DNA of 64,000 nucleotides from Cladocopium goreaui (taxonomy: Eukaryota > Sar > Dinophyceae > Suessiales > Symbiodiniaceae): NCBI GenBank assembly GCA_947184155.2, contig CAMXCT020000317.1, forward strand, positions 97,950 through 161,949, given 5' to 3'. Below, piece by piece: positions 1 to 64,000 of this stretch. The position numbers were made by a program, and so were the translations under genes. A model generated the notes under the pieces. It had not been told where the DNA came from and did no database searches. It worked only from the letters and a program-made list of their open reading frames with translations. Positions within the stretch are counted from its first letter, which is position 1. Every line of letters starts with the position of its first letter.

Positions 1-169
1 GATAGACAGATAGACAGACAGACAGATAGATAGATAGATAAACAGATAGACAGGTAGACAGCTAGACAGATAGACAGATGAAAGAGAGAGAGAGAGAGAT
101 AGATAGACAGACAGACAGATAGATAGATACAGATAGACAGGTAGACAGCTAGACAGATAGACAGATGAA

Positions 170-210
<41 letters not shown>

Positions 211-360
211 TAGATAGATAGATAGGTAATTAGATGGAAGAGAGAGAGAGAGAGATAGATCGATAGATAAATAGATGCATAGATACATAGATAGATGGAT
301 AGATAGATAGATCGATCGATAGATAGGTAGGTAGGTAGGTAGATAGTCAGAGAAAGAGAG
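1..360. repeat. GATA/GACA microsatellite
   Basis: Interrupted tetranucleotide tract of GATA and GACA units with short GA runs. A block containing GATGAAAGAGAGAGAG recurs near 77 and 164, so part of the tract was itself duplicated. No gene is visible. Confidence 0.97.
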
Positions 361-1060
361 AGACAGAGAGGAGACCTCAAGCACCTTTCGGTCCATCAGT
401 GGCTTCGCTCTGCCATCTCTGATTCGCAACAACCAACCTCTCCTATAGGTTTCCTATTTTTGAAACTTCCGCCACCGCCTTGTGCGGTACTACTGGTAAA
501 GAGAATTTTTTATTTATAGGAAATTTTATATAAATAAATCTTTACTCTAAGGAGCTTTTGTACATAAATGTTTTGGAACTTTTACGCATAAAATTTATTA
601 CCTAAAGAAATAACACATTTATATATAATTTGTTTTATATTTAACAAAGAAAAATCTTTATACAAAGATTTTTTATATACGAAAAATTATATATATATAT
701 AAAAACAATTATACAAATACATTGTCACACAAAGAAATTTTCACATTTAAAAGGAAATTTTTACACAAAGAAATCTTTAAATATAAAGAATTGTTTACTT
801 ACAAAAAAAAATATATACAAACATTTTTACATTGAAAAATCTTTACACAAAATTACCTTTACATAAATTAATAAATTGAAATTAGTAGCAATTTGTAGGA
901 AAAACCCTTCGCAAAAACTTTCGAGAACTTATTTGCTCCCCAAAAAAAATTATACCCAACAAATATATTTCAAAAAATCTAAGGAATATATTTCTAAAGC
1001 GGGTTCTCATTCAATAGTTTTCAAGCCCACATTGCGATAAAATAAAAGGTCGAATAATCC
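361..1060. other. AT-rich stretch without a recognisable gene
   Basis: After a short mixed-sequence segment (about 365-500) the DNA becomes strongly AT-rich, with irregular repeats of the kind TTTACACAAAGAAA. I see no open frame or RNA gene. Confidence 0.7.
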
Positions 1061-1089
1061 GGTGGAGCCGACGGAGCCGACGATAAATG

Positions 1090-1905
1090 TCAGCTCAAAA
1101 ATACCTCTGCAAAATGGTTGCCCCAAAGCGGCTATGTTTCAAATTTATTCCCCAAAAGGTTCCCCAAAATTATTTTTTAAAGTGGCTCCCAAAAGTTGCT
1201 GCCCAAAGTTGCTGCCGAAAGCTGCTCCCCAAAATTATGTTCTAAAACTATTCCCCAGACATATTTCCCATTCAAAATTGTTGTTCAAAGCTGCTCTGGC
1301 TCCCCAAAGCTGCTCCCCAAACCTGCTCCACAAAGCTGTTCCCCAAAGCCGTTCCCCAAATTTGTTATCGGAAAACTACTCCGAACAGCTGTAAACCTGC
1401 CCCCGAAAATTATTTCCGAATACGACTTCCCAAAGTTCGACCCCAAAACTATTCTCCAAAGCTATTGCCCTAAAACTAAAACCTATTCCCCAAAACGGCT
1501 CATTCTACAAAGCCGCTCCCGAAAGCTGCATATATTCCCCAAAGGTGCTCCCCAAAACTGCGGTTCTTCAAAGCTGCCGTGCAAAGCTGCTCCTCAAAGC
1601 TGCTCCCTAAAGCTGCTCCCCAAAGTTGTTCCCGGCGCTGCTCCCCAAAGCTGTTCTCCAAAGCTAAAACGGCTCCCCAAAGCCATTCTGCAAAGCCGCT
1701 CCCAAAAGCTGCCCCCCAAAGTTGCTACCACAAGCTGCTCCCCAAAGCTTTTGCCCAAAACTATTGCCCCAAAGCTACGAATCTTCAAACCTAGACCCCA
1801 AAATGGCTCCCCAAAGCTATTCTGCAAAGCGGCTCCCGAAAGCTGCTCCCGAAAGCTGAAGCTGCTCCCAAAAGTTGCTACTGAAAGCTGCTCCCCGAAG
1901 TGGTT
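1090..1905. repeat. 13-bp degenerate minisatellite (TCCCCAAAGCTGC)
   Basis: Tandem units of about 13 bp with consensus TCCCCAAAGCTGC, clearest at 1290-1360 and 1590-1770. Because 13 is not a multiple of 3, each forward frame reads through three phases and yields the same 13-residue Ser/Pro/Lys/Leu/Ala/Gln cycle. This explains the overlapping long open frames here (a 244-codon frame at 1196-1930 and others), so I do not call a protein gene. Confidence 0.92.
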
Positions 1906-1907
1906 TG

Positions 1908-3165
1908 CGTACAGCCAGATCGTACTGTAATATTGGAATTAGTAGCAATGGAATTAGTAGCAATGTATTGCGGCAACAGTGAACAGCCATGCGGTCTACA
2001 CCAAGGGCACCGCCACAGGATTAACATTACTAAATCTATAGCCATATGAGAATATGCGACTGGTTTGGTTGCACAACTTCATTCCACTAGCATGGCGAGC
2101 CTATATCAGCGGCCTTTCCAATGCAAAGTCAGCGGCACCAAAAAGACACTCGTACCCACGACCAGCAGGCTTAAAACATCCGTGGGCATGACATTTTGGT
2201 ACTTGCTGCGCCAAGCAATGTTGTGCTACACCCGCCAAAATCTGATATGTGTGTTCCAAATCTTATAGTGAATTCAAAAGAGCGGTTGACGCATGCGATA
2301 AATTCAAAATAACGGAAACGCAAAACGAAAGTTCCCAAAAAAGTAATAAATTTCCGACCTCCGCGCAGGAGGAAGTGCAGACTGAGTTTGTATTCGTGAA
2401 AATCCCTAAATTGTGGCAGATGTTTGGGAAAATTGTGCTCGGGGTGAAAGTCCCAAAATTGTGGCAATTTTTTGGGAAAATTGGGCTCGGGAAACTCCGC
2501 GCGCGCGCGCGCTACATTCAGGAAAAAACACCCTACCGAGCGACAGTGGACCCTATGGTGAATTCAAAAGAGCGACAGACGCGTGCGGTAAATTCAAAAT
2601 AACGGAAATACAAAACGAAAGTTCCCAAAGTTTGTATTCGGGAAAAGTCCCAAAAATATTGCAGATTTTTGGGAGAATTAATAAAATTGAGCTCGGGGTG
2701 CAAATCCGCAAATTGTGGCAGACTTTTAGGAAAATTAGGCTCGGGAAATTCCGCGCGCGCGCGCCAAAATTCAGAAAACACATATTCAAACTTAACTGAA
2801 ATACCTATAAGTACCAATCGACAGTGGACCAAGGGGGAATCGAACCCCCGACCGACCCTGACCGACCGTAGTACATTCACTTAGTGGGGCACTGGCTCGG
2901 AAAAAGTTTTTTTTTCCAAAAAATTATCATTTTTTTAGGAAATCAAAAACCATCATTTTTTTAGGAAATCAAAATTAGATTTTCCCAAAAAAGTAGTAAA
3001 TTTTCGACCTCCGAGCAGGGGGCTCAGGAAGCACAGACTTAGTTTGTATTCGGACTAAGTTTGTATCCATCAATTTTCCCAAAAAAATGCAGATTTTTGG
3101 GGAAAATTAGCCTAGGGAAATTGCGCGCGCGCTCTGTGTACAGCCAGATCGTAATATTAGTAGTA
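1908..3165. repeat. Duplicated AT-rich module bounded by related sequence
   Basis: Two diverged copies of a module of about 290 bp (roughly 2265-2520 and 2555-2775) share 'gtgaattcaaaagagcg', 'aaaacgaaagttcccaaa' and a (CG)n tract after 'ggctcggga'. A third partial copy of the (CG)n end lies near 3100-3135. The phrase 'gtacagccagatcgta' occurs at both ends (about 1911 and 3140), as if the region was inserted or expanded between copies. No gene is visible. Confidence 0.8.
2822..2862 (-). other. tRNA T-arm-like remnant
   Basis: On the minus strand a perfect 5-bp stem GGGGG/CCCCC encloses the seven-base loop TTCGATT, which matches the internal B-box GGTTCGATTCC of tRNA genes. It is followed by TTGGTCCA, which would be an acceptor 3' strand. 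No matching 5' acceptor strand (GGACCAA) or convincing D-arm lies about 72 bases upstream. This is therefore at best the 3' half of a tRNA or a tRNA-derived repeat. Confidence 0.35.
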
Positions 3166-3705
3166 AATATATTAAATTAAAATATGTTCTATCATAATAT
3201 TTGGAGGAAATAATTAATTACTAGAATTGTAATTTTAAAATGTCATATTTAAATTCAAATTATATATTTATATATGGGAAGATTATCTTTTAAAAAATAA
3301 AAATACAAAAAATATCAAAAAATATGTGTTTTTTTGGATTAGGTAATTGCTTATTTATATTTCTATATATTTTTGTATGGATGTATTCGATGAAATTATC
3401 CCTGAGTTTCCAGAAATCAAATTTCAAATGGTCCGAAAATAATGATCCAAAAATAATATAAAAATCAAATGTCCAAATCAAATTGAAAATCACCAGGGCC
3501 CCAACTACCCAAGCCATCGGTGGCTCGAAGACCTGCACTTTCCACTTGGTGGCAGCACCTCGAAAATTGGATCCAGAGGTCCGTATACAAAGTACCCGTC
3601 GAAATTCTGGTTGAACATGAGATCTGTTCATTTTGGGGGGCCCATATGGGATGTGTACAATTTTTTGGGGATCGGATTATATCATGTGTAGATATACACA
3701 TATGA
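3166..3705. other. No gene seen
   Basis: AT-rich DNA passing into mixed sequence at about 3480-3690. Short frames on both strands look like chance. Confidence 0.6.
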
Positions 3706-4045
3706 TATTCATACATATATATATATACATACATAATATAGTATGTATATAATATGTATTAATATGTGTATATATATATATTATTACATTATATATATAT
3801 TATTATATGTGTATATCGTATTATATATATATATGTATTGTATTATACATGTGTATGTATATATATATATATATTGTATTATATATATTGTATTATATAT
3901 ATATATTGTATTAAATATATATTGTATTATATATGTATATCGTATTATATATATATATTTGTATTGTATGATACATATGTATATATATATTGTATTATAT
4001 TATATATATAATATAATACAATATATATATATATACATATGTAAC
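3706..4045. repeat. TA / TATG microsatellite
   Basis: Long run of TATATA, TGTATT and ATGTGTATA units. Confidence 0.97.
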
Positions 4046-4900
4046 CACCACTTAATCACCAAAAGGGTGATGTTTGGAGCTTTAACAAGCTGGAAATTGG
4101 AGGACCCGTGTCGAATCTTTGCTGAGCTGTTTTTGGCATTCTTGAGCAGCTGGCTTATCCGTGGCTTCTCAGGCAGGGTTTTCCTTCGATTGCAGCGAGC
4201 CGGTCAAGAGCCCAAGGGCAGAGCAAGTACAGTACTCTATCAAATAATTCCTTCAATTCTGCAGCTTACACACTCCTACTTTGATAGTGCTTTACAATGA
4301 TTAAAAGCAACAAGTCGTACACTGCACATTGAACATGCTGGGCATTAAACGGATACAGGACTGCATGGAAAGTGCCGATGCATTTCAACCCATCCTTTCT
4401 GGCAAAACCCGCATTGAGCGAAGTAGTCCTGCCTGAACGTCACGCACATGAATTCTGCAGGTCCAAGCCATCGGATTTTCGAATGTCTGTATGAGCTGGC
4501 ATGAATCCGAGCTGTCGTAAAGAAAAACTGTGGTTTTTGGCTGACACCCCCAGTTTTGGTCCAAAAAAATCCTCAATTTGGTGCTTAAATTCCCAATGTT
4601 TGATCATTAAATTGGTTAAACGGTCAAATCGTTGATTTTTCGGTGGCAGAAATCTGTCCCGTGAGCGCCTCCGTGAGCGCCTTGTTGAGACCCGGCTTGG
4701 CTGCAAGACGGATGCGCTCTGCCCTCAGGGAGAAACCATCATGGAGGTGGTGGCTTCCCCTGTCATTAATACATCTACAATATATTCTATCATACCTATC
4801 ACACGATGCGTCTTCCAATGTGTGTATATATATATAATATATACATATAATAATACATACATATTTTGTGATTTTACCATGCTCTGTTACAGTAGCATGA
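4046..4900. other. Mixed-sequence stretch without a supportable gene
   Basis: Non-repetitive DNA with short frames on both strands and a small TA tract at 4825-4860. I see no family motif. Confidence 0.55.
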
Positions 4901-4904
4901 TTTT

Positions 4905-5115
4905 AGGCACGATTTGGTGCACGAAGAATTGCAAATAAAAGCACGATATGGTAAACGAAAAAACGCAGGAAAAAGCGCAATATGGTGCACCAAAAAAGGC
5001 AGTAAAAACCCAATATGGTGCACAAAAAAATGCAAAAAAAAACGCGATTTGGTGCACGAAGGAATGCCGAAAAAAACGTGATATGGCGCACGAAGAAATA
5101 AACGAAACATGTCAT
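4905..5115. repeat. 34-bp minisatellite, six copies
   Basis: The phrase 'gat(a/t)tggtgcacgaa' recurs at about 4911, 4945, 4979, 5012, 5046 and 5080, a spacing of 33-34 bp, with A-rich filler between. Decayed copies continue to about 5160. Confidence 0.9.
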
Positions 5116-5169
5116 GGGTGCTGCATGAGGAAATGCAAAAAAAAAGTTTTCTGGTGCAAAAAATGATGC

Positions 5170-6315
5170 ATATTCACATACATATGTATAAATAATTTAT
5201 ATATGTATACACTTGGATCATGGATCTCATCTGGTTTATATTTGTTTGTACATTTTACCTCATATGGCTTGAAACATGCTATTTACTATGTAACACAATA
5301 TATCTATTAACCATTGTTATCAAAAAACCGGGAAGATTACGAAATCGACTCAACAAAAATGAGGAGATCAACGAAACAAAGGAACAAGAAGAAAATGAGT
5401 GTCATGGGACCACAAGCACAACAAAAAACTCAACGAGAATCACGAAGAACCACCAACATATGTTCATTTTCGTCCCCTGTTCTCCGAGGTTCTTGCCGGT
5501 CGGCTAAATCCATCTCTCGGATCACCTCAAAACAAATCTGGTCCTGCAAGCAAATCTCAACATGGCTGGATTGAAAGACGCTTTCCGCGAAACTGCGAAC
5601 ATATTCATGCGCGATCAGGCGCGCAAAGCGAATCAGACTCTGATTTCAGCAAGATCAATGTTACTCTATATTCATGCGGGACATCTTCTTGGAACTTCTG
5701 CCAAGGTCAATACAGCACGGCAGAAAGACTCTGAATCACATAGTAGAACAATCCCAAGTTGATCTGTCACTTGCACACGTCTCTTCATCCACAGCCCAGT
5801 CCGTGACAGTGGGCAGCAAGTGCCTGGGCAAGGCACAGAGCTGACAATTGGGCTTGCAGCTCTGGAAATTTCTGCTTTGGGTTATGGATGGGAAGTAGGC
5901 TCCTTGGTCAATATTCATCTGTTCCATGCTGGTATTGCAGGATCTGGCCTTGCCATGTTTTTCTCCTGGCCGGTCATATATGGTATGTCAAACCGTTTTG
6001 AATGGCGCTGAAAAACTTAGAATCATCCGTTCTGTGGCTACACATTCTTGCAACGCAGCTCCGGCGCTCCTGCGACACACTGCGGTTCAGACCTGAAAAT
6101 GGTTCAGCTCTTTCTTTGAAAAACGGGCAGTGGTCAGGTTTTCACACCACAAAACGGCGTTGTTTCGCTGAGATTCTTCATTCCCCATCAACCAATGGTC
6201 AGATAAGATCCGATCCCCTCAGTTCGGTGCTCAAAGTTGAGCTTCCATGCAACCGCCGTCGCGCATCTTCCTGTTCCTGGAACACCAATCTGCACAGTGA
6301 GGGTGAGATCAAACA
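5170..6315. other. Unique sequence with two short unassigned frames
   Basis: Two forward frames look somewhat protein-like: 5562-5762, beginning MAGLKDAFRETAN, and 5820-6011, beginning MPGQGTELTIGLAAL. Neither matches a family I recognise and no splice structure is apparent, so I do not call a gene. Confidence 0.4.
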
Positions 6316-6316
6316 A

Positions 6317-6424
6317 AGCCCTCTGGTAATGACTAACATAGCTATTGAAAATTGCCATTTATAGTTGATTTACCCATTACAAATGTTGATTTTCCATAGT
6401 TGTGTTAGTTTACCAGAGGGTAAA
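6317..6424 (-). mobile_element. MITE-like inverted-repeat element, family A, copy 1
   Basis: The left end 'cctctggtaatgactaac' and the right end 'gttagtttaccagagg' are inverted repeats about 100 bp apart. The minus-strand sequence matches a second copy at about 59617-59722 over most of its length, for example 'aactatggaaaatca' and 'ttttcaatagcta'. It is too short to encode anything. This is a non-autonomous element by structure; its superfamily is unknown. Confidence 0.8.
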
Positions 6425-6559
6425 CCATTGGTGCCTCACAGGGTAGCTATGTATACCATTTCTGACATGAACAGGGGGATTATTGTTTGACTGTCATACT
6501 CATAGGCCAAATCCTCGAGAAATTGCGGCATATGTTTGCAATATGTAGAAGAAAAAACG

Positions 6560-7250
6560 CGTATGTATATATATATATTTATTTATTTATTTATTTATAT
6601 ACATACATACACATATAATATGCCACATATATATATATTATGATATATTATTATATTATATTATATTATACTATATTATATTATATTATACTATATTATA
6701 TTATATTGTATTATATTATATTATATTATTATATATATTATATTATATTATTATATATATTATATTATATTATATTATATTATATTATATTATAAATTAC
6801 ATATTCTATATTCTATATTATATATTATATATTAGTATGTTATATTATATTATATTATATTGTATTATATTATATTATATTATATATTTTATTATATTTT
6901 ATATTATATTATATTATTTTATATTATATTATATTATATATTATATATTATATATTATATATTATATATTATATATTAGTATGTTATATTATATTATATT
7001 ATATTGTATTATATTATATTATATTATATATTTTATTATATTATATATTATATTATATTATATTATATTATATATTATATATTATATATTATATTATATT
7101 ATTGTATTATATTATATTATATCATATCATATCATATTATATTATATTATATTGGATTAGATTATATTATATTATATTATATATATACATACTGGGCCAT
7201 ATATATATATACACATATTGTATCATAATATATGTATATATATATGATAA
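6560..7250. repeat. ATATT / TA microsatellite, about 690 bp
   Basis: Nearly pure A/T DNA made of TATTA, TTATA and TATTG units. A block near 6832-6900 is duplicated near 6973-7040. Open frames here are low-complexity Tyr/Ile artefacts. Confidence 0.97.
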
Positions 7251-8080
7251 GTCATGCAGGACCATCTTTCTATTGCGGGAGAAAGTTGGGTCTTTCACTG
7301 CCAAGTTTCTATAACCATTTTTCTCGTCTCGACCAATCGCTTTTCCCAAATGGGAATCATGGCAGGCAAACTGCTCAAAAAGCAAAGGTTTCTCAGTGTG
7401 CATGAATAACTGCCTGCTTGTTGAAAGTGTTTGGATGCTTTGAGTCTGTGTAGGTGGCTCTATCTGGCCCAATGATCTGCAAAAATATGAGCACTCGGAC
7501 TCCGTTGGTGTTGTTTGCTTGGTTCGCATTGATTCCAATTCTTTGCAATGATCTCCTGTCTCGGAATCACTGGGCCAAAAGACTTGTACTATCTTTGCCC
7601 TAGCAAAATCTTGCATTCGCAAAAGTCCAGAAAATGCAACTTCATTCTCAGCAATCACCTAGGCTTTGAATCATGTCTATCTTAGCAGCCTAGCAAATAG
7701 AATATTCATGAATATTCCAGAATTAAACCCATGCAGTTAGAAAAATGCGAACCCCCACTTAAATTATTGACACTTAGAATAGTTCAAAGAACCTAACCCC
7801 GCCCGTAGAACGCAATTGTGTCCCCTTGAGTACGTAGTGTTGCCCATATCACATTGCCATAAAGGCAAATGCTACACTTCAAGAAGGAATGTATTTATTG
7901 ATACCTTCAGTGTCGAATATTCTAAGTGCAAGACTGTTCTTCTAAGCTACCAGTAGTGCCCGCACGAGGCGGGGCGGAAGTTGCCTTAAAGATATATATA
8001 AGATCTTTCTCATCTATAGAACTTGCATGCGCCGTGCGCCAGCCAAGCCCGTGCGTGCGTGCACTCTGCGAAACTGGTGT
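7251..8080. other. Unique sequence, no gene supported
   Basis: Mixed-composition DNA. A 163-codon minus frame at 7167-7658 runs into the TA tract and has no recognisable motif, so it is not called. Confidence 0.5.
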
Positions 8081-8084
8081 CGTG

Positions 8085-8355
8085 TTTCACATGTCACACT
8101 TGAAGCCCCACGTCACACTTCACACTTGACAGTCTTCACACTTCACACTGCACCCTTCTCAGTCAACACTTCACACTTCTCACTTCACACTGCACTCTCC
8201 CCAATCCACACTTCACACTCCACACTTCACACTTCACAGTCCACACTTCACACTTCTCACTTCTCATTGCTTTCTTCACACTCCACACTTCACACTTCAC
8301 ACTGCACTCTCCGCGCCCCACGCTTCACACTGCACTCTTCACACTCCACACTTCA
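8085..8355. repeat. CACACTTCACACT minisatellite
   Basis: Irregular repeats of CACACTT, CACACTC and CACTGCACTC. There are almost no G residues on the plus strand. Confidence 0.93.
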
Positions 8356-8388
8356 TCTCATCTGAGCTCTTCTCGGCGCTTCTGCACG

Positions 8389-9729
8389 TCAGCAAGGTTG
8401 AGCGTAACTCATGTTGATTCTTCTACATGCCAAAAGGCGTAGACCATCTTGCGCTCGCTTTTTGGCTTCTTTTAAGCACATATCACAGATTGGTCTCTCG
8501 GGCTCAAGCCAATCTTTTTTCGGCATTTGCACAAAATTCGTTTTTTGGTAAGTTTGCGTTTCAAACTTCCCAGGCAACTGTGCTTTCGTCCGCTTGGTGC
8601 CAAACCATCCTTCGTGACAATACGAGCAGTCTTGAAATTCAAGCTCGTTCAAAAAAGTATCGACTTCATTGACACGATGGAAAAAAGCCATGGTGCGGCT
8701 TTCGGCATCTGCGGAATTTCCGTACAGTTGTCGCAAACTCTTCGGCAACCTGGGCCGTGGCAAGTCATCTCCCAAGACTGTCTCCCGGCTATGCAACTTT
8801 GCTTCATGCGATTTCTTCAGCGGCACAGTGGCTGCTGCTGGCAACAGCTGTCCTAGCGCATTTCTCACCATCTCTTTCTTGTCCTCTGTCAGACTCGGAA
8901 ACGTGCGTTGCATGAAGTCAAAACAGCAACGAAGTTCGGCATCTTGCTTCTTGCCGTGCACATTAAACAAAGACTCAACACTTGCTGCGCCACAGGATTG
9001 CAATTCTACTTTTCTTCGATCCAGGATCTGCATGAACTTGTCTACCGAATCAACTGCTGGAACACACAACAATGTTTCCCATTCCTGCAACTTAGCCTTC
9101 ATATCTTCATCAAGGTTTTCATACCTCCGTCGCCAAAAATTTCGGCCAAATACATATTCTGGCTTACCTGTACGCTCAGCTGCACACATGAGTTGAAGCA
9201 GCGTCGACTTCTGCATCCCTTGCAACTCTTCTCTGTTATCTTCAAGAATGTTGACGAAACGATCGAACTCGGGCTGCGCAGCTGCATGCTTCACACATAC
9301 CCGCCGTTCCAAATCCTTCCACTTTTCCTTTTCTTCTTCATTCAAACTCTCATATGTGTAGTTCTTCACAAAACGATAACAAATGCCTCTCCAAGTTCTG
9401 CTCTGTGAAACAGTCTTACTCATGCACACATCACGCAATGTACCTTTTCCCAAAGCCTTCATCTCCTCTACGTGCGCTTCTGCAGCAGCACAAAACTTCC
9501 GAAAGGCTGCTCGCACATCTGACACGCAGTTTTGTTTTTCCCATTCTTGTATCACTTGGGTCTGTTCGGCTGAAAAGGTTTTCTCAAGAGCAAGATACAT
9601 CTTGTAATACTTCCAACATTTTCCGGTGCTTAGACAAGCTTTCAACCTCTTACATTCCAGCACCTTCAAAGTCGCCGCTTCCTTCTCGATGTATGACCAC
9701 AGATCAGCAAAGGTCCCCGATTGCGCCAT
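8389..9729 (-). CDS. 446-residue intronless protein with zinc-ribbon-like Cys pairs, probable mobile-element (Helitron-like) protein fragment
   Basis: Single uninterrupted reading frame starting ATGGCGCAATCG at 9729. It is the only long intronless non-repetitive frame in the window. Residues 1-330 are charged and mostly helical-looking, with repeated spaced Trp/Cys blocks. Near residues 367-370 there is CSYC within the context QDCSYCHEGWFGTK, and near 414-417 CDMC, giving a C-x2-C...C-x2-C zinc-binding pattern. From general knowledge, this Cys-pair and 'GWFGT' context resembles the N-terminal part of Helitron-type helicase polyproteins common in dinoflagellates. The helicase and Rep parts are absent, since the frame stops at 8389, so it would be a truncated copy. 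Identity is an inference; it could instead be an unrelated nuclear zinc protein. Minus-strand frames just upstream (9730-10070) may be further exons or decayed element sequence. Confidence 0.6.
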   Translation of the reverse strand: MAQSGTFADLWSYIEKEAATLKVLECKRLKACLSTGKCWKYYKMYLALEKTFSAEQTQVIQEWEKQNCVSDVRAAFRKFCAAAEAHVEEMKALGKGTLRDVCMSKTVSQSRTWRGICYRFVKNYTYESLNEEEKEKWKDLERRVCVKHAAAQPEFDRFVNILEDNREELQGMQKSTLLQLMCAAERTGKPEYVFGRNFWRRRYENLDEDMKAKLQEWETLLCVPAVDSVDKFMQILDRRKVELQSCGAASVESLFNVHGKKQDAELRCCFDFMQRTFPSLTEDKKEMVRNALGQLLPAAATVPLKKSHEAKLHSRETVLGDDLPRPRLPKSLRQLYGNSADAESRTMAFFHRVNEVDTFLNELEFQDCSYCHEGWFGTKRTKAQLPGKFETQTYQKTNFVQMPKKDWLEPERPICDMCLKEAKKRAQDGLRLLACRRINMSYAQPC

Positions 9730-10090
9730 GGCTCCACCGCGTCTTAGGAAACGGGCCGCACTGCCACGTCTCCTTGCGCACTGCGACGTCCGAAATTATG
9801 AGCATGGCTGTCTCATCATGCATGCCTTTCTCATCCACTATAACCGCTCCAAAACATGAGAAAATCTTCGTGACTAACCATGAGACCTGAATACATGACA
9901 CCTCTGACAAATGCACGTTCCCAAGTCTTTCTTGCTACACATGTCTGCCTCCTGGAAAATGCAAACGGCTGCGGCCACAACACATCGCCACCGTGGTTTC
10001 TAATCAAGAGTTCTATAGCTTGTTCCTGAACATCAATGTCACAACATTTACCTACATCAATATCGCACACAAAACTCGAAATAGCAACCT
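9730..10090 (-). other. Possible upstream coding remnants of the 8.4-9.7 kb gene
   Basis: Two overlapping minus-strand frames (9831-10070 and 9704-9916) have protein-like composition, for example 'VARKTWERAFVRG' and 'ETAMLIISDVAVRK', but no recognised domain. They could be 5' exons of the gene at 8389-9729 or decayed element sequence. Confidence 0.3.
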
Positions 10091-10099
10091 ACATCCACG

Positions 10100-10290
10100 A
10101 ACTAGCTGACAAACTACTTCCCAGTACTACTTCCCAGTACATACTACTTGGCACTACACAGCTTGCACCCACTACTACTTTGCACTACAATTCCCAGTAC
10201 TACTTTGTACTACAAAACTTGCACAAAGTACTCCCCAGTACTACTTTGTACTACAAAGCTTGCACAAAGTCGTTTCCAGTATGCTACAAT
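10100..10290. repeat. Short 'CAGTACTACTTTG' repeats
   Basis: Irregular recurrences of 'cagtactacttt' and of 'tacaaagcttgcacaaagt' (about 10190, 10235 and 10255). Confidence 0.8.
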
Positions 10291-10299
10291 TTGCTGCTC

Positions 10300-11138
10300 C
10301 AAAACCGGATCTCGACGCCAAAGCAAGAAAAAGACGATTTTGAAGCATTTTTGAAAAGGAATTTCAAAAGGAAAATTACTAGCGCCAAATTTGCGAAAAT
10401 CTGCTGACAAATGACTATCGCAGCCTGGATGCAGCCACTCCAATACGATTTACAATCTTCAGCTGCAAAAGACAATAGTATTACGCATGCAGCCGCGGCG
10501 GCAAGCAACCTTGAGGCAGCCACTCCAATGCGATCTGCAGAGACTGAGTTGCAAATCACAATAGAACTAAGCGCAACGGCGTCGGAAATTGCAGCTCCAA
10601 AACCGGATCTCGACGCCAAAGCAAAAAAAAACGATTTTGAAGCATTTTTTAAAAGGAATTTTAAAAGGATAATTATTAGCGCCAAATTTGGGAAAATCTG
10701 CTGACAAATGACTATCGCAGCCTGGATGCAGCCACTCCAAGACGATTCACAATCTTCAGCTGCAAAAGACAATAGTATTACGCATGCAGCCGCTGCACCA
10801 AGCAACCTTGACGCAGCCACTCCAATGCGATCTGCAGAGACTGAGTTGCAAAACCCAATAGAAGTACGTGCAATGGCGTCGGAAATTGCAGCTCCAAAAC
10901 CGGATCTCGACGCCAAAGTGAAAAAAAGACGATTTTGAGGCACTTTTTAAAAGGAATTTTAAAAGGAAAATTATTAGCGCCAAAATTGGGAAAATCTGCT
11001 GACAAATGACTATCGCAGCCTGGATGCAGCCACTCCAATACGATTTACAATCTTCAGCTGCAAAAGACAATAGTATTACGCATGCAGCCGCGGCGGCAAG
11101 CAACCTTGACGCAGCCACTCCAATGCGATCTGCAACCG
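10300..11138. repeat. 297-bp tandem repeat, about 2.8 copies
   Basis: The phrase 'ctgctgacaaatgactatcg' recurs at 10401, 10698 and 10996, a period of 297-298 bp. Each unit also carries 'aaccggatctcgacgccaaa' and 'gcagccactccaatgcgat'. The open frames across it on both strands repeat in step with the unit, so I treat them as repeat artefacts. Confidence 0.95.
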
Positions 11139-11830
11139 GAGATTCCAAAACACCCTATAACTACGCACACACAACCACACCCAAAGCAGCTTGAAGCCAC
11201 CGTTACACTGCGGCAAAAAAAAACGATAAACCGACCGCAGCCGCACCCGCCGCACAGACGAGGTACCTTTCATCGTCGCCTGCAGCCACTTTACACGGAA
11301 AAACACAAGGTTTCGTGCTCCGGCTTCCTCCCCAAAACAGCGCCCTTGCAACATCATGCAGCCATTCCAATGCGATCTGCAAGCACAGATTCCAAAACAC
11401 CCTATAACTACGCACACACAAGCACACCCAAAGCAGCTTGAAGCCACCGTTACACTGCGGCAAAAAAAAAACGACCAACCGACCGCAGCCGCACCCGCCG
11501 CACAGACGAGGTACCTTTCATCGTCGCCTGCAGCCACTTTACACGGAAAAACACAAGGTTTCGTGCTCCGGCTTCCTCCCCACAACAGAGCCCTTGCAAC
11601 ATCATGCAGCCATTCCAATGCGATCTGCAAGCACAGATTCCAAAACACCCTATAACTACGCACACACAAGCACACCCAAAGCAGCTTGAAGCCACCGTTA
11701 CACTGCGGCAAAAAAAAACGACCAACCGACCGCAGCCGCACCCGCCGCACAGACGAGGTACCTTTCATCGTCGCCTGCAGCCACTTTACACGGAAAAACA
11801 CAAGGTTTCGTGCTCCGGCTTCCTCCCCAA
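11114..11830. repeat. 247-248-bp tandem repeat, about three copies
   Basis: The phrase 'aggtacctttcatcgtcgcc' recurs at 11261, 11509 and 11756. The array shares the module 'gcagcca(c/t)tccaatgcgat' with the preceding 297-bp array, and the two meet at that module (11114-11138). A minus-strand frame of 241 codons crosses the array but only by cycling through repeat units. Confidence 0.95.
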
Positions 11831-12145
11831 CTCACCACTTCCCTTCCTCACCACTCCCCTTCATCATCACTTCCCTTCCTCTCCACTTCCCTTCGTCACC
11901 ACTTCCCTTCCTCACCACTTCCCTTCGTCACCACTCCCCTTCATCATCACTTCCCTTCTTCATCACCACTTCCTCAAGGTCAATTTCATAGCTTCTTATT
12001 CTTTTGTTATGTATTGGTACATTATGTATTGTTATATTATGTATTGTTATATGATCTACCACCCTTCCTCAAGGTCAATTTCATTGCTTCTTATTGGTTT
12101 GTGATGTATTGGTACATTATGTATTGTTACAGGATCTACCACCCT
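11826..12145. repeat. CACTTCCCTTCCTCACCA repeats followed by a 95-bp duplication
   Basis: 11826-11975 is a run of 'cacttcccttc(c/g)tcac' variants. It is followed by two copies of a segment of about 95 bp that begins 'cctcaaggtcaatttca' and ends 'gatctaccaccc'. Confidence 0.9.
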
Positions 12146-12239
12146 TCATCATAGTCAATTGCACCAAGTAAAAAGTCATTCGTAACTCGGAAATTGCTTC
12201 CCAACTTCCTTTGACCATGTTCGAGTCTTGACTGTGAAA

Positions 12240-13003
12240 TCAAAATATCAATGTACAAGTAGGGCCTAGGGCATAGGCGTCCCCAAGTCTGGAAAGCTGT
12301 GCACACCTCATGTTGTCTCCAAAATCCGGGTATCCATTGTGCTTTACAAGGCTCATTGGCAAAGCATCATCGTACTTCCAACAGCATCTTTCATCACATG
12401 TCTTGTCGAAGAATCGACCGATCCAGGTCACACAACTGATCGAGACCGATCCAGTCTGCATGGCGCACAGTTTTACTCTGAATGTCACTGCATCTCGAGC
12501 TAAACTTTCTTGAATTCGCACTGGCTTTGAGATGGCCAGTCTTCAGTAATTGAAGCATTGTGTCTCCATTTTGTTTGCTGAACTCACCATGTCTGGGTCT
12601 GGCATATGCATCAACAAATCTGCGTCCACCTTTCGTTTCGACAGAAAAAGCGCGTCAGAGCGAAGGAACTGTCCTTTCATCTAAAGGCTTCCCATCAGCT
12701 CCTGCACATCAAAAAGCAGCTCCAAATTCAGCCAGTGCGAGGTTCAACGACTCAACGATCCTTGTGAATCCTACAAACACGTGGATATTGCAGATGGGTC
12801 AGCAACAACCTGACTGGGAACGACCACAGATCAGATGATTTTATATCCATGTCAGTGTCCATGGGTTCCTCCCCAGGGTCTGCCTTGCTGCATTTCAGGA
12901 CCTGGAGTAGACGCCTCACGAATGTCCAGTGAAAGGCAGAAGGCAAGCAAGACCAATGTTCACCGAAAAAAATGTGTCCATTCAAGCAAACAACGGAGAG
13001 CAT
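12240..13003 (-). other. Candidate exons of an unidentified minus-strand gene
   Basis: Minus-strand frames at 12240-12519 (with 'TWIGRFFDKTCDERC') and around 12600-12650 read like protein. The second ends at ATG|GTGAGT, a good donor site, after an acidic stretch 'HMPDPDM'. I cannot join them into a domain I recognise. A Lys/Asp-rich frame at 12752-12880 may belong to the same gene. Confidence 0.35.
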
Positions 13004-13199
13004 ATATTAAGTCATAAGGCATTCAGTATAAACCCAAATGGATCCAAATGGCACATTCAGCCCGCTGATACTTGCCCCAGGAATCCGCAACCAACGGACT
13101 GTAGCTGTGGCATGCTGTGGCAAATGAAGGGGCAGCAGTAAGTACGACAAGCCCACCGCCAGCAAACCACAGCCATAAAAAAGAAGAGGCAAACCCAAG

Positions 13200-13385
13200 C
13201 AAACCCGCACTTTGGAGCATGACAATTGATGACGCATTTGTGAAGAAAAGGTCTAGCGGGTCTGGCGGCCAGCGATCTGAGTCGCAGACAATGCTGGAAC
13301 CTGGCCATTGCTGCAATTGCTCGATGAGATCCTTCACAGTGTCTGCCTGCGTCAGCTGGACATCCAAATATCCACTCAAAAAACA
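13200..13385 (-). other. Candidate exon, possibly ubiquitin-like fold
   Basis: A T-rich tract 'cctttgttttttgag' precedes a minus-strand frame that reads 'LDVQLTQADTVKDLI' and continues 'LQQWPGSS'. The spacing of hydrophobic residues and 'TVKDLI' recalls the start of ubiquitin-like domains. The rest of the domain is not seen, so this is only a suggestion. Confidence 0.3.
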
Positions 13386-13453
13386 AAGGAAAAAAACAAT
13401 CTGAATCTGAATCATTCTGAATCTGAACCTTGGAGCATCTTTCCTCAAAAGTA

Positions 13454-14110
13454 TCAAAAGTGCACCTGCGAAGCTTCTGGCATGAACTTTGCATGCTGTC
13501 TGAGCTGAGGCTGCTGAGGCTGCTGAGGCTCAAGAAGCGGTTGTACTTTGGCTCGAGCTGGAGGCAACTGTGCGAACAGCGCAGGTGTTTGCATCGGCTG
13601 TGCCCCTTGCAGTTCTGGAGCCGTGGGCCACAGCTGCAGTTGCTTGGGATGCTGCGCTTGTGGGCCGGGCGTCGCCAAATGTGCTGCTAACGAGGCTGCG
13701 GCCGGGCACTGAGGAGACATTGCATGGTTTCTGGACTCCTGGATATGGATGTGTGGTGGTGGACAAGGCGGTGATTGCGCGATGTGATGCACTCTTGGTG
13801 ATGGCAGGACTTGATGGAGATGGACTTGATGGACTTGATGGACTTGCTCCAGTTGCAAATGCTTTGAAAATTGATTGTGCTGTGAGTGCTGTGCCTCTCT
13901 CAGCAGCCGCTGTAACACATCTGCTGACCGAAGCTCCAGCCACTTGGGCAACGGTGGGGAACACGCACCGGAAGCTCCAGATCTGCTCTCTCTCGCAATG
14001 TCTGGAGCCTTCTGGTTCGAGTTCTTGTCCTCGTAATGGCTGTCTTGCGAGTGCCGGCTATGCTCTGTCTCCGCAGGCTCCTGCTTTGAAACGAACGAAA
14101 CCAGTAGCAA
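13454..14110 (-). other. Gln/Pro/His-rich open frame, possible disordered coding exon
   Basis: A minus-strand frame is open for about 218 codons and is rich in Gln, His, Pro and Ala, with a 'VHQVHQVHLHQ' run caused by a 9-bp repeat (13810-13850). The opposite strand is also open over much of the interval, so openness may reflect composition rather than selection. No domain is recognised. Confidence 0.3.
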
Positions 14111-14529
14111 TGATCCACAAAACCCGCAAGTGTTGGGTATATAATATGTCTGTGAACGATGTATATATGTATACGGTATACTGGGGTATATGTATAGATG
14201 AGAAGAAAATTGATCCGCACTTTCATTTGAGTCATTTCAGCCTAGCAGTGAGGTTTCAATCGAAATGTCCTGCTTGGGGGAGGCTGGAGTCACAGCCAGG
14301 TCTCGAAGCATGTCAGTCGCCTGGTGTTCTCACAGCAGCTATCACCAATCCCACGAAGGACCAAGGAGCTGGAAAGAAAGATTGCGCTTGCCTCTAGAAA
14401 GGATGGCCGACGATCAGCGTCGTCATGGATGCAAAGCCTCGGCGCTCTCCAAAATTCCGGACCATGCAGGACCAGTGCAAAGTGGGACATGTTTTCGGTA
14501 CAAAACACTACAAAGCAGTGTAAAAAGCA

Positions 14530-14880
14530 TTATAAAGCCACATGTTTAGAAAAATCATCCACGGTTTGGTGGTGATAATCTCGAGCCATACCCATCTGTT
14601 GCCCTCGAACATACGACCTCTCCACATAAACATGGCCTTCATCAGCGGCTACCAGGCTACTGTACCAGTCCTCCAAGCGCAGCTGACATGGTGCTTTGAT
14701 ATCTGAGGACCATACAAAGCAAGGGTGGCCATGCTTGCAGCTGTCTGCAGTGGCCACTGAGCACCTGTGAGTATTGAGGACATGGATCAAAGCTGGGGAA
14801 CCACATCGCATGACGCGGATGCTCCAGTTGTTCAGATGCTGGGCTCCACACGTCCGTCTAGACGACTCAGAACTCGGCCT
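14530..14880 (-). other. Candidate exon of unknown function
   Basis: A minus-strand frame reads continuously for about 115 codons, including 'NNWSIRVMRCGSPA' and 'LRLEDWYSSLVAADEG'. The composition is protein-like and it lies downstream of the kinase exons on the same strand, but it does not look like a kinase C-lobe. It could be a C-terminal region of the same gene or a separate gene. Confidence 0.3.
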
Positions 14881-15239
14881 TTCGCCCGGTCCTTTCGTTG
14901 AGTCGCCATGATATTGTTTTTTTGTTGGTTGGAATCTCCTCTGTATATTCTTTTGTCCATGCTGACTGAGAATAGCAAGATCATCTGAAGCTGAGATTAT
15001 TGGGTTCCTTTCTCATTAGTTCTTTTCCACAGGGATCGAAAACCAAACCCTGCCGCTAGACACTCAGTGTCCTCCTTTGGCCGCAGCTCGTCGCTCAAGA
15101 AGACCTAGGTATCTATTGTTTGTACAATGCCATGGAGCACAGTCTAACCTATAGATAGTCTGTGTATAATTCTGCATACACAGTCATACATACATGTGTG
15201 TCATTTATTTATTTGTGTGATATGTTGTACTCATAATAA

Positions 15240-15289
15240 CGTACACACACATATTATATATACATATATACATATACATATACATATAT

Positions 15290-15321
<32 letters not shown>

Positions 15322-15345
15322 GTACATATACATATATATACACAT
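15240..15345. repeat. TACATA microsatellite
   Basis: Run of TACATATA units. Confidence 0.95.
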
Positions 15346-15459
15346 AGCCTAAGTTGTGTTTTGCATTGGGTCTCTTCCAAACGGAAAATGATGTGCGACT
15401 TGCAACATCTTGCAACATCTTGCAACCCTGAATGTGATGAATGTGGCGATTGAGGAAAA

Positions 15460-18267
15460 GGCACAGCTATGGCCATCCTGCGCCAACACAGCTGGTGGTC
15501 TACCCACCAGCAATTCTATGAGGACCTGTCAGTCGCGTAAGGTCTGCCATGGTCTGCCATGGTCCTCTCCGCGGTTAATTCTTGTTTGATTCCTTTAAAG
15601 CTTGGCGGAAGCTGTCACGAGCTGTTAGCTTTCCACAGCCACTGTTCACGCCTGACCAAAAGAGTAGCATTCGCTAGATTCAGATATCACACCAGTCCTG
15701 TCACCATGCATCACTATCACACGGGTCGATGGTCGCTTACGTCCAAGTGGGTGATTTTCGTCCAGGCAAAGCATCGCTGCTGACCGTGACCAGTGGTAAT
15801 CTCCTGGTGTACAAAGGATCAGAGTACCCCAGCGTCCCAGCGACTTGCCTTAGATTCATCTGGCCACTTCCCATCATTTTTTCCGTATACTTCAACCAAT
15901 GCTGCGAATCATGAGATATGTGGTCCACTGAGACTCCAACACTGTGGCCACCTCGTGCTCGTGATGGTGGTTGGCCATGCATGCCAAGCCTGAGCCAGTG
16001 ACCAAGTGACCAAAACCAGTTTCTGGAACTGATCCAAACATCCAAACGTGACGGCAAGCCATCTTGGAGTAGCCCACCAAAATCAGCGATTTTAGCCGTG
16101 CCATCACTGCTGAAGAGGATGTTTTGGCTCTTGATGTCGCCTAGAGATGCGATTGCAGGGTTTGCAGTAAGACATGTGTCAATCAACAGCGAATTCTCTG
16201 GGCAATCAAGGTGCGGTGAAAGATCTTCGGTCGGTGCTTATGTAGGTGAGCAAGACCCCGGCAAACCTGCAACGCAGAATCACCGCGTGTCCACGAAATC
16301 CCAAAGTACAGCCAAACGAAAAGCTGTGCCTCCGTGGCTGTTCTCAGGCGATCCTGCCACTGGTAGGGTTTTTCATCCCGCAGCCTCGCAGGCATAGCTA
16401 AACAGAGCATGCAGAACATCATGCAAAGCATCATGCACTGGGCCTTTGCTATGGCAACTCATTTGGTATTGAAATGGATTGAAATGGTAAACTTCATCCC
16501 AGACTCATGGGTCCTATGGACCACCAGCTCAGTCGCTTCAATGTTTTTCTCGACATGTTTTCGGCCTCGCCTTCGGTACAAGTCACCGCCGTGCAGCATC
16601 TCGTAAACGAGTGCACATCGTCGGTTGATGGGCGCGAAGGGAAATTGGGTCTCTTCGGCAAACCCTAGAAGCATCACCACCTACAACCACTCAAAGCACT
16701 CAAGTGCTCAGGAAATCAGACCCAAATGAACTTCCCCAACTTGTCTTCATACTATGGGCTATAGGGAAAAAAATGTTGAATCAAATGGAATATGTAAGTG
16801 TCTACTGGGTATATTACTGTGACTGGAATGATTTTACTGATTGAATCTTTCAACATCTTCCAACTGCTTATAGAATTACTTTTCCTACTCTTCCGTGCCG
16901 GGTACTGGGCTCCTGGCATTGGGGTGCCGGCAGCGTGACAAGAGTCTCACCTCTTCGTCAAACCCGCCCCGCGCCGGGGCATCCAACACCTGACTCACCG
17001 TCCATGAAGGGAGCACGGCGTGAAAGGAACCCTGCCTTGATTGCAGCTTCGGTGCCCTCACAAAGGGTGGCATAATAGACAGTACCTGGCTATAGATCAA
17101 AACCGTGGTGAACATCTAGCGGCAATAGCTGCCATGTGAATGGATGTTCATCCCATCAAAGATATTCAAAGAATTTTCAAAAGATTTTTAAAGATATCAT
17201 AAAAATTCATAATATAAAATGTCAAATTAGGATTAATCAGCACCGCCCGATGAAGCAACCTCTACTGCCCCCCAAAAAATGGTAATTTAAAAACAGTTGG
17301 TCCCCCTGGATTAATAAGCTCTTTTGCCTGGACCTAATTAATCAACCACCAGTGCTGAAATCTTATTTTCTGATCCAAAATTCTTTATTTCCAATTCTTT
17401 TTGTTTCTCATCATGTCTCATCAATCTCAGAACTCATCATCGTTTCTTGTTCAGTCTTAAAAACTATCACTGCCATCCCATACTGCCACCCCATGCTGCT
17501 CATTGCTTCTTTTTTCTGCTGATGGCCTGCCTCATTGAAATGATTTGTGAATGAGCTTGCCTGATCGCTTATGTGCCTGTCTCATGAAATACCTTTGGCA
17601 TTTCCATTTATCACATTTATGGCACCCACTCTGATGCCTGCATTTGGGGCACATTTCAATTTCATTCAAGCTGATCCTCAAGATCTCATCAAATCCAATG
17701 GAATTCCATTAGATTTTAGCAATCAAATCTCATCAAATCCAATGGAATTCTATGAAAATTTAATTGACATCCATAGGTTCCAAGCCATATCGAAAATTTT
17801 ATGGTTCAGAGGGCGTTTATTTCGGGGGGAAACTAGAAAAGACCTTCCAAGGTCAATCTGACCTTGTGGGGGGGGTGATTAATCCGATGTTGACATATGT
17901 ATATATAATATAATATAATATAATATGCGTAATATAGTGTGATAGCCACTTGCAGCAAGGTGTCACAAGGCGCACCACTTGCTCCAGCACCGAGCTGGCG
18001 AGTTGGCGCGAAGCTCTCTGTAGCCTGGGCACATTTCCGGAGCTGCCGTTGACACAAAAAATGGCACCAAAAGATGGCCAAAATGTCTTTGTTTCATTTG
18101 GCTAAAATGTGCCACTGTTTACCCCCACTTTTTCACCATCGCTGGACAGTATCAGTCCCAGTCCCAGTCCCAGTGCCTGTTGCAGCTCCTGCCATGAGTA
18201 CTCCAAAGCGAGGCCCTCGAGTCCTTCGATGGCACTTTTCGGCTCCTCCAACTCGGCAGACAGATTC
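15460..18267 (-). CDS. Spliced protein kinase gene, receptor-like/TKL-type catalytic domain (partial)
   Basis: Twelve minus-strand exons join in frame: 18177-18267 (start inferred), 17976-18024, 17036-17085, 16918-16989, 16571-16680, 16330-16384, 16215-16266, 16078-16140, 15941-15989, 15804-15848, 15652-15697 and 15525 downward (end unclear). In order they give a lead-in ATESF as in receptor-like kinases, the glycine loop LGAGASG|TVYY, the ATP lysine AAIK, the helix-C glutamate FDEEV, the hinge ALVYEMLHGGDL, the catalytic loop HRDIKSQN, the metal-binding DFG, the activation-segment end GTLGYSDPLY, and ECYSFGQVLIELL. It should phosphorylate Ser/Thr (Tyr possible) in the cytosol or at a membrane. 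Introns are 7 GC-AG, 3 GT-AG and 1 GA-AG, and every acceptor is AG|G. The usual subdomain IX 'SDVYSFG' Asp is Glu here. The final C-lobe helices and the protein's N-terminus are not identified. Confidence 0.93.
17089..17158 (+). mobile_element. Family C short repeat (degenerate copy) at the 3' end of a kinase intron
   Basis: The plus strand reads 'ggctatagatcaaaacc', then 'ggtgaacatc', then 'atagctg' and 'aatggatgttcatccca'. It shares this order of phrases with copies at 22337-22434 and 45834-45937. Read on the gene strand, the element ends '...ctatagccag', which is exactly the acceptor of the 890-nt intron 17086-17975. Confidence 0.7.
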
Positions 18268-18439
18268 CTGCGTGCTGCGGGTTGTGGCGTAACTGCCAAC
18301 CTCCGAATTTGGGATGGCTAAGAAACAATGATTGGTTGAGAAATTGGAGAAACTTGGGATGGTTGACCATGGTTGATGGTTTTGAATATACCACAGTATT
18401 GCAGGCAGTGATTACTTTTGCCGAACTAACTTCATGATG

Positions 18440-18660
18440 TTGTCGCTTCATTTGGGAGGCACATGGAGGCACTCTTCTTGGCTCGCAATTCAAAATGTGG
18501 CTCGCTCCTCAATTCTGCTTTGGTGAGGTCATTCCAGGCACATTGACCGCTTGTCAGTCGTGCCAATGCCTGCGATGCAACCGTGAAAAAGGCTCGTTTT
18601 GGCGCCACCACAAAACTCTGCGCACCTCCCCTAGCTGCTGAAACAGCTGCATGGCAGAAT
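18440..18660 (-). other. Probable upstream exon(s) of the kinase gene
   Basis: A minus-strand frame reads 'SFVVAPKRAFFTVAS', then 'WNDLTKAELRSEPHF' and 'ELRAKK' before stopping. Composition and orientation fit a 5' coding exon of the kinase gene just downstream. Exact borders are unclear and no domain is recognised. Confidence 0.4.
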
Positions 18661-18689
18661 GTGAAGCAAAATACCATGGGCCACGGATT

Positions 18690-20150
18690 TTGAAAGGTAC
18701 GAATGCCATTGGATTTCAGTCATGACTTTGCATCCAATTTTTCTATGGCAAAAAACCTTGGCTGTTCATATAGGGTGCTCCAATTTTTTGGGCTCGGCGT
18801 TTCTCCCGTTTCGCATGGCTGCCATGACTTCGTGCCAAATTTTACTGCGGGGCCTAAAAATCGCACAACTGAGCAGACTCAGCACATCTGCAATCTGATC
18901 TCAGGACAAACTTCACTTGGATCAATATATCAATGGGAATATATAGAGGATCCTAAAATAGAGGTACGTTAGTACCATTTTTGGCCATATTTTGTGGGGA
19001 TATTCCCATTGAATATACTGATCTGGTCTTGCCAGCAGTATAAGGCTTTTTTTCCACATGGGCAACGATTTTCACCAACGCAATCAAGGCACCAGTAAAC
19101 CTGGTACCAAACAAAGTGAATCAGTGCTTGAGATCGGCTGGGCTTCATGGTTCAAGCACACAACAAAATCTGACACACTGAATAACTTGTCACTTTCCAT
19201 GTCTACTCCGACAATAGCTGGGTCACCTGCCTACCAACCGTTGAAGGTCCGTGGTACAGGTTTCTTGGGTGTCCTGCAGCGGTGCTTTCTGGTAAATCCA
19301 ACAGCAACGTTACACAAATGCTGCATTCCTGGTTCCGTGCCCCAACCTCCGAGTTCTTTGCGGAGCTTTCCAAGTTGCAGGAGCCTGCACCAGGGCTACG
19401 GTTGCATCCAGTCCATTTTGATCCTTTTGTCTTTGCTGTGAGACTCTGTAAAATCTTCACTTTTAGAAATCCTTGCAAGCTTGTTTGTGTGTGTGTGTGG
19501 GCGTTTAGTGCTTGAAGTCTGAACCAAAGAAATTCTGACAGAGTAGGTGAACATGTAGGATTCTTTTGAAAGAATGAAGCCAGCACCTCCATGTTAATGG
19601 GCTTCTTGCCCAAGCAGCAAAGGTACAGCCTGTCATTTGCTCGTCTGTGAACAAGCTATCTGGCCCAGAAAGGCAGCGTGCACAGCGGTAATCATGGCAG
19701 TGTCTCTCACAGGACTGGATCCTTGATGCCCGGGTCTTGATAATTCGGCCTCGAGATCGAAATGATCGAAACATAAGACTTGGCTAAGTTAGTAGGCACA
19801 ATGGAAAAAAATGCAACAAATCAAACTTTCAAGAATGGTTACTGTAGTTAACTCCTTTGCTTTCCCTTCCAAATCCTGTGATGAAGTTGCTACACTCAAT
19901 TGCCAAGTGTCACTGCTCAAAGCGAGCTTTCATTTTTCCAATCAAGTCGGTGGTAGATGCCTCAAGCAGGAAGCTGTCCCCAAGTATACAGCATGCCTTG
20001 TTGCAGCATTGAGGCAGCGACTCCTTCAAAATGCTTGGCAACCATGCTTCCTCCCACTTTGAGCTTCATATCTGCAATGCTCATTACCACTTCCTGCAGC
20101 AGAAAACAGGCAGCTTCACCTTTCGTGTAATGCAAGCGATGCCTAGAATT
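18690..20150. other. Unique sequence with unassigned frames
   Basis: Several short minus-strand frames look protein-like, for example 19500-19613 'KPINMEVLASFFQKN', but none reveals a family. No repeats are evident. Confidence 0.4.
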
Positions 20151-20151
20151 C

Positions 20152-20258
20152 ATTCGGGTGTGTCTGAAAATAGGGTACCCATGGGTACCCTATGGTTAAT
20201 CACCATTTCCCTAAATGGCCAGTTGAAGGGTACGCCCCATCTTTAGACAAACCCATTC
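20152..20258. mobile_element. MITE-like element, family B, copy 1
   Basis: The left end 'gggtgtgtctgaaaataggg' and the right end (minus strand) 'gggtttgtctaaagatgggg' are inverted repeats. The element is flanked on both sides by ATTC (20152-20155 and 20255-20258), consistent with a 4-bp target duplication. It has no coding capacity. Relatives lie at 45136-45247 and 46999-47131. Confidence 0.8.
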
Positions 20259-20259
20259 A

Positions 20260-21320
20260 TTCACGTTAATGCATCGATACATCTTCATATCTGCTATTGT
20301 GACCCTTGCATTGAGGAGCTGTCCACAAGTTCTGTGGAACGCCCTTGATCAGCACTGCGCTGTCCTAAGCCATCGAGTGGCTCAGTTGGGGTCAGGACTT
20401 GCAGCTACATTTTCGCTGATCAATGGCCATTTCGGGGTGTAGCCCAGTCTTGGGAACCCCCTAGGTGAATACCCATTGGACAAAATGGGCGGCTGGTTTT
20501 TCTCCATATAACAAGTTACTAGATGTGGTTCAAATGCCATTGTTTGTGCCCTTATTGAAAAGCAGGGTAAACTACTGCTGAGCAATCGCGACCTTGAAAG
20601 GCTCTACATAAAGCACCTATCTAAGGACTCAAAAACTGCATCGATTGAAAAGAGTGTTCATGAACTCGACAGTTCTCTGTGTCTCGATCCGATCAAAGCA
20701 GTCGTTTTTCACAGGACAGTATCATTAGCTGTATAGCTGAGATGTCTTTGACCTCATCTTTACACTGCCAATCATATATGATATATATGTACATGCGAAC
20801 GTCATGGACCTACGTGGTCCAACAAGAGCTCCGCGGATACAACTGCTACTTTGCTCAGGCTGAACTGTTCTCAACCATTTCTCCTTCGGGATGTCTTCCG
20901 TTTCTTCTTGCCTTGAGAGCTCTTCTTGTTCTTGAAGCTGCCTTAGTATCAGGATTTGGGAAGACATTCAAGTCCTGGCACAATGCAAATATTCGAAGTA
21001 TCTTTTAGCCCGGCAGCTCTTTTCTTCAAAGCCTTTCACATTGACAAGAGGAAGAAGACGATACTCCACCTCGTGGGGCTGCAAAGGCTTCGAAGACCCT
21101 TGTTATTTCAATGCGATTTTGCGACCCGCCTCGACTAGATCTGCTTGATTCTTCAAAACCTGCAGTGAAAGTCTCCGGTTTCAGTCTCAACGCCAAAAAT
21201 GGAATCCCATCTGTGAGACTTTTTGCTACCGCCCCCCGTAACGCAGTCAGTGAATTTGCTGATTTGTTTAGACTTCAACAAGTTTCGCGCGCAATCATGT
21301 CTGCATCCACACACGTCTTC
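20260..21320. other. Unique sequence, no gene supported
   Basis: Mixed-composition DNA. A forward frame (20679-21008) and a few minus frames are open but carry no motif I recognise. Confidence 0.4.
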
Positions 21321-21329
21321 TTCACATGA

Positions 21330-21570
21330 TTTCACGTACCTTCGGGTGTGGTGGGGGGGTGGGGGGGGACCTGGTAACATCTCTGTGCACTTGCTCACAT
21401 TGTTGACGCTACGGCCGACACGTCTCTCACATACCTTCGGGTGGGGTGGGGGGGGACTGGTAACGTCTCTGTGCACTTGCTCACATTGTTGATGCTACGG
21501 TTGACACGTCTCTCACATACCTTCGGGTGGGGTGGGGGGGACTGGTAACGTCTCTGTGCACTTGCTCACA
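21330..21570. repeat. 86-95-bp tandem repeat with poly-G blocks, three copies
   Basis: The phrase 'accttcgggt' recurs at 21338, 21433 and 21519. Each unit has a long G-run (for example 'ggtggggtgggggggg') followed by 'gtctctgtgcacttgctcac'. The plus-strand G-runs could form quadruplex DNA. Confidence 0.93.
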
Positions 21571-21906
21571 TTTTTTTGTGATTGTTCAGACTTTGGACAA
21601 GTGTTGGGATTACTCTAAAGATTTCATTCCACACACCGTCCATACAAAGATTGCGAAGAACAAATTTTTGAATGTTGAGATCTGGAACTATGTCTACCAA
21701 TGGCAATGGCGATACAATCATCGCCATGCCTTGTAACAAATGGTTCCCAAAGTTCTCAAAGCACTTTGCAAATGAAACGTTGCACTTGCAAGTGACACAG
21801 GTAAAAAAGGCCGAGTCCGCTACGGGCGGCGGTACCTTGTTTATGGTTTCAGGGATCTTCAGGGTACATGTTTCACGATTTTCACCTTCGTTGCCAAGAG
21901 GCTTGA

Positions 21907-22040
21907 CCCAGATCCTTGTACGCCTGTGGAGCTTCATCCCGCACTGCAGGGTGTGTATCACAAACGATGCCCTTCATCGACGCTTCAAATGCTTCCTGTG
22001 CGATGACCTTCTTGGCAGCCGTGCGGGACATGGTCCTCCG
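21907..22040 (-). CDS. rtcB: Isolated exon resembling the C-terminal region of RtcB RNA ligase
   Basis: The minus-strand frame from 22040 reads RRTMSRTAAKKVIAQ and continues to 'GIVCDTHPAVRDEAP' and 'QAYKDLG'. In the RtcB family the catalytic HGAGR motif is followed closely by M-S-R-x-x-A, and later by D-E-x-P-x-A-Y-K-D, which this exon matches well. A G|GTCAAG donor follows near 21907. The main RtcB exons lie at 29.8-34.7 kb on the same strand in the correct order, so this may be the same gene across an intron of nearly 8 kb. It may instead be a displaced duplicate. The exon with HGAGR itself was not found. Confidence 0.65.
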
Positions 22041-22269
22041 CTTTCACAATTGTCTGGTCGCCCACAAACCCCAAGCTGCTCAAGTCGGATCATCATCCCA
22101 ATTCTGGGGCAGTAAACAAGTGGGTTTAAAATGGTTTAAAAAAACACCTCAAACAATGGGTAGAATGAGCCCTCTCCTGCCAGCTCCATGCGAGCAGCTC
22201 TGCCAGGAGCCTGCTCAAATCCAAGGCAGCGGAAAAATCATGGGTACCTGGTCTCCAATTGGAAGACAT

Positions 22270-22334
22270 TCCATTATTGTAATATACAGTATAATATGTA
22301 TGTATGTATGTATGTATGTATATATATATATGGG
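22270..22334. repeat. GTAT/TA microsatellite
   Basis: Short (GTAT)n and (TA)n tract directly next to a family C element. Confidence 0.9.
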
Positions 22335-22336
22335 GA

Positions 22337-22434
22337 TGGGTCAAAACCCTGGTACCTAGTGAACCCCAAAATAGCTGGTAAATGGATGTTCATCCCACTA
22401 AAAATTGTATTAATAGGTATTGATCCATACCCAT
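22337..22434 (+). mobile_element. Family C short inverted-repeat element
   Basis: The element begins 'atgggtcaaaaccctggta' and ends 'attgatccatacccat'; the ends are imperfect inverted repeats. The interior shares 'aaaatagctgg' and 'atggatgttcatccca' with the copies at 45834-45937 and 17089-17158. A partial copy lies near 55238-55295 and a lone end near 56995-57015. Confidence 0.8.
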
Positions 22435-22584
22435 ATACACAGTATACATATACGTAAATCCGCCGACCCCAGCTGATGGCAGGGGGAGCGCGTCAGAGAA
22501 GAGATTACAAGCAGCAGCGATAGAAGCTTGCTGCAAGAACAAAACGCAACAGGCAAAGAGGCAAAAAGCAAGCACCTGGCCTGG

Positions 22585-22985
22585 CAGCTACATTTGAAGC
22601 TATTTCTTCTAGAAAACGACATTAGGCATTGGAGTCACTGGAGCCCCCCGGCGGAAAACCTCGTCTATCCTTAAGGGCATGGGCACGGCTGCGAGGCAAG
22701 TGGTTCATGCCGAACCTCACGGCTGCATTTGAAGCTCGTTTCTTCTCCGTTCAGAAAGCGACGTTAGGCACAGCCTCCCGGCGAGCACCCGGTCCATCCT
22801 TCGGGGGCATGGGGGTAAGGCTCTGCGAGGCACGCGTTTTCCGAGCTTGGCAGACGCATTTGAAGCTAATGTCTTCTCCGTTCAGAAAGCGACGTTAGGC
22901 ACTGGAGCCTCCCAGCGGAGCATCTGGTCCGTCCTTCAGGGGCCAGGGTAAGGCCCTGCGAGGTAAGCGTTTTCTGATGCATGTG
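22585..22985. repeat. Dispersed 131-135-bp repeat, three tandem units
   Basis: The phrase 'catttgaagc' recurs at 22591, 22726 and 22857. Shared segments include 'ttcttctccgttcagaaagc', 'gacgttaggcac' and 'gggggtaaggctctgcgagg'. The same repeat returns at 25935-26175. Confidence 0.93.
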
Positions 22986-23150
22986 CCCTGCACGCCCCCC
23001 CAGACATCGGGAACGGCAAACAGTGTGGCGGCGCCACCGGAGAGAGTGAGGTCGGCTTCGGCGTAAAACTGGGTGGTGAACCCGTTAAACGCCCCGCCAC
23101 CAGACACGATGGCACGCTTTGTGCCCCGGTCCACGCAGGTGAAGTTGGCT
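22940..23150 (-). other. Candidate Gly/Ala-rich coding exon, unknown
   Basis: The minus-strand frame reads 'RAIVSGGGAFNGFTT' and then 'ADLTLSGGAATLFAV'. The Gly-rich, beta-type pattern looks like real protein, perhaps from a repeat-rich surface or beta-helix protein. No splice partners were found. Confidence 0.35.
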
Positions 23151-23429
23151 TCCTGCGATGGTCGTTAAAGCCGATGGATCGGCATTTTCCCTTGTGTTTT
23201 CGATTGGCATTATCTTTTAGATGATACCTTTTCAACATGACATTTGTCCATGGGATTTGGGATTGCAGCAAAAGGGGGTTATAGATTGTAGTGGGTATAC
23301 GGTATGCCCTTATTCGAATATGAGAATATGTATCACTGAGTATGCAAAAGAATAGGCGTGTGCATACCTATGTACACATACATGCATCCACACATGCATA
23401 TTCACAAACACACGCATAGTAACCCTACG

Positions 23430-23540
23430 CGTATCTCTATATATACGTATATTAAAAAAAAATATATATATATATATATAAACATATATTTGTGTATGTG
23501 TATGTGTATATATATATATATGTGTGTGTGTGTGCGTGCC
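23430..23540. repeat. TA / TGTG microsatellite
   Basis: TATATA followed by TGTGTG runs. Confidence 0.95.
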
Positions 23541-23564
23541 TGTGTGACTCTATGTTTGCCAATG

Positions 23565-23855
23565 CATCTTGGTATACTGTATGTGGACCTTCCCCACCAG
23601 TCCTCAACCACCTGCAACAGGTCCGCCATAGGAGTCTCTGACAGAGAACTCCGGGCCAGTTGGACGTTAACGTCCTTTACATTGGTGCGGACCACCTTTG
23701 TCCCACTGCCCGGCTTCTTGGCCTTACGTGGCAATGCCGCTTCAATGTCTCTCATCTCCCACGAGTGGGGCTGGCACTGCAAATCCTTGCCACCCCACGC
23801 CTTGCAGCTATTCTGGCGAGAAGTCGCCTTCTGCAAGTCGGCCATCCTCGGCATA
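23565..23855 (-). other. Candidate coding exon, unknown
   Basis: The minus-strand frame reads 'RDIEAALPRKAKKPG', 'TKVVRTNVKDVNVQL' and 'MADLLQVVEDWWGR'. The composition is clearly protein-like with no low complexity. The family is not recognised and exon borders are unclear. Confidence 0.4.
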
Positions 23856-23939
23856 CACCATATTTACTTTGCCCGCTAATTCAAGCTTACCTAACTGTAG
23901 TAAGCCCGCATTTGTAGAGTTAGTCAACTTAAAAGCCCC

Positions 23940-24395
23940 TTAAGTCTGATTTCCGGTACTTATAGCCCCGTTAGTTTAAACTTCCATGATTTAGGTTAAG
24001 CCCCATAAGCCGATTTTATAGCTTTTTGCAAATGCTGTAAACCATTTCGCAGACTGAGCTGCAAGTCCCACCAGTCGGAGCCTAAAACTCGACAAGTCGG
24101 CTAAACACCACCGCAAAATGGTATCTACTCCGTACATGCATACACAACTTAATAGCCACGTTAGCCTACTTATAAACCCCCTATGTGCACACTTAGCACA
24201 GCTAGATTCATACTTGTGATACTTACATAATCCGTGTGGCCCACCTAAACATGTAATAAGTCACATGACAATGCAAGTGGGATCCGTTTACGCAAGCTTG
24301 AAGCAAACCCTGCATAACGATAATGTGTTTTTTTAACGTATATGGGCCCATCAGAAGCAAATCGTAGCACCTAAGTTACACCACTTCCTTCAAAA
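23940..24395. other. No gene seen
   Basis: Unique sequence with many stops on both strands and recurrent short phrases of the kind 'aagccccnttagtt'. Confidence 0.5.
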
Positions 24396-24404
24396 GCCGG
24401 GGCG

Positions 24405-24535
24405 CAACTCACGCAGCTGGGTCATGCGTGCCCCGTCTTCACTTGCCAGGGCGCGCATGTGCAATGCAGCAGCCAGCTGGCAGTTTACAGAGGCGTCGCC
24501 AAAGGGTTCCGCCGTGTCCTTGAAGGAAACAAGAT
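24405..24535 (-). other. Candidate Ala-rich coding exon, unknown
   Basis: After 'ttccttcaag' a minus-strand frame reads 'DTAEPFGDASVNCQL', 'AAALHMRALASEDG' and 'ARMTQLREL'. GC content is higher than the flanks, which is typical of coding exons in this window. The family is unknown. Confidence 0.4.
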
Positions 24536-24539
24536 GCGC

Positions 24540-25930
24540 AAGTGAGGGAAGCACAGAAACTTATCCTTAACAGTTGTCACTCCAAGAAAACTTGAAACAT
24601 GAGAAGCATCTTCGTCGACTCAGATGACAAATCAATCACTGGAAGCATCCAAATTCTAGAGGATTCCATTCCCTCGGTATGAGTTACTAAGGGAAATCAT
24701 CCCCTAATGGCCTTCATTCAGATTAGTGAATAAACTACAACTAATCCAGATTCCCTCTCACAAAATGTCCAAGAAACCCCGACTCATTCTGGGCAATGTT
24801 TTGTTCGCCATAAAGTAGTCGGAACAACAGATGATATACCGTCCAGAAATCAACCGCGGCAATGGAAATTCCACCATTTCTGGAAATTTCCCCTTCCCTT
24901 TAGTTCAGGGATTTCCTGTAGTCATGTTTGATTACCCGGAGGGCATACAAGGTCATGCCTTGGATTCGATTTCGGGGACCCACAGGGATGTTTGTTGGTC
25001 TAAAAACCCCATGGAACTCTAGTTAAACTAGTCTGACAATTCTGGCCCACAATTACAAATGGTATTATGCCTCCAATCTAAAAGTTTATCACTGAAGAAG
25101 TGAAGTTTTTCTGGGCCATAAAATTTACAACTCTTAAGGGCTATATTTTTCTGCATTGGGTTATGTCTAACCTTCTGCTGGGATCCAACTTGTGCAACGT
25201 GTCGTGCAGTCCATTGGACATAAAAGGGACCGGGATGTGAAGGACAATGTCCAGAGCTCAGTTGCTGGTGCTGTCCAGCTGTAATGATGGGATTAAGCTG
25301 GTGATGTCAGCGGTAAGATTTCTCATGGAATATATAGCTGATTAATGTTAGCTAAATTGCTAGAACTTGGGGTTGTATGATAGTGTTTCAATCTAGATTA
25401 TACAATTTAATGGGTTTAACATTCTTCTTAACAGGGGCGCGCTACCTTGTATGAGCCATTGAAAATACCTCTGTTGATTGGTTGATCCGTTGGAAGTTAT
25501 ACCACTGCGGGGGTTCTTGGGAGCTAGGAACTAACCCACAATACGGATACCCATTTTCCAACCAGTATCATCGGGTTAGATAGGCGTATTTTGTCATGAT
25601 ATACATTTACATATATATATATACAAAATATTGTCATGGCGCACATATATATATATACCTATACCTATACTACCTATATATATATATGTGTGTGTGTGCG
25701 TGTGTCATTAGATGTTATTTATACGTGCATATTGTTTACTACAATCAACATCCCTGGGGAGATGTTTAGGGTGAACGGCAGGGAAAGAGAGGCAGAAATG
25801 GTGAAGCGGAATGTCTTTAGCCATTTCCAACAGCGCTAGAAATGGATCAATGGGAGCATCAAAAAACAACTGAGCAGCAAGTGTTTTCATGAGGTGTCTT
25901 CACTACGGGCACATGCACTTGAGCATGGCG
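24540..25930. other. No gene seen; includes a TA/TGTG tract
   Basis: AT-rich unique sequence. A TA/TGTG microsatellite occupies about 25590-25705. Confidence 0.5.
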
Positions 25931-25934
25931 CCGC

Positions 25935-26175
25935 TAATTTCTTCTCCATCAGAAAGCGACGTTAGGCACTGCTCCTGCCACGGAGCACCTGCTCCGTCCT
26001 TCAAGGGCATGGGGGTAAGGCTCTGTGAGGCACGCTTTTCCGAGCCTGGAAGCTGCATTTGAAGCTAATTTCTTCTCCGTACCGAAGGGTAAGGCTCTGC
26101 GAAGCATGCATTTTCCGAGCCTGGCAGCTACATTTGAAGCTACTTTCTTCTCCGTTCAGAAAGCGACGTTACAGA
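25935..26175. repeat. Second cluster of the dispersed 131-135-bp repeat
   Basis: Shares 'ttcttctcc', 'agaaagcgacgtta', 'gggggtaaggctctg' and 'catttgaagct' with 22585-22985. One unit is shortened by a deletion near 26080. Confidence 0.9.
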
Positions 26176-26179
26176 ACAT

Positions 26180-27525
26180 GCAAACACAACTGGCCTGCTG
26201 AATGCTGCCAAATCGCAGAATGCAAACCAAAGGTCTACGAATGCCTGGGCAATTTCGTGTCATAACTTCGGTGCACGCGACTGCCGTGCCTGCCGTGATC
26301 TTTTCCGTGGTGGTTCCTGCCAAGGTGCCGTTTTGCAGGACTCTTTTTGCATGTGTATATTATCCACTGTGATCCCCACTGTGCCACGCACATCCCGGCA
26401 GATGCGCTGACGCATTTTGCGCCGTATCTCGGGTCATGGATCCCGACACTTTCCAACATGTACAAGATACCTTTTTACACACGTCACTATTTTTTTGGTA
26501 CACCTATGGCCTGAGTAGCTCTTACAGTCCCTATAATTAACTTGGCACGTGCATCTGCAAAGATGATGTGACACCTACGGAACCACAGTGGGTGCATCAA
26601 TCCTGCAGCCACGTTCTGCTGGAGAGTGTGGCTAGACACCTGGCTGCAGAGCGCCGCCGGGGCGTCTGCACTGCGCGCACCAATCCATCCGTATCTCCGG
26701 CCTTCAAAAGCTCTCTTAGCTTTTGCGGCCCCCCACAGCCCCTCGCCAGCAAGGACAAGTTGGTACGTCGTGGACCGGCCGCTTCTCGCCGAAGCAGTTG
26801 TGGTGCTGGAGTAAAAACTTCTGTGCAAAAGGGCCATATGCCTGCCCGGCTGCCCGGGACAGGCTCGACATGGCCTGTGAAAAAAAGACGCGCCCCAGAG
26901 TGGGTTGCTCCTGCAACAGCCAGCTGGGAACACATGGGATCTGGGAAAATGCCCGGGCAGACGGGTCAAAGTCCCAGTCCTGCTGCACCCAGGGACCTCT
27001 AATCCGAATGGTTTTAATCTCCAGATAGGCGATAAACCACCAATGGTTCAGAAGCCGGAACCCTCCAGAACTAGAAGAATCAATCCTCCAAGTCTCATCA
27101 TGCATACCGCTGCATACCTAGAATTCTGATAGTACTGAACTACACCTCAGACCCGAGGAATTCATCTTACACATTCCCACCTTTTTTACCGAATGCTATT
27201 GGCCTCAGACCCAAGCATTTCCCAGCTTCATCATGCACACCCGGAATTCTTTCTGAAAACTTGTGCGCCCCACAAAAATGATCAATATGATGAATATTCT
27301 TATACATATATTCATAAAATTCAAAAATGCATGTAATTTTTGGGGGCGAAATGCGAAGAGGGTTGCTTCGGCGAATGCAAACCCTGGTCTGAGATGCCTG
27401 AAAAAATTGAACAAAATGTGAAACCCATGTGTACGAGGATTGGAATTCTAAGACTTGACGTGGTGAAGAGTTCACCCCACAGACTTTACATGCCTCGAGG
27501 ATTTCCGGGGAGAAGCCTTCGGCAA
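26180..27525. other. GC-richer unique sequence with overlapping frames, unassigned
   Basis: At 26580-27000 both strands have open frames, which suggests composition rather than coding. The minus frame includes 'GCGGPQKLRELLKAG', which is plausible for an exon, but no domain is recognised. Confidence 0.35.
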
Positions 27526-27529
27526 GCCA

Positions 27530-29215
<1,686 letters not shown>

Positions 29216-29219
29216 CATG

Positions 29220-29815
29220 AACATGAACATTAAGAAGGAGAAGAAGGAGAAGAAGAAGAAGAAGATCAAGAGCGGGCTGGAGCAGTTAGGGAACCGCGAT
29301 GGTGCACAAAGGCTCAATTATATGGTGCACTAACACATACATCATATGTGCGCCTTTTGCCATCGCGGAGTAGCCCCGCTTGCCGTGCCAAGCCTTTCTA
29401 CTCACTGCCATGTGTCTTTTACAACTTTCTCTGCATGTGACTCTATCCATAAACATCCTTGCTCAACACTGGTAATGTGCACTCTGTCCTCCTCTTTCGC
29501 GCTACCCGCAGCACTCTGCCCTTCTCCGGGGACTTGATCACACTTTCGGCCTATCTCTGCTGCTCTGGGCCCTCAGCTTCCCTACAATACCAACCCTGTT
29601 CAAACCTGTGCTGCCAACACAGACTCCTCAGCTTGACAGCCACGAACGCCTCCAACCCAAAGGGCATCGCCGGTGTGCGAAGCTCTACAAGATAATCTTT
29701 ATTGGGAAATGATGATATATGATATAGATATATATATATATGATATATAGGTCATGGGATTTGTTGACCCATTAATCTGTTTAAAAATAGGTAGCACAAC
29801 CCCAGATCTCCGCTG
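29220..29815. other. Region between the microsatellite and RtcB exons
   Basis: A minus-strand frame at about 29615-29695 reads 'LRTPAMPFGLEAFVA', which is plausible coding sequence of unknown family. A short TA tract lies at 29712-29750. Expected RtcB C-terminal motifs were not found here. Confidence 0.4.
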
Positions 29816-29818
29816 AAA

Positions 29819-32800
29819 TGTTGGCCTCGAGCTCCCCGCCCTTTGACGATGTAGCTTCCCACCTTAGCAACGAAGAAACATGTCCTGCTCTCTGGCGGTT
29901 TCAGAATGCTTTCACATCTAAATATCTTTCTCTATATATGTATATGATATATATATATATGTATATGATATATATATATATGTGTATATGATATATATAT
30001 ATATATGTATATGATATATATATATATATTGATATATATATATATACAGATAATGTGGTAAAACCAAAAATTCCTCGGGCAAACAGAGATGTTCTGCACT
30101 CTGAGGCCACGCCACTCCCATGCTTCCTGGGATGATGCCATACTCTCCTTCTCGTGCACTTGTCGCACCCTTCCGTGTCACCCACAGCGTTTTCTCCTGC
30201 GAATGATTCGAATGCTCGATTTGGTGAAGATGTTGACATATACTGTGCTTCGATACTATCCGCTTCAGAAATGTGTGCTTCAAAAAGTCAAAAGCCAAAG
30301 TGTTTTTTTCACCAAAGTCTACCCACTTCAGCTGACCTGGACCTGCTGAGATCTGGAGTCGTAGAAGCTACACTTTTCACACCTCGAAAAACTCCGTCGG
30401 TGCAAAAAAAGGTAACAACTGTCCAACTTGGCGTGTGGACTGGACAGGTGAAGTGGCAACGATCCCATCCCAATATTAAACACTCCCATTCTATGGTTCC
30501 AAAGATGTGATTCTCCCCTACTAAAGCATGGTTCCGTTTAGGGGGTGTTTAATATTAGGGGGAAGGGATTATGATGCAATATGTTCCGTGCCAGCATTCT
30601 GTAGCTGAGTTTTTGACTGGCAGAAATTATGATGTGCATTCACTGCGCGGGACAAATCCGCTTTCTTGCCCGTCACCTCTTCGATTGTGGCAATCATAAG
30701 CTCAAGCATACTGCGTCTGTTCTCTCGCGCATAAGCTTGACCTGAGGATTTTCGAAAAAGTCTTGTCAGAAATATAGAGCAGGTGCGACCAAATCTGACG
30801 TTCTCAACTCCATGCAGCTGTGAGACACCATTGCATGTCTTTCAAGTAGCTCCTTCCGTCTTTGCTTTCGACATCCAAGTAGTTCAAAGATCCATGAAGA
30901 CCCCTCAATGCCACGCCCCTGCAGCATTCAACTGTACACTCTGGATATGTATATATACATATATACACATGGATAACAATGTTGTCTTTTGCTTTGACAA
31001 TTCAATGCACCAGACAACTGCAAACAATATGTATGCCGCTGAATGAATAGCTTGTGTTGGCATCGTAAAGTGGTCTACGTTACTTGCATAACATACACAC
31101 TGCATCACTGATGCTCTTCATTCGGTGTTTTGTTTTGCTCTTCAGGGTTCAGGTGTTGGTGGTCATTTGTCTCTACAGTTGGCTGGTACTTACATTCGTC
31201 TTTTGTGGTGGTCAGTGTGTTGCTGTATTGCACTTCCTCAGGCAAGCTGCGCAGTTGTCATGTGTCATTTGTGGGAAATTCGTTGGAATTGGGCGAGGAA
31301 AAGCATTTAAGAAAGAAGCCGGGTGCGCAAAGCACGGCAAAAGCATGAATTGCCAAAAAACGAAGCTAGACAAAAAGAAACCAAAGGAGCACGAGATATC
31401 GAACCAAACATGCCCCATTTCAGGGGCTATTAGTCGGTTCAACATTGAAAGGGTTTGCAGCACACTCAAAGCCGCCTTTCACCGGCAACGCGATCATAGA
31501 ATGAGGCCGTTGTATTGCCCACATTGCGACTGCCACTGTGGAGCATGCACCAGACCTGCTTCGCTACGACCATGCGCCAAGCAAGGCCAACGGATATCGG
31601 TCAAGAGAAATGGACCCGCAAATGGCTAGTCATTTCCATTAAACCATCCATGTCCGGTCCATGTCCATCCTTTTTGAAGGGTCTTGACCCATAGCCCGTG
31701 TATAGCCAACTATCTAAATACTGCAAGTTCAAGCAAAGGGAGAGAGCCTGTCCATCACCTTCAGAGTATACAACTTCCAGGAAATGATTGCCGCCACCCA
31801 GGGTTCCCAATTGCAGGCCGATCTTCGGCTCTTTCTCAATCCGCTTTGCCAAGTAGTCTGTGGGATGATGTTCTCCTCAAAAGGAAACCAAATTTCTGTC
31901 CCTGTGAAAACACGTTGCTATGGCTATGGGTCAAAATTCTGTTGGGAGAAAAGAAGATGTTGGTCATCTTTCCGAGTAGACCAAGCATGACCAAGCCATT
32001 TGAATTGGTGCTCAATTTTGACCGGTATGAACTGTATCGACTGTATCAGTGCGATGGGTTTTCAAGGCTGCTACGTTGAGAGCCAAGGAACTAGTGATAT
32101 CCTTCAAAGTTTCTTTTGCCCATGGCAGTTGCGCATCGTGAGAATCGAAAGATGTGGGAATCCTGGCCTTGATCAAACTTTGCAGCCGGTGTAGGTCTTC
32201 GTCAGACAAGTCATCTTTGTACAAGCCCTCGATGGGAACGGCACACATGCCACAGCCAATGTCCACGCCAACAGCGTTGGGGCAAACGTACTTCTCGGAA
32301 GCAAAAACCGCACCAATGGCTACTCCTGCCGTAGGAGCAGGAGATCCGGTTGCCGCAATGCATCACAAAGTTGCACAAGCACAATTGTCACAATTCTGTC
32401 TGACACTCAATCGAGGCGATTAAGGTTCTACTGACAAGCTGTCAACGAATAAACTTCGCAGCCATCCTTTGCCCATGTGCACATCCGGCATCGCAGCAAC
32501 ATGACCAACAGGTAACGGTGATTCCTTAGTGCCCGAAGTTCAGTGCTGTGGCACCCAGACATGCACAGAGTTGTATAGGCTATTCTAAATTCATATGACC
32601 TGTGTTTGCCATGTGACATGTGTATATATATATACAGTACGTACATACATACATACATACATACATAGATACATACATACATTACATAACATAACATAAC
32701 ATTACATTACATTACATTACATTGCATTACATACATACGTATGTGTATATATACGCGCAACGCCTGGGTTTTGCCCAGGCGTTGCAGCGTAGAGGTTTCC

Positions 32801-34091
32801 CATTCACAAACAAATGATGTTGCAAATTACCGTAATTCCTATGGGGAAAATAACAAAGGTACTAGGGACTATTAAACAAACAAGGTCAAAAAAAACGAAA
32901 TTCCTATGGGAAAAACAAAACGGCATAACATTTGAAATTCCTATGGGAAAAACAACAAAGGTACTAGGAAATTTTAAACTCTCAAATCGTGAAACTTAAC
33001 ATTCAATTAGGAAGATCAACAAAGATATTAGGGAATATTAAACTCCCACCCCCGTTAAACCTTAAATTCCTATGGGGAAAACAACAAAGGTACTAGGGAC
33101 TATATTTAAAAAAAAAATGTCAAAACACCCGAAATTCCTATGGGAAAAACAAAAACGGTATTAGGGAATATTAAACTCCAACCCCGTTAAACTTTATAAT
33201 CAATTGGGAAGATCAACAAAGATATTAGGGAATATGAAACTCCCACCCCCGTTAAACTTCTACATTCATTGAAGATCTTCAATAAGGGTTTAATTCTCCC
33301 ACCCCCGTTAAACTTCTACATTGATTGAAGATCTTCAATAAGGGTTTAATTCTCCCACCCCCGTTAAACTTCTACATTCATTGAAGATCTTCAGTAAGGG
33401 TTTAATTCTCCCACCCCCGTTAAACTTCTACATTCATTGAAGATCTTCAATAAGGGTTTAATTCACCCACCCCCGTTAAACTTCTACATTCATTGAAGAT
33501 CTTCAATAAGGGTTTAATTCTCCCACCCCCGTTAAACTTCTACATTCATTGAAGATCTTCGATAAGGGTTTAATTCTCCCACCCCCGTTAAACTTCTACA
33601 TTCATTGAAAATCTCCAATAAGGGTTTAATTATCCCACCCCCGTTAAACTTCTACATTCATTGAAGATCTCCAATAAGGGTTTAATTCTCCCACCCCCGT
33701 TAAACTTCTACATTCATTGAAGATCTTCAATAAGGGTTTAATTCTCCTACCCCCGTTAAACTTCTACATTCATTGAAGATCTTCGATAAGGGTTTAATTC
33801 TCCCACCCCCGTTAAACTTCTACATTCATTGAAGATCTTCAATAAGGGTTTAATTCTCCCACCCTCATTAAACTTCTACATTCATTGAAGATCTTCGATG
33901 AGGGTTTAATTCTCCCACCCCCGTTAAACTTCTACATTCATTGAAGATCTCCAATAAGGGTTTAATTCTCCCACCCCCGTTAAACTTCTACATTCATTGA
34001 AGATCGTCAATAAGGGTCTGATGATGTTGATGATGATGATGATGATGGTGGTGATGATGATGATGATGATGATTATGTTGATGATCATGAT

Positions 34092-34122
<31 letters not shown>

Positions 34123-34175
34123 ATGATGATGTTGATGATCATGATGTTGATGATGATGATGATGATGCTGATGAT

Positions 34176-34260
<85 letters not shown>

Positions 34261-34724
34261 CGTCGCCCGTCGTCATTGCGGGTCCGGGCAAAACCCAGGC
34301 ATTTGCGGTATATATATAATAATGTATATACTAGTATATACATTGTATGTATATATAGTATATAAATATGCACATACATATAGAGACGGAGAGAAAGAAA
34401 CCAAGAACAAAGAACACATCCTCCTCCTCCCATGCCAAGCAGCTGCCAAGCTAATGAGCTGCTCCAAGGCCTTCGGGGCTATGGCTCCCAATCATTTGCC
34501 ACAATGGCAGAAAAAAACTTTATTATATTGTACTATACAGGCTGGACTATATATATAATAATATATATATATTATATATATATACAGATATACATATTTG
34601 TGTGGATCCTGAATGGTATGAGCATGATGAGCATACTATCTTTGAGGATCCATCCGATGTCGATCAACTTGGCCTGCTCCTCCACCTCGTTCCTTGGGGC
34701 ATAGAGGACCACCTTAACTTTGCG
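29819..34724 (-). CDS. rtcB: RtcB-type RNA-splicing ligase, spliced gene
   Basis: RtcB joins RNA ends carrying 2',3'-cyclic phosphate or 3'-phosphate to 5'-hydroxyl using GTP and Mn2+, for example tRNA halves. Minus-strand exons in order: about 34674-34724 (KVVLYAPRNEVEEQ); 32467-32524 (GHVAAMPDVHMGKG); 32325 to about 32120 (VGVDIGCGM, then PTSFDSHDAQLPWA); 31748-31857 (LQLGTLGGGNHFLEV); about 31476-31555 (VWCMLHSGSRNVG); 30827 to about 30910 (LNYLDVESKDG, YLKDMQW); about 30605-30741 (QAYARENRRSM, AVNAHHNF); 30116-30196 (LWVTRKGATSA, GIIPGSMG); 29862 downward (VGSYIVKGRGA). The metal-binding Asp and Cys of VDIGCGM and the His residues of GNHF, HSGSR and HHN are present. The HGAGR histidine was not found, although an exon resembling the region after it lies at 21907-22040. 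Donors include GC, GA and GT. One short N-terminal exon may be missed. Confidence 0.93.
29928..30055. repeat. TA/GATATA microsatellite in an RtcB intron or flank
   Basis: Repeats of 'gatatatatatatatgtatat' type. Confidence 0.95.
30462..30568. mobile_element. Short inverted-repeat element in an RtcB intron
   Basis: The left end 'cccaatattaaacactccc' and the right end 'gggggtgtttaatattaggg' are inverted repeats about 100 bp apart, lying between RtcB exons. It has no coding capacity. The core 'aatattaaac' also recurs in the repeats at 33000-33250. Confidence 0.65.
32640..32735. repeat. ACAT/ACATT microsatellite
   Basis: Runs of ACAT and ACATT units. Confidence 0.95.
32820..33250. repeat. Irregular repeats leading into the 56-bp array
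   Basis: Recurring phrases 'aaattcctatggg(g/a)aaaac', 'aacaaaggtactaggga' and 'gaatattaaactccca'. They look like diverged ancestors of the adjacent minisatellite. Confidence 0.85.
33251..34018. repeat. 56-bp minisatellite, about 13.7 copies, within an RtcB intron
   Basis: The phrase 'gttaaacttctacattcatt' recurs every 56 bp (33251, 33307, 33363, 33419, 33475, 33531 and onward). Every unit contains the perfect palindrome GAAGATCTTC or a one-base variant. It lies between the N-terminal exon near 34.7 kb and the next RtcB exon at 32.5 kb. Confidence 0.97.
34019..34262. repeat. GAT trinucleotide microsatellite
   Basis: (GAT)n with GTT and GAC variants. The Met-rich or Ile-rich frames here are artefacts. 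Confidence 0.98.
34300..34600. repeat. TA tracts flanking a short unique segment
   Basis: TA/TATG tracts occupy 34305-34375 and 34548-34590, with unique sequence between. Confidence 0.85.
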
Positions 34725-34759
34725 ATCATGGGCCGATGATGGGCCGATGGGTTTTCGAA

Positions 34760-35000
34760 CAACGACATGTTGCAAAGGGCACCAGCTGGGCTCACCGCTG
34801 GCACACCCTTTGTCTCAATCATTTCAGGCAAGGCATTGCTGGAGCTGTTAGAGCTGCTGGAGCTCCTCCAACCAGTTTGTCTGTGGTCTTCTGTGGTCTT
34901 CTGGGCGAACTTGACATATGTACACCTGCATGATGATCATGATGTATGTTCTGTGAATATGTGTATATTATATCTGGTTGGTGGTTTCAATCCCTCTGAA
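34760..35000. other. No gene seen
   Basis: Unique sequence with a short CTG/GAG-type repeat near 34840-34870. Confidence 0.5.
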
Positions 35001-35124
35001 AAACATGAAAGTCAGTTGGGATGATTATTCCCAATATATGGAAAAATAAAAAATGTTCCAAACCACCAACCAGATATATATATAATATTGTAGTATATTG
35101 TGCTGTGTACTCACATACCATCAC

Positions 35125-35250
35125 ATACCATATCAGTGGCGGAAAATCTGCACCACTTAGCTCCACAAAATGGTCCTGGCCACTTTGCGACGCCAACATA
35201 CGGCCAGAGCCGTTGCCAACAATGTAGATCTGCCTATAAGCACAAAGATT
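35125..35250 (-). other. Candidate coding exon, unknown
   Basis: A minus-strand frame reads 'IYIVGNGSGRMLAS' and 'HFVELSGADFPPLI' and ends at ATG|GTATGTG, a plausible donor. It lies between the FtsJ-like and RtcB genes on the same strand. The family is not recognised. Confidence 0.45.
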
Positions 35251-35882
35251 GGCTGGAGGGACCAGCACATCATATGTATCATGAGGGGGTGTCACAACAA
35301 ATCTTGATTATCATTTCAGTGAAAAACGATGGCGATCAAAAGGGTGTCCCCATTGTTTCGACCGAGTGTGAAATTCACGAGTATTCGGGCCTAGTTGTTT
35401 CCAGCTCCTCTGAAACTGGATTGGAGTAGGGCTGCCAACCGTTTTGTGTAGTGCGCAAAGGCTGCCATGGCAACTGTGGATGGCAACTACAGCTGCCATC
35501 TCACAAGTTTCACATAAACGGCAATGCCACGAGTGACGTTCGTTTGTTGGTTCCGATCGTGGATTATGAAACATCCAAGTATTTGATGGAGATATAGAGA
35601 GAGACAGTATCATTGGGTAGGATAGCCCCTATGCCTATAATCATCAGCCAAGTAAGTGTTTGGTAGCTGCTCATATTTGCTGGAACGTGCTACAGTAAAT
35701 ATCAAGCTCGTTTTTTGGTTTTGTCACACCCGTTCGCAGCTGTTCGCAGTACTGGTATGTGAGAACATTGCTGCATCTTTTAGATATCTCGACAAATATA
35801 TACACAATGAAGCTTTGAAACAAATGGTACATGAAATAGTCTTCAAATGCACACACTCTTCACTCTATCGGAGAATGAAGCC

Positions 35883-36793
35883 TTAAATGTTGCAAATAGA
35901 TGCAAATAGTTTATCGCTCGCAAGATCTGCTCTTTGAAGTTTTGCTAGCTGTGTTGAAGTCTCTGCAGCGTTTCGGATACTGATTTTGAGATGTGTACAA
36001 TCTGCATGGAAAAAATGTGCATATTCCAAGTCCCGACAGAGGCTGGTGCCCATGGTTCTGGGTGCCATGTCGCTGATGACGACATCAAGCATTGGAACCT
36101 GAGATTCACCAGTGCAAACTTTGTCAAAGCCCGCTTTGCATAATTTCGATCAAGGTGCATTTGAGCCCTTGAACTTGTAGGCATCCTGACAAAACTCTGA
36201 ATGACCTTCTCACTGGCTTCTGTGACTTCTGGTTTTGCATCTTGAGCTGGCCTCAACTCGCGTCTTCGCATTTTGTGGCAACGGAAAGTCAACTTCTTTC
36301 AGATCAATTCCTTAGAGGACAAAGCTCTATGACCCGTCTGAGTCGTCAGACGGGTGGCTTCACACGGGTCTTGGCAGTGCAAAAAGTCTGAGGCCTAGTC
36401 CGAGAACACGTCCCTTTGATCCAATCTTCCTGGGCATCCACGTCTGAGAGTTGGCTTAAACTGGCCAAGCCGCTAAGCCCACTGACGACTGGGTCAAAAC
36501 ATAGTTGGATCAGTATGGTTCCAAGATTCCTCTTTCGTGCAAATCAGCTTTGAGAACTCATCTATCAAAACCAAGCCATCTTTTCCTAAAAATGCCTGTC
36601 CGGCATATCCGGCATATCCTCCAAAAGTGAGTGCAAGCTGCGCTGTACTAAGATGGTGGTCATCTCAGTCATCTCACGATATCAAGCAGAATGGCTTCGA
36701 CTCTGTGCTGTCAGCTCCAAGATGCTCCAAGGGACCTGGCAGCATAGAGAGTCCATGACCCAGGCCAACAGCCAAGGTCCAGGACTTTGTCAC
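35883..36793 (-). CDS. FtsJ/RrmJ-type SAM-dependent 2'-O-methyltransferase exons (partial)
   Basis: Minus-strand exons: 36728-36793 reads GDKVLDLGCWPGSW then TLYAARSL, the SAM-binding motif I of this family; from 36585 downward reads GKDGLVLIDEF, fitting the strand that carries the ribose-binding acid; from 36098 downward reads VPMLDVVISDMAPRTMG, the motif IV with the catalytic Asp of the K-D-K-E tetrad; 35883 to about 35975 reads 'TSTQLAKLQRADLAS', possibly the following helix. Donors appear to be GA or GC; the acceptors of the first three exons are AG|G. FtsJ-type enzymes methylate ribose 2'-OH in rRNA, tRNA or mRNA caps; which one applies cannot be told. Not identified: the N-terminal Lys, the KVF lysine and the C-terminal Glu. 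An in-between open stretch (36130-36285) may be another exon. Confidence 0.78.
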
Positions 36794-36799
36794 CTGACA

Positions 36800-37295
36800 G
36801 ATCTGAGTCGAACCAACAAAGACACGAAATGCTCGGATGACAATCACAGACAATTGTTGAATGCTCCGATGCTCCCATTGCTCCCATTGCTCCCATTCGG
36901 GCCTGGGCGAAAGAGTTCCAGCCTAGACATGTTGAGGACAGCACAGCGATCGCAGCAACATTGATTACATTGAGACATCGCAGCATTGTCGGATGTCGGA
37001 TCTAGTCAAGTCATTAGTGAAGTCTGACGTCTCGGAGCTCTTGGAGCCTTCTGTCCAGTTCCTCCAGTTTGTAGTAAGCTCGAGCAGGCCTCGGCAGGAT
37101 CTGATCGATCTGGAACTTGCACTTTGCACGTTGCATATCTTTGCATCAGGTTACGCTCTCGACTAGGTTCCCAAACACACCCTCCTCTCTGGCTTTCCGA
37201 GTCCAGTACCTCAAGGGTAAAAAAAAAACGCTTACATGATTTACATGGCTACAGCGGCTACAAGTAACCGTTAGTAACCGTTCAATTTTCAGGCG
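36800..37295. other. No gene seen
   Basis: Unique sequence upstream of the methyltransferase motif I exon, including a 9-bp repeat 'atgctccc' at 36870-36900. The N-terminal exon of that gene may be here but I cannot place it. Confidence 0.4.
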
Positions 37296-37298
37296 CGC

Positions 37299-38030
37299 TC
37301 ATCTGAAGTATAGTCTGCTTCTTTTGCCTGCGAACAACACCATGAGGCCAGTGAGGCCAGTGAGGCTGTGAGGGGTTTGACACGCTCGCCTCACTCCGTA
37401 TCGCGGCAGCGGCCTCAGCCTGAGGCCCTGACCCGCAAAGAAATGAACGTCCTCTGTGAGGATCTTCTCCACCTTCCAGCCGAAGGCATCATACATGGCT
37501 TGACCAAACATTTTGAACAAGGCCTGTCGAGGGCAAAGAATGTGGCTGGCCTCAAGAGCCACTAATAGAGACTTGTGTGCAACATCAACAGCAACTTTGG
37601 GCGCATTGAAAATGTGCTTACTGAAAGATATCAGATAGCCATTGAGAGGGGATGTGATTTTGAGACATTCTACTAAGTCACTACCTCTACTACAAACGGG
37701 TTGCAACTTAAACTGAGATTCAGGCCATCGTAGTAGCAATCCAACAAAGCACACCTTTGAAACAAGTTCAACTGACACTTCCTTCATCACTGAACTGCCA
37801 AAAAAACAGCCCTCACTGCGATGAAGGAAGTTCTGTGCTGCGAAAATCAGTTCCACAAATCTGACCAAGGCCAAGGCCACGCCAAAGGCGCAGAGTCTCA
37901 TTGAGACGCAGTCATTACGTAGCTGAGAGGTGCTGAGAAGCTCTGAACTGGCTCCAAGCCCCGGGGTGGACTCAATGGTTGCTGGCTGCTGCGGATGCAG
38001 ATTTTCCACGGGCAAAGATCTGTCTGACAA
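37299..38030 (-). other. 243-codon open frame, possible coding exon, unknown
   Basis: A long non-repetitive minus-strand frame, without an ATG at its upstream end. Internal stretches such as 'FNAPKVAVDVAHKSL' and 'FGQAMYDAFGWKVEK' look protein-like, while the N- and C-terminal parts look like intron read-through. No family is recognised. Confidence 0.4.
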
Positions 38031-38354
38031 ATAGAAGACACACTAGAGTGACTGCGGTTCTCAAGTAATTGGAAGTAGTTTGATGGGATCGATTCAGTTT
38101 GGTTTCAGTGCGTATAGTGTGTTATGTTTCTTTGGCAAGCTTGAGGTATGAGGAGCAGGCACCATGCATTTGCAAACATAGCTAGATTCAAGTTTATGAC
38201 GTTTTTTGGGGATCAGTCAATTGATAGGATCGGTCTTCCGCAGCAGCCAAGTTTTTTCAAACGTAGATTGGACGGTACAGTTCGGAGTGAGACCTTTGGC
38301 GACGTTTGGCCAAGGCAAGGGCTGTTTTGTCAGCCGTTCGGACCGTTCGGATAG

Positions 38355-39126
38355 TCAAAAGAGCTTCGCTCTTCTCATGACGGTAAGAAACTCCTCCTCC
38401 TGCAAGACCCCATCACCAGACTCATCTGCCTCAAGCATCGATACTTTGTTTCAGGCAAAGTCCTCCAAACCCCCGAGTAGTTTGCTAGTTGCGGCTCTGG
38501 GTGCCTGGCATCATCCATCATTTCTTGCAGCTCTTGGTCACTGAAGGCAAGGCCAAGATCATCTGAGACCGCCCTCAAGCTACGCCAAGTGATGCCGCCA
38601 ATCCTGCAAAAGGAAATGGTCATCTGGGAATGACTCAGTCTCTAAGTTTCTAATCTCTCTGTCTCCCTCTCTCTGTCTCTCTCTCTCTCTGTCTCTCTCT
38701 CTCTCTCTCTCTTTCTCTCTTTCGGTTTTCGGTCTCTAAACACATTGAAGGTGCAATTGCACGATTGCAAACATGGTCAGAATCCCTTCTGAGGAGCAAG
38801 CCCTGGCTCGACGAAAAGGGGATAGGCCTCCAATTTCCAATCAAAGTACCAAGATTTGAACACGAGTTGCAACAGAGAGAGACTGAGGATGACCGGTCAT
38901 TCCTGTATGCTGGCCTTTCTTATGATGGCAGATGGCTTGCGTCCCCTTAGCACCCATTGAATCTAGGTACTTTGCAAAGCAAACAATGGAGTGATACTTG
39001 AGAAAGGCTGTGGAATGGAGCCAAAATTGTCAGAAGATTAGAAACTAGGATCATCTAAGATGCAAGCAAGACTTTGGGAGCCATCATTTGCAGAAACTCA
39101 TCTAGTTCTATTTCTCCTGAGCCGTC
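38355..39126 (-). CDS. Centrin-like EF-hand protein, three exons visible (partial)
   Basis: Exon 39073-39126 reads DGSGEIELDEFLQMM, most of an EF-hand loop and its exit helix. Exon 38510-38603 reads 'GGITWRSLRAVSDDL', 'GLAFSDQELQEMM', matching the third-hand region of centrins. Exon 38355-38429 reads ADESGDGVLQEEEF then LTVMRRAKLF and a TGA stop, a full calcium-binding loop (D,S,D,V,Q,E at positions 1,3,5,7,9,12) and the typical centrin tail. The last two exons join across an 80-nt GC-AG intron (38430-38509) to give EMMDD|ADESGDG. Centrins are calcium-binding proteins of basal bodies and flagellar roots. The segment usually linking hand 2 to hand 3 was not found between 38604 and 39072, and hand 1 is not seen. 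The copy may therefore be incomplete, or those exons escaped me. Confidence 0.85.
38650..38725. repeat. CT microsatellite
   Basis: CTCTGTCTCT and (CT)n run, just upstream of a centrin-like exon on the minus strand. Confidence 0.95.
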
Positions 39127-39469
39127 CTGTGGCGAGATAGATCAAGTAGAAACGGGTACGACACCACGATTTAAACTTATTGATCCAAACCACGTTTGGA
39201 AACGGTTGAACCACAAAAAAAAACGCTAGTTTTAAACCACGATTTGGTTTGTTTAGGCAGCACGTATATTAACCAAATCTCGCTTGTAAACCTTTTTTGG
39301 GGTTCATTTGGTTCATTTGAGAATTATATGCATATGAATGAGTGCTTCTAGTTCGGAAAAGGGATTATCCGCCGACCCCGGCCTTTGCCAAGGCAGGGGC
39401 GGCGCCTGGGACCACCGGAGGTGTGGAACTTGGCTCTCGGGTCGCAAGCAAAGGCACACGCCATCAACA

Positions 39470-41490
39470 CCTACATGCCCCTGCCATCTGTTTTTCAGGA
39501 CGTTCAAGACTGCCGTTTGCCCGCCCTCAAACCCCCCAAACGCTCCCGCAGGCCTCCAAGGCAACAACTCTTACTCTTACAGCTACGTGCCCCTGCCATC
39601 TGTTTTTCAAGGGGTTCAAGACTGCCGTTTGCCCGCCTTCAAACCCCCCAAACGCTCCCGCAGGCCTCCAAGGCAACAACTCTTACAGCTACATGCCCCT
39701 GCCATCTGTTTTTCAGGGGGTTCAAGACTGCCCTCTTACAGCTACGTGCCCCTGCCATCTGTTTTTCAGGGGGTTCAAGACTGCCGTTTGCCCGCCCTCA
39801 AACCCCCCAAACGCTCCCGCAGGCCTCCAAGGCAACAACTCTTACAGCTACATGCCCCTGCCATCTGTTTTTCAGGGGGTTCCACACTGCCGTTTGCCCG
39901 CAGCCCCCCAAACGCTTCTGCATCTGTTTTTCAAGGGGTTCAAGACTGCCGCTTTACCCCCCTTAAACCCCCCAAACGCTTCCGCAGGCCTTCAAGGCAA
40001 CAACTCTTACAGCTACATGTCCCTGCCATCTTGGGTTCAAGACTGCCGTTTGCCCGCCCTCAAACCCCCCAAAGGCAACAACTCTTACAGCTACATGTCC
40101 CTGCCATCTGTTTTTCAGGGGGTTCAAGACTGCCGTTTGCCCGCCCTCAAACCCCCCAAACGCTCCCGCAGGCCTCCAAGGCAACAACTCTTACAGCTAC
40201 ATGCCCCTGCCATCTGTTTTTCAAGGGGTTCAAGACTGCCGTTTCCCCGCCCTCAAACCCCCCAAACGCTCCCGCAGGCCTCCAAGGCAACAACTCTTAC
40301 AGCTACATGTCCCTGCCATCTGTTTTTCAGGGGTGTCAAGACTGCCGTTTGCCCGCCCTCAAACCCCCCAAACGCTCCCGCAGGCCTCCAAGGCAACAAC
40401 TCTTACAGCTACATGTCCCTGCCATCTGTTTTTCAGGGGGTTCAAGACTGCCGTTTGCCCGCCCTCAAACCCCCCAAACGCTCCCGCAGGCCTCCAAGGC
40501 AACAACTCTTACAGCTACATGTCCCTGCCATCTGTTTTTCAGGGGGTTCAAGACTGCAGTTTGCCTGGCCTCAAACCCCCAAACGCTTCCAACCCTCCCG
40601 CAGGCCTTCAAGGCAACAACTCTTACAGCTACATGTCCCTGCCATCTGGGGTTCAAGACTGCCGTTTGCCCGCCCTCAAACCCCCCCAAAGGCAACAACT
40701 CTTACAGCTACATGTCCCTGCCATCTGTTTTTCAAGGGGTTCAAGACTGCCGTTTGCCCGCCCTCAAACCCCCGAAACGCTCCCGCAGGCCTCCAAGGCA
40801 ACAACTCTTACAGCTACATGCCCCTGCCATCTGTTTTTCAGGGGGTTCAAGACTGCCGTTTGCCTGCCCTCAAACCCCCCAAACCCCCAAAACGCTTCCG
40901 CAGGCCACTCTTACATCTATACATGCCCCTGCCATCTGTTTTTCAGGGGGTTCAAGACTGCCGTTTGCCCGGCCTCAAACCCCCCAAACGCTTCCGCAGG
41001 CCTACAAGGCAACAACTCTTATCTGTTTTTCAGGGGGTTCAAGACTGCCGTTTGCCCGCCCTCCCCCAAACTTCCAACCCTTCCGCAGGCCTCCAAGGCA
41101 ACAACTCTTACAGCTACATGCCCCTGCCATCTGTTTTTCAGGGGGTTCAAGACTGCCGTTTGCCCGGCCTCAAACCCCCCAAACGCTTCCAACCCTCCCG
41201 CAGGCCTCCAAGGCAACAACTCTTACAGCTACATGCCCCTGCCATCTGTTTTTCAGGGGGTTCAAGACTGCCGTTTGCCCGCCCTCAAACCCCCGAAACG
41301 CTCCCGCAGGCCTCCAAGGCAACAACTCTTACTATTACAGCTACGTGCCCCTGCCATCTGTTTTTCAGGGGGTTCAAGACTGCCGTTTGCCCGCCCTCAA
41401 ACCCCCCAAATGCTCCCGCAGGCCTCCAAGGCAACAACTCTTACAGCTACATGCCCCTGCCATCTGTTTTTCAGGGGGTTCAAGACCCAA
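39470..41490. repeat. 106-bp satellite array, about 18 units
   Basis: The phrase 'ggcaacaactcttacagcta' recurs at 39560, 39672, 39831, 39996, 40074, 40180, 40286, 40392, 40498, 40612, 40691, 40797, 41008, 41097, 41212, 41318 and 41430; one further unit near 40900 has lost it. The basic spacing is 106 bp with short indels. Because 106 leaves remainder 1 on division by 3, each forward frame rotates through all phases. Two frames stay open for over 700 codons and the third for over 400. I treat these as repeat artefacts, though transcription cannot be excluded. Confidence 0.97.
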
Positions 41491-41559
41491 GAATGATCAA
41501 TAGGGGGGGTCGGCGGCACCCGGGCGCTAGCCCATTCTATATTATAAGTCGATGATGTG

Positions 41560-41775
41560 GTATTCCATTTGTAAATTCTTTGGTAGTTTGTTTTTTTCGC
41601 AAAGTTTTCAAAGCAATGGGATTTTAAGGAATTTTAAGGAAGCAATGGAATTTTGAGTAGGAGTTTTAAAGGAAATGTAAAGAATTTTACGGGAATTTTA
41701 ATGAATTTTAATAAATTTTAAGGAATGTTAAGGAATTTTAAGAAAAAATTATGTTTGAGGGCGGAATTTAAAATT
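41560..41775. repeat. AAGGAATTTTA-type short repeats
   Basis: Irregular repeats of 'aaggaattttaa' leading into the 20-bp array. Confidence 0.8.
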
Positions 41776-42178
41776 TAAGGACGAAAGTTTTGGGCTAAGG
41801 ACGAAAGTTTTGGGCTAAGGACGAAAGTTTTGGGCTAAGGACGAAAGTTTTGGGCTAAGGACGAAAGTTTTGGGCTAAGGACGAAAGTTTTAGGCTAAGG
41901 ACGAAAGTTTTGGGCTAAGGACGAAAGTTTTAGGCTAAGGACGAAAGTTTTAGGCTAAGGACAAAATTTTAAGGTTAAGGACGAAATTTTGGAATTTTCA
42001 GGATTTTAAGGATTTTTTAAGTTTACGGACGAAATTTTAAGTTTAAGGACGAAACTTTAAGTTTAAGGACAAAAGTTTTAGTTTAAGGACGAAAGTTTTG
42101 GGCTAAGGACGAAAGTTTTAGGCTAAGGAAGAAAGTTTTAGGCTAAGGACGAAAGTTTTGGGCTAAGGACAAAAGTGT
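41776..42178. repeat. 20-bp minisatellite
   Basis: Unit 'gacgaaagttttgggctaag' repeated about 18 times, with variants TTTAGG for TTTGGG and a degenerate middle at 41960-42080. Confidence 0.97.
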
Positions 42179-42350
42179 TGCATTAGAAAGAATCAATAAT
42201 CATAAACCTAGCACTAGAAAGAATCACAAACCCAAAATGACAGACCTAGCAAAGAATCACAAACCCAGAATCCCAGAATCACAGACCTAGTAAAGAATCA
42301 CAAACCCAGAATCACAAACCTAGAAAGAATCACAAACCTAGCAAGGAGAG
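42179..42350. repeat. AATCACAAACCTAG-type repeats
   Basis: Irregular recurrence of 'agaatcacaaaccta' and 'cccagaatcacagacctag'. Confidence 0.85.
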
Positions 42351-42571
42351 ATGCTCAGGAACATGCCTGCAATACAATAAATAAATGCTGAAGGCAATTT
42401 TTTATGTGATATACTAGACAAAACATATAGAAAACAATAAATCGTGGCCAAGGTGACAAAAAAAAAAACGTAGTATGGGTATAAGATTAATTCGAGGTAC
42501 ATGAAAGTCAAGTCATAGTAACAAGAATTCAATCGTGGTTGGGGCCCCATCTGAGATCGAGTATACAGCCA

Positions 42572-43189
42572 CTATGAACATCCAAAAAAACTAAGGCCAC
42601 ATCTGGCAGCATTCGGAAGAATCCAATATTCAAAACAATTCCAAAGCCGGAGTCCTTGTCCACAGCCATCATCATTGCCACAAGTTCCTTCCAATCCAGC
42701 TGACAATTGAACAGGATCGATCGAATCAATTCTTGCAAAATGCACTGCGCAGAGATGCAATGGATTTATAAAACAAGAGAGTAGCTTCAGAATCAAGTCC
42801 TCTCGAGTTGTTGAAGAGAAGCCGAGCACTTGCATCAAGCCCTCACAGACACCCCACTGCCCAACTCTCGACTCTGACAGACTCTGACACTTAGGTGAAA
42901 TACGTTTGCAATCGCGAAAATCACAAATTGCACAAAGTCCAGCAATGATTGCAGAGTCTCCGAAAACAATCCGCCTTGAGCTCAGTGTTGTCGATAGCAG
43001 CTGATCCATCGACATCATACCTCTGTTAGAACCAACGGGCGCCCGGTTACCAACCCTACATCGAGCTACATTGACACAACCTGACAGGAGGCTCAGAATA
43101 CACTCAGAGCACAGGTCAAAGACTTCCTTAAGCTCTTGCTTTTGCTCCTCGCGGTTTCTGTTCGAGTTGTGAAGAGTAAGGAGTGGCAC
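42572..43189 (-). other. 205-codon open frame, candidate exons, possibly armadillo-like
   Basis: A non-repetitive minus-strand frame. Stretches such as 'IVFGDSAIIAGLCAI' and 'SRVGQWGVCEGLMQV' resemble the helices of armadillo-type repeats (…LG..G.CE.L…) found in many dinoflagellate proteins. Part of the frame is probably read-through across short introns. Assignment is weak. Confidence 0.4.
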
Positions 43190-43199
43190 TTGATCGAAG

Positions 43200-45130
43200 A
43201 ATCTGGGGAAAAATCAGCTCAACGTAGAGAGAGGTCATGATGGTCATGAATATCACAAGAAATTAGAAGTGTATTGGCATCAAGAGTGATGAACATCGCT
43301 AAATCCTCCGTGAGTTCTCGCTGCTTCTTTCCAGAAGTGTTGAAGCGGTGCCTTGAGCACCGAAACAAACGAACCCAATCTGGCCATGGCTCAAATGTCA
43401 ACCGGGTAAATTCCACACTTCACCGAATTTCACCCAGCACCCGTTTTTTTCAAAGGTTCATGTTCAGCATGCTCAGTCTCAAACCATCCACGCTGGGTCA
43501 ATAGCTACCCGAAAATATTTGCCGGGCATGAAATATTCGACAGTAGTGATTGAAGTGCCTAATTTTTGAGGCTAAATTGAAGAATATGTCACGCCGCCAC
43601 GCCCATCAAATGTTTCTGTGTTTGCGACCATTGAGTCTCGCACAAATACTGCTTCGCTTCCTCCACCATGACGTCCAGATGAGTCTGAGACTGGTCTGAA
43701 ATCAATTGTAGTTGCTTTAGGTACGGACGTTTCTACGGTGCAAGGGAAAAGCAAAGGGCGGGGCACAAACATTATTAGCAAATCACAAATGATCATGAAT
43801 GCTGACAGCGGAAGTTTTGCTGATTGCTTGCAGCATCATGATTGGTTGTGTTGCAGCTCTAGAAACACGCAAAAACGACAGCTACTCTTTCCAAAAAATC
43901 TTGAGAAATGACTGGGCCTGGCTTGGACAGAACCCCTGACCTTCAGCCAGTTCAATTCGTATACAACGATTCTGAGATGCTTGTCAGCAGTCAGCATCCA
44001 TTCTTTTTCTTCGAGCGAACTCAGGCATAGATCGACATCGCAGCAGGCGGAACCACCTGAAGACATGGTGAAAGGAACTCCCATTCCGTCGTTGCAAGGC
44101 TTTCACATTCAAAAAAGACTTTGTCCGGTTAGCCTTCTGCACCGCTTCTCGGTAGTTCCTGCCATGCAAAAAGCCATGCAAAACCATGATGAATTTTGCG
44201 AAACAAAACAACACATTTCGTGAAAGGTTAAAAAATGGTGGTCAAAACTAGCAAGCCGCACGGTCTCTGCCAAGACTGGATGACCTGAAGCTCCTGAAGC
44301 AGAGGCACCAAGACCTCAGCATTCAACGCTGCGCTGACCCAGAACCTCGGACGAGGATGACTAGGATCATACTAAGTAGCCTAAGGCCAAGGGAAAATGT
44401 ATGAAAATGTTGAGTATTGACAGTATTGAGTACTAGTCTTGTGACTTCTAGTCCACAATTATTATGACTACTATCATAGTTACGATTTATGATGGACATC
44501 ATTGAAAATACCTATCAACCGCAGTTTGGACCTCCAACCTCTGAAGCACAAACTGAGATGCCAAGCCTCAAAGCCCTGGAGGCAGCCCTCTGAGAGATGA
44601 GCACCATCCTGGACTTGGAAAAAGTTCCAAGGGACACGTTTTGCGACTACTGTAGTTCAGGGCGCTTTTGCAACTGGCTTAGGGCGTCTTTAGGTGTTTT
44701 TTAGTCACCTTTTTCTGCCACAATTTTCGTCTTTTTATATCTTGGCATGGCTGAACGTAACTTTAGGAAAAACACTTGCTTCTATGTAATACAAAATGAA
44801 AAAAAATGATCAAGTCAGAAACACTAAGCAAGTGAAGCAAGTTTGAAAAAAGGAAAGGTTCCTGCAGCGTCAAGGCAACAGTGCACTTGGCTGATCTGGC
44901 TTCGCAGGATGCGATCACAGCAGCTGCAAGCCCCTGGGGCAACGCAACGTCACTGGTTGTACTAGAAGAAATGATAAAATATGAAATAAAGGCACATCCA
45001 AAGCAAAGCTTCCCTGAAATCAGTCTCTAGATGTCTTTGTTGCAACATGTGGCCTGTACGATGTTGGGAGCAGGCAAAGCTGGAATTTCGGCTCTTCCTT
45101 GGAGGCCAGGTAGGCAAACTGTTCACAATA
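43200..45130. other. Unique sequence with short candidate exons, no firm gene
   Basis: Minus-strand frames at 43610-43760 ('GSEAVFVRDSMVANT') and 43930-44084 look protein-like but no family is recognised. 44400-45130 shows nothing supportable. Confidence 0.35.
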
Positions 45131-45135
45131 CAGTG

Positions 45136-45247
45136 ATATGGGTTTGTCTGAAAATAGGGTATATTCCCAATTATAGCCATTTAATAGGGATAATGATCAG
45201 CAAAACCATTGGGTTTAGGGGTACACTATTTTCAGACACACCCATAT
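45136..45247. mobile_element. MITE-like element, family B, copy 2
   Basis: The 26-bp ends beginning 'atatgggtttgtctgaaaat' and, on the minus strand, 'atatgggtgtgtctgaaaat' are near-perfect inverted repeats. The GGG...CCC core is flanked by ATAT on both sides. The element is 112 bp long with no coding capacity. Confidence 0.85.
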
Positions 45248-45474
45248 AGAGACTGCTGTGGCTTTGTTTGGCCAAACCATCAGCCTCTTTTTTAAGCTTT
45301 GCTGAATGCCCAGCGTCCACTGCAGGACGTCCAGAGCCCTGCGAGATGAGGTTCCTCAAAGAGAACCCGCAACAAATCTTGGAAGACTCCCGACATGGTG
45401 AAGTCGTCAGTCCTTCAGCATATAGACACAAACATCCATATACTGTACATATCCATTTCCGTATACATGTAAAT

Positions 45475-45565
45475 GCATATATATATAACATATATGTGCA
45501 TATATTTATATATTATACATATATATATATATATTATTTATATATATATATATTTTTACATACAC
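45475..45565. repeat. TA microsatellite
   Basis: TATATA run interrupted by TGTGCA and TTTATA. Confidence 0.93.
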
Positions 45566-45833
45566 ATTCATTTGCATACTCACATACCGTGACATATAAT
45601 TGCTTATATTAAACTATCATTAACCAAAAATACACCCTGATGTTTCCGGACCGAGCAATGCTGAGCAGCTCACTTCTGGTCGTGGACAGGGACTGCACCA
45701 CTCGGATCTCAAAATTCGGTCGAGGACGAGGACCTGCAACACAGCCGGAGCAACTTCGCCGGAGCGCTTGAGTTATTTTTTCCCAGTCAGTGCTTCATTT
45801 GGATAAGCAAAAAAACTGTAGAAATATAAAGCA

Positions 45834-45937
45834 GTGGGTCAAAACCTTGTACCCCTGGTGAACATCAAAATAGCTGGGATTTATGGATGTTCATTCCCCT
45901 AAAAATGGTATCTATAGGTATTGACCCATACCCATAT
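45834..45937 (+). mobile_element. Family C short inverted-repeat element
   Basis: Begins 'gtgggtcaaaaccttgtacc' and ends 'ggtattgacccatacccata'. The interior 'ggtgaacatcaaaatagctgg' region and 'atggatgttcat' match the other family C copies. Confidence 0.85.
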
Positions 45938-45939
45938 AA

Positions 45940-46645
45940 GAATCAAAACAAAGGCATGAAATTGGGCACACCAAAAATGGACAAAGGGGGAAAAAAAAAC
46001 ATGAGATGGTCTGCCAATAAAAATGTGCAACTCCCTGGGGTCTTAAAATCTTCACCCATGGCCATTTGCACAACATGCAACTAACGACCCTTGCAAACCT
46101 GCGCTCCCTCCAAGGCAAGTAGTAATTTCTCTGCCCATGCCACAGCATACTCCGCTGCAACCTTAGCAGCACAAATGAATGACAACTGTAGCTCTTAGCG
46201 AACTTCAAAGGCCTGTCTGACATGCAATCAAGATAGAAGCCCATCTGATACAGGTCCATAGATGTCTAATCGTCTACCAACCTCTGAATGATAGATCCTT
46301 CTTTCTCACACAGGTCATCCTTTCCTACCACTTCTGTAGCTATTCGCATGAGGTTCTTGGGACAGCACCGGCGCCTCCAGCAAAACGACCACCACTCCGT
46401 TAGCATCTGAAACCTGTTCGCTGAGATGTAACATACTAGTCACTGCTGGTCTCCAGCCCAACACGGCATGTCCTGAATTTGCTCACGAGCTTCCCTGTCC
46501 CTGTGACCTCAAAGAATTTCGGCGACTTTGGCAGAGGTGGAAAAGCTCGCGCCGAGTCCTGCAAAGAATATCTAAGAATCAGGATTGGGCGCAAAAAATA
46601 GGAGAATTAGAATATATTAGAATTGTGAACTGAAGCAATTGCGAG
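45940..46645. other. No gene supported
   Basis: Unique sequence. A few short frames on the minus strand lack recognisable motifs. Confidence 0.4.
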
Positions 46646-46662
46646 TTAATTACGACTTACTC

Positions 46663-46880
46663 GCATAGCTAAGCCCATGCTCAAAGCTGGATGTAAAGCT
46701 GTCAAAGTCATCCAATGCTCCTGGGGTTTGAGGCACCATGACCTGCCAACCAACGACTACGACACCGGGGGGAACGAAGGTACCACTGAGGTTGCGGCAG
46801 TGGTCGTAAAGCGAAGACCTGGAGGGCAAAGGCGCTTGCCGGTCCTGAAGCACCGTTTCACCGAGTTTCACCAACAAACA
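46663..46880 (-). other. Candidate coding exon, unknown
   Basis: A minus-strand frame reads 'TFVPPGVVVVGWQVM' and 'GALDDFDSFTSSFEH' and ends GCGA|GTAAGTCG, a strong donor. The family is not recognised. Confidence 0.45.
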
Positions 46881-46998
46881 CTCAAAATCAAATGTAGTAA
46901 TGTAGTATCTGTCAAAATCAGATATGACTATGATTAACTATGATTAACTATGATTAACTGATACAAGTATGGTTCAACCACTTTTACATTGGACATAT

Positions 46999-47131
46999 TG
47001 GGTTTGCTCTTAAAATATGGGATTCGGGATGCCTCAATCAGCAATGGTGATTCGGAAAACATGGAGAAAACTGTGATAAAGGTCAGGATACTTTGTGGGA
47101 CTTTGTGGTACCCTATTTTTCAACAAACCCA
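46999..47131. mobile_element. MITE-like element, family B, copy 3
   Basis: The left end 'tgggtttgctcttaaaatat' and the minus-strand right end 'tgggtttgttgaaaaatagg' are imperfect inverted repeats related to the copies at 20152 and 45136. The interior is longer and unrelated. Confidence 0.65.
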
Positions 47132-47848
47132 AGTGCAGACTGAACTTGGGAGCAGACCAGGTCCACAAATCACCAATGTCTTGTAGTCACTGCTTTCGTA
47201 ACCTGGCAGGAACCGTCAAAGTATCCAAAGGAATTTGTTGTCGAACAGAATGTGTTTTACGTGTAAAAAGTGTTAAATGTTGCTTGATGAAAACGCTTTC
47301 CCCAGGCCTGAAAGAGTGAATTCAACATCTGGCTGGTCATCCTCATCATCAGACCTAAGCAGAAACGAATTCTACAAGCCGCCACGACGATACAAGTTGA
47401 AATTGCATGACCAAATCCACAATCGGCTTATCAAGCTCCAATATCAAGGAAGCTGAGAGCCAGACACGCAAGGTTGGATCTGGTCCAGCAACCCATGAAT
47501 CATTCTTGCAGTACAAATCTTTCACAGTTGGATTATTGTGATCTTCATCTCTGTTTGGGATCGAAAGAGTCGTAAGCTCTAGGTTTCCACGGTTTCCGGC
47601 TAGAGTGGTTTAAAAAGTTTAAAAGTTTGTGCTGCATCTTCACTGTTTGTTTTGCAGCATGTTCACCTCACTGGAGCTGAAAGCTGCATTGAAGATTCTG
47701 AAACACGTCTGTAACTGCTAAAAGCTAGGACACCTGTCATAGTTGTCCGAGATCCAGCTATCCAACTCTGGACACCCTCAGAACTTTAGAGGGACAAGAG
47801 AAGCCTGTCACCTGCGGTGGCTTCGAATCCCTCCTGCCAGCGCACTAC
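47132..47848. other. Unique sequence before the tandem gene array
   Basis: No recognisable gene. From about 47820 weak similarity to the array spacer begins. Confidence 0.5.
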
Positions 47849-48073
47849 TGAACCGGTCAAATGACACTACCGCAGTCAACTGTCTTTTTAGACTTTCTTT
47901 CGATGCGGTCGAGAGTCAAGGGTTGAGACAACCCATGACTTGGCTATGACCAGAAGACGGTCCTCAGCAACCTAGCTACTACAGCGTTCGCTGTAAAGCC
48001 AAAAAGGGCGCTTGCAAGCTATGGGCTGCAGCAAACCACAGCCAGTAGCTGTAAGCTTTTTTCCTACATTCTC

Positions 48074-48298
48074 TCACAAACTCTTGTACTTCTCAATGGC
48101 CTGCTTTACGCTGTCCTGCTGATCAGCTGGCACCATGCACATGCAGGTCTCCACTGTTGGCACTGGGCCGCCAAGGCAAGGGAAGAAGGGTTTGATGCTG
48201 CCAGGTGCCTTTGCCGCAATCTCATCCTCCACTGCCTTTTTGGCTGCCTCCTTCATGCCGTCACCCATACCTCCCATGGCTCCCATCATTCCAGCCAT
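48074..48298 (-). CDS. 74-residue protein of unknown function, array copy 1
   Basis: The protein starts MAGMMGAMGGMGDGM, continues with an Ala/Lys/Glu helix (KEAAKKAVEDEIAAK), then KPFFPCLGGPVPTVE and TCMCMVPADQQ, and ends with a helix SVKQAIEKYKSL and a TGA stop. I chose the ATG at 48298 because all six copies agree from there on, while the in-frame extension upstream differs between copies. The T/C-rich 'cactttcag' ends two bases before this ATG, which would suit a trans-splice acceptor. A second acceptor-like 'tttctttgcttgccag' lies about 75 bases upstream. There is no signal peptide or membrane segment. Function is unknown; three Cys residues (CL, TCMC) may bind metal or form disulfides. 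Identical copies suggest high expression demand. Confidence 0.75.
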   Translation of the reverse strand: MAGMMGAMGGMGDGMKEAAKKAVEDEIAAKAPGSIKPFFPCLGGPVPTVETCMCMVPADQQDSVKQAIEKYKSL

Positions 48299-48967
48299 CT
48301 CTGAAAGTGCAGGAGTGAGCAAAGTCCGAGAATGTTGAAGCTGCAAAAATGCTGCAACCAAAGGAGCCCGGAGCTGGCAAGCAAAGAAATAAGATAATAT
48401 AAACATATCTCAACCTTCTATATCTTCTATCATACTATGAACTATGAACCTGGGATTTTGCAAGAAACCCATTCTTCAGTCAATTCTCTGTCAGATCCGG
48501 TCGAACAGTATCACACACTCTTCAAACTCTGCAAAGCAAATGCTGGAAATAGATGGAAATGGTCAATGTAAAATGCAAACTCTTCTCTGAACACTATCCT
48601 TTCGATCATTGGTCGGTTCTGTCAACTAGAAAAATTCAATCTGCCAGACATTAACCACATGGTTTTGCAACAGCACCAACAACAAGCTCGGTTTCAAAAG
48701 GTTTACACACCCGATTGCACTACTGGACCCGGACCACAAGGCCCCAGAGGGTCTGACGACAACACCGCGGTCAATGTTCTTTTAGACTTTCTTTCGATGC
48801 GGTCGAGAGTCAAGGGTTGAGACAACCCATGACTTGGCTATGACCAGAAGACGGTCCTCAGCAACCTAGCTACTACAGCGTTCGCTGTAAAGCCAAAAAG
48901 GGCGCTTGCAAGCTATGGGCTGCAGCAAACCACAGCCAGTAGCTGTAAGCTTTCTTCCTACATTCTC

Positions 48968-49192
48968 TCACAAACTCTTGTACTTCTCAATGGCCTGCTT
49001 TACGCTGTCCTGCTGATCAGCTGGCACCATGCACATGCAGGTCTCCACTGTTGGCACTGGGCCGCCAAGGCAAGGGAAGAAGGGTTTGATGCTGCCAGGT
49101 GCCTTTGCCGCAATCTCATCCTCCACTGCCTTTTTGGCTGCCTCCTTCATGCCGTCACCCATACCTCCCATGGCTCCCATCATTCCAGCCAT
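48968..49192 (-). CDS. 74-residue protein of unknown function, array copy 2
   Basis: The protein is identical to copy 1 and the 5' context 'cactttcagAGATG' is the same. The spacer upstream (49193-49888) contains the 27-bp hairpin segment in its most symmetrical form, GTTACGC-agttag-GCGTAAC, near 49391-49410. Confidence 0.75.
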   Translation of the reverse strand: MAGMMGAMGGMGDGMKEAAKKAVEDEIAAKAPGSIKPFFPCLGGPVPTVETCMCMVPADQQDSVKQAIEKYKSL

Positions 49193-49888
49193 CTCTGAAA
49201 GTGCAGGAGTGAGCAAAGTCCGAGAATGTTGAAGCTGCAAAAATGCTGCAACCAAAGGAGCCCGGAGCTGGCAAGCAAAGAAATAAGACAATATAAATAT
49301 ATCTCAACCTTCTATATCTTCTATCATACTATGAACTATGAACCTGGGATTTTGCAAGAAAGCCATTCTTCAGTCAATTCTCTGTCAGATGTTACGCAGT
49401 TAGGCGTAACTTCTGTACCGGTCGAACAGTATCACACACTCTTCAAACTCTGCAAAGCAAATGCTGGAAATAGATGGAAATGGTCAATGTAAAATGCAAA
49501 CTCTTCTCTGAACACTATCCTTTCGATCATTGGTCGGTTCTGTCAACTAGAAAAATTCAATCTGCCAGACATTAATCACATGGTTTTGCAACAGCACCAA
49601 CAACAAGCTCGGTTTCAAAAGGTTTACACACCCGATTGCACTACTGGACCCGGACCACAAGGCCCCAGAGGGTCTGACGACAACACCGCGGTCAATGTTT
49701 TTTTAGACTTTCTTTCGATGCGGTCGAGAGTCAAGGGTTGAGACAACCCATGACTTGGCTATGACCAGAAGACGGTCCTCAGCAACCTAGCTACTACAGC
49801 GTTCGCTGTAAAGCCAAAAAGGGCGCTTGCAAGCTATGGGCTGCAGCAAACCACAGCCAGTAGCTGTAAGCTTTCTTCCTACATTCTC

Positions 49889-50113
49889 TCACAAACTCTT
49901 GTACTTCTCAATGGCCTGCTTTACGCTGTCCTGCTGATCAGCTGGCACCATGCACATGCAGGTCTCCACTGTTGGCACTGGGCCGCCAAGGCAAGGGAAG
50001 AAGGGTTTGATGCTGCCAGGTGCCTTTGCCGCAATCTCATCCTCCACTGCCTTTTTGGCTGCCTCCTTCATGCCGTCACCCATACCTCCCATGGCTCCCA
50101 TCATTCCAGCCAT
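49889..50113 (-). CDS. 74-residue protein of unknown function, array copy 3
   Basis: The protein is identical to copy 1. The upstream region reads 'gcccaagctggc' where other copies read 'gcccggagctggc', a length change that shifts the frame upstream. This supports the start at the internal ATG (50113) and a non-coding upstream segment. The upstream spacer is the short type. Confidence 0.75.
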   Translation of the reverse strand: MAGMMGAMGGMGDGMKEAAKKAVEDEIAAKAPGSIKPFFPCLGGPVPTVETCMCMVPADQQDSVKQAIEKYKSL

Positions 50114-50781
50114 CTCTGAAAGTGCAGGAGTGAGCAAAGTCCGAGAATGTTGAAGCTGCAAAAATGCTGCAACCAAAGGAGCCCAAGCTGGCAAGCAAAG
50201 AAATAAGACAATATAAATATATCTCAACCTTCTATATCTTCTATCATACTATGAACTATGAACCTGGGATTTTGCAAGAAACCCATTCTTCAGTCAATTC
50301 TCTGTAAGATCCGGTCGAACAGTATCACACACTCTTCAAACTCTGCAAAGCAAATGCTGGAAATAGATGGAAATGGTCAATGTAAAATGCAAACTCTTCT
50401 CTGAACACTATCCTTTCGATCATTGGTCGGTTCTGTCAACTAGAAAAATTCAATCTGCCAGACATTAACCACATGGTTTTGCAACAGCACCAACAACAAG
50501 CTCGGTTTCAAAAGGTTTACACACCCGATTGCACTACTGGACCCGGACCACAAGGCCCCAGAGGGTCTGACGACAACACCGCAGTCAATGTTCTTTTAGA
50601 CTTTCTTTCGATGCGGTCGAGAGTCAAGGGTTGAGACAACCCATGACTTGGCTATGACCAGAAGACGGTCCTCAGCAACCTAGCTACTACAGCGTTCGCT
50701 GTAAAGCCAAAAAGGGCGCTTGCAAGCTATGGGCTGCAGCAAACCACAGCCAGTAGCTGTAAGCTTTCTTCCTACATTCTC

Positions 50782-51006
50782 TCACAAACTCTTGTACTTC
50801 TCAATGGCCTGCTTTACGCTGTCCTGCTGATCAGCTGGCACCATGCACATGCAGGTCTCCACTGTTGGCACTGGGCCGCCAAGGCAAGGGAAGAAGGGTT
50901 TGATGCTGCCAGGTGCCTTTGCCGCAATCTCATCCTCCACTGCCTTTTTGGCTGCCTCCTTCATGCCGTCACCCATACCTCCCATGGCTCCCATCATTCC
51001 AGCCAT
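50782..51006 (-). CDS. 74-residue protein of unknown function, array copy 4
   Basis: The protein is identical to copy 1. Upstream 'aagactataaatat' replaces 'aagacaatataaatat', removing the upstream in-frame ATG used in copies 1 and 2, again favouring the internal start. The upstream spacer is the long type. Confidence 0.75.
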   Translation of the reverse strand: MAGMMGAMGGMGDGMKEAAKKAVEDEIAAKAPGSIKPFFPCLGGPVPTVETCMCMVPADQQDSVKQAIEKYKSL

Positions 51007-51699
51007 CTCTGAAAGTGCAGGAGTGAGCAAAGTCCGAGAATGTTGAAGCTGCAAAAATGCTGCAACCAAAGGAGCCCGGAGCTGGCAAGCAAAGAAATAA
51101 GACTATAAATATATCTCAACCTTCTATATCTTCTATCATACTATGAACTATGAACCTGGGATTTTGCAAGAAACCCACTCTTCAGTCAATTCTCTGTCAG
51201 ATGTTACGCAGTCAGGCATAACTTCTGTACCGATCGAACAGTATCACACACTCTTCAAACTCTGCAAAGCAAATGCTGGAAATAGATGGAAATGGTCAAT
51301 GCAAAATGCAAACTCTTCTCTGAACACTATCTTTTCGATCATTGGTCGGTTCTGTCAACTAGAAAAATTCAATCTGCCAGACATTAACCACATGGTTTTG
51401 CAACAGCACCAACAACAAGCTCGGTTCCAAAAGGTTTACACACCCGATTGCACTACTGGACCCGGACCACAAGGCCCCAGAGGGTCTGACGACAACACCG
51501 CGGTCAATGTTTTTTAGACTTTCTTTCGATGCGGTCGAGAGTCAAGGGTTGAGACAACCCATGACTTGGCTATGACCAGAAGACGGTCCTCAGCAACCTA
51601 GCTACTACAGCGTTCGCTGTAAAGCCAAAAAGGGCGCTTGCAAGCTATGGGCTGCAGCAAACCACAGCCAGTAGCTGTAAGCTTTCTTCCTACATTCTC

Positions 51700-51924
51700 T
51701 CACAAACTCTTGTACTTCTCAATGGCCTGCTTTACGCTGTCCTGCTGATCAGCTGGCACCATGCACATGCAGGTCTCCACTGTTGGCACTGGGCCGCCAA
51801 GGCAAGGGAAGAAGGGTTTGATGCTGCCAGGTGCCTTTGCCGCAATCTCATCCTCCACTGCCTTTTTGGCTGCCTCCTTCATGCCGTCACCCATACCTCC
51901 CATGGCTCCCATCATTCCAGCCAT
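51700..51924 (-). CDS. 74-residue protein of unknown function, array copy 5
   Basis: The protein is identical to copy 1 and shares the upstream 'aagactataaatat' variant with copy 4, so copies 4 and 5 are likely the most recent duplicates. The upstream spacer is the long type. Confidence 0.75.
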   Translation of the reverse strand: MAGMMGAMGGMGDGMKEAAKKAVEDEIAAKAPGSIKPFFPCLGGPVPTVETCMCMVPADQQDSVKQAIEKYKSL

Positions 51925-52618
51925 CTCTGAAAGTGCAGGAGTGAGCAAAGTCCGAGAATGTTGAAGCTGCAAAAATGCTGCAACCAAAGGAGCCCGGAGC
52001 TGGCAAGCAAAGAAATAAGACTATAAATATATCTCAACCTTCTATATCTTCTATCATACTATGAACTATGAACCTGGGATTTTGCAAGAAACCCACTCTT
52101 CAGTCAATTCTCTGTCAGATGTTACGCAGTTAGGCATAACTTCTGTACCGATCGAACAGTATCACACACTCTTCAAACTCTGCAAAGCAAATGCTGGAAA
52201 TAGATGGAAATGGTCAATGTAAAATGCAAACTCTTCTCTGAACACTATCTTTTCGATCATTGGTCGGTTCTGTCAACTAGAAAAATTCAATCTGCCAGAC
52301 ATTAACCACATGGTTTTGCAACAGCACCAACAACAAGCTCGGTTTCAAAAGGTTTACACACCCGATTGCACTACTGGACCCGGACCACAAGGCCCCAGAG
52401 GGTCTGACGACAACACCGCGGTCAATGTTTTTTTAGACTTTCTTTCGATGCGGTCGAGAGTCAAGGGTTGAGACAACCCATGACTTGGCTATGACCAGAA
52501 GACGGTCCTCAGCAACCTAGCTACTACAGCGTTCGCTGTAAAGCCAAAAAGGGCGCTTGCAAGCTATGGGCTGCAGCAAACCACAGCCAGTAGCTGTAAG
52601 CTTTCTTCCTACATTCTC

Positions 52619-52843
52619 TCACAAACTCTTGTACTTCTCAATGGCCTGCTTTACGCTGTCCTGCTGATCAGCTGGCACCATGCACATGCAGGTCTCCACT
52701 GTTGGCACTGGGCCGCCAAGGCAAGGGAAGAAGGGTTTGATGCTGCCAGGTGCCTTTGCCGCAATCTCATCCTCCACTGCCTTTTTGGCTGCCTCCTTCA
52801 TGCCGTCACCCATACCTCCCATGGCTCCCATCATTCCAGCCAT
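52619..52843 (-). CDS. 74-residue protein of unknown function, array copy 6 (promoter-proximal end)
   Basis: The protein is identical to copy 1. Array homology ends about 143 bases upstream of the ATG, at 52986, after which the sequence is unique. If the array is transcribed as one unit, as tandem genes are thought to be in dinoflagellates, its promoter would lie in the unique DNA above 52986. Confidence 0.75.
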   Translation of the reverse strand: MAGMMGAMGGMGDGMKEAAKKAVEDEIAAKAPGSIKPFFPCLGGPVPTVETCMCMVPADQQDSVKQAIEKYKSL

Positions 52844-52986
52844 CTCTGAAAGTGCAGGAGTGAGCAAAGTCCGAGAATGTTGAAGCTGCAAAAATGCTGC
52901 AACCAAAGGAGCCCGGAGCTGGCAAGCAAAGAAATAAGACAATATAAATATATCTCAACCTTCTATATCTTCTATCATACTATGAA

Positions 52987-54135
52987 CTGTCAAAGTATCA
53001 TTTGCATGAGTGTCAAGAATGTTCAAATACGCGCGAAACTCCACGTTTCTGCCGCGGCCACATTTTTTGATATTTAGCTTGACCAATCCAGGGGATGGAG
53101 TTCACAGAGAAGGAAACACCTCGGTCTTTATAAATACCAAAGAAATGTTAAATTTAAATTTAAATTAACAACCTGATATTCAGAATACCAACCTTGAGGT
53201 GGTTGTTTTTCCTTCTGTATTCACCCTTCGGCTTTCAAGCCAATTCAAGACATGGCATATTGGCTGTACAAGCTAGAATTGAAAACATCAGAGAGCCGGG
53301 CATTAAAGTGCCACACTCTCCTCACTGTCATCATGACAACACGCTGCATCAGTTGCCTTGATCCAGGAACTCAGTTTGTCAATTTGTTTGCAAGATTTAG
53401 TAGTATGTGCATGCTCCTTGCCGCTTTCTTAAATAGGATTCAAAAGAAACATGTAACGTCTTGTCCGTGCAAACGCCCATGCAAATGCCCGGGTGAACTT
53501 GGCGCAAATATGTACAACTTGCCAGCTCTACCTGGGACTCCTACAGCGTACTGACACTTTCACTGACGCAAGGGCTGCAGGATTTGTGTCAGGCGGAGTG
53601 ATTCAAACGGGGTGAATATATATATATATACATACATACACATTATATACGCTGAAGCAAGATCTCTGCTTGGCTATGTCTTGTGACAGAGAATGGGATC
53701 AGAAAACATCCTCAGCCCTTCAACCAGTTTGTACAAGATATCCACTCCAAGTGGAAGAATGAGAAGAACGAGAAAAGCCTGCGTAGGCCGTAACCGTAAG
53801 CTCTTGGAGTCTCTTGGAGTCGGCTGCGTGCTGGGCTGCTTGGCAGCTCAATATGAAAAATCACAAATGCAGCCACCAGTTTGCAGCTTTCGCACCTCCG
53901 ACGGCTTGGTTGTCTCTGCCATGTCTTCCATGTCTGAATTCCATTTGGAATTTTCTCAAAATGCCCACCCCATTCCATCTCAAGGTCTAAAACCTAATTT
54001 TCCCCTGTAAATGGCCATAAAATCACTTTACAAGATTGTAAAACTGCTAGCAATGAGTGCATTTGCCCATCATTTCCCCCAGTTTTGAGGATCACACTGC
54101 ATTCTTCAGCTCGTGATGCAGGGGGCCAGCTCCAG
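52987..54135. other. Unique sequence upstream of the tandem array
   Basis: Could contain the array promoter; no element is identifiable by eye. A small TA tract lies at 53615-53650. Forward frames (53252-53554, 53693-54010) show no domain. Confidence 0.4.
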
Positions 54136-54139
54136 ATGA

Positions 54140-56799
54140 ACGACAGTTTCCTCCAAGCCGAAGCTCGAGCCTTTCCAGCTTAGGCAGCTCCTCAGAGATT
54201 TGTCCACGGATTGTGGACGGATAGGGATGAGGAAAACCTCACATCCATTGGGGAAATTGATGATGAACCATTTTTAACCAGTGAAGCTTGGGGGAATCCG
54301 ATGAGACAACCCGACTCGGAGAGTATTCTGCGTCTGTACCAAGGCAGCAGTCTGAGAATCTGGCGCCAACGGCCCGAGCCAATTCACGCTCACCATTGTC
54401 CCCAACAAGATTTCCACGAAGGTCTGCAACCAACCTTCCATGATTTCATGTGAGAGCGGTCGACCATCCCAAGTTTGACACCCACGTGGTAAATTGTCCA
54501 AACATTGGGTATACCCAAAAATCCGGTGGTTTATCATGGTCCCCATTAGTATCATTTAACCCCTATTTAGATGTGTACATATCTATCTATCTATCTATCT
54601 ATCTATCGATCTATCGATCTATCTATCTATCTATCCATCCATCTATCTATCTATCCATCCATCCATCCATCCATCCATCTATCTATCTATCTATCTTCCC
54701 ATCCCATCCCATCCCATCCCAACCCATCCCATCCCATCCTATCCTATCCTATCCTATCTATCTATCGATCTAATTGGTTCTATCCCATGTTAAAAACGCG
54801 GTGATTGTTGGTTGAAGATCCCCCTTTGTTGGAGTGAAACATCACAGCTGGCAATGAGACCGACTTCTCAGAACCTGCAAAGCTTCGATAGGCTGCTCAT
54901 GGCACGAGCCAACTCGCAAGCACCGGAGTCACCTTTGAACTGAAGAAAAAAAATCCAGACACCAGAGCATTGATGCAGCTGCATGTGTGTGTGTGTATCT
55001 GTATGTGTCGTATACGTGTGACTGTAGTACATGTTTTGGAAACAGTTTGACAATGGCAAGTTCATCAACTGGCATTCTATTGCCTGGCCTATGCCATTTC
55101 CACTGACGTCCAATTCCAAGTCCACCAGCAAATGCAAGTTGGCTAATGCCTCGCACATGGGGAAAATGCCAGAGGTGTGTTTGAGAAGCACTACTGTTAT
55201 CTACTGTTAGTGTTTATGTTAAAGCGCTAGGAAAACAATATGGCTATGGGTCAAAACTAAACATCGAATAGTTGGCCAATGACACATGTTCATCCGTTCA
55301 TATCTGTCCACCTCAATATAATATGATATAAACATGCCCTGACATGACATGACATAACAGTACAATTCAGAACAGAACATGGCATGACATGATATTATAT
55401 TGCATTAGGTTACATTACACTACATTACATTACATTATTTGCATTACTTACATTACTGTATATACATTAGCTACGTTATATACATTATATACATTACAGT
55501 ATATACATTGTATACATTATATATACACTACGTACATTATATACATTATATACACTATGTGCATTATATGCATTATATACACTATATGCATTATATACTG
55601 TATATACAGTATCTACGTTATATACATTATATACATTATCTACGTTACATGATTTACATTATGTACATTATATACATTATATACACTATATACATTATAT
55701 ACATTATATACACTATATGCATTATATACATTATATACATTATATGCATTTGATACATTATATACATTATATTCTACATTATATTCTTCATTATATTCTA
55801 CATTATATTCTACCCAATATTATTCATTGTATTCTACATTATATTCTACATAATATTATTCATTATATTCTACATTATATTATACATAATATTATACATT
55901 ATATTATACATTATATTATACATTACATTACATACATCATATACATCATATACATCATATACATTATATACATTATATACATTATATACATTATATACAT
56001 TATATACATTATATATGTACATTATGTACATTATCTACATCATATACATCATATACATTGTATACATTATATACATTGTATACATTCTACACATTATATT
56101 CTATATGATATACATTATATACATTCTATACATTATATACATTATATACGTTATATACATTATATACATTACATACATTACATACATTACATACATTACA
56201 TACATTACATACATCATATTATATTGTATACATTAGTCATGCATTATATTATATTGTATTCCTCTCGTACATCGCACACCAGTTCAAGTGCTGGAAGCGG
56301 CCGACCAGCTTTAAGGTCTTATTCCCCATGGATAACTCAACTTCCTTATCCAGTGCTTATCCAAAAAATGATGGGTGATGTAAGCCCCACATCTAAACAA
56401 GGAAGAGGATTGTTTATGGCAATTTTAGTGTGGTGAAGTTTCTGTAGAATTGCTGAATTCTAGACAATATGATCTAATGGTGGGTTTTGGCGATTGTCTT
56501 CAAATGTTTGGTGATTTTTTGTAATTCTGGTGGGTTTTGCTCTCGTGATTTGTGTTTCATTTCCGTGACGTTCGATGTTTTTCTGTGATGTTGAGTGATT
56601 TCGCATGGTTTTTGTATGTTTGTTTGGATGATTTTTGTAGATTTGGTGGCCTGACGGGCCATTTTCGGGGGGTCTATGGTCAAATAGGTGCTGTTTCCCT
56701 GCTTACTGCTTATCCACCACTTAGGATGATCACTCTAATTCAGAGGTCTCAAAAAGACAAGCAGGCACGACATTTCTGCTTTCTGCATCACCATGTTCG

Positions 56800-56833
<34 letters not shown>

Positions 56834-59800
56834 GCCGGGAACGTCCCTGTAAACTTCCGGGCAACACACAGCGCCTGGCCGTATAAATATAAATAAACAA
56901 ATGTACATTTATGTATTATATATATATATGGAATTTGTATATATATATATGTCTGGAATCTATGCCTATATTATATATATATATATCAGTGGAGGTTTTG
57001 ACCCATACTCATATTAACCTCTGTGACTTCTCAAGATCTGACGCGCCTGCGACAGTTCTCTGGCACCAACCTCGCGGATTCGATTCCCAGAGGCCAATAA
57101 ACGCAAACTTACCTCAGACCATCGAATCAATCCACGAGAGTTGGAGCGGAATGTGACACAGTTATGGCATGTGGTGTCCTAAAGATGTTGGTGAACTACC
57201 AACAAACAAATAGTAACCGACTATCGCCAAGTTGTCCAGCTATTCAACGACAAGCATGACAGCTGAAAACACTGTAATCTTCAGCAAGTTTGGTGTATCT
57301 GTTGCTTCCAAATTCCAGGTCTCTCCCACCCAAAAGTCGTGAGTTCTGGACGCGGACCGTGGTTTTCTCCGTACAAACTCTGCTGCGGGAATTCAATTTT
57401 CTGGAGTTTTAGGCTTTAGCCGCTTTAGCCAAGAACAAGAGCTTTAGTTTTTCTCACTTTCTACTATCAATATCTTGTTTTGAGGGGTTGGGAATTCTGA
57501 TTACTCATGAAGAATTTCACTAGCGGTTCCCTTCCTTTCCCATTGGGAAGACTCTGGGCTGCAGATGTCTGGTTGTCTGGTTGGTTGACGGGAATCGTGG
57601 CGGGCTGCAGGGTGGGGGTGTCCCGGTGGGACAATCCAGCGCCTAGCACTAACCTCACAAAAGATCACAAAAGCGGAAAAAAAGAAACGCTGGGCGTCAC
57701 ACCAGACTTTGCTGTGAAGAGATCGCCTTCCACAGCCAACATCGATATACTTTAAGCTTTGGACCTTTACCTATGTCTGTGAATGTGTTTTCGTGTGCAA
57801 AATGTGCAAATGCCATGGAAGTTTCAACATTCTGCTGCATGCTGCATACCGGCTGCATACCTAATAAATCCTAATAATACATACAGAGTAGTTAAGATCC
57901 ATTCTGCTGGCCACTAGAATCTTAGCAGGGCTACCCAACCTGGGCCAACAAACGCGCGCCGGCAGAACCTGGCCATCGAAATGAATGAGGACACGAGATC
58001 GTACGAGATCGTACGAGATCGTACGAGTACAGTGAGTACAGAGCACCCAGCCTACATGGTTCACGTTCAAGTCAATGCTCAAGTTCTGCAGGCCCTAGCA
58101 AAAAGGGAGACAGCAAAAAGGGCATCCTAAACTGACACCGGAGGAAAATGGATGTGGAAACCGGGCCATTTTCATGGTTTTCTCCCTCTCCACACAGCAC
58201 ATGGCCTGAAGGTTGGAAAGGGCCATGCCCAAATCATGGGCACCTTCGCAACAAGCCATGGCAGCCATGGCAGCCATGGCAGCCATGACTCAGAATCCCA
58301 TCACCCAGTAACGCCCAACCCCCCCCACTCTGCTGTCGGGGTCTGCCTGCCCATCCAATGCTACTCACGCTGAGGTCAAGCCTCGAAAAGTCACTCTTTT
58401 GCACGAATAACACACAGGCATGTACAGGAATGTACAGGACGAAATGTGCAGAAAACGTGCTAAGATGGCATCTCCAAGTCTCGAAGACTGTGGGAACTCA
58501 GCGCATGGGCAATGTCCTCGGGGATGCCGGAAATTCACAGCTGATGGATGTTGATGGCACATTCCGATACCACCAGCCTGGACACCAGCCTCTGAAACCT
58601 GTGTCGAGAAGGGACCAGGGATGCCAATGTCAAAGCTGCTCCAAAGTACGTAAATAAAAGGAAAAAAATAACGAACAAAATGCAAAAGAAATCAAAAGAA
58701 CACTATGGTCGCATCGTGTTGCATCAAGCAAACGATGTATTGAAAGCTCGGGTGCAAACTGCATTTCTGTTCAAACCCAGGACAAGTCGTGAGAGCCTCA
58801 GAAGAGGGAAGCAAGCAGCGTGCAAAGTGAGTAAAAATGGCAGCTCAAAAGATTGCTGAAGGATGCTGAAGGATTGTCAGGGTTGAGAAAGGTTTGCATT
58901 TTGATCGGACTCTTGGACTCTTGTTGGCCAAATCCAAGGCGTTAGCTTGCGCAATCCTCTCATTGTTGTGGCCATTTGCCGAGCTCCATCCTGTTTCTAA
59001 GTCTGGAAATCCTGGAATCCTGGAACTCAGCAAAATCACTCGCTGCGGCCTCACCAACGCGATTGTCGAAAAGAGCAACCTCAAATTCAGTCAGGGCCGG
59101 CAGCTCCAGTACCTTACGCCAAGGACAGGAGAACGAGGTGTGCCAATTTGTGCCACATCTCAACACTCGAAAGGGCACCACTTGGGCCAGGCAAGCCACT
59201 CCTGCACGCACAAGAGTCTAGCCACTACCCATGGTCTTGCCATGCGAAGCCTATGACATCTACGCAGTCTATACACCATAAACTGCCTGGATCAGAAATT
59301 CTGTTGCGATTCAAGTCCAAGACCTCATGTTGCAGCCGTCACAACAAAGCAGACCAGACGGTGCCACAGGGATGGTAGTTTTGGAACAAAACGCATCAAA
59401 AAAACAAACTTTATATTTATACATATTATTATAACATTATTTTATATTTATATATATCATATCGTCTACTCTACTTTATATCACTTTACTGTGTCGTACG
59501 GAGAAAGACCTGCGCAACTCACAGCGACCCCGATGCCGAGAAGCCAAGGCTTTCAGCAGAAAGGCCGAGCGCAGGGACTTGGACAACTCACGCAACCTGG
59601 CATTCTTAAAGATACCCGGCCTGGTAAACATACAAAAAACTATGGAAAATCACCATTTTTAATGGGAAAATCCACTATTTCTATGGCCATTTTCAATAGC
59701 TACGTTAAATTACCAGAGGGTAGCTTTCCCATCGGTACAGAAGCAAAATAGCAGGGATGACCCAGCATCTCCAATTTCATTCACGCTTAGATCAAGTTTC

Positions 59801-61283
59801 CTCAGGTCAAAGTGTGATGTCTAGAAGGCTCACAATATCCAAGAAGGACGACACTCAGATCTGGAAGAGGTATCAAAAAGTATCAAAATGTGTCAGAGAA
59901 TACCCGCATTTGAAAATGTGCAAAGCGAGGAGGTGCACACTAATCCACTGTGTGCAACCCAGGATCAATCTTGCCAGGCCCCTCAAAGAGGTAAGCTCCT
60001 GATGTCATGAACGAAGGACGAGCAAAGTGGCCGTGGTCTCAATGAGTCAATGAGTGTAATGAGTCCATGAACATTTGATAAATAGACACGTTAGACACTG
60101 TCCTTCGCAAATCTTTCGCATCCACTGTGCCCAAGTCCGGCCCCTGCACAATTCTGCGGGCAATCCCTCAGATCCATTAATCCTGGATGGATCACTATGG
60201 CGTAACGTAATGTAAGGTAATGGTAATGCCAATGAAAACTCAAAGGTAAGGTCAAGCTATTGTAATTGTAAGTGTAATGTAAATGAAATGCCATCCGATG
60301 CAATGGAATGTACTGCAACGCAATGGAATGTAATGCAATGTAATGGAATACAATTGTATGTCCTGCAAGGTATATAATGTAATGTAATCCGATGTAATGT
60401 ACTGTAATGCAATGTAACGTATGGATGCATGCATCTATATATCTATGTATCTATGTATCTATGTATCTATGTATCTAATCTAATCTAATCTTATCTAATC
60501 TTATCTTATCTTATCTTATCTGTCTATCTGTCTGTCTGTCGGTCTGTCTGTCTGTCTGTCTGTCTATCTGTCTATCTGTCTATCTGTCTATCTGTCTATC
60601 TATCTATCTGTCTATCTATCTATGCATCTATGCATCTATGCATCTATGCATGCAGCCATGCATGAATGATGGACGGATGGACGGACGGATGGATGGATCG
60701 AGGGGCGTGCGTACGTACGTACGTATATTATACATGTCATGTGAGTGTTCTTCCTAAACCGAACCTGCCAATAGCAGCTCAAGGCTCTGCAAACGGCGCA
60801 ACGCACCAATGCCCTGACCAGCACACCCACTGATGTTGTGAGGGTACCCTATGGTACCTTGAGGTGGCCAAATTGCCTGCTAAAGGTATTCAAGTATTTT
60901 TTTGGTGTGGCCAGACCTGTGACTTCAGTGACGCTTTTATCTTCGAGATTACAGCCGTAGTCAAAACTGACAGTCAAGATAAACAAAGTGATCACACAAA
61001 AACGTGGTCACCATATGTATATGGTCACTATATAGTCGTCGTGTCACTGCCATAAGTTGAACCTGTCCACCCCACCAGCCCCACCGAATCAAACCTGGGC
61101 CAATTGGCAGGCTCCGTGCTCTCCAATAGATGTGAAACTGACATCGACCTGTGATTCAAAAGAATAACATTTCACGAAAAGAAGACCCAAAAGTGTCCAG
61201 TTCGCATTTTTCTTCGGCGTTCAGCCTCCAATTCCTTCAAGCCTTCCAAGGCTCTCAGCGACTTTGCAAGTGATTGAACAACC
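54140..61283 (-). CDS. Leucine-rich-repeat protein gene(s), scattered exons
   Basis: Many short minus-strand frames follow the ribonuclease-inhibitor-type LRR pattern (L..L.L....N.IGD.GA.ELA.A). In gene order: about 61215-61283 (VVQSLAKSLRALEGL); 61095-61148 (SFTSIGEHGACQLAQ); about 59758-59822 (FDLRKLDLSVNEIGD); 59020-59112 (LPALTEFEVALFDN); about 58470-58540 (PEDIAHALSSHSLRD); about 58035-58095 (LQNLSIDLNVNHVG); about 57015-57070 (VGARELSQARQIL); 55089-55149 (LVDLELDVSGNGIG); 54879-54932 (GDSGACELARAMSSL); about 54365-54422 (ADLRGNLVGDNGERE); about 54150-54210 (LPKLERLELRLGGN). The exons at 55.1 and 54.9 kb join as NGI(G)DSGACELA across a GC-AG intron (54933-55088). LRR domains bind proteins; the partner is unknown. 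Whether this is one gene or two cannot be decided, and several exons are surely missed. Confidence 0.75.
54570..54775. repeat. CTAT/CATC/CCCAT microsatellite
   Basis: CTAT then CATC then CCCAT/CCTAT units; lies between LRR exons. Confidence 0.97.
55310..56265. repeat. TATACAT microsatellite, about 0.95 kb
   Basis: ACATTATAT units with variants ATTCTAC and ATACATC. The long Tyr/Ile/His frames (up to 239 codons) are artefacts. It lies between LRR exons and so probably in an intron. Confidence 0.97.
56266..57010. other. Intron-like sequence between LRR exons
   Basis: Includes a T-rich segment with 'gattttttgtaattctggtggg'-type repeats (56470-56660), a (CAT)n run at 56795-56835 and TA tracts at 56915-56985. 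No exon was recognised. Confidence 0.5.
59400..59475. repeat. TTTATA microsatellite-like tract
   Basis: AT-rich TTTATATTTATA units. Confidence 0.85.
59617..59722 (+). mobile_element. MITE-like element, family A, copy 2
   Basis: Matches the minus strand of 6317-6424: 'aactatggaaaatcacca', 'ttttcaatagctacgtta' and the end 'ttaccagagggta'. The left end 'cctggtaaacata' is partly decayed. It lies between LRR exons. Confidence 0.8.
60185..60425. repeat. AATGT/TGTAA degenerate microsatellite
   Basis: Irregular units of 'taatgtaatg', 'gcaatgg' type. Confidence 0.9.
60426..60725. repeat. TATC/TGTC/GCAT/GGAC microsatellite
   Basis: Compound tetranucleotide tract: TATC, AATC, TGTC, TATG, GGAC and CGTA units in turn. 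Confidence 0.97.
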
Positions 61284-61289
61284 TCCTGG

Positions 61290-62685
61290 CACCGAAGTCA
61301 CGAAATCATCATACCGACAGAATAAAGTCTCCAAATTTGCAAGGCAGACCGGAGACAAGCGCTTTCTGCGGACGTTGACCTTGATTCCTCAGACAACTTC
61401 AAAAAATTGTTTTCTACCACGGACCCGACCTGACCAAAATTCAAGAAATATACGTTCAACATCGTCATTGGTAAATTTAATTCCCTCCACCATGACGACC
61501 AAATACGTTTAACATTTTTTGGTTATGCAAACAATTGGAGTCAATGTCATACACATGCCAAGCCCCTTGCCCAATAGTTGCTGAGTCAGTGCATTTCGCA
61601 TTTGACGGTCAGTTGCCTGGGCCGAATCCATTCCACTGATGTTTGTTCCGTTCCGCTTCGGTGCAGTATTTGGTTCCATTGATTTAACAAAAAAAATTGC
61701 CCATCCATTGCGCTGGAATTCCAACACTTTCCGGATGTTTTGTGTATCCAAACACGTGGATTGATTGCAAACAAATTGACCAAAGCAGGGTCGCCAACGC
61801 CAACTCGAAAAGCAGTTGCAGCATCATAGAAGTGCAGGGCCTGAGGTGAACTCAAGCAGTGTTGAAAACATTTTTTGACTTTGAATGCATGGTGGAAGGA
61901 ACAGAATATCACTCTATAATACTATGGCATTTTGAACCACACATAAACAGATCACAACTGCGCGTGCAAACCAAACCTATACAAACCAGACCTGGAACAT
62001 GGCCTCGGCAAAAATCCAAAACTATCATTCCATTGCCACTTCGGGGTTGTACAATTTGGCTGCGCGCAAACTGGGGACGCAACGCCTGGTGCCAAAACCT
62101 CGGCGATTAAAAACACACAAAAATGTGGCAAATTCAAGACATGTCTAACAAATGTGCTCAACACCCTGTCCTGACATTTTCCAGACACTTTCCAATTTTC
62201 CAAAACAAGGCACATCCGCAGGCATGTGTCGAAACCAGTCTGGCATTGCCATGGTTGGTTGGCACAAAAAGAAAATGACCGACTGGTTGTAAAATGCCCT
62301 GCGCACTGTCGATGTTTTACTTGGAAAAACGGGTGGATGAAACGTGTGTCTGCGGCAAATTTGCCATTTTTGTAACCTCAAGTATTGATTCTGTTGAAAA
62401 TCAAAACCTGTGTTTGATCTTATCAAATGGCTGCAGAGTGTTCACACAGCAATTTTTGTCTGTTTGCCAATCATGAAACCATGTTTTTGAGTTGAATTGC
62501 GTTTCACACAACTGCACGTGGCCAGTGTTTAAACACTCAAAAAAATCGAAAACACTTGATGACGTATACGTCAATTTTTTGCAAGTGAAAAAAATGGGAA
62601 AAAAACAACCAAGGTTGGTTACGAATACGGGTTGTGCCCGACCACAAAAGACATACAAGGCATAGACATGCATAGACATATTTTA
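61290..62685. other. Unique sequence without a firm gene
   Basis: Mixed-composition DNA. Minus-strand frames around 61510-61900 and 62150-62420 lack motifs I recognise. Confidence 0.4.
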
Positions 62686-62689
62686 TCAC

Positions 62690-63010
62690 TCTTGCAACCG
62701 CTGCTGAGCCAATGCAACATGCTTGAACTAGGTGAGTTGCAATCTGCCGAAGGGTGGCAGAGGGGTGGGGCAAGACTGCAACTCACCTAAAGAAGAAACA
62801 TGATTGACCACAATCAGCATGAAGTAAGTTGAAGTGACATGGAATTGACGTTGATGTTGAAGGGAGACATTCATCACAAACGACCGTTTGAACCAAGCTG
62901 ATGTGCATCCACATCTTGCATGCAGTGATAAGTCGCTATCAAGCTTGACCGCTACAATATCATTTTTGCAACCGCTGGTGAGCCATTGCAACATGCTTGA
63001 ACTATCAAAG
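62690..63010. repeat. Direct duplication 'gcaaccgctg...catgcttgaacta'
   Basis: A segment of about 40 bp containing 'ttgcaaccgctg(c/g)tgagcca' and 'tgcaacatgcttgaacta' occurs at 62690-62731 and 62965-63006, about 275 bp apart. Confidence 0.85.
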
Positions 63011-63122
63011 GACGTGCAACTACCGTGAACTCAAGTTGCACTGAATGGGACTGCTACGCAAGGAACACTCATCTGTTTTCAAGCTGGGGCTATCTCACGG
63101 CCTGTTGTTCCCCCATTTTTCA

Positions 63123-63998
63123 GAGTGCCGTGAGTTTGTCCCAGCAAACTGAAGCTTCCATCTTACACTCAGCGGCACCCAGAGCAATCACCTTCTCGCA
63201 ACTGAATCGTGATGGTCCATCTGAAAGATCTGAATCAGTAGGAACCCTAGCATACCAAGGTGTGATTAGCTCTTGGTACACTCCAGCGCCATAGTTGCAA
63301 TGAGGACCTTTCTGGCAATTACATTTCTAAAGACGCAAGAAATGAGGGAATCTCGAGCACCATTGTTGTCAGTGTAGATTACAACAGCGTCTGTGACTTG
63401 ATCACCCCAAAGCAAGAACGCGCAAAACAAAGCAAAGAACTCACACTCAAAATTTGCAGTTTGTTTGCCAAACGGGTTGAGTGTTGTCACCATCTCATCT
63501 GACAACCTGTGTGAAAAGTTAAGTAACGCACAGGTTTAACAGCAGGACTGAAGAGCACTGCCCAATGCCCGATGTAACACCTTTCACATCGACATCATAG
63601 CAAGCGTCTGTTTGGATGAACCATGTTTCCGCCGACGCTGGCTTGAGCTCACGAGGACGCCCCTATGCAACTTCAGTGCAAGAACCACATCATCCGAAAG
63701 GGACCACAGTTTTGTCCCTAACCTGATCAATGAAGTCGGGCCCCCCAGCACCAGCAAACTGTTGCCGCAGACCCGCACGTTCTTGCGCTGCAATGTCATG
63801 CAGCTCGTCCAAGGTCACCAGCGCAGGCTGGAATTTTGTAGGCCAAAGCCCTGTCTTCTCAACATTGCTAACTAAATCCGTACCACTGCGCAATTCGTCA
63901 ACAACGGCCATGTCTGGATAGTCAACTGACTTGAGCATCTCCTCCGACAGCAAGAGGTTCTTGTCCTTGAGGATCTGGGCAACTTCACTATCCATGGA
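63123..63998 (-). pseudogene. Retroelement polyprotein C-terminal part (RNase H-like region), frameshifted and truncated
   Basis: The minus strand reads, in order: 63690-63998, 'DYPDMAVVDELRSG', 'TGLWPTKFQPALV'; near 63560-63620, FIQTDACYDVDV then SGIGQCSS; 63340-63500, ECEFFALFCAFLLWG and VVIYTDNNGARDSLI; 63123-63290, VYQELITPWYARVP, TDSDLSDGPSR and a TGA stop. An RNase H-like fold (first Asp in a TDA context, Glu, then YTDN) followed by a WYARVP...DGPSR tail is characteristic of reverse-transcriptase polyproteins of dinoflagellate retroelements, as I recall them. The frame changes near 63290-63330 and again around 63500-63700, so the copy is decayed (or interrupted by introns). The reverse transcriptase domain would lie beyond 64000. 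The exact retroelement class is uncertain. Confidence 0.72.
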
Positions 63999-64000
63999 CG

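Follow-up and report, generated by a model that had tools for sequence, protein, structure and literature searches.

Two questions are raised by this locus in Cladocopium goreaui: how one short reading frame comes to stand six times, without a single base change, in a 64,000-nt stretch of DNA (the window, in what follows), and what its product and its repetition may be for.

Layout of the array

The minus strand of the window contains six complete copies of one 225-nt frame, identical to the base, as shown by the repeat families and by a blastn search of the window with a single unit. The claim of the first-pass annotation that all copies specify the same protein is therefore borne out: all coding columns of the alignment are identical and the same 74 residues are encoded in 6/6 copies. 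The start codons, all on the minus strand, lie at 52843, 51924, 51006, 50113, 49192 and 48298, with ATG-to-ATG distances from the first copy (c1) to the last (c6) of 919, 918, 893, 921 and 894 bp.

47886..52988, minus strand: tandem array, six cassettes head to tail, repeating every 893-921 bp (repeat families, blastn with one unit)
52619..52843, minus strand: CDS of c1, 74 aa, the most 5' copy in reading direction (blastn, relatives)
51700..51924, minus strand: CDS of c2, identical (blastn)
50782..51006, minus strand: CDS of c3, identical (blastn)
49889..50113, minus strand: CDS of c4, identical (blastn)
48968..49192, minus strand: CDS of c5, identical (blastn)
48074..48298, minus strand: CDS of c6, identical, the most 3' copy (blastn)

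Several head-to-tail copies on one strand, separated by short spacers, is the layout of a spliced-leader (SL) type tandem array. The clear array starts at 47886, positions 47849-47885 holding only a diverged spacer remnant. By blastn, entire units share 96.4-99.1% identity with the one that served as query, and an exactly repeated 300-nt stretch is present six times in the window, which makes a chance origin of the array impossible. Each copy has its own start and its own stop and the copies are not joined in one stop-free frame, so a polyprotein tandem gene was rejected.

A small-protein family of dinoflagellates

Comparison between species shows that the 225-nt frame is a real coding frame, since its translation is matched by relatives in other species, as the first-pass annotation had proposed. 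A search with the single 74-aa protein returned 21 relatives and a profile search 164, all of them in this frame, which speaks against the proviso that the conserved frame might lie elsewhere in the unit. Among the 120 relatives listed, a readable source name accompanies 20, and 20/20 are dinoflagellates, ranging from Symbiodiniaceae to Noctiluca scintillans and Crypthecodinium cohnii, in agreement with an initial guess about the origin of the DNA. The family also occurs in non-photosynthetic dinoflagellates. The initial statement that the protein matches nothing thus fails for the relatives, but it holds for described families and folds: no match at threshold was obtained in Pfam, NCBIfam, PDB, prokaryote, viral and solved-fold searches, and no function could be drawn in them from a solved fold or known family. 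In Pfam-A the window protein reached only DUF3283, at 12.8 bits against a cut-off of 25.8, and the best Pfam E value among 58 members was 0.0065 (CbiN, 2 members).

The family, for which we coined the name PCCGGPVGT small-protein family, has the signature KPxFPC-GGPV ... VPAD ... IxKYK. The window protein carries it, departing at L42, where 49/58 members have C, and at P47, where 44/58 have G. Many members are 60-75 residues long. Two gene models, P0002 and P0023, with the prefix Skav that we take to stand for Fugacium, contain two copies of the protein each, at an implied spacing of ~787-868 bp. The window copies are intronless, and 14/122 proteins break off after one and the same residue, residue 63, as expected from an intron. 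On these comparisons the protein is best read as belonging to an uncharacterised, stand-alone small-protein family that appears widespread in dinoflagellates. The 'dark' dinoflagellate proteins described in PMC6249206 are likewise conserved across dinoflagellates and lack an annotated family, although at 74 aa the window protein is shorter than the mean lengths given there, 234 and 109 aa.

The predicted product is helical, with a mass of 7.7 kDa and a pI of 5.2. AlphaFold models it as a compact four-helix miniprotein (pLDDT 92 over a 63-residue core), and the four helices correspond in two structure models; two are long, as had been proposed from the sequence, and two further ones are short. 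The conserved features are the KPxFPCCGGPVGT turn and the C-terminal IxKYK helix. The TCMC centre, which the first-pass annotation had singled out, does not define the family, because both of its cysteines are Phe in 22/58 members: the Cys52/Cys54 pair is CC in 24, FF in 22, FC in 6, MF in 5 and CF in 1. This variability suggests that the TCMC pair is dispensable, and a protein that uses its TCMC centre for metal binding or for a disulfide is quite doubtful, despite the retention of Cys41 in 54/58 members and of CC at 41-42 in 46/58, which leaves some room for a metal or redox role of Cys41/42. As to its role, our leading guess, a conjectural one, is a soluble binding module of the cytosol or nucleoplasm; we favour this over an enzyme, a metal-thiolate protein or a protein of the plastid.

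Candidate transcript signals and variation between copies

Candidate transcript signals and the variation between the copies were located as follows.

52844..52920, minus strand: region of c1 with candidate trans-splice acceptors, namely AG at -77, -55, -44, -4 and -2 (5'UTR lengths in relatives)
52426..52437, minus strand: candidate polyadenylation site in c1, TCTAAAAAAACA (motif AAAAG/C as in PMC2488372)
52438..52618, minus strand: inferred 3'UTR of c1, four successive stem-loops (fold of 52431-52621)
52431..52914, minus strand: block of c1, from -71 to +412 counted from the ATG, free of substitutions among the copies apart from one in c6 (copy alignment)
51512-51995 (c2), 50594-51077 (c3), 49701-50184 (c4), 48780-49263 (c5), 47886-48369 (c6), minus strand: the same block in the other copies (copy alignment)
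49391..49417, also 51203-51229 and 52121-52147, minus strand: 27-bp hairpin-bearing insertion/deletion in the spacer (copy alignment)

The candidate AG positions are common to all copies, except that c4 has -76 in place of -77. The translated dinoflagellate SL, its sequence taken from PMC7245778, was found in 3/121 scanned proteins (the window's own among the 121), as RSHFGS in P0069 and P0073 and as VAILAQ in P0055, at 55, 67 and 59 nt upstream of the start codon in the three relatives. These 5'UTR lengths of 55-67 nt favour -77 or -55, where the acceptor probably lies. The first-pass annotation had recommended looking for spliced-leader-capped transcripts; in the three relatives the signature never stands at the extreme N-terminus, 9, 21 and 48 residues preceding it (one of these stretches resembles a poly(A) run). 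Chimeric assembly upstream of the signatures is likely in these relatives, and a genomic relict leader could also account for them. In the window, the 21-mer of the SL had 0 matches, with none ahead of the array copies; a 15-mer had one match with 3 mismatches, at 39015, outside the array (chance mean 2.78). A retrogene with a relict SL was accordingly rejected, none lying upstream of any copy's start codon.

At the other end, the candidate poly(A) site reads TCTAAAAAAACA in c4 as in c1, TCTAAAAAACA in c2, TCTAAAAGAACA in c3 and c5 and TCTAAAAAGACA in c6, with AAAAG in c3, c5 and c6 and AAAAC inside a longer A-run in c1, c2 and c4. AAAAG/C is the poly(A)-site motif described for the Amphidinium arrays (PMC2488372). 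For A. carterae that source gives runs of 3-5 A and 3'UTRs of 42-143 nt; both values are exceeded here, by the 6-7 A of c1, c2 and c4 and by the inferred 3'UTR of ~180 nt. This 3'UTR is substitution-free in c1-c5, with one change in c6.

Over the 484-nt block five copies are identical and c6 differs once, at +238, outside the coding frame; where the block ends on the 3' side, the A-run is not of constant length, with a 1-bp change at +409. The spacers, claimed to be near-identical, are nearly but not fully so: 13/407 gap-free columns are substituted, two more substitutions fall within the 27-bp insertion/deletion, which is present in three spacers and missing from the other two complete ones, and there are a 2-bp and a 1-bp indel besides. 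Substitutions in 0/483 block columns against 13/407 spacer columns give a Fisher value of 3.4e-5, with block boundaries picked after inspection of the data, and the longest run without substitution, 484 of 890 columns, has a permutation p of 8e-4. Substitutions between the copies avoid this block, which resembles the inferred mRNA.

How this pattern arose can be read in several ways. Recent expansion by a few unequal crossovers, the quiet block being due to ordinary selection and chance with no special homogenisation, is a serious possibility, although not the one we prefer. The 96.4-99.1% identity of units agrees with it, as do the lack of four-gamete conflict among six informative spacer characters and the probability of 0.23, at the spacer rate, of zero changes at 45 synonymous sites; the 3' part of the block alone gives p 0.07, in a flawed test that includes the c6 difference. 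However, the untranslated block parts are also substitution-free in five intervals (0/258 against 13/407, p 0.002, a weaker test). Alternatively, reverse-transcribed mature mRNA might repeatedly overwrite the copies and so confine homogenisation to the transcribed block. The block ends close to the candidate acceptors (-77/-55) on one side and at the A-run on the other; this, the intronless copies and the intron-like break in 14/122 proteins are consistent with such templated conversion, which we nevertheless regard as unlikely: either edge could be off by tens of bases, an identical pattern would be expected from selection on the mRNA, and the copies lack an SL relict, the mark described for re-inserted mRNA in PMC7245778.

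It is very improbable that the conserved element is the RNA itself, in which case the 3' part would be a structured noncoding RNA and the short reading frame incidental. The region 52431-52621 does give a better fold than its shuffled versions, with four hairpins and a z of -2.83, but the protein family is conserved between species in this frame and no Rfam family reached its gathering score anywhere in the window. Equally unlikely as templated conversion, in our judgement, is the broadest reading, an undescribed miniprotein family with its own compact fold, universal in dinoflagellates and arrayed through abundance in at least two Symbiodiniaceae lineages, with homogenisation of its gene copies confined to the mature-mRNA segment, as repair templated by mRNA or cDNA would bring about.

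Probable role and significance of the array

We consider it probable that the locus is a dinoflagellate tandem array of six single-exon trans-spliced cassettes raising the dosage of an uncharacterised, widespread small protein. Candidate acceptors and a candidate A-run poly(A) site are present in every cassette, and a separate SL-capped mRNA of ~0.5 kb would thus be expected from each. The array would most likely act by gene dosage, many identical templates giving one abundant product, and the transcribed block may be kept uniform by concerted evolution, by selection on the mRNA, or both. High expression is inferred here; in PMC2488372, 14/15 highly expressed genes lay in tandem arrays.

The arrays of that source (the Amphidinium carterae survey, Karlodinium psbO and actin, Lingulodinium PCP) are likewise head-to-tail with short spacers, and their AG acceptors and A-run poly(A) sites are matched here by candidates; they differ in that the product here is an unnamed small protein. 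The unidirectional tandem genes of Polarella glacialis, a relative of Symbiodiniaceae, are also single-exon and same-strand, whereas the examples given in PMC7245778 are named families (rhodopsin-like, ice-binding, PCP) and no relict SL is found here. The tandem, trans-spliced arrangement is already known in dinoflagellates; the arrayed product is best read as an uncharacterised family. Transcriptome annotation often uses a 100-residue cut-off, below which members of 60-75 residues would drop.

Genes without known function make up >50% of dinoflagellate genes according to a 2024 review (PMC11453091). Being small and single-domain, with a confidently predicted fold and a range from Noctiluca to coral symbionts, the family would offer a tractable entry point to these genes, and the protein should be easily produced in the laboratory. 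Moreover, the array may serve as a compact test case for the uniformity of dinoflagellate arrays, as its pattern of variation can tell transcript-limited from unit-wide homogenisation.

Layout of the array and variation between its copies

Six copies of one reading frame, named c1 to c6 from the most 5' to the most 3' in the reading direction, stand in a tandem array, each with candidate AG acceptors.

47886-52988, minus strand: clear tandem array
52843, minus strand: ATG of c1
51924, minus strand: ATG of c2
51006, minus strand: ATG of c3
50113, minus strand: ATG of c4
49192, minus strand: ATG of c5
48298, minus strand: ATG of c6
-77 (c4: -76), -55, -44, -4 and -2 relative to the ATG, minus strand: candidate AG acceptors of each copy

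The array reported by the first-pass annotation is present, although the left edge given there, 47849, takes in a diverged spacer remnant. The 225 coding bases agree in 6/6 copies, bearing out the claim of a single common protein, and the start-to-start spacing from c1 to c6 is 919, 918, 893, 921 and 894 bp.

Variation was compared over the gap-free columns of the five complete start-to-start intervals. From -71 to +412 relative to the ATG, 0/483 columns vary vs 13/407 in the spacer (Fisher p 3.4e-5); since the limits of this block were picked after the data were seen, a run test is fairer, and here the longest substitution-free run covers 484 of 890 columns (permutation p 8e-4). The spacers, described earlier as nearly identical, are nearly but not wholly so, as these 13 substituted columns show. 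Taken by itself, the untranslated portion of the block has 0/258 varying columns (p 0.002), while the absence of change at the 45 synonymous sites alone has a probability of 0.23 at the spacer rate. The block does have indel variation, at one A-run position (+409), and adding the block of c6 itself brings one difference (+238 in c6); the 3' part alone, with that difference included and the units badly cut, gives p 0.07. Reduced variation over the transcribed segment as a whole is well supported. It may be caused by selection, by conversion or by mRNA-templated overwriting; no relict spliced leader was found at c1-c6 in the window, which argues against simple re-insertion of mature mRNA.

A 27-bp hairpin-bearing segment (minus strand, 49391-49417, 51203-51229 and 52121-52147) is found in three spacers and missing from two, like a small insertion or excision. 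Elsewhere in the window, a long open frame (468 codons stop to stop; 8392-9795, minus strand) gave no Pfam match that passed the cut-off and is possibly a gene without introns, and a fragment like a protein kinase catalytic loop (15740-16237, minus strand; Pkinase E 2.9e-4, 20.8 bits, below the 31.7 cut-off) is perhaps one exon. Repeats comprise two adjoining tandem arrays at 10291-11830 (units of 297 and 248 bp, 94 and 97% matches), a 56-bp x 13.9 array at 33240-34017 (95% matches) and a 2-kb field with a unit of about 106 bp at 39467-41486.

Spliced leader and putative transcript ends

A translated spliced leader was found upstream of the protein in three of 121 scanned proteins, the relatives P0055, P0069 and P0073, at 59, 55 and 67 nt from the start codon. 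In all three, extra residues (48, 21 and 9, respectively) stand ahead of the leader, which suggests that the assemblies are chimeric or the leaders relict; the extra residues of P0069 include an eight-K run, perhaps from poly(A). Evidence from these relatives can be regarded as good but not clean. Of the candidate acceptors, -77 and -55 would put 75 and 53 nt between leader and start codon, nearest to the relatives' lengths.

From +409, an A-run is followed by C in c1 and c4 (A7 in both) and in c2 (A6), and by G in c3 and c5 (AAAAG) and in c6 (A5). It resembles the poly(A) site of the Amphidinium arrays, AAAAG/C with 3-5 A in the excerpted text of PMC2488372, although the runs here reach A7. 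Simple arithmetic puts the expected mRNA at about 0.5 kb and the gap between transcripts at about 0.43 kb, inside the 85-982 excerpted for Amphidinium (PMC2488372), whereas the putative 3'UTR of about 180 nt exceeds the 42-143 nt of the same excerpts (PMC2488372). This 3'UTR (52431-52621, minus strand), repeated in every unit, has a predicted fold of four stem-loops in a row (z -2.83 vs 200 shuffles). It has zero substitutions among c1-c5, and the stem-loops could be an element for mRNA stability or processing.

Relatives, introns and predicted fold

The claim that the protein matches nothing holds for sequence families and solved folds, where searches with the window protein and family members gave nothing at threshold, but not for single relatives, of which a single-sequence search found 21 (E up to 1) and a profile search 164 (E up to 0.1). 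By sequence comparison, the frame of c1-c6 is a genuine gene. Among the 120 of 164 profile matches listed, 20 are identifiable by an organism name or by the Skav gene-model prefix, which we take to be Fugacium kawagutii: Cladocopium goreaui, Durusdinium trenchii, Symbiodinium, two Amphidinium species, Crypthecodinium cohnii, Pyrodinium, Azadinium, Karlodinium, Prorocentrum micans, Alexandrium, Noctiluca scintillans, Ceratium and Skav. Going by these 20, all dinoflagellate, and by negative scans of prokaryote and viral contigs, the family may be dinoflagellate-only. The family is widespread in dinoflagellates and without a name in the libraries searched; it was not found in the literature searched. 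A small tree, built from segments of about 64 residues in 55 sequences, places the window protein with Cladocopium in an 8-member group (local support 0.87), and the next larger group, of 12, adds Fugacium (0.79); as the latter also takes in the diverged protein P0112, the tree is a rough guide only. The window probably comes from a member of the Symbiodiniaceae.

The identical 74 residues recur in P0003, which represents 55 member sequences, and in P0004 and P0005 (public contigs of 1221 and 1316 bp). In the last two the upstream frame differs from the window's until just ahead of the start codon, as might be expected at other loci or edges of arrays. P0100 (public contig, 1064 bp) shares the upstream frame of the window copies but stops matching after residue 52, showing that degenerate copies of the unit occur elsewhere.

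The coding frames of c1-c6 are uninterrupted. In 14/122 proteins, counted by eye and not all independent (P0092 and P0122, for instance, have a sequence in common), similarity ends right after the position matching window residue 63, following EQ or DQ, and the next residue is A (13 proteins) or V (1 protein), as would result if translation ran on into an intron whose donor is GC or GT. Together with abnormal starts just ahead of AKK in several proteins, these break-offs make other family members appear intron-bearing, the introns being missing from the arrayed copies. The Skav gene models P0002 and P0023 hold two protein copies apiece, about 72-76% identical to the window protein; their implied spacing of about 787 and 868 bp, assuming that the span runs from start to stop, indicates that arrayed copies probably occur in a second lineage.

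Over 58 aligned members, window protein included, K16, K20, E24, P32, K36, F39, C41, G43, G44, P45, V46, T48, P57, D59, A67, I68, K70, Y71 and K72 are fixed or nearly fixed. The Met/Gly-rich start noted at first pass is seen in the window protein but is variable in the family, missing in about half (gap at residue 11 in 29/58). Its TCMC centre did not hold up as a motif, the Cys52/Cys54 pair being CC in 24 members, FF in 22, FC in 6, MF in 5 and CF in 1; these positions look hydrophobic rather than strictly Cys. CC at 41-42 is more constant (46/58), and the window protein has CL. AlphaFold models of the window protein (58 sequences, pLDDT 84.7, pTM 0.64) and of a 63-residue Amphidinium carterae member (80 sequences, pLDDT 92.4, pTM 0.75) share four corresponding helices: the two helices expected before, which are long, and two short ones besides.

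Role of the protein and gene dosage

The net charge of the 58 members, -3 to +3, argues against a histone-like DNA-binding role. Noctiluca and Crypthecodinium are non-photosynthetic, and the presence of the family in both argues against a photosynthetic role. We conjecture that the protein is a small soluble helical binding module.

Gene dosage is the most likely reading of the array: six identical cassettes would each be processed to a separate leader-capped mRNA, on the pattern of other dinoflagellate genes that stand in arrays. In Amphidinium, 14/15 highly expressed genes were arrayed according to excerpts of PMC2488372, and a 2024 review counts many genes without a name among the dinoflagellate transcripts of highest expression (PMC11453091). 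The type of array is already known and its member is new; the family is a solid candidate for bench work, not a categorically new system.
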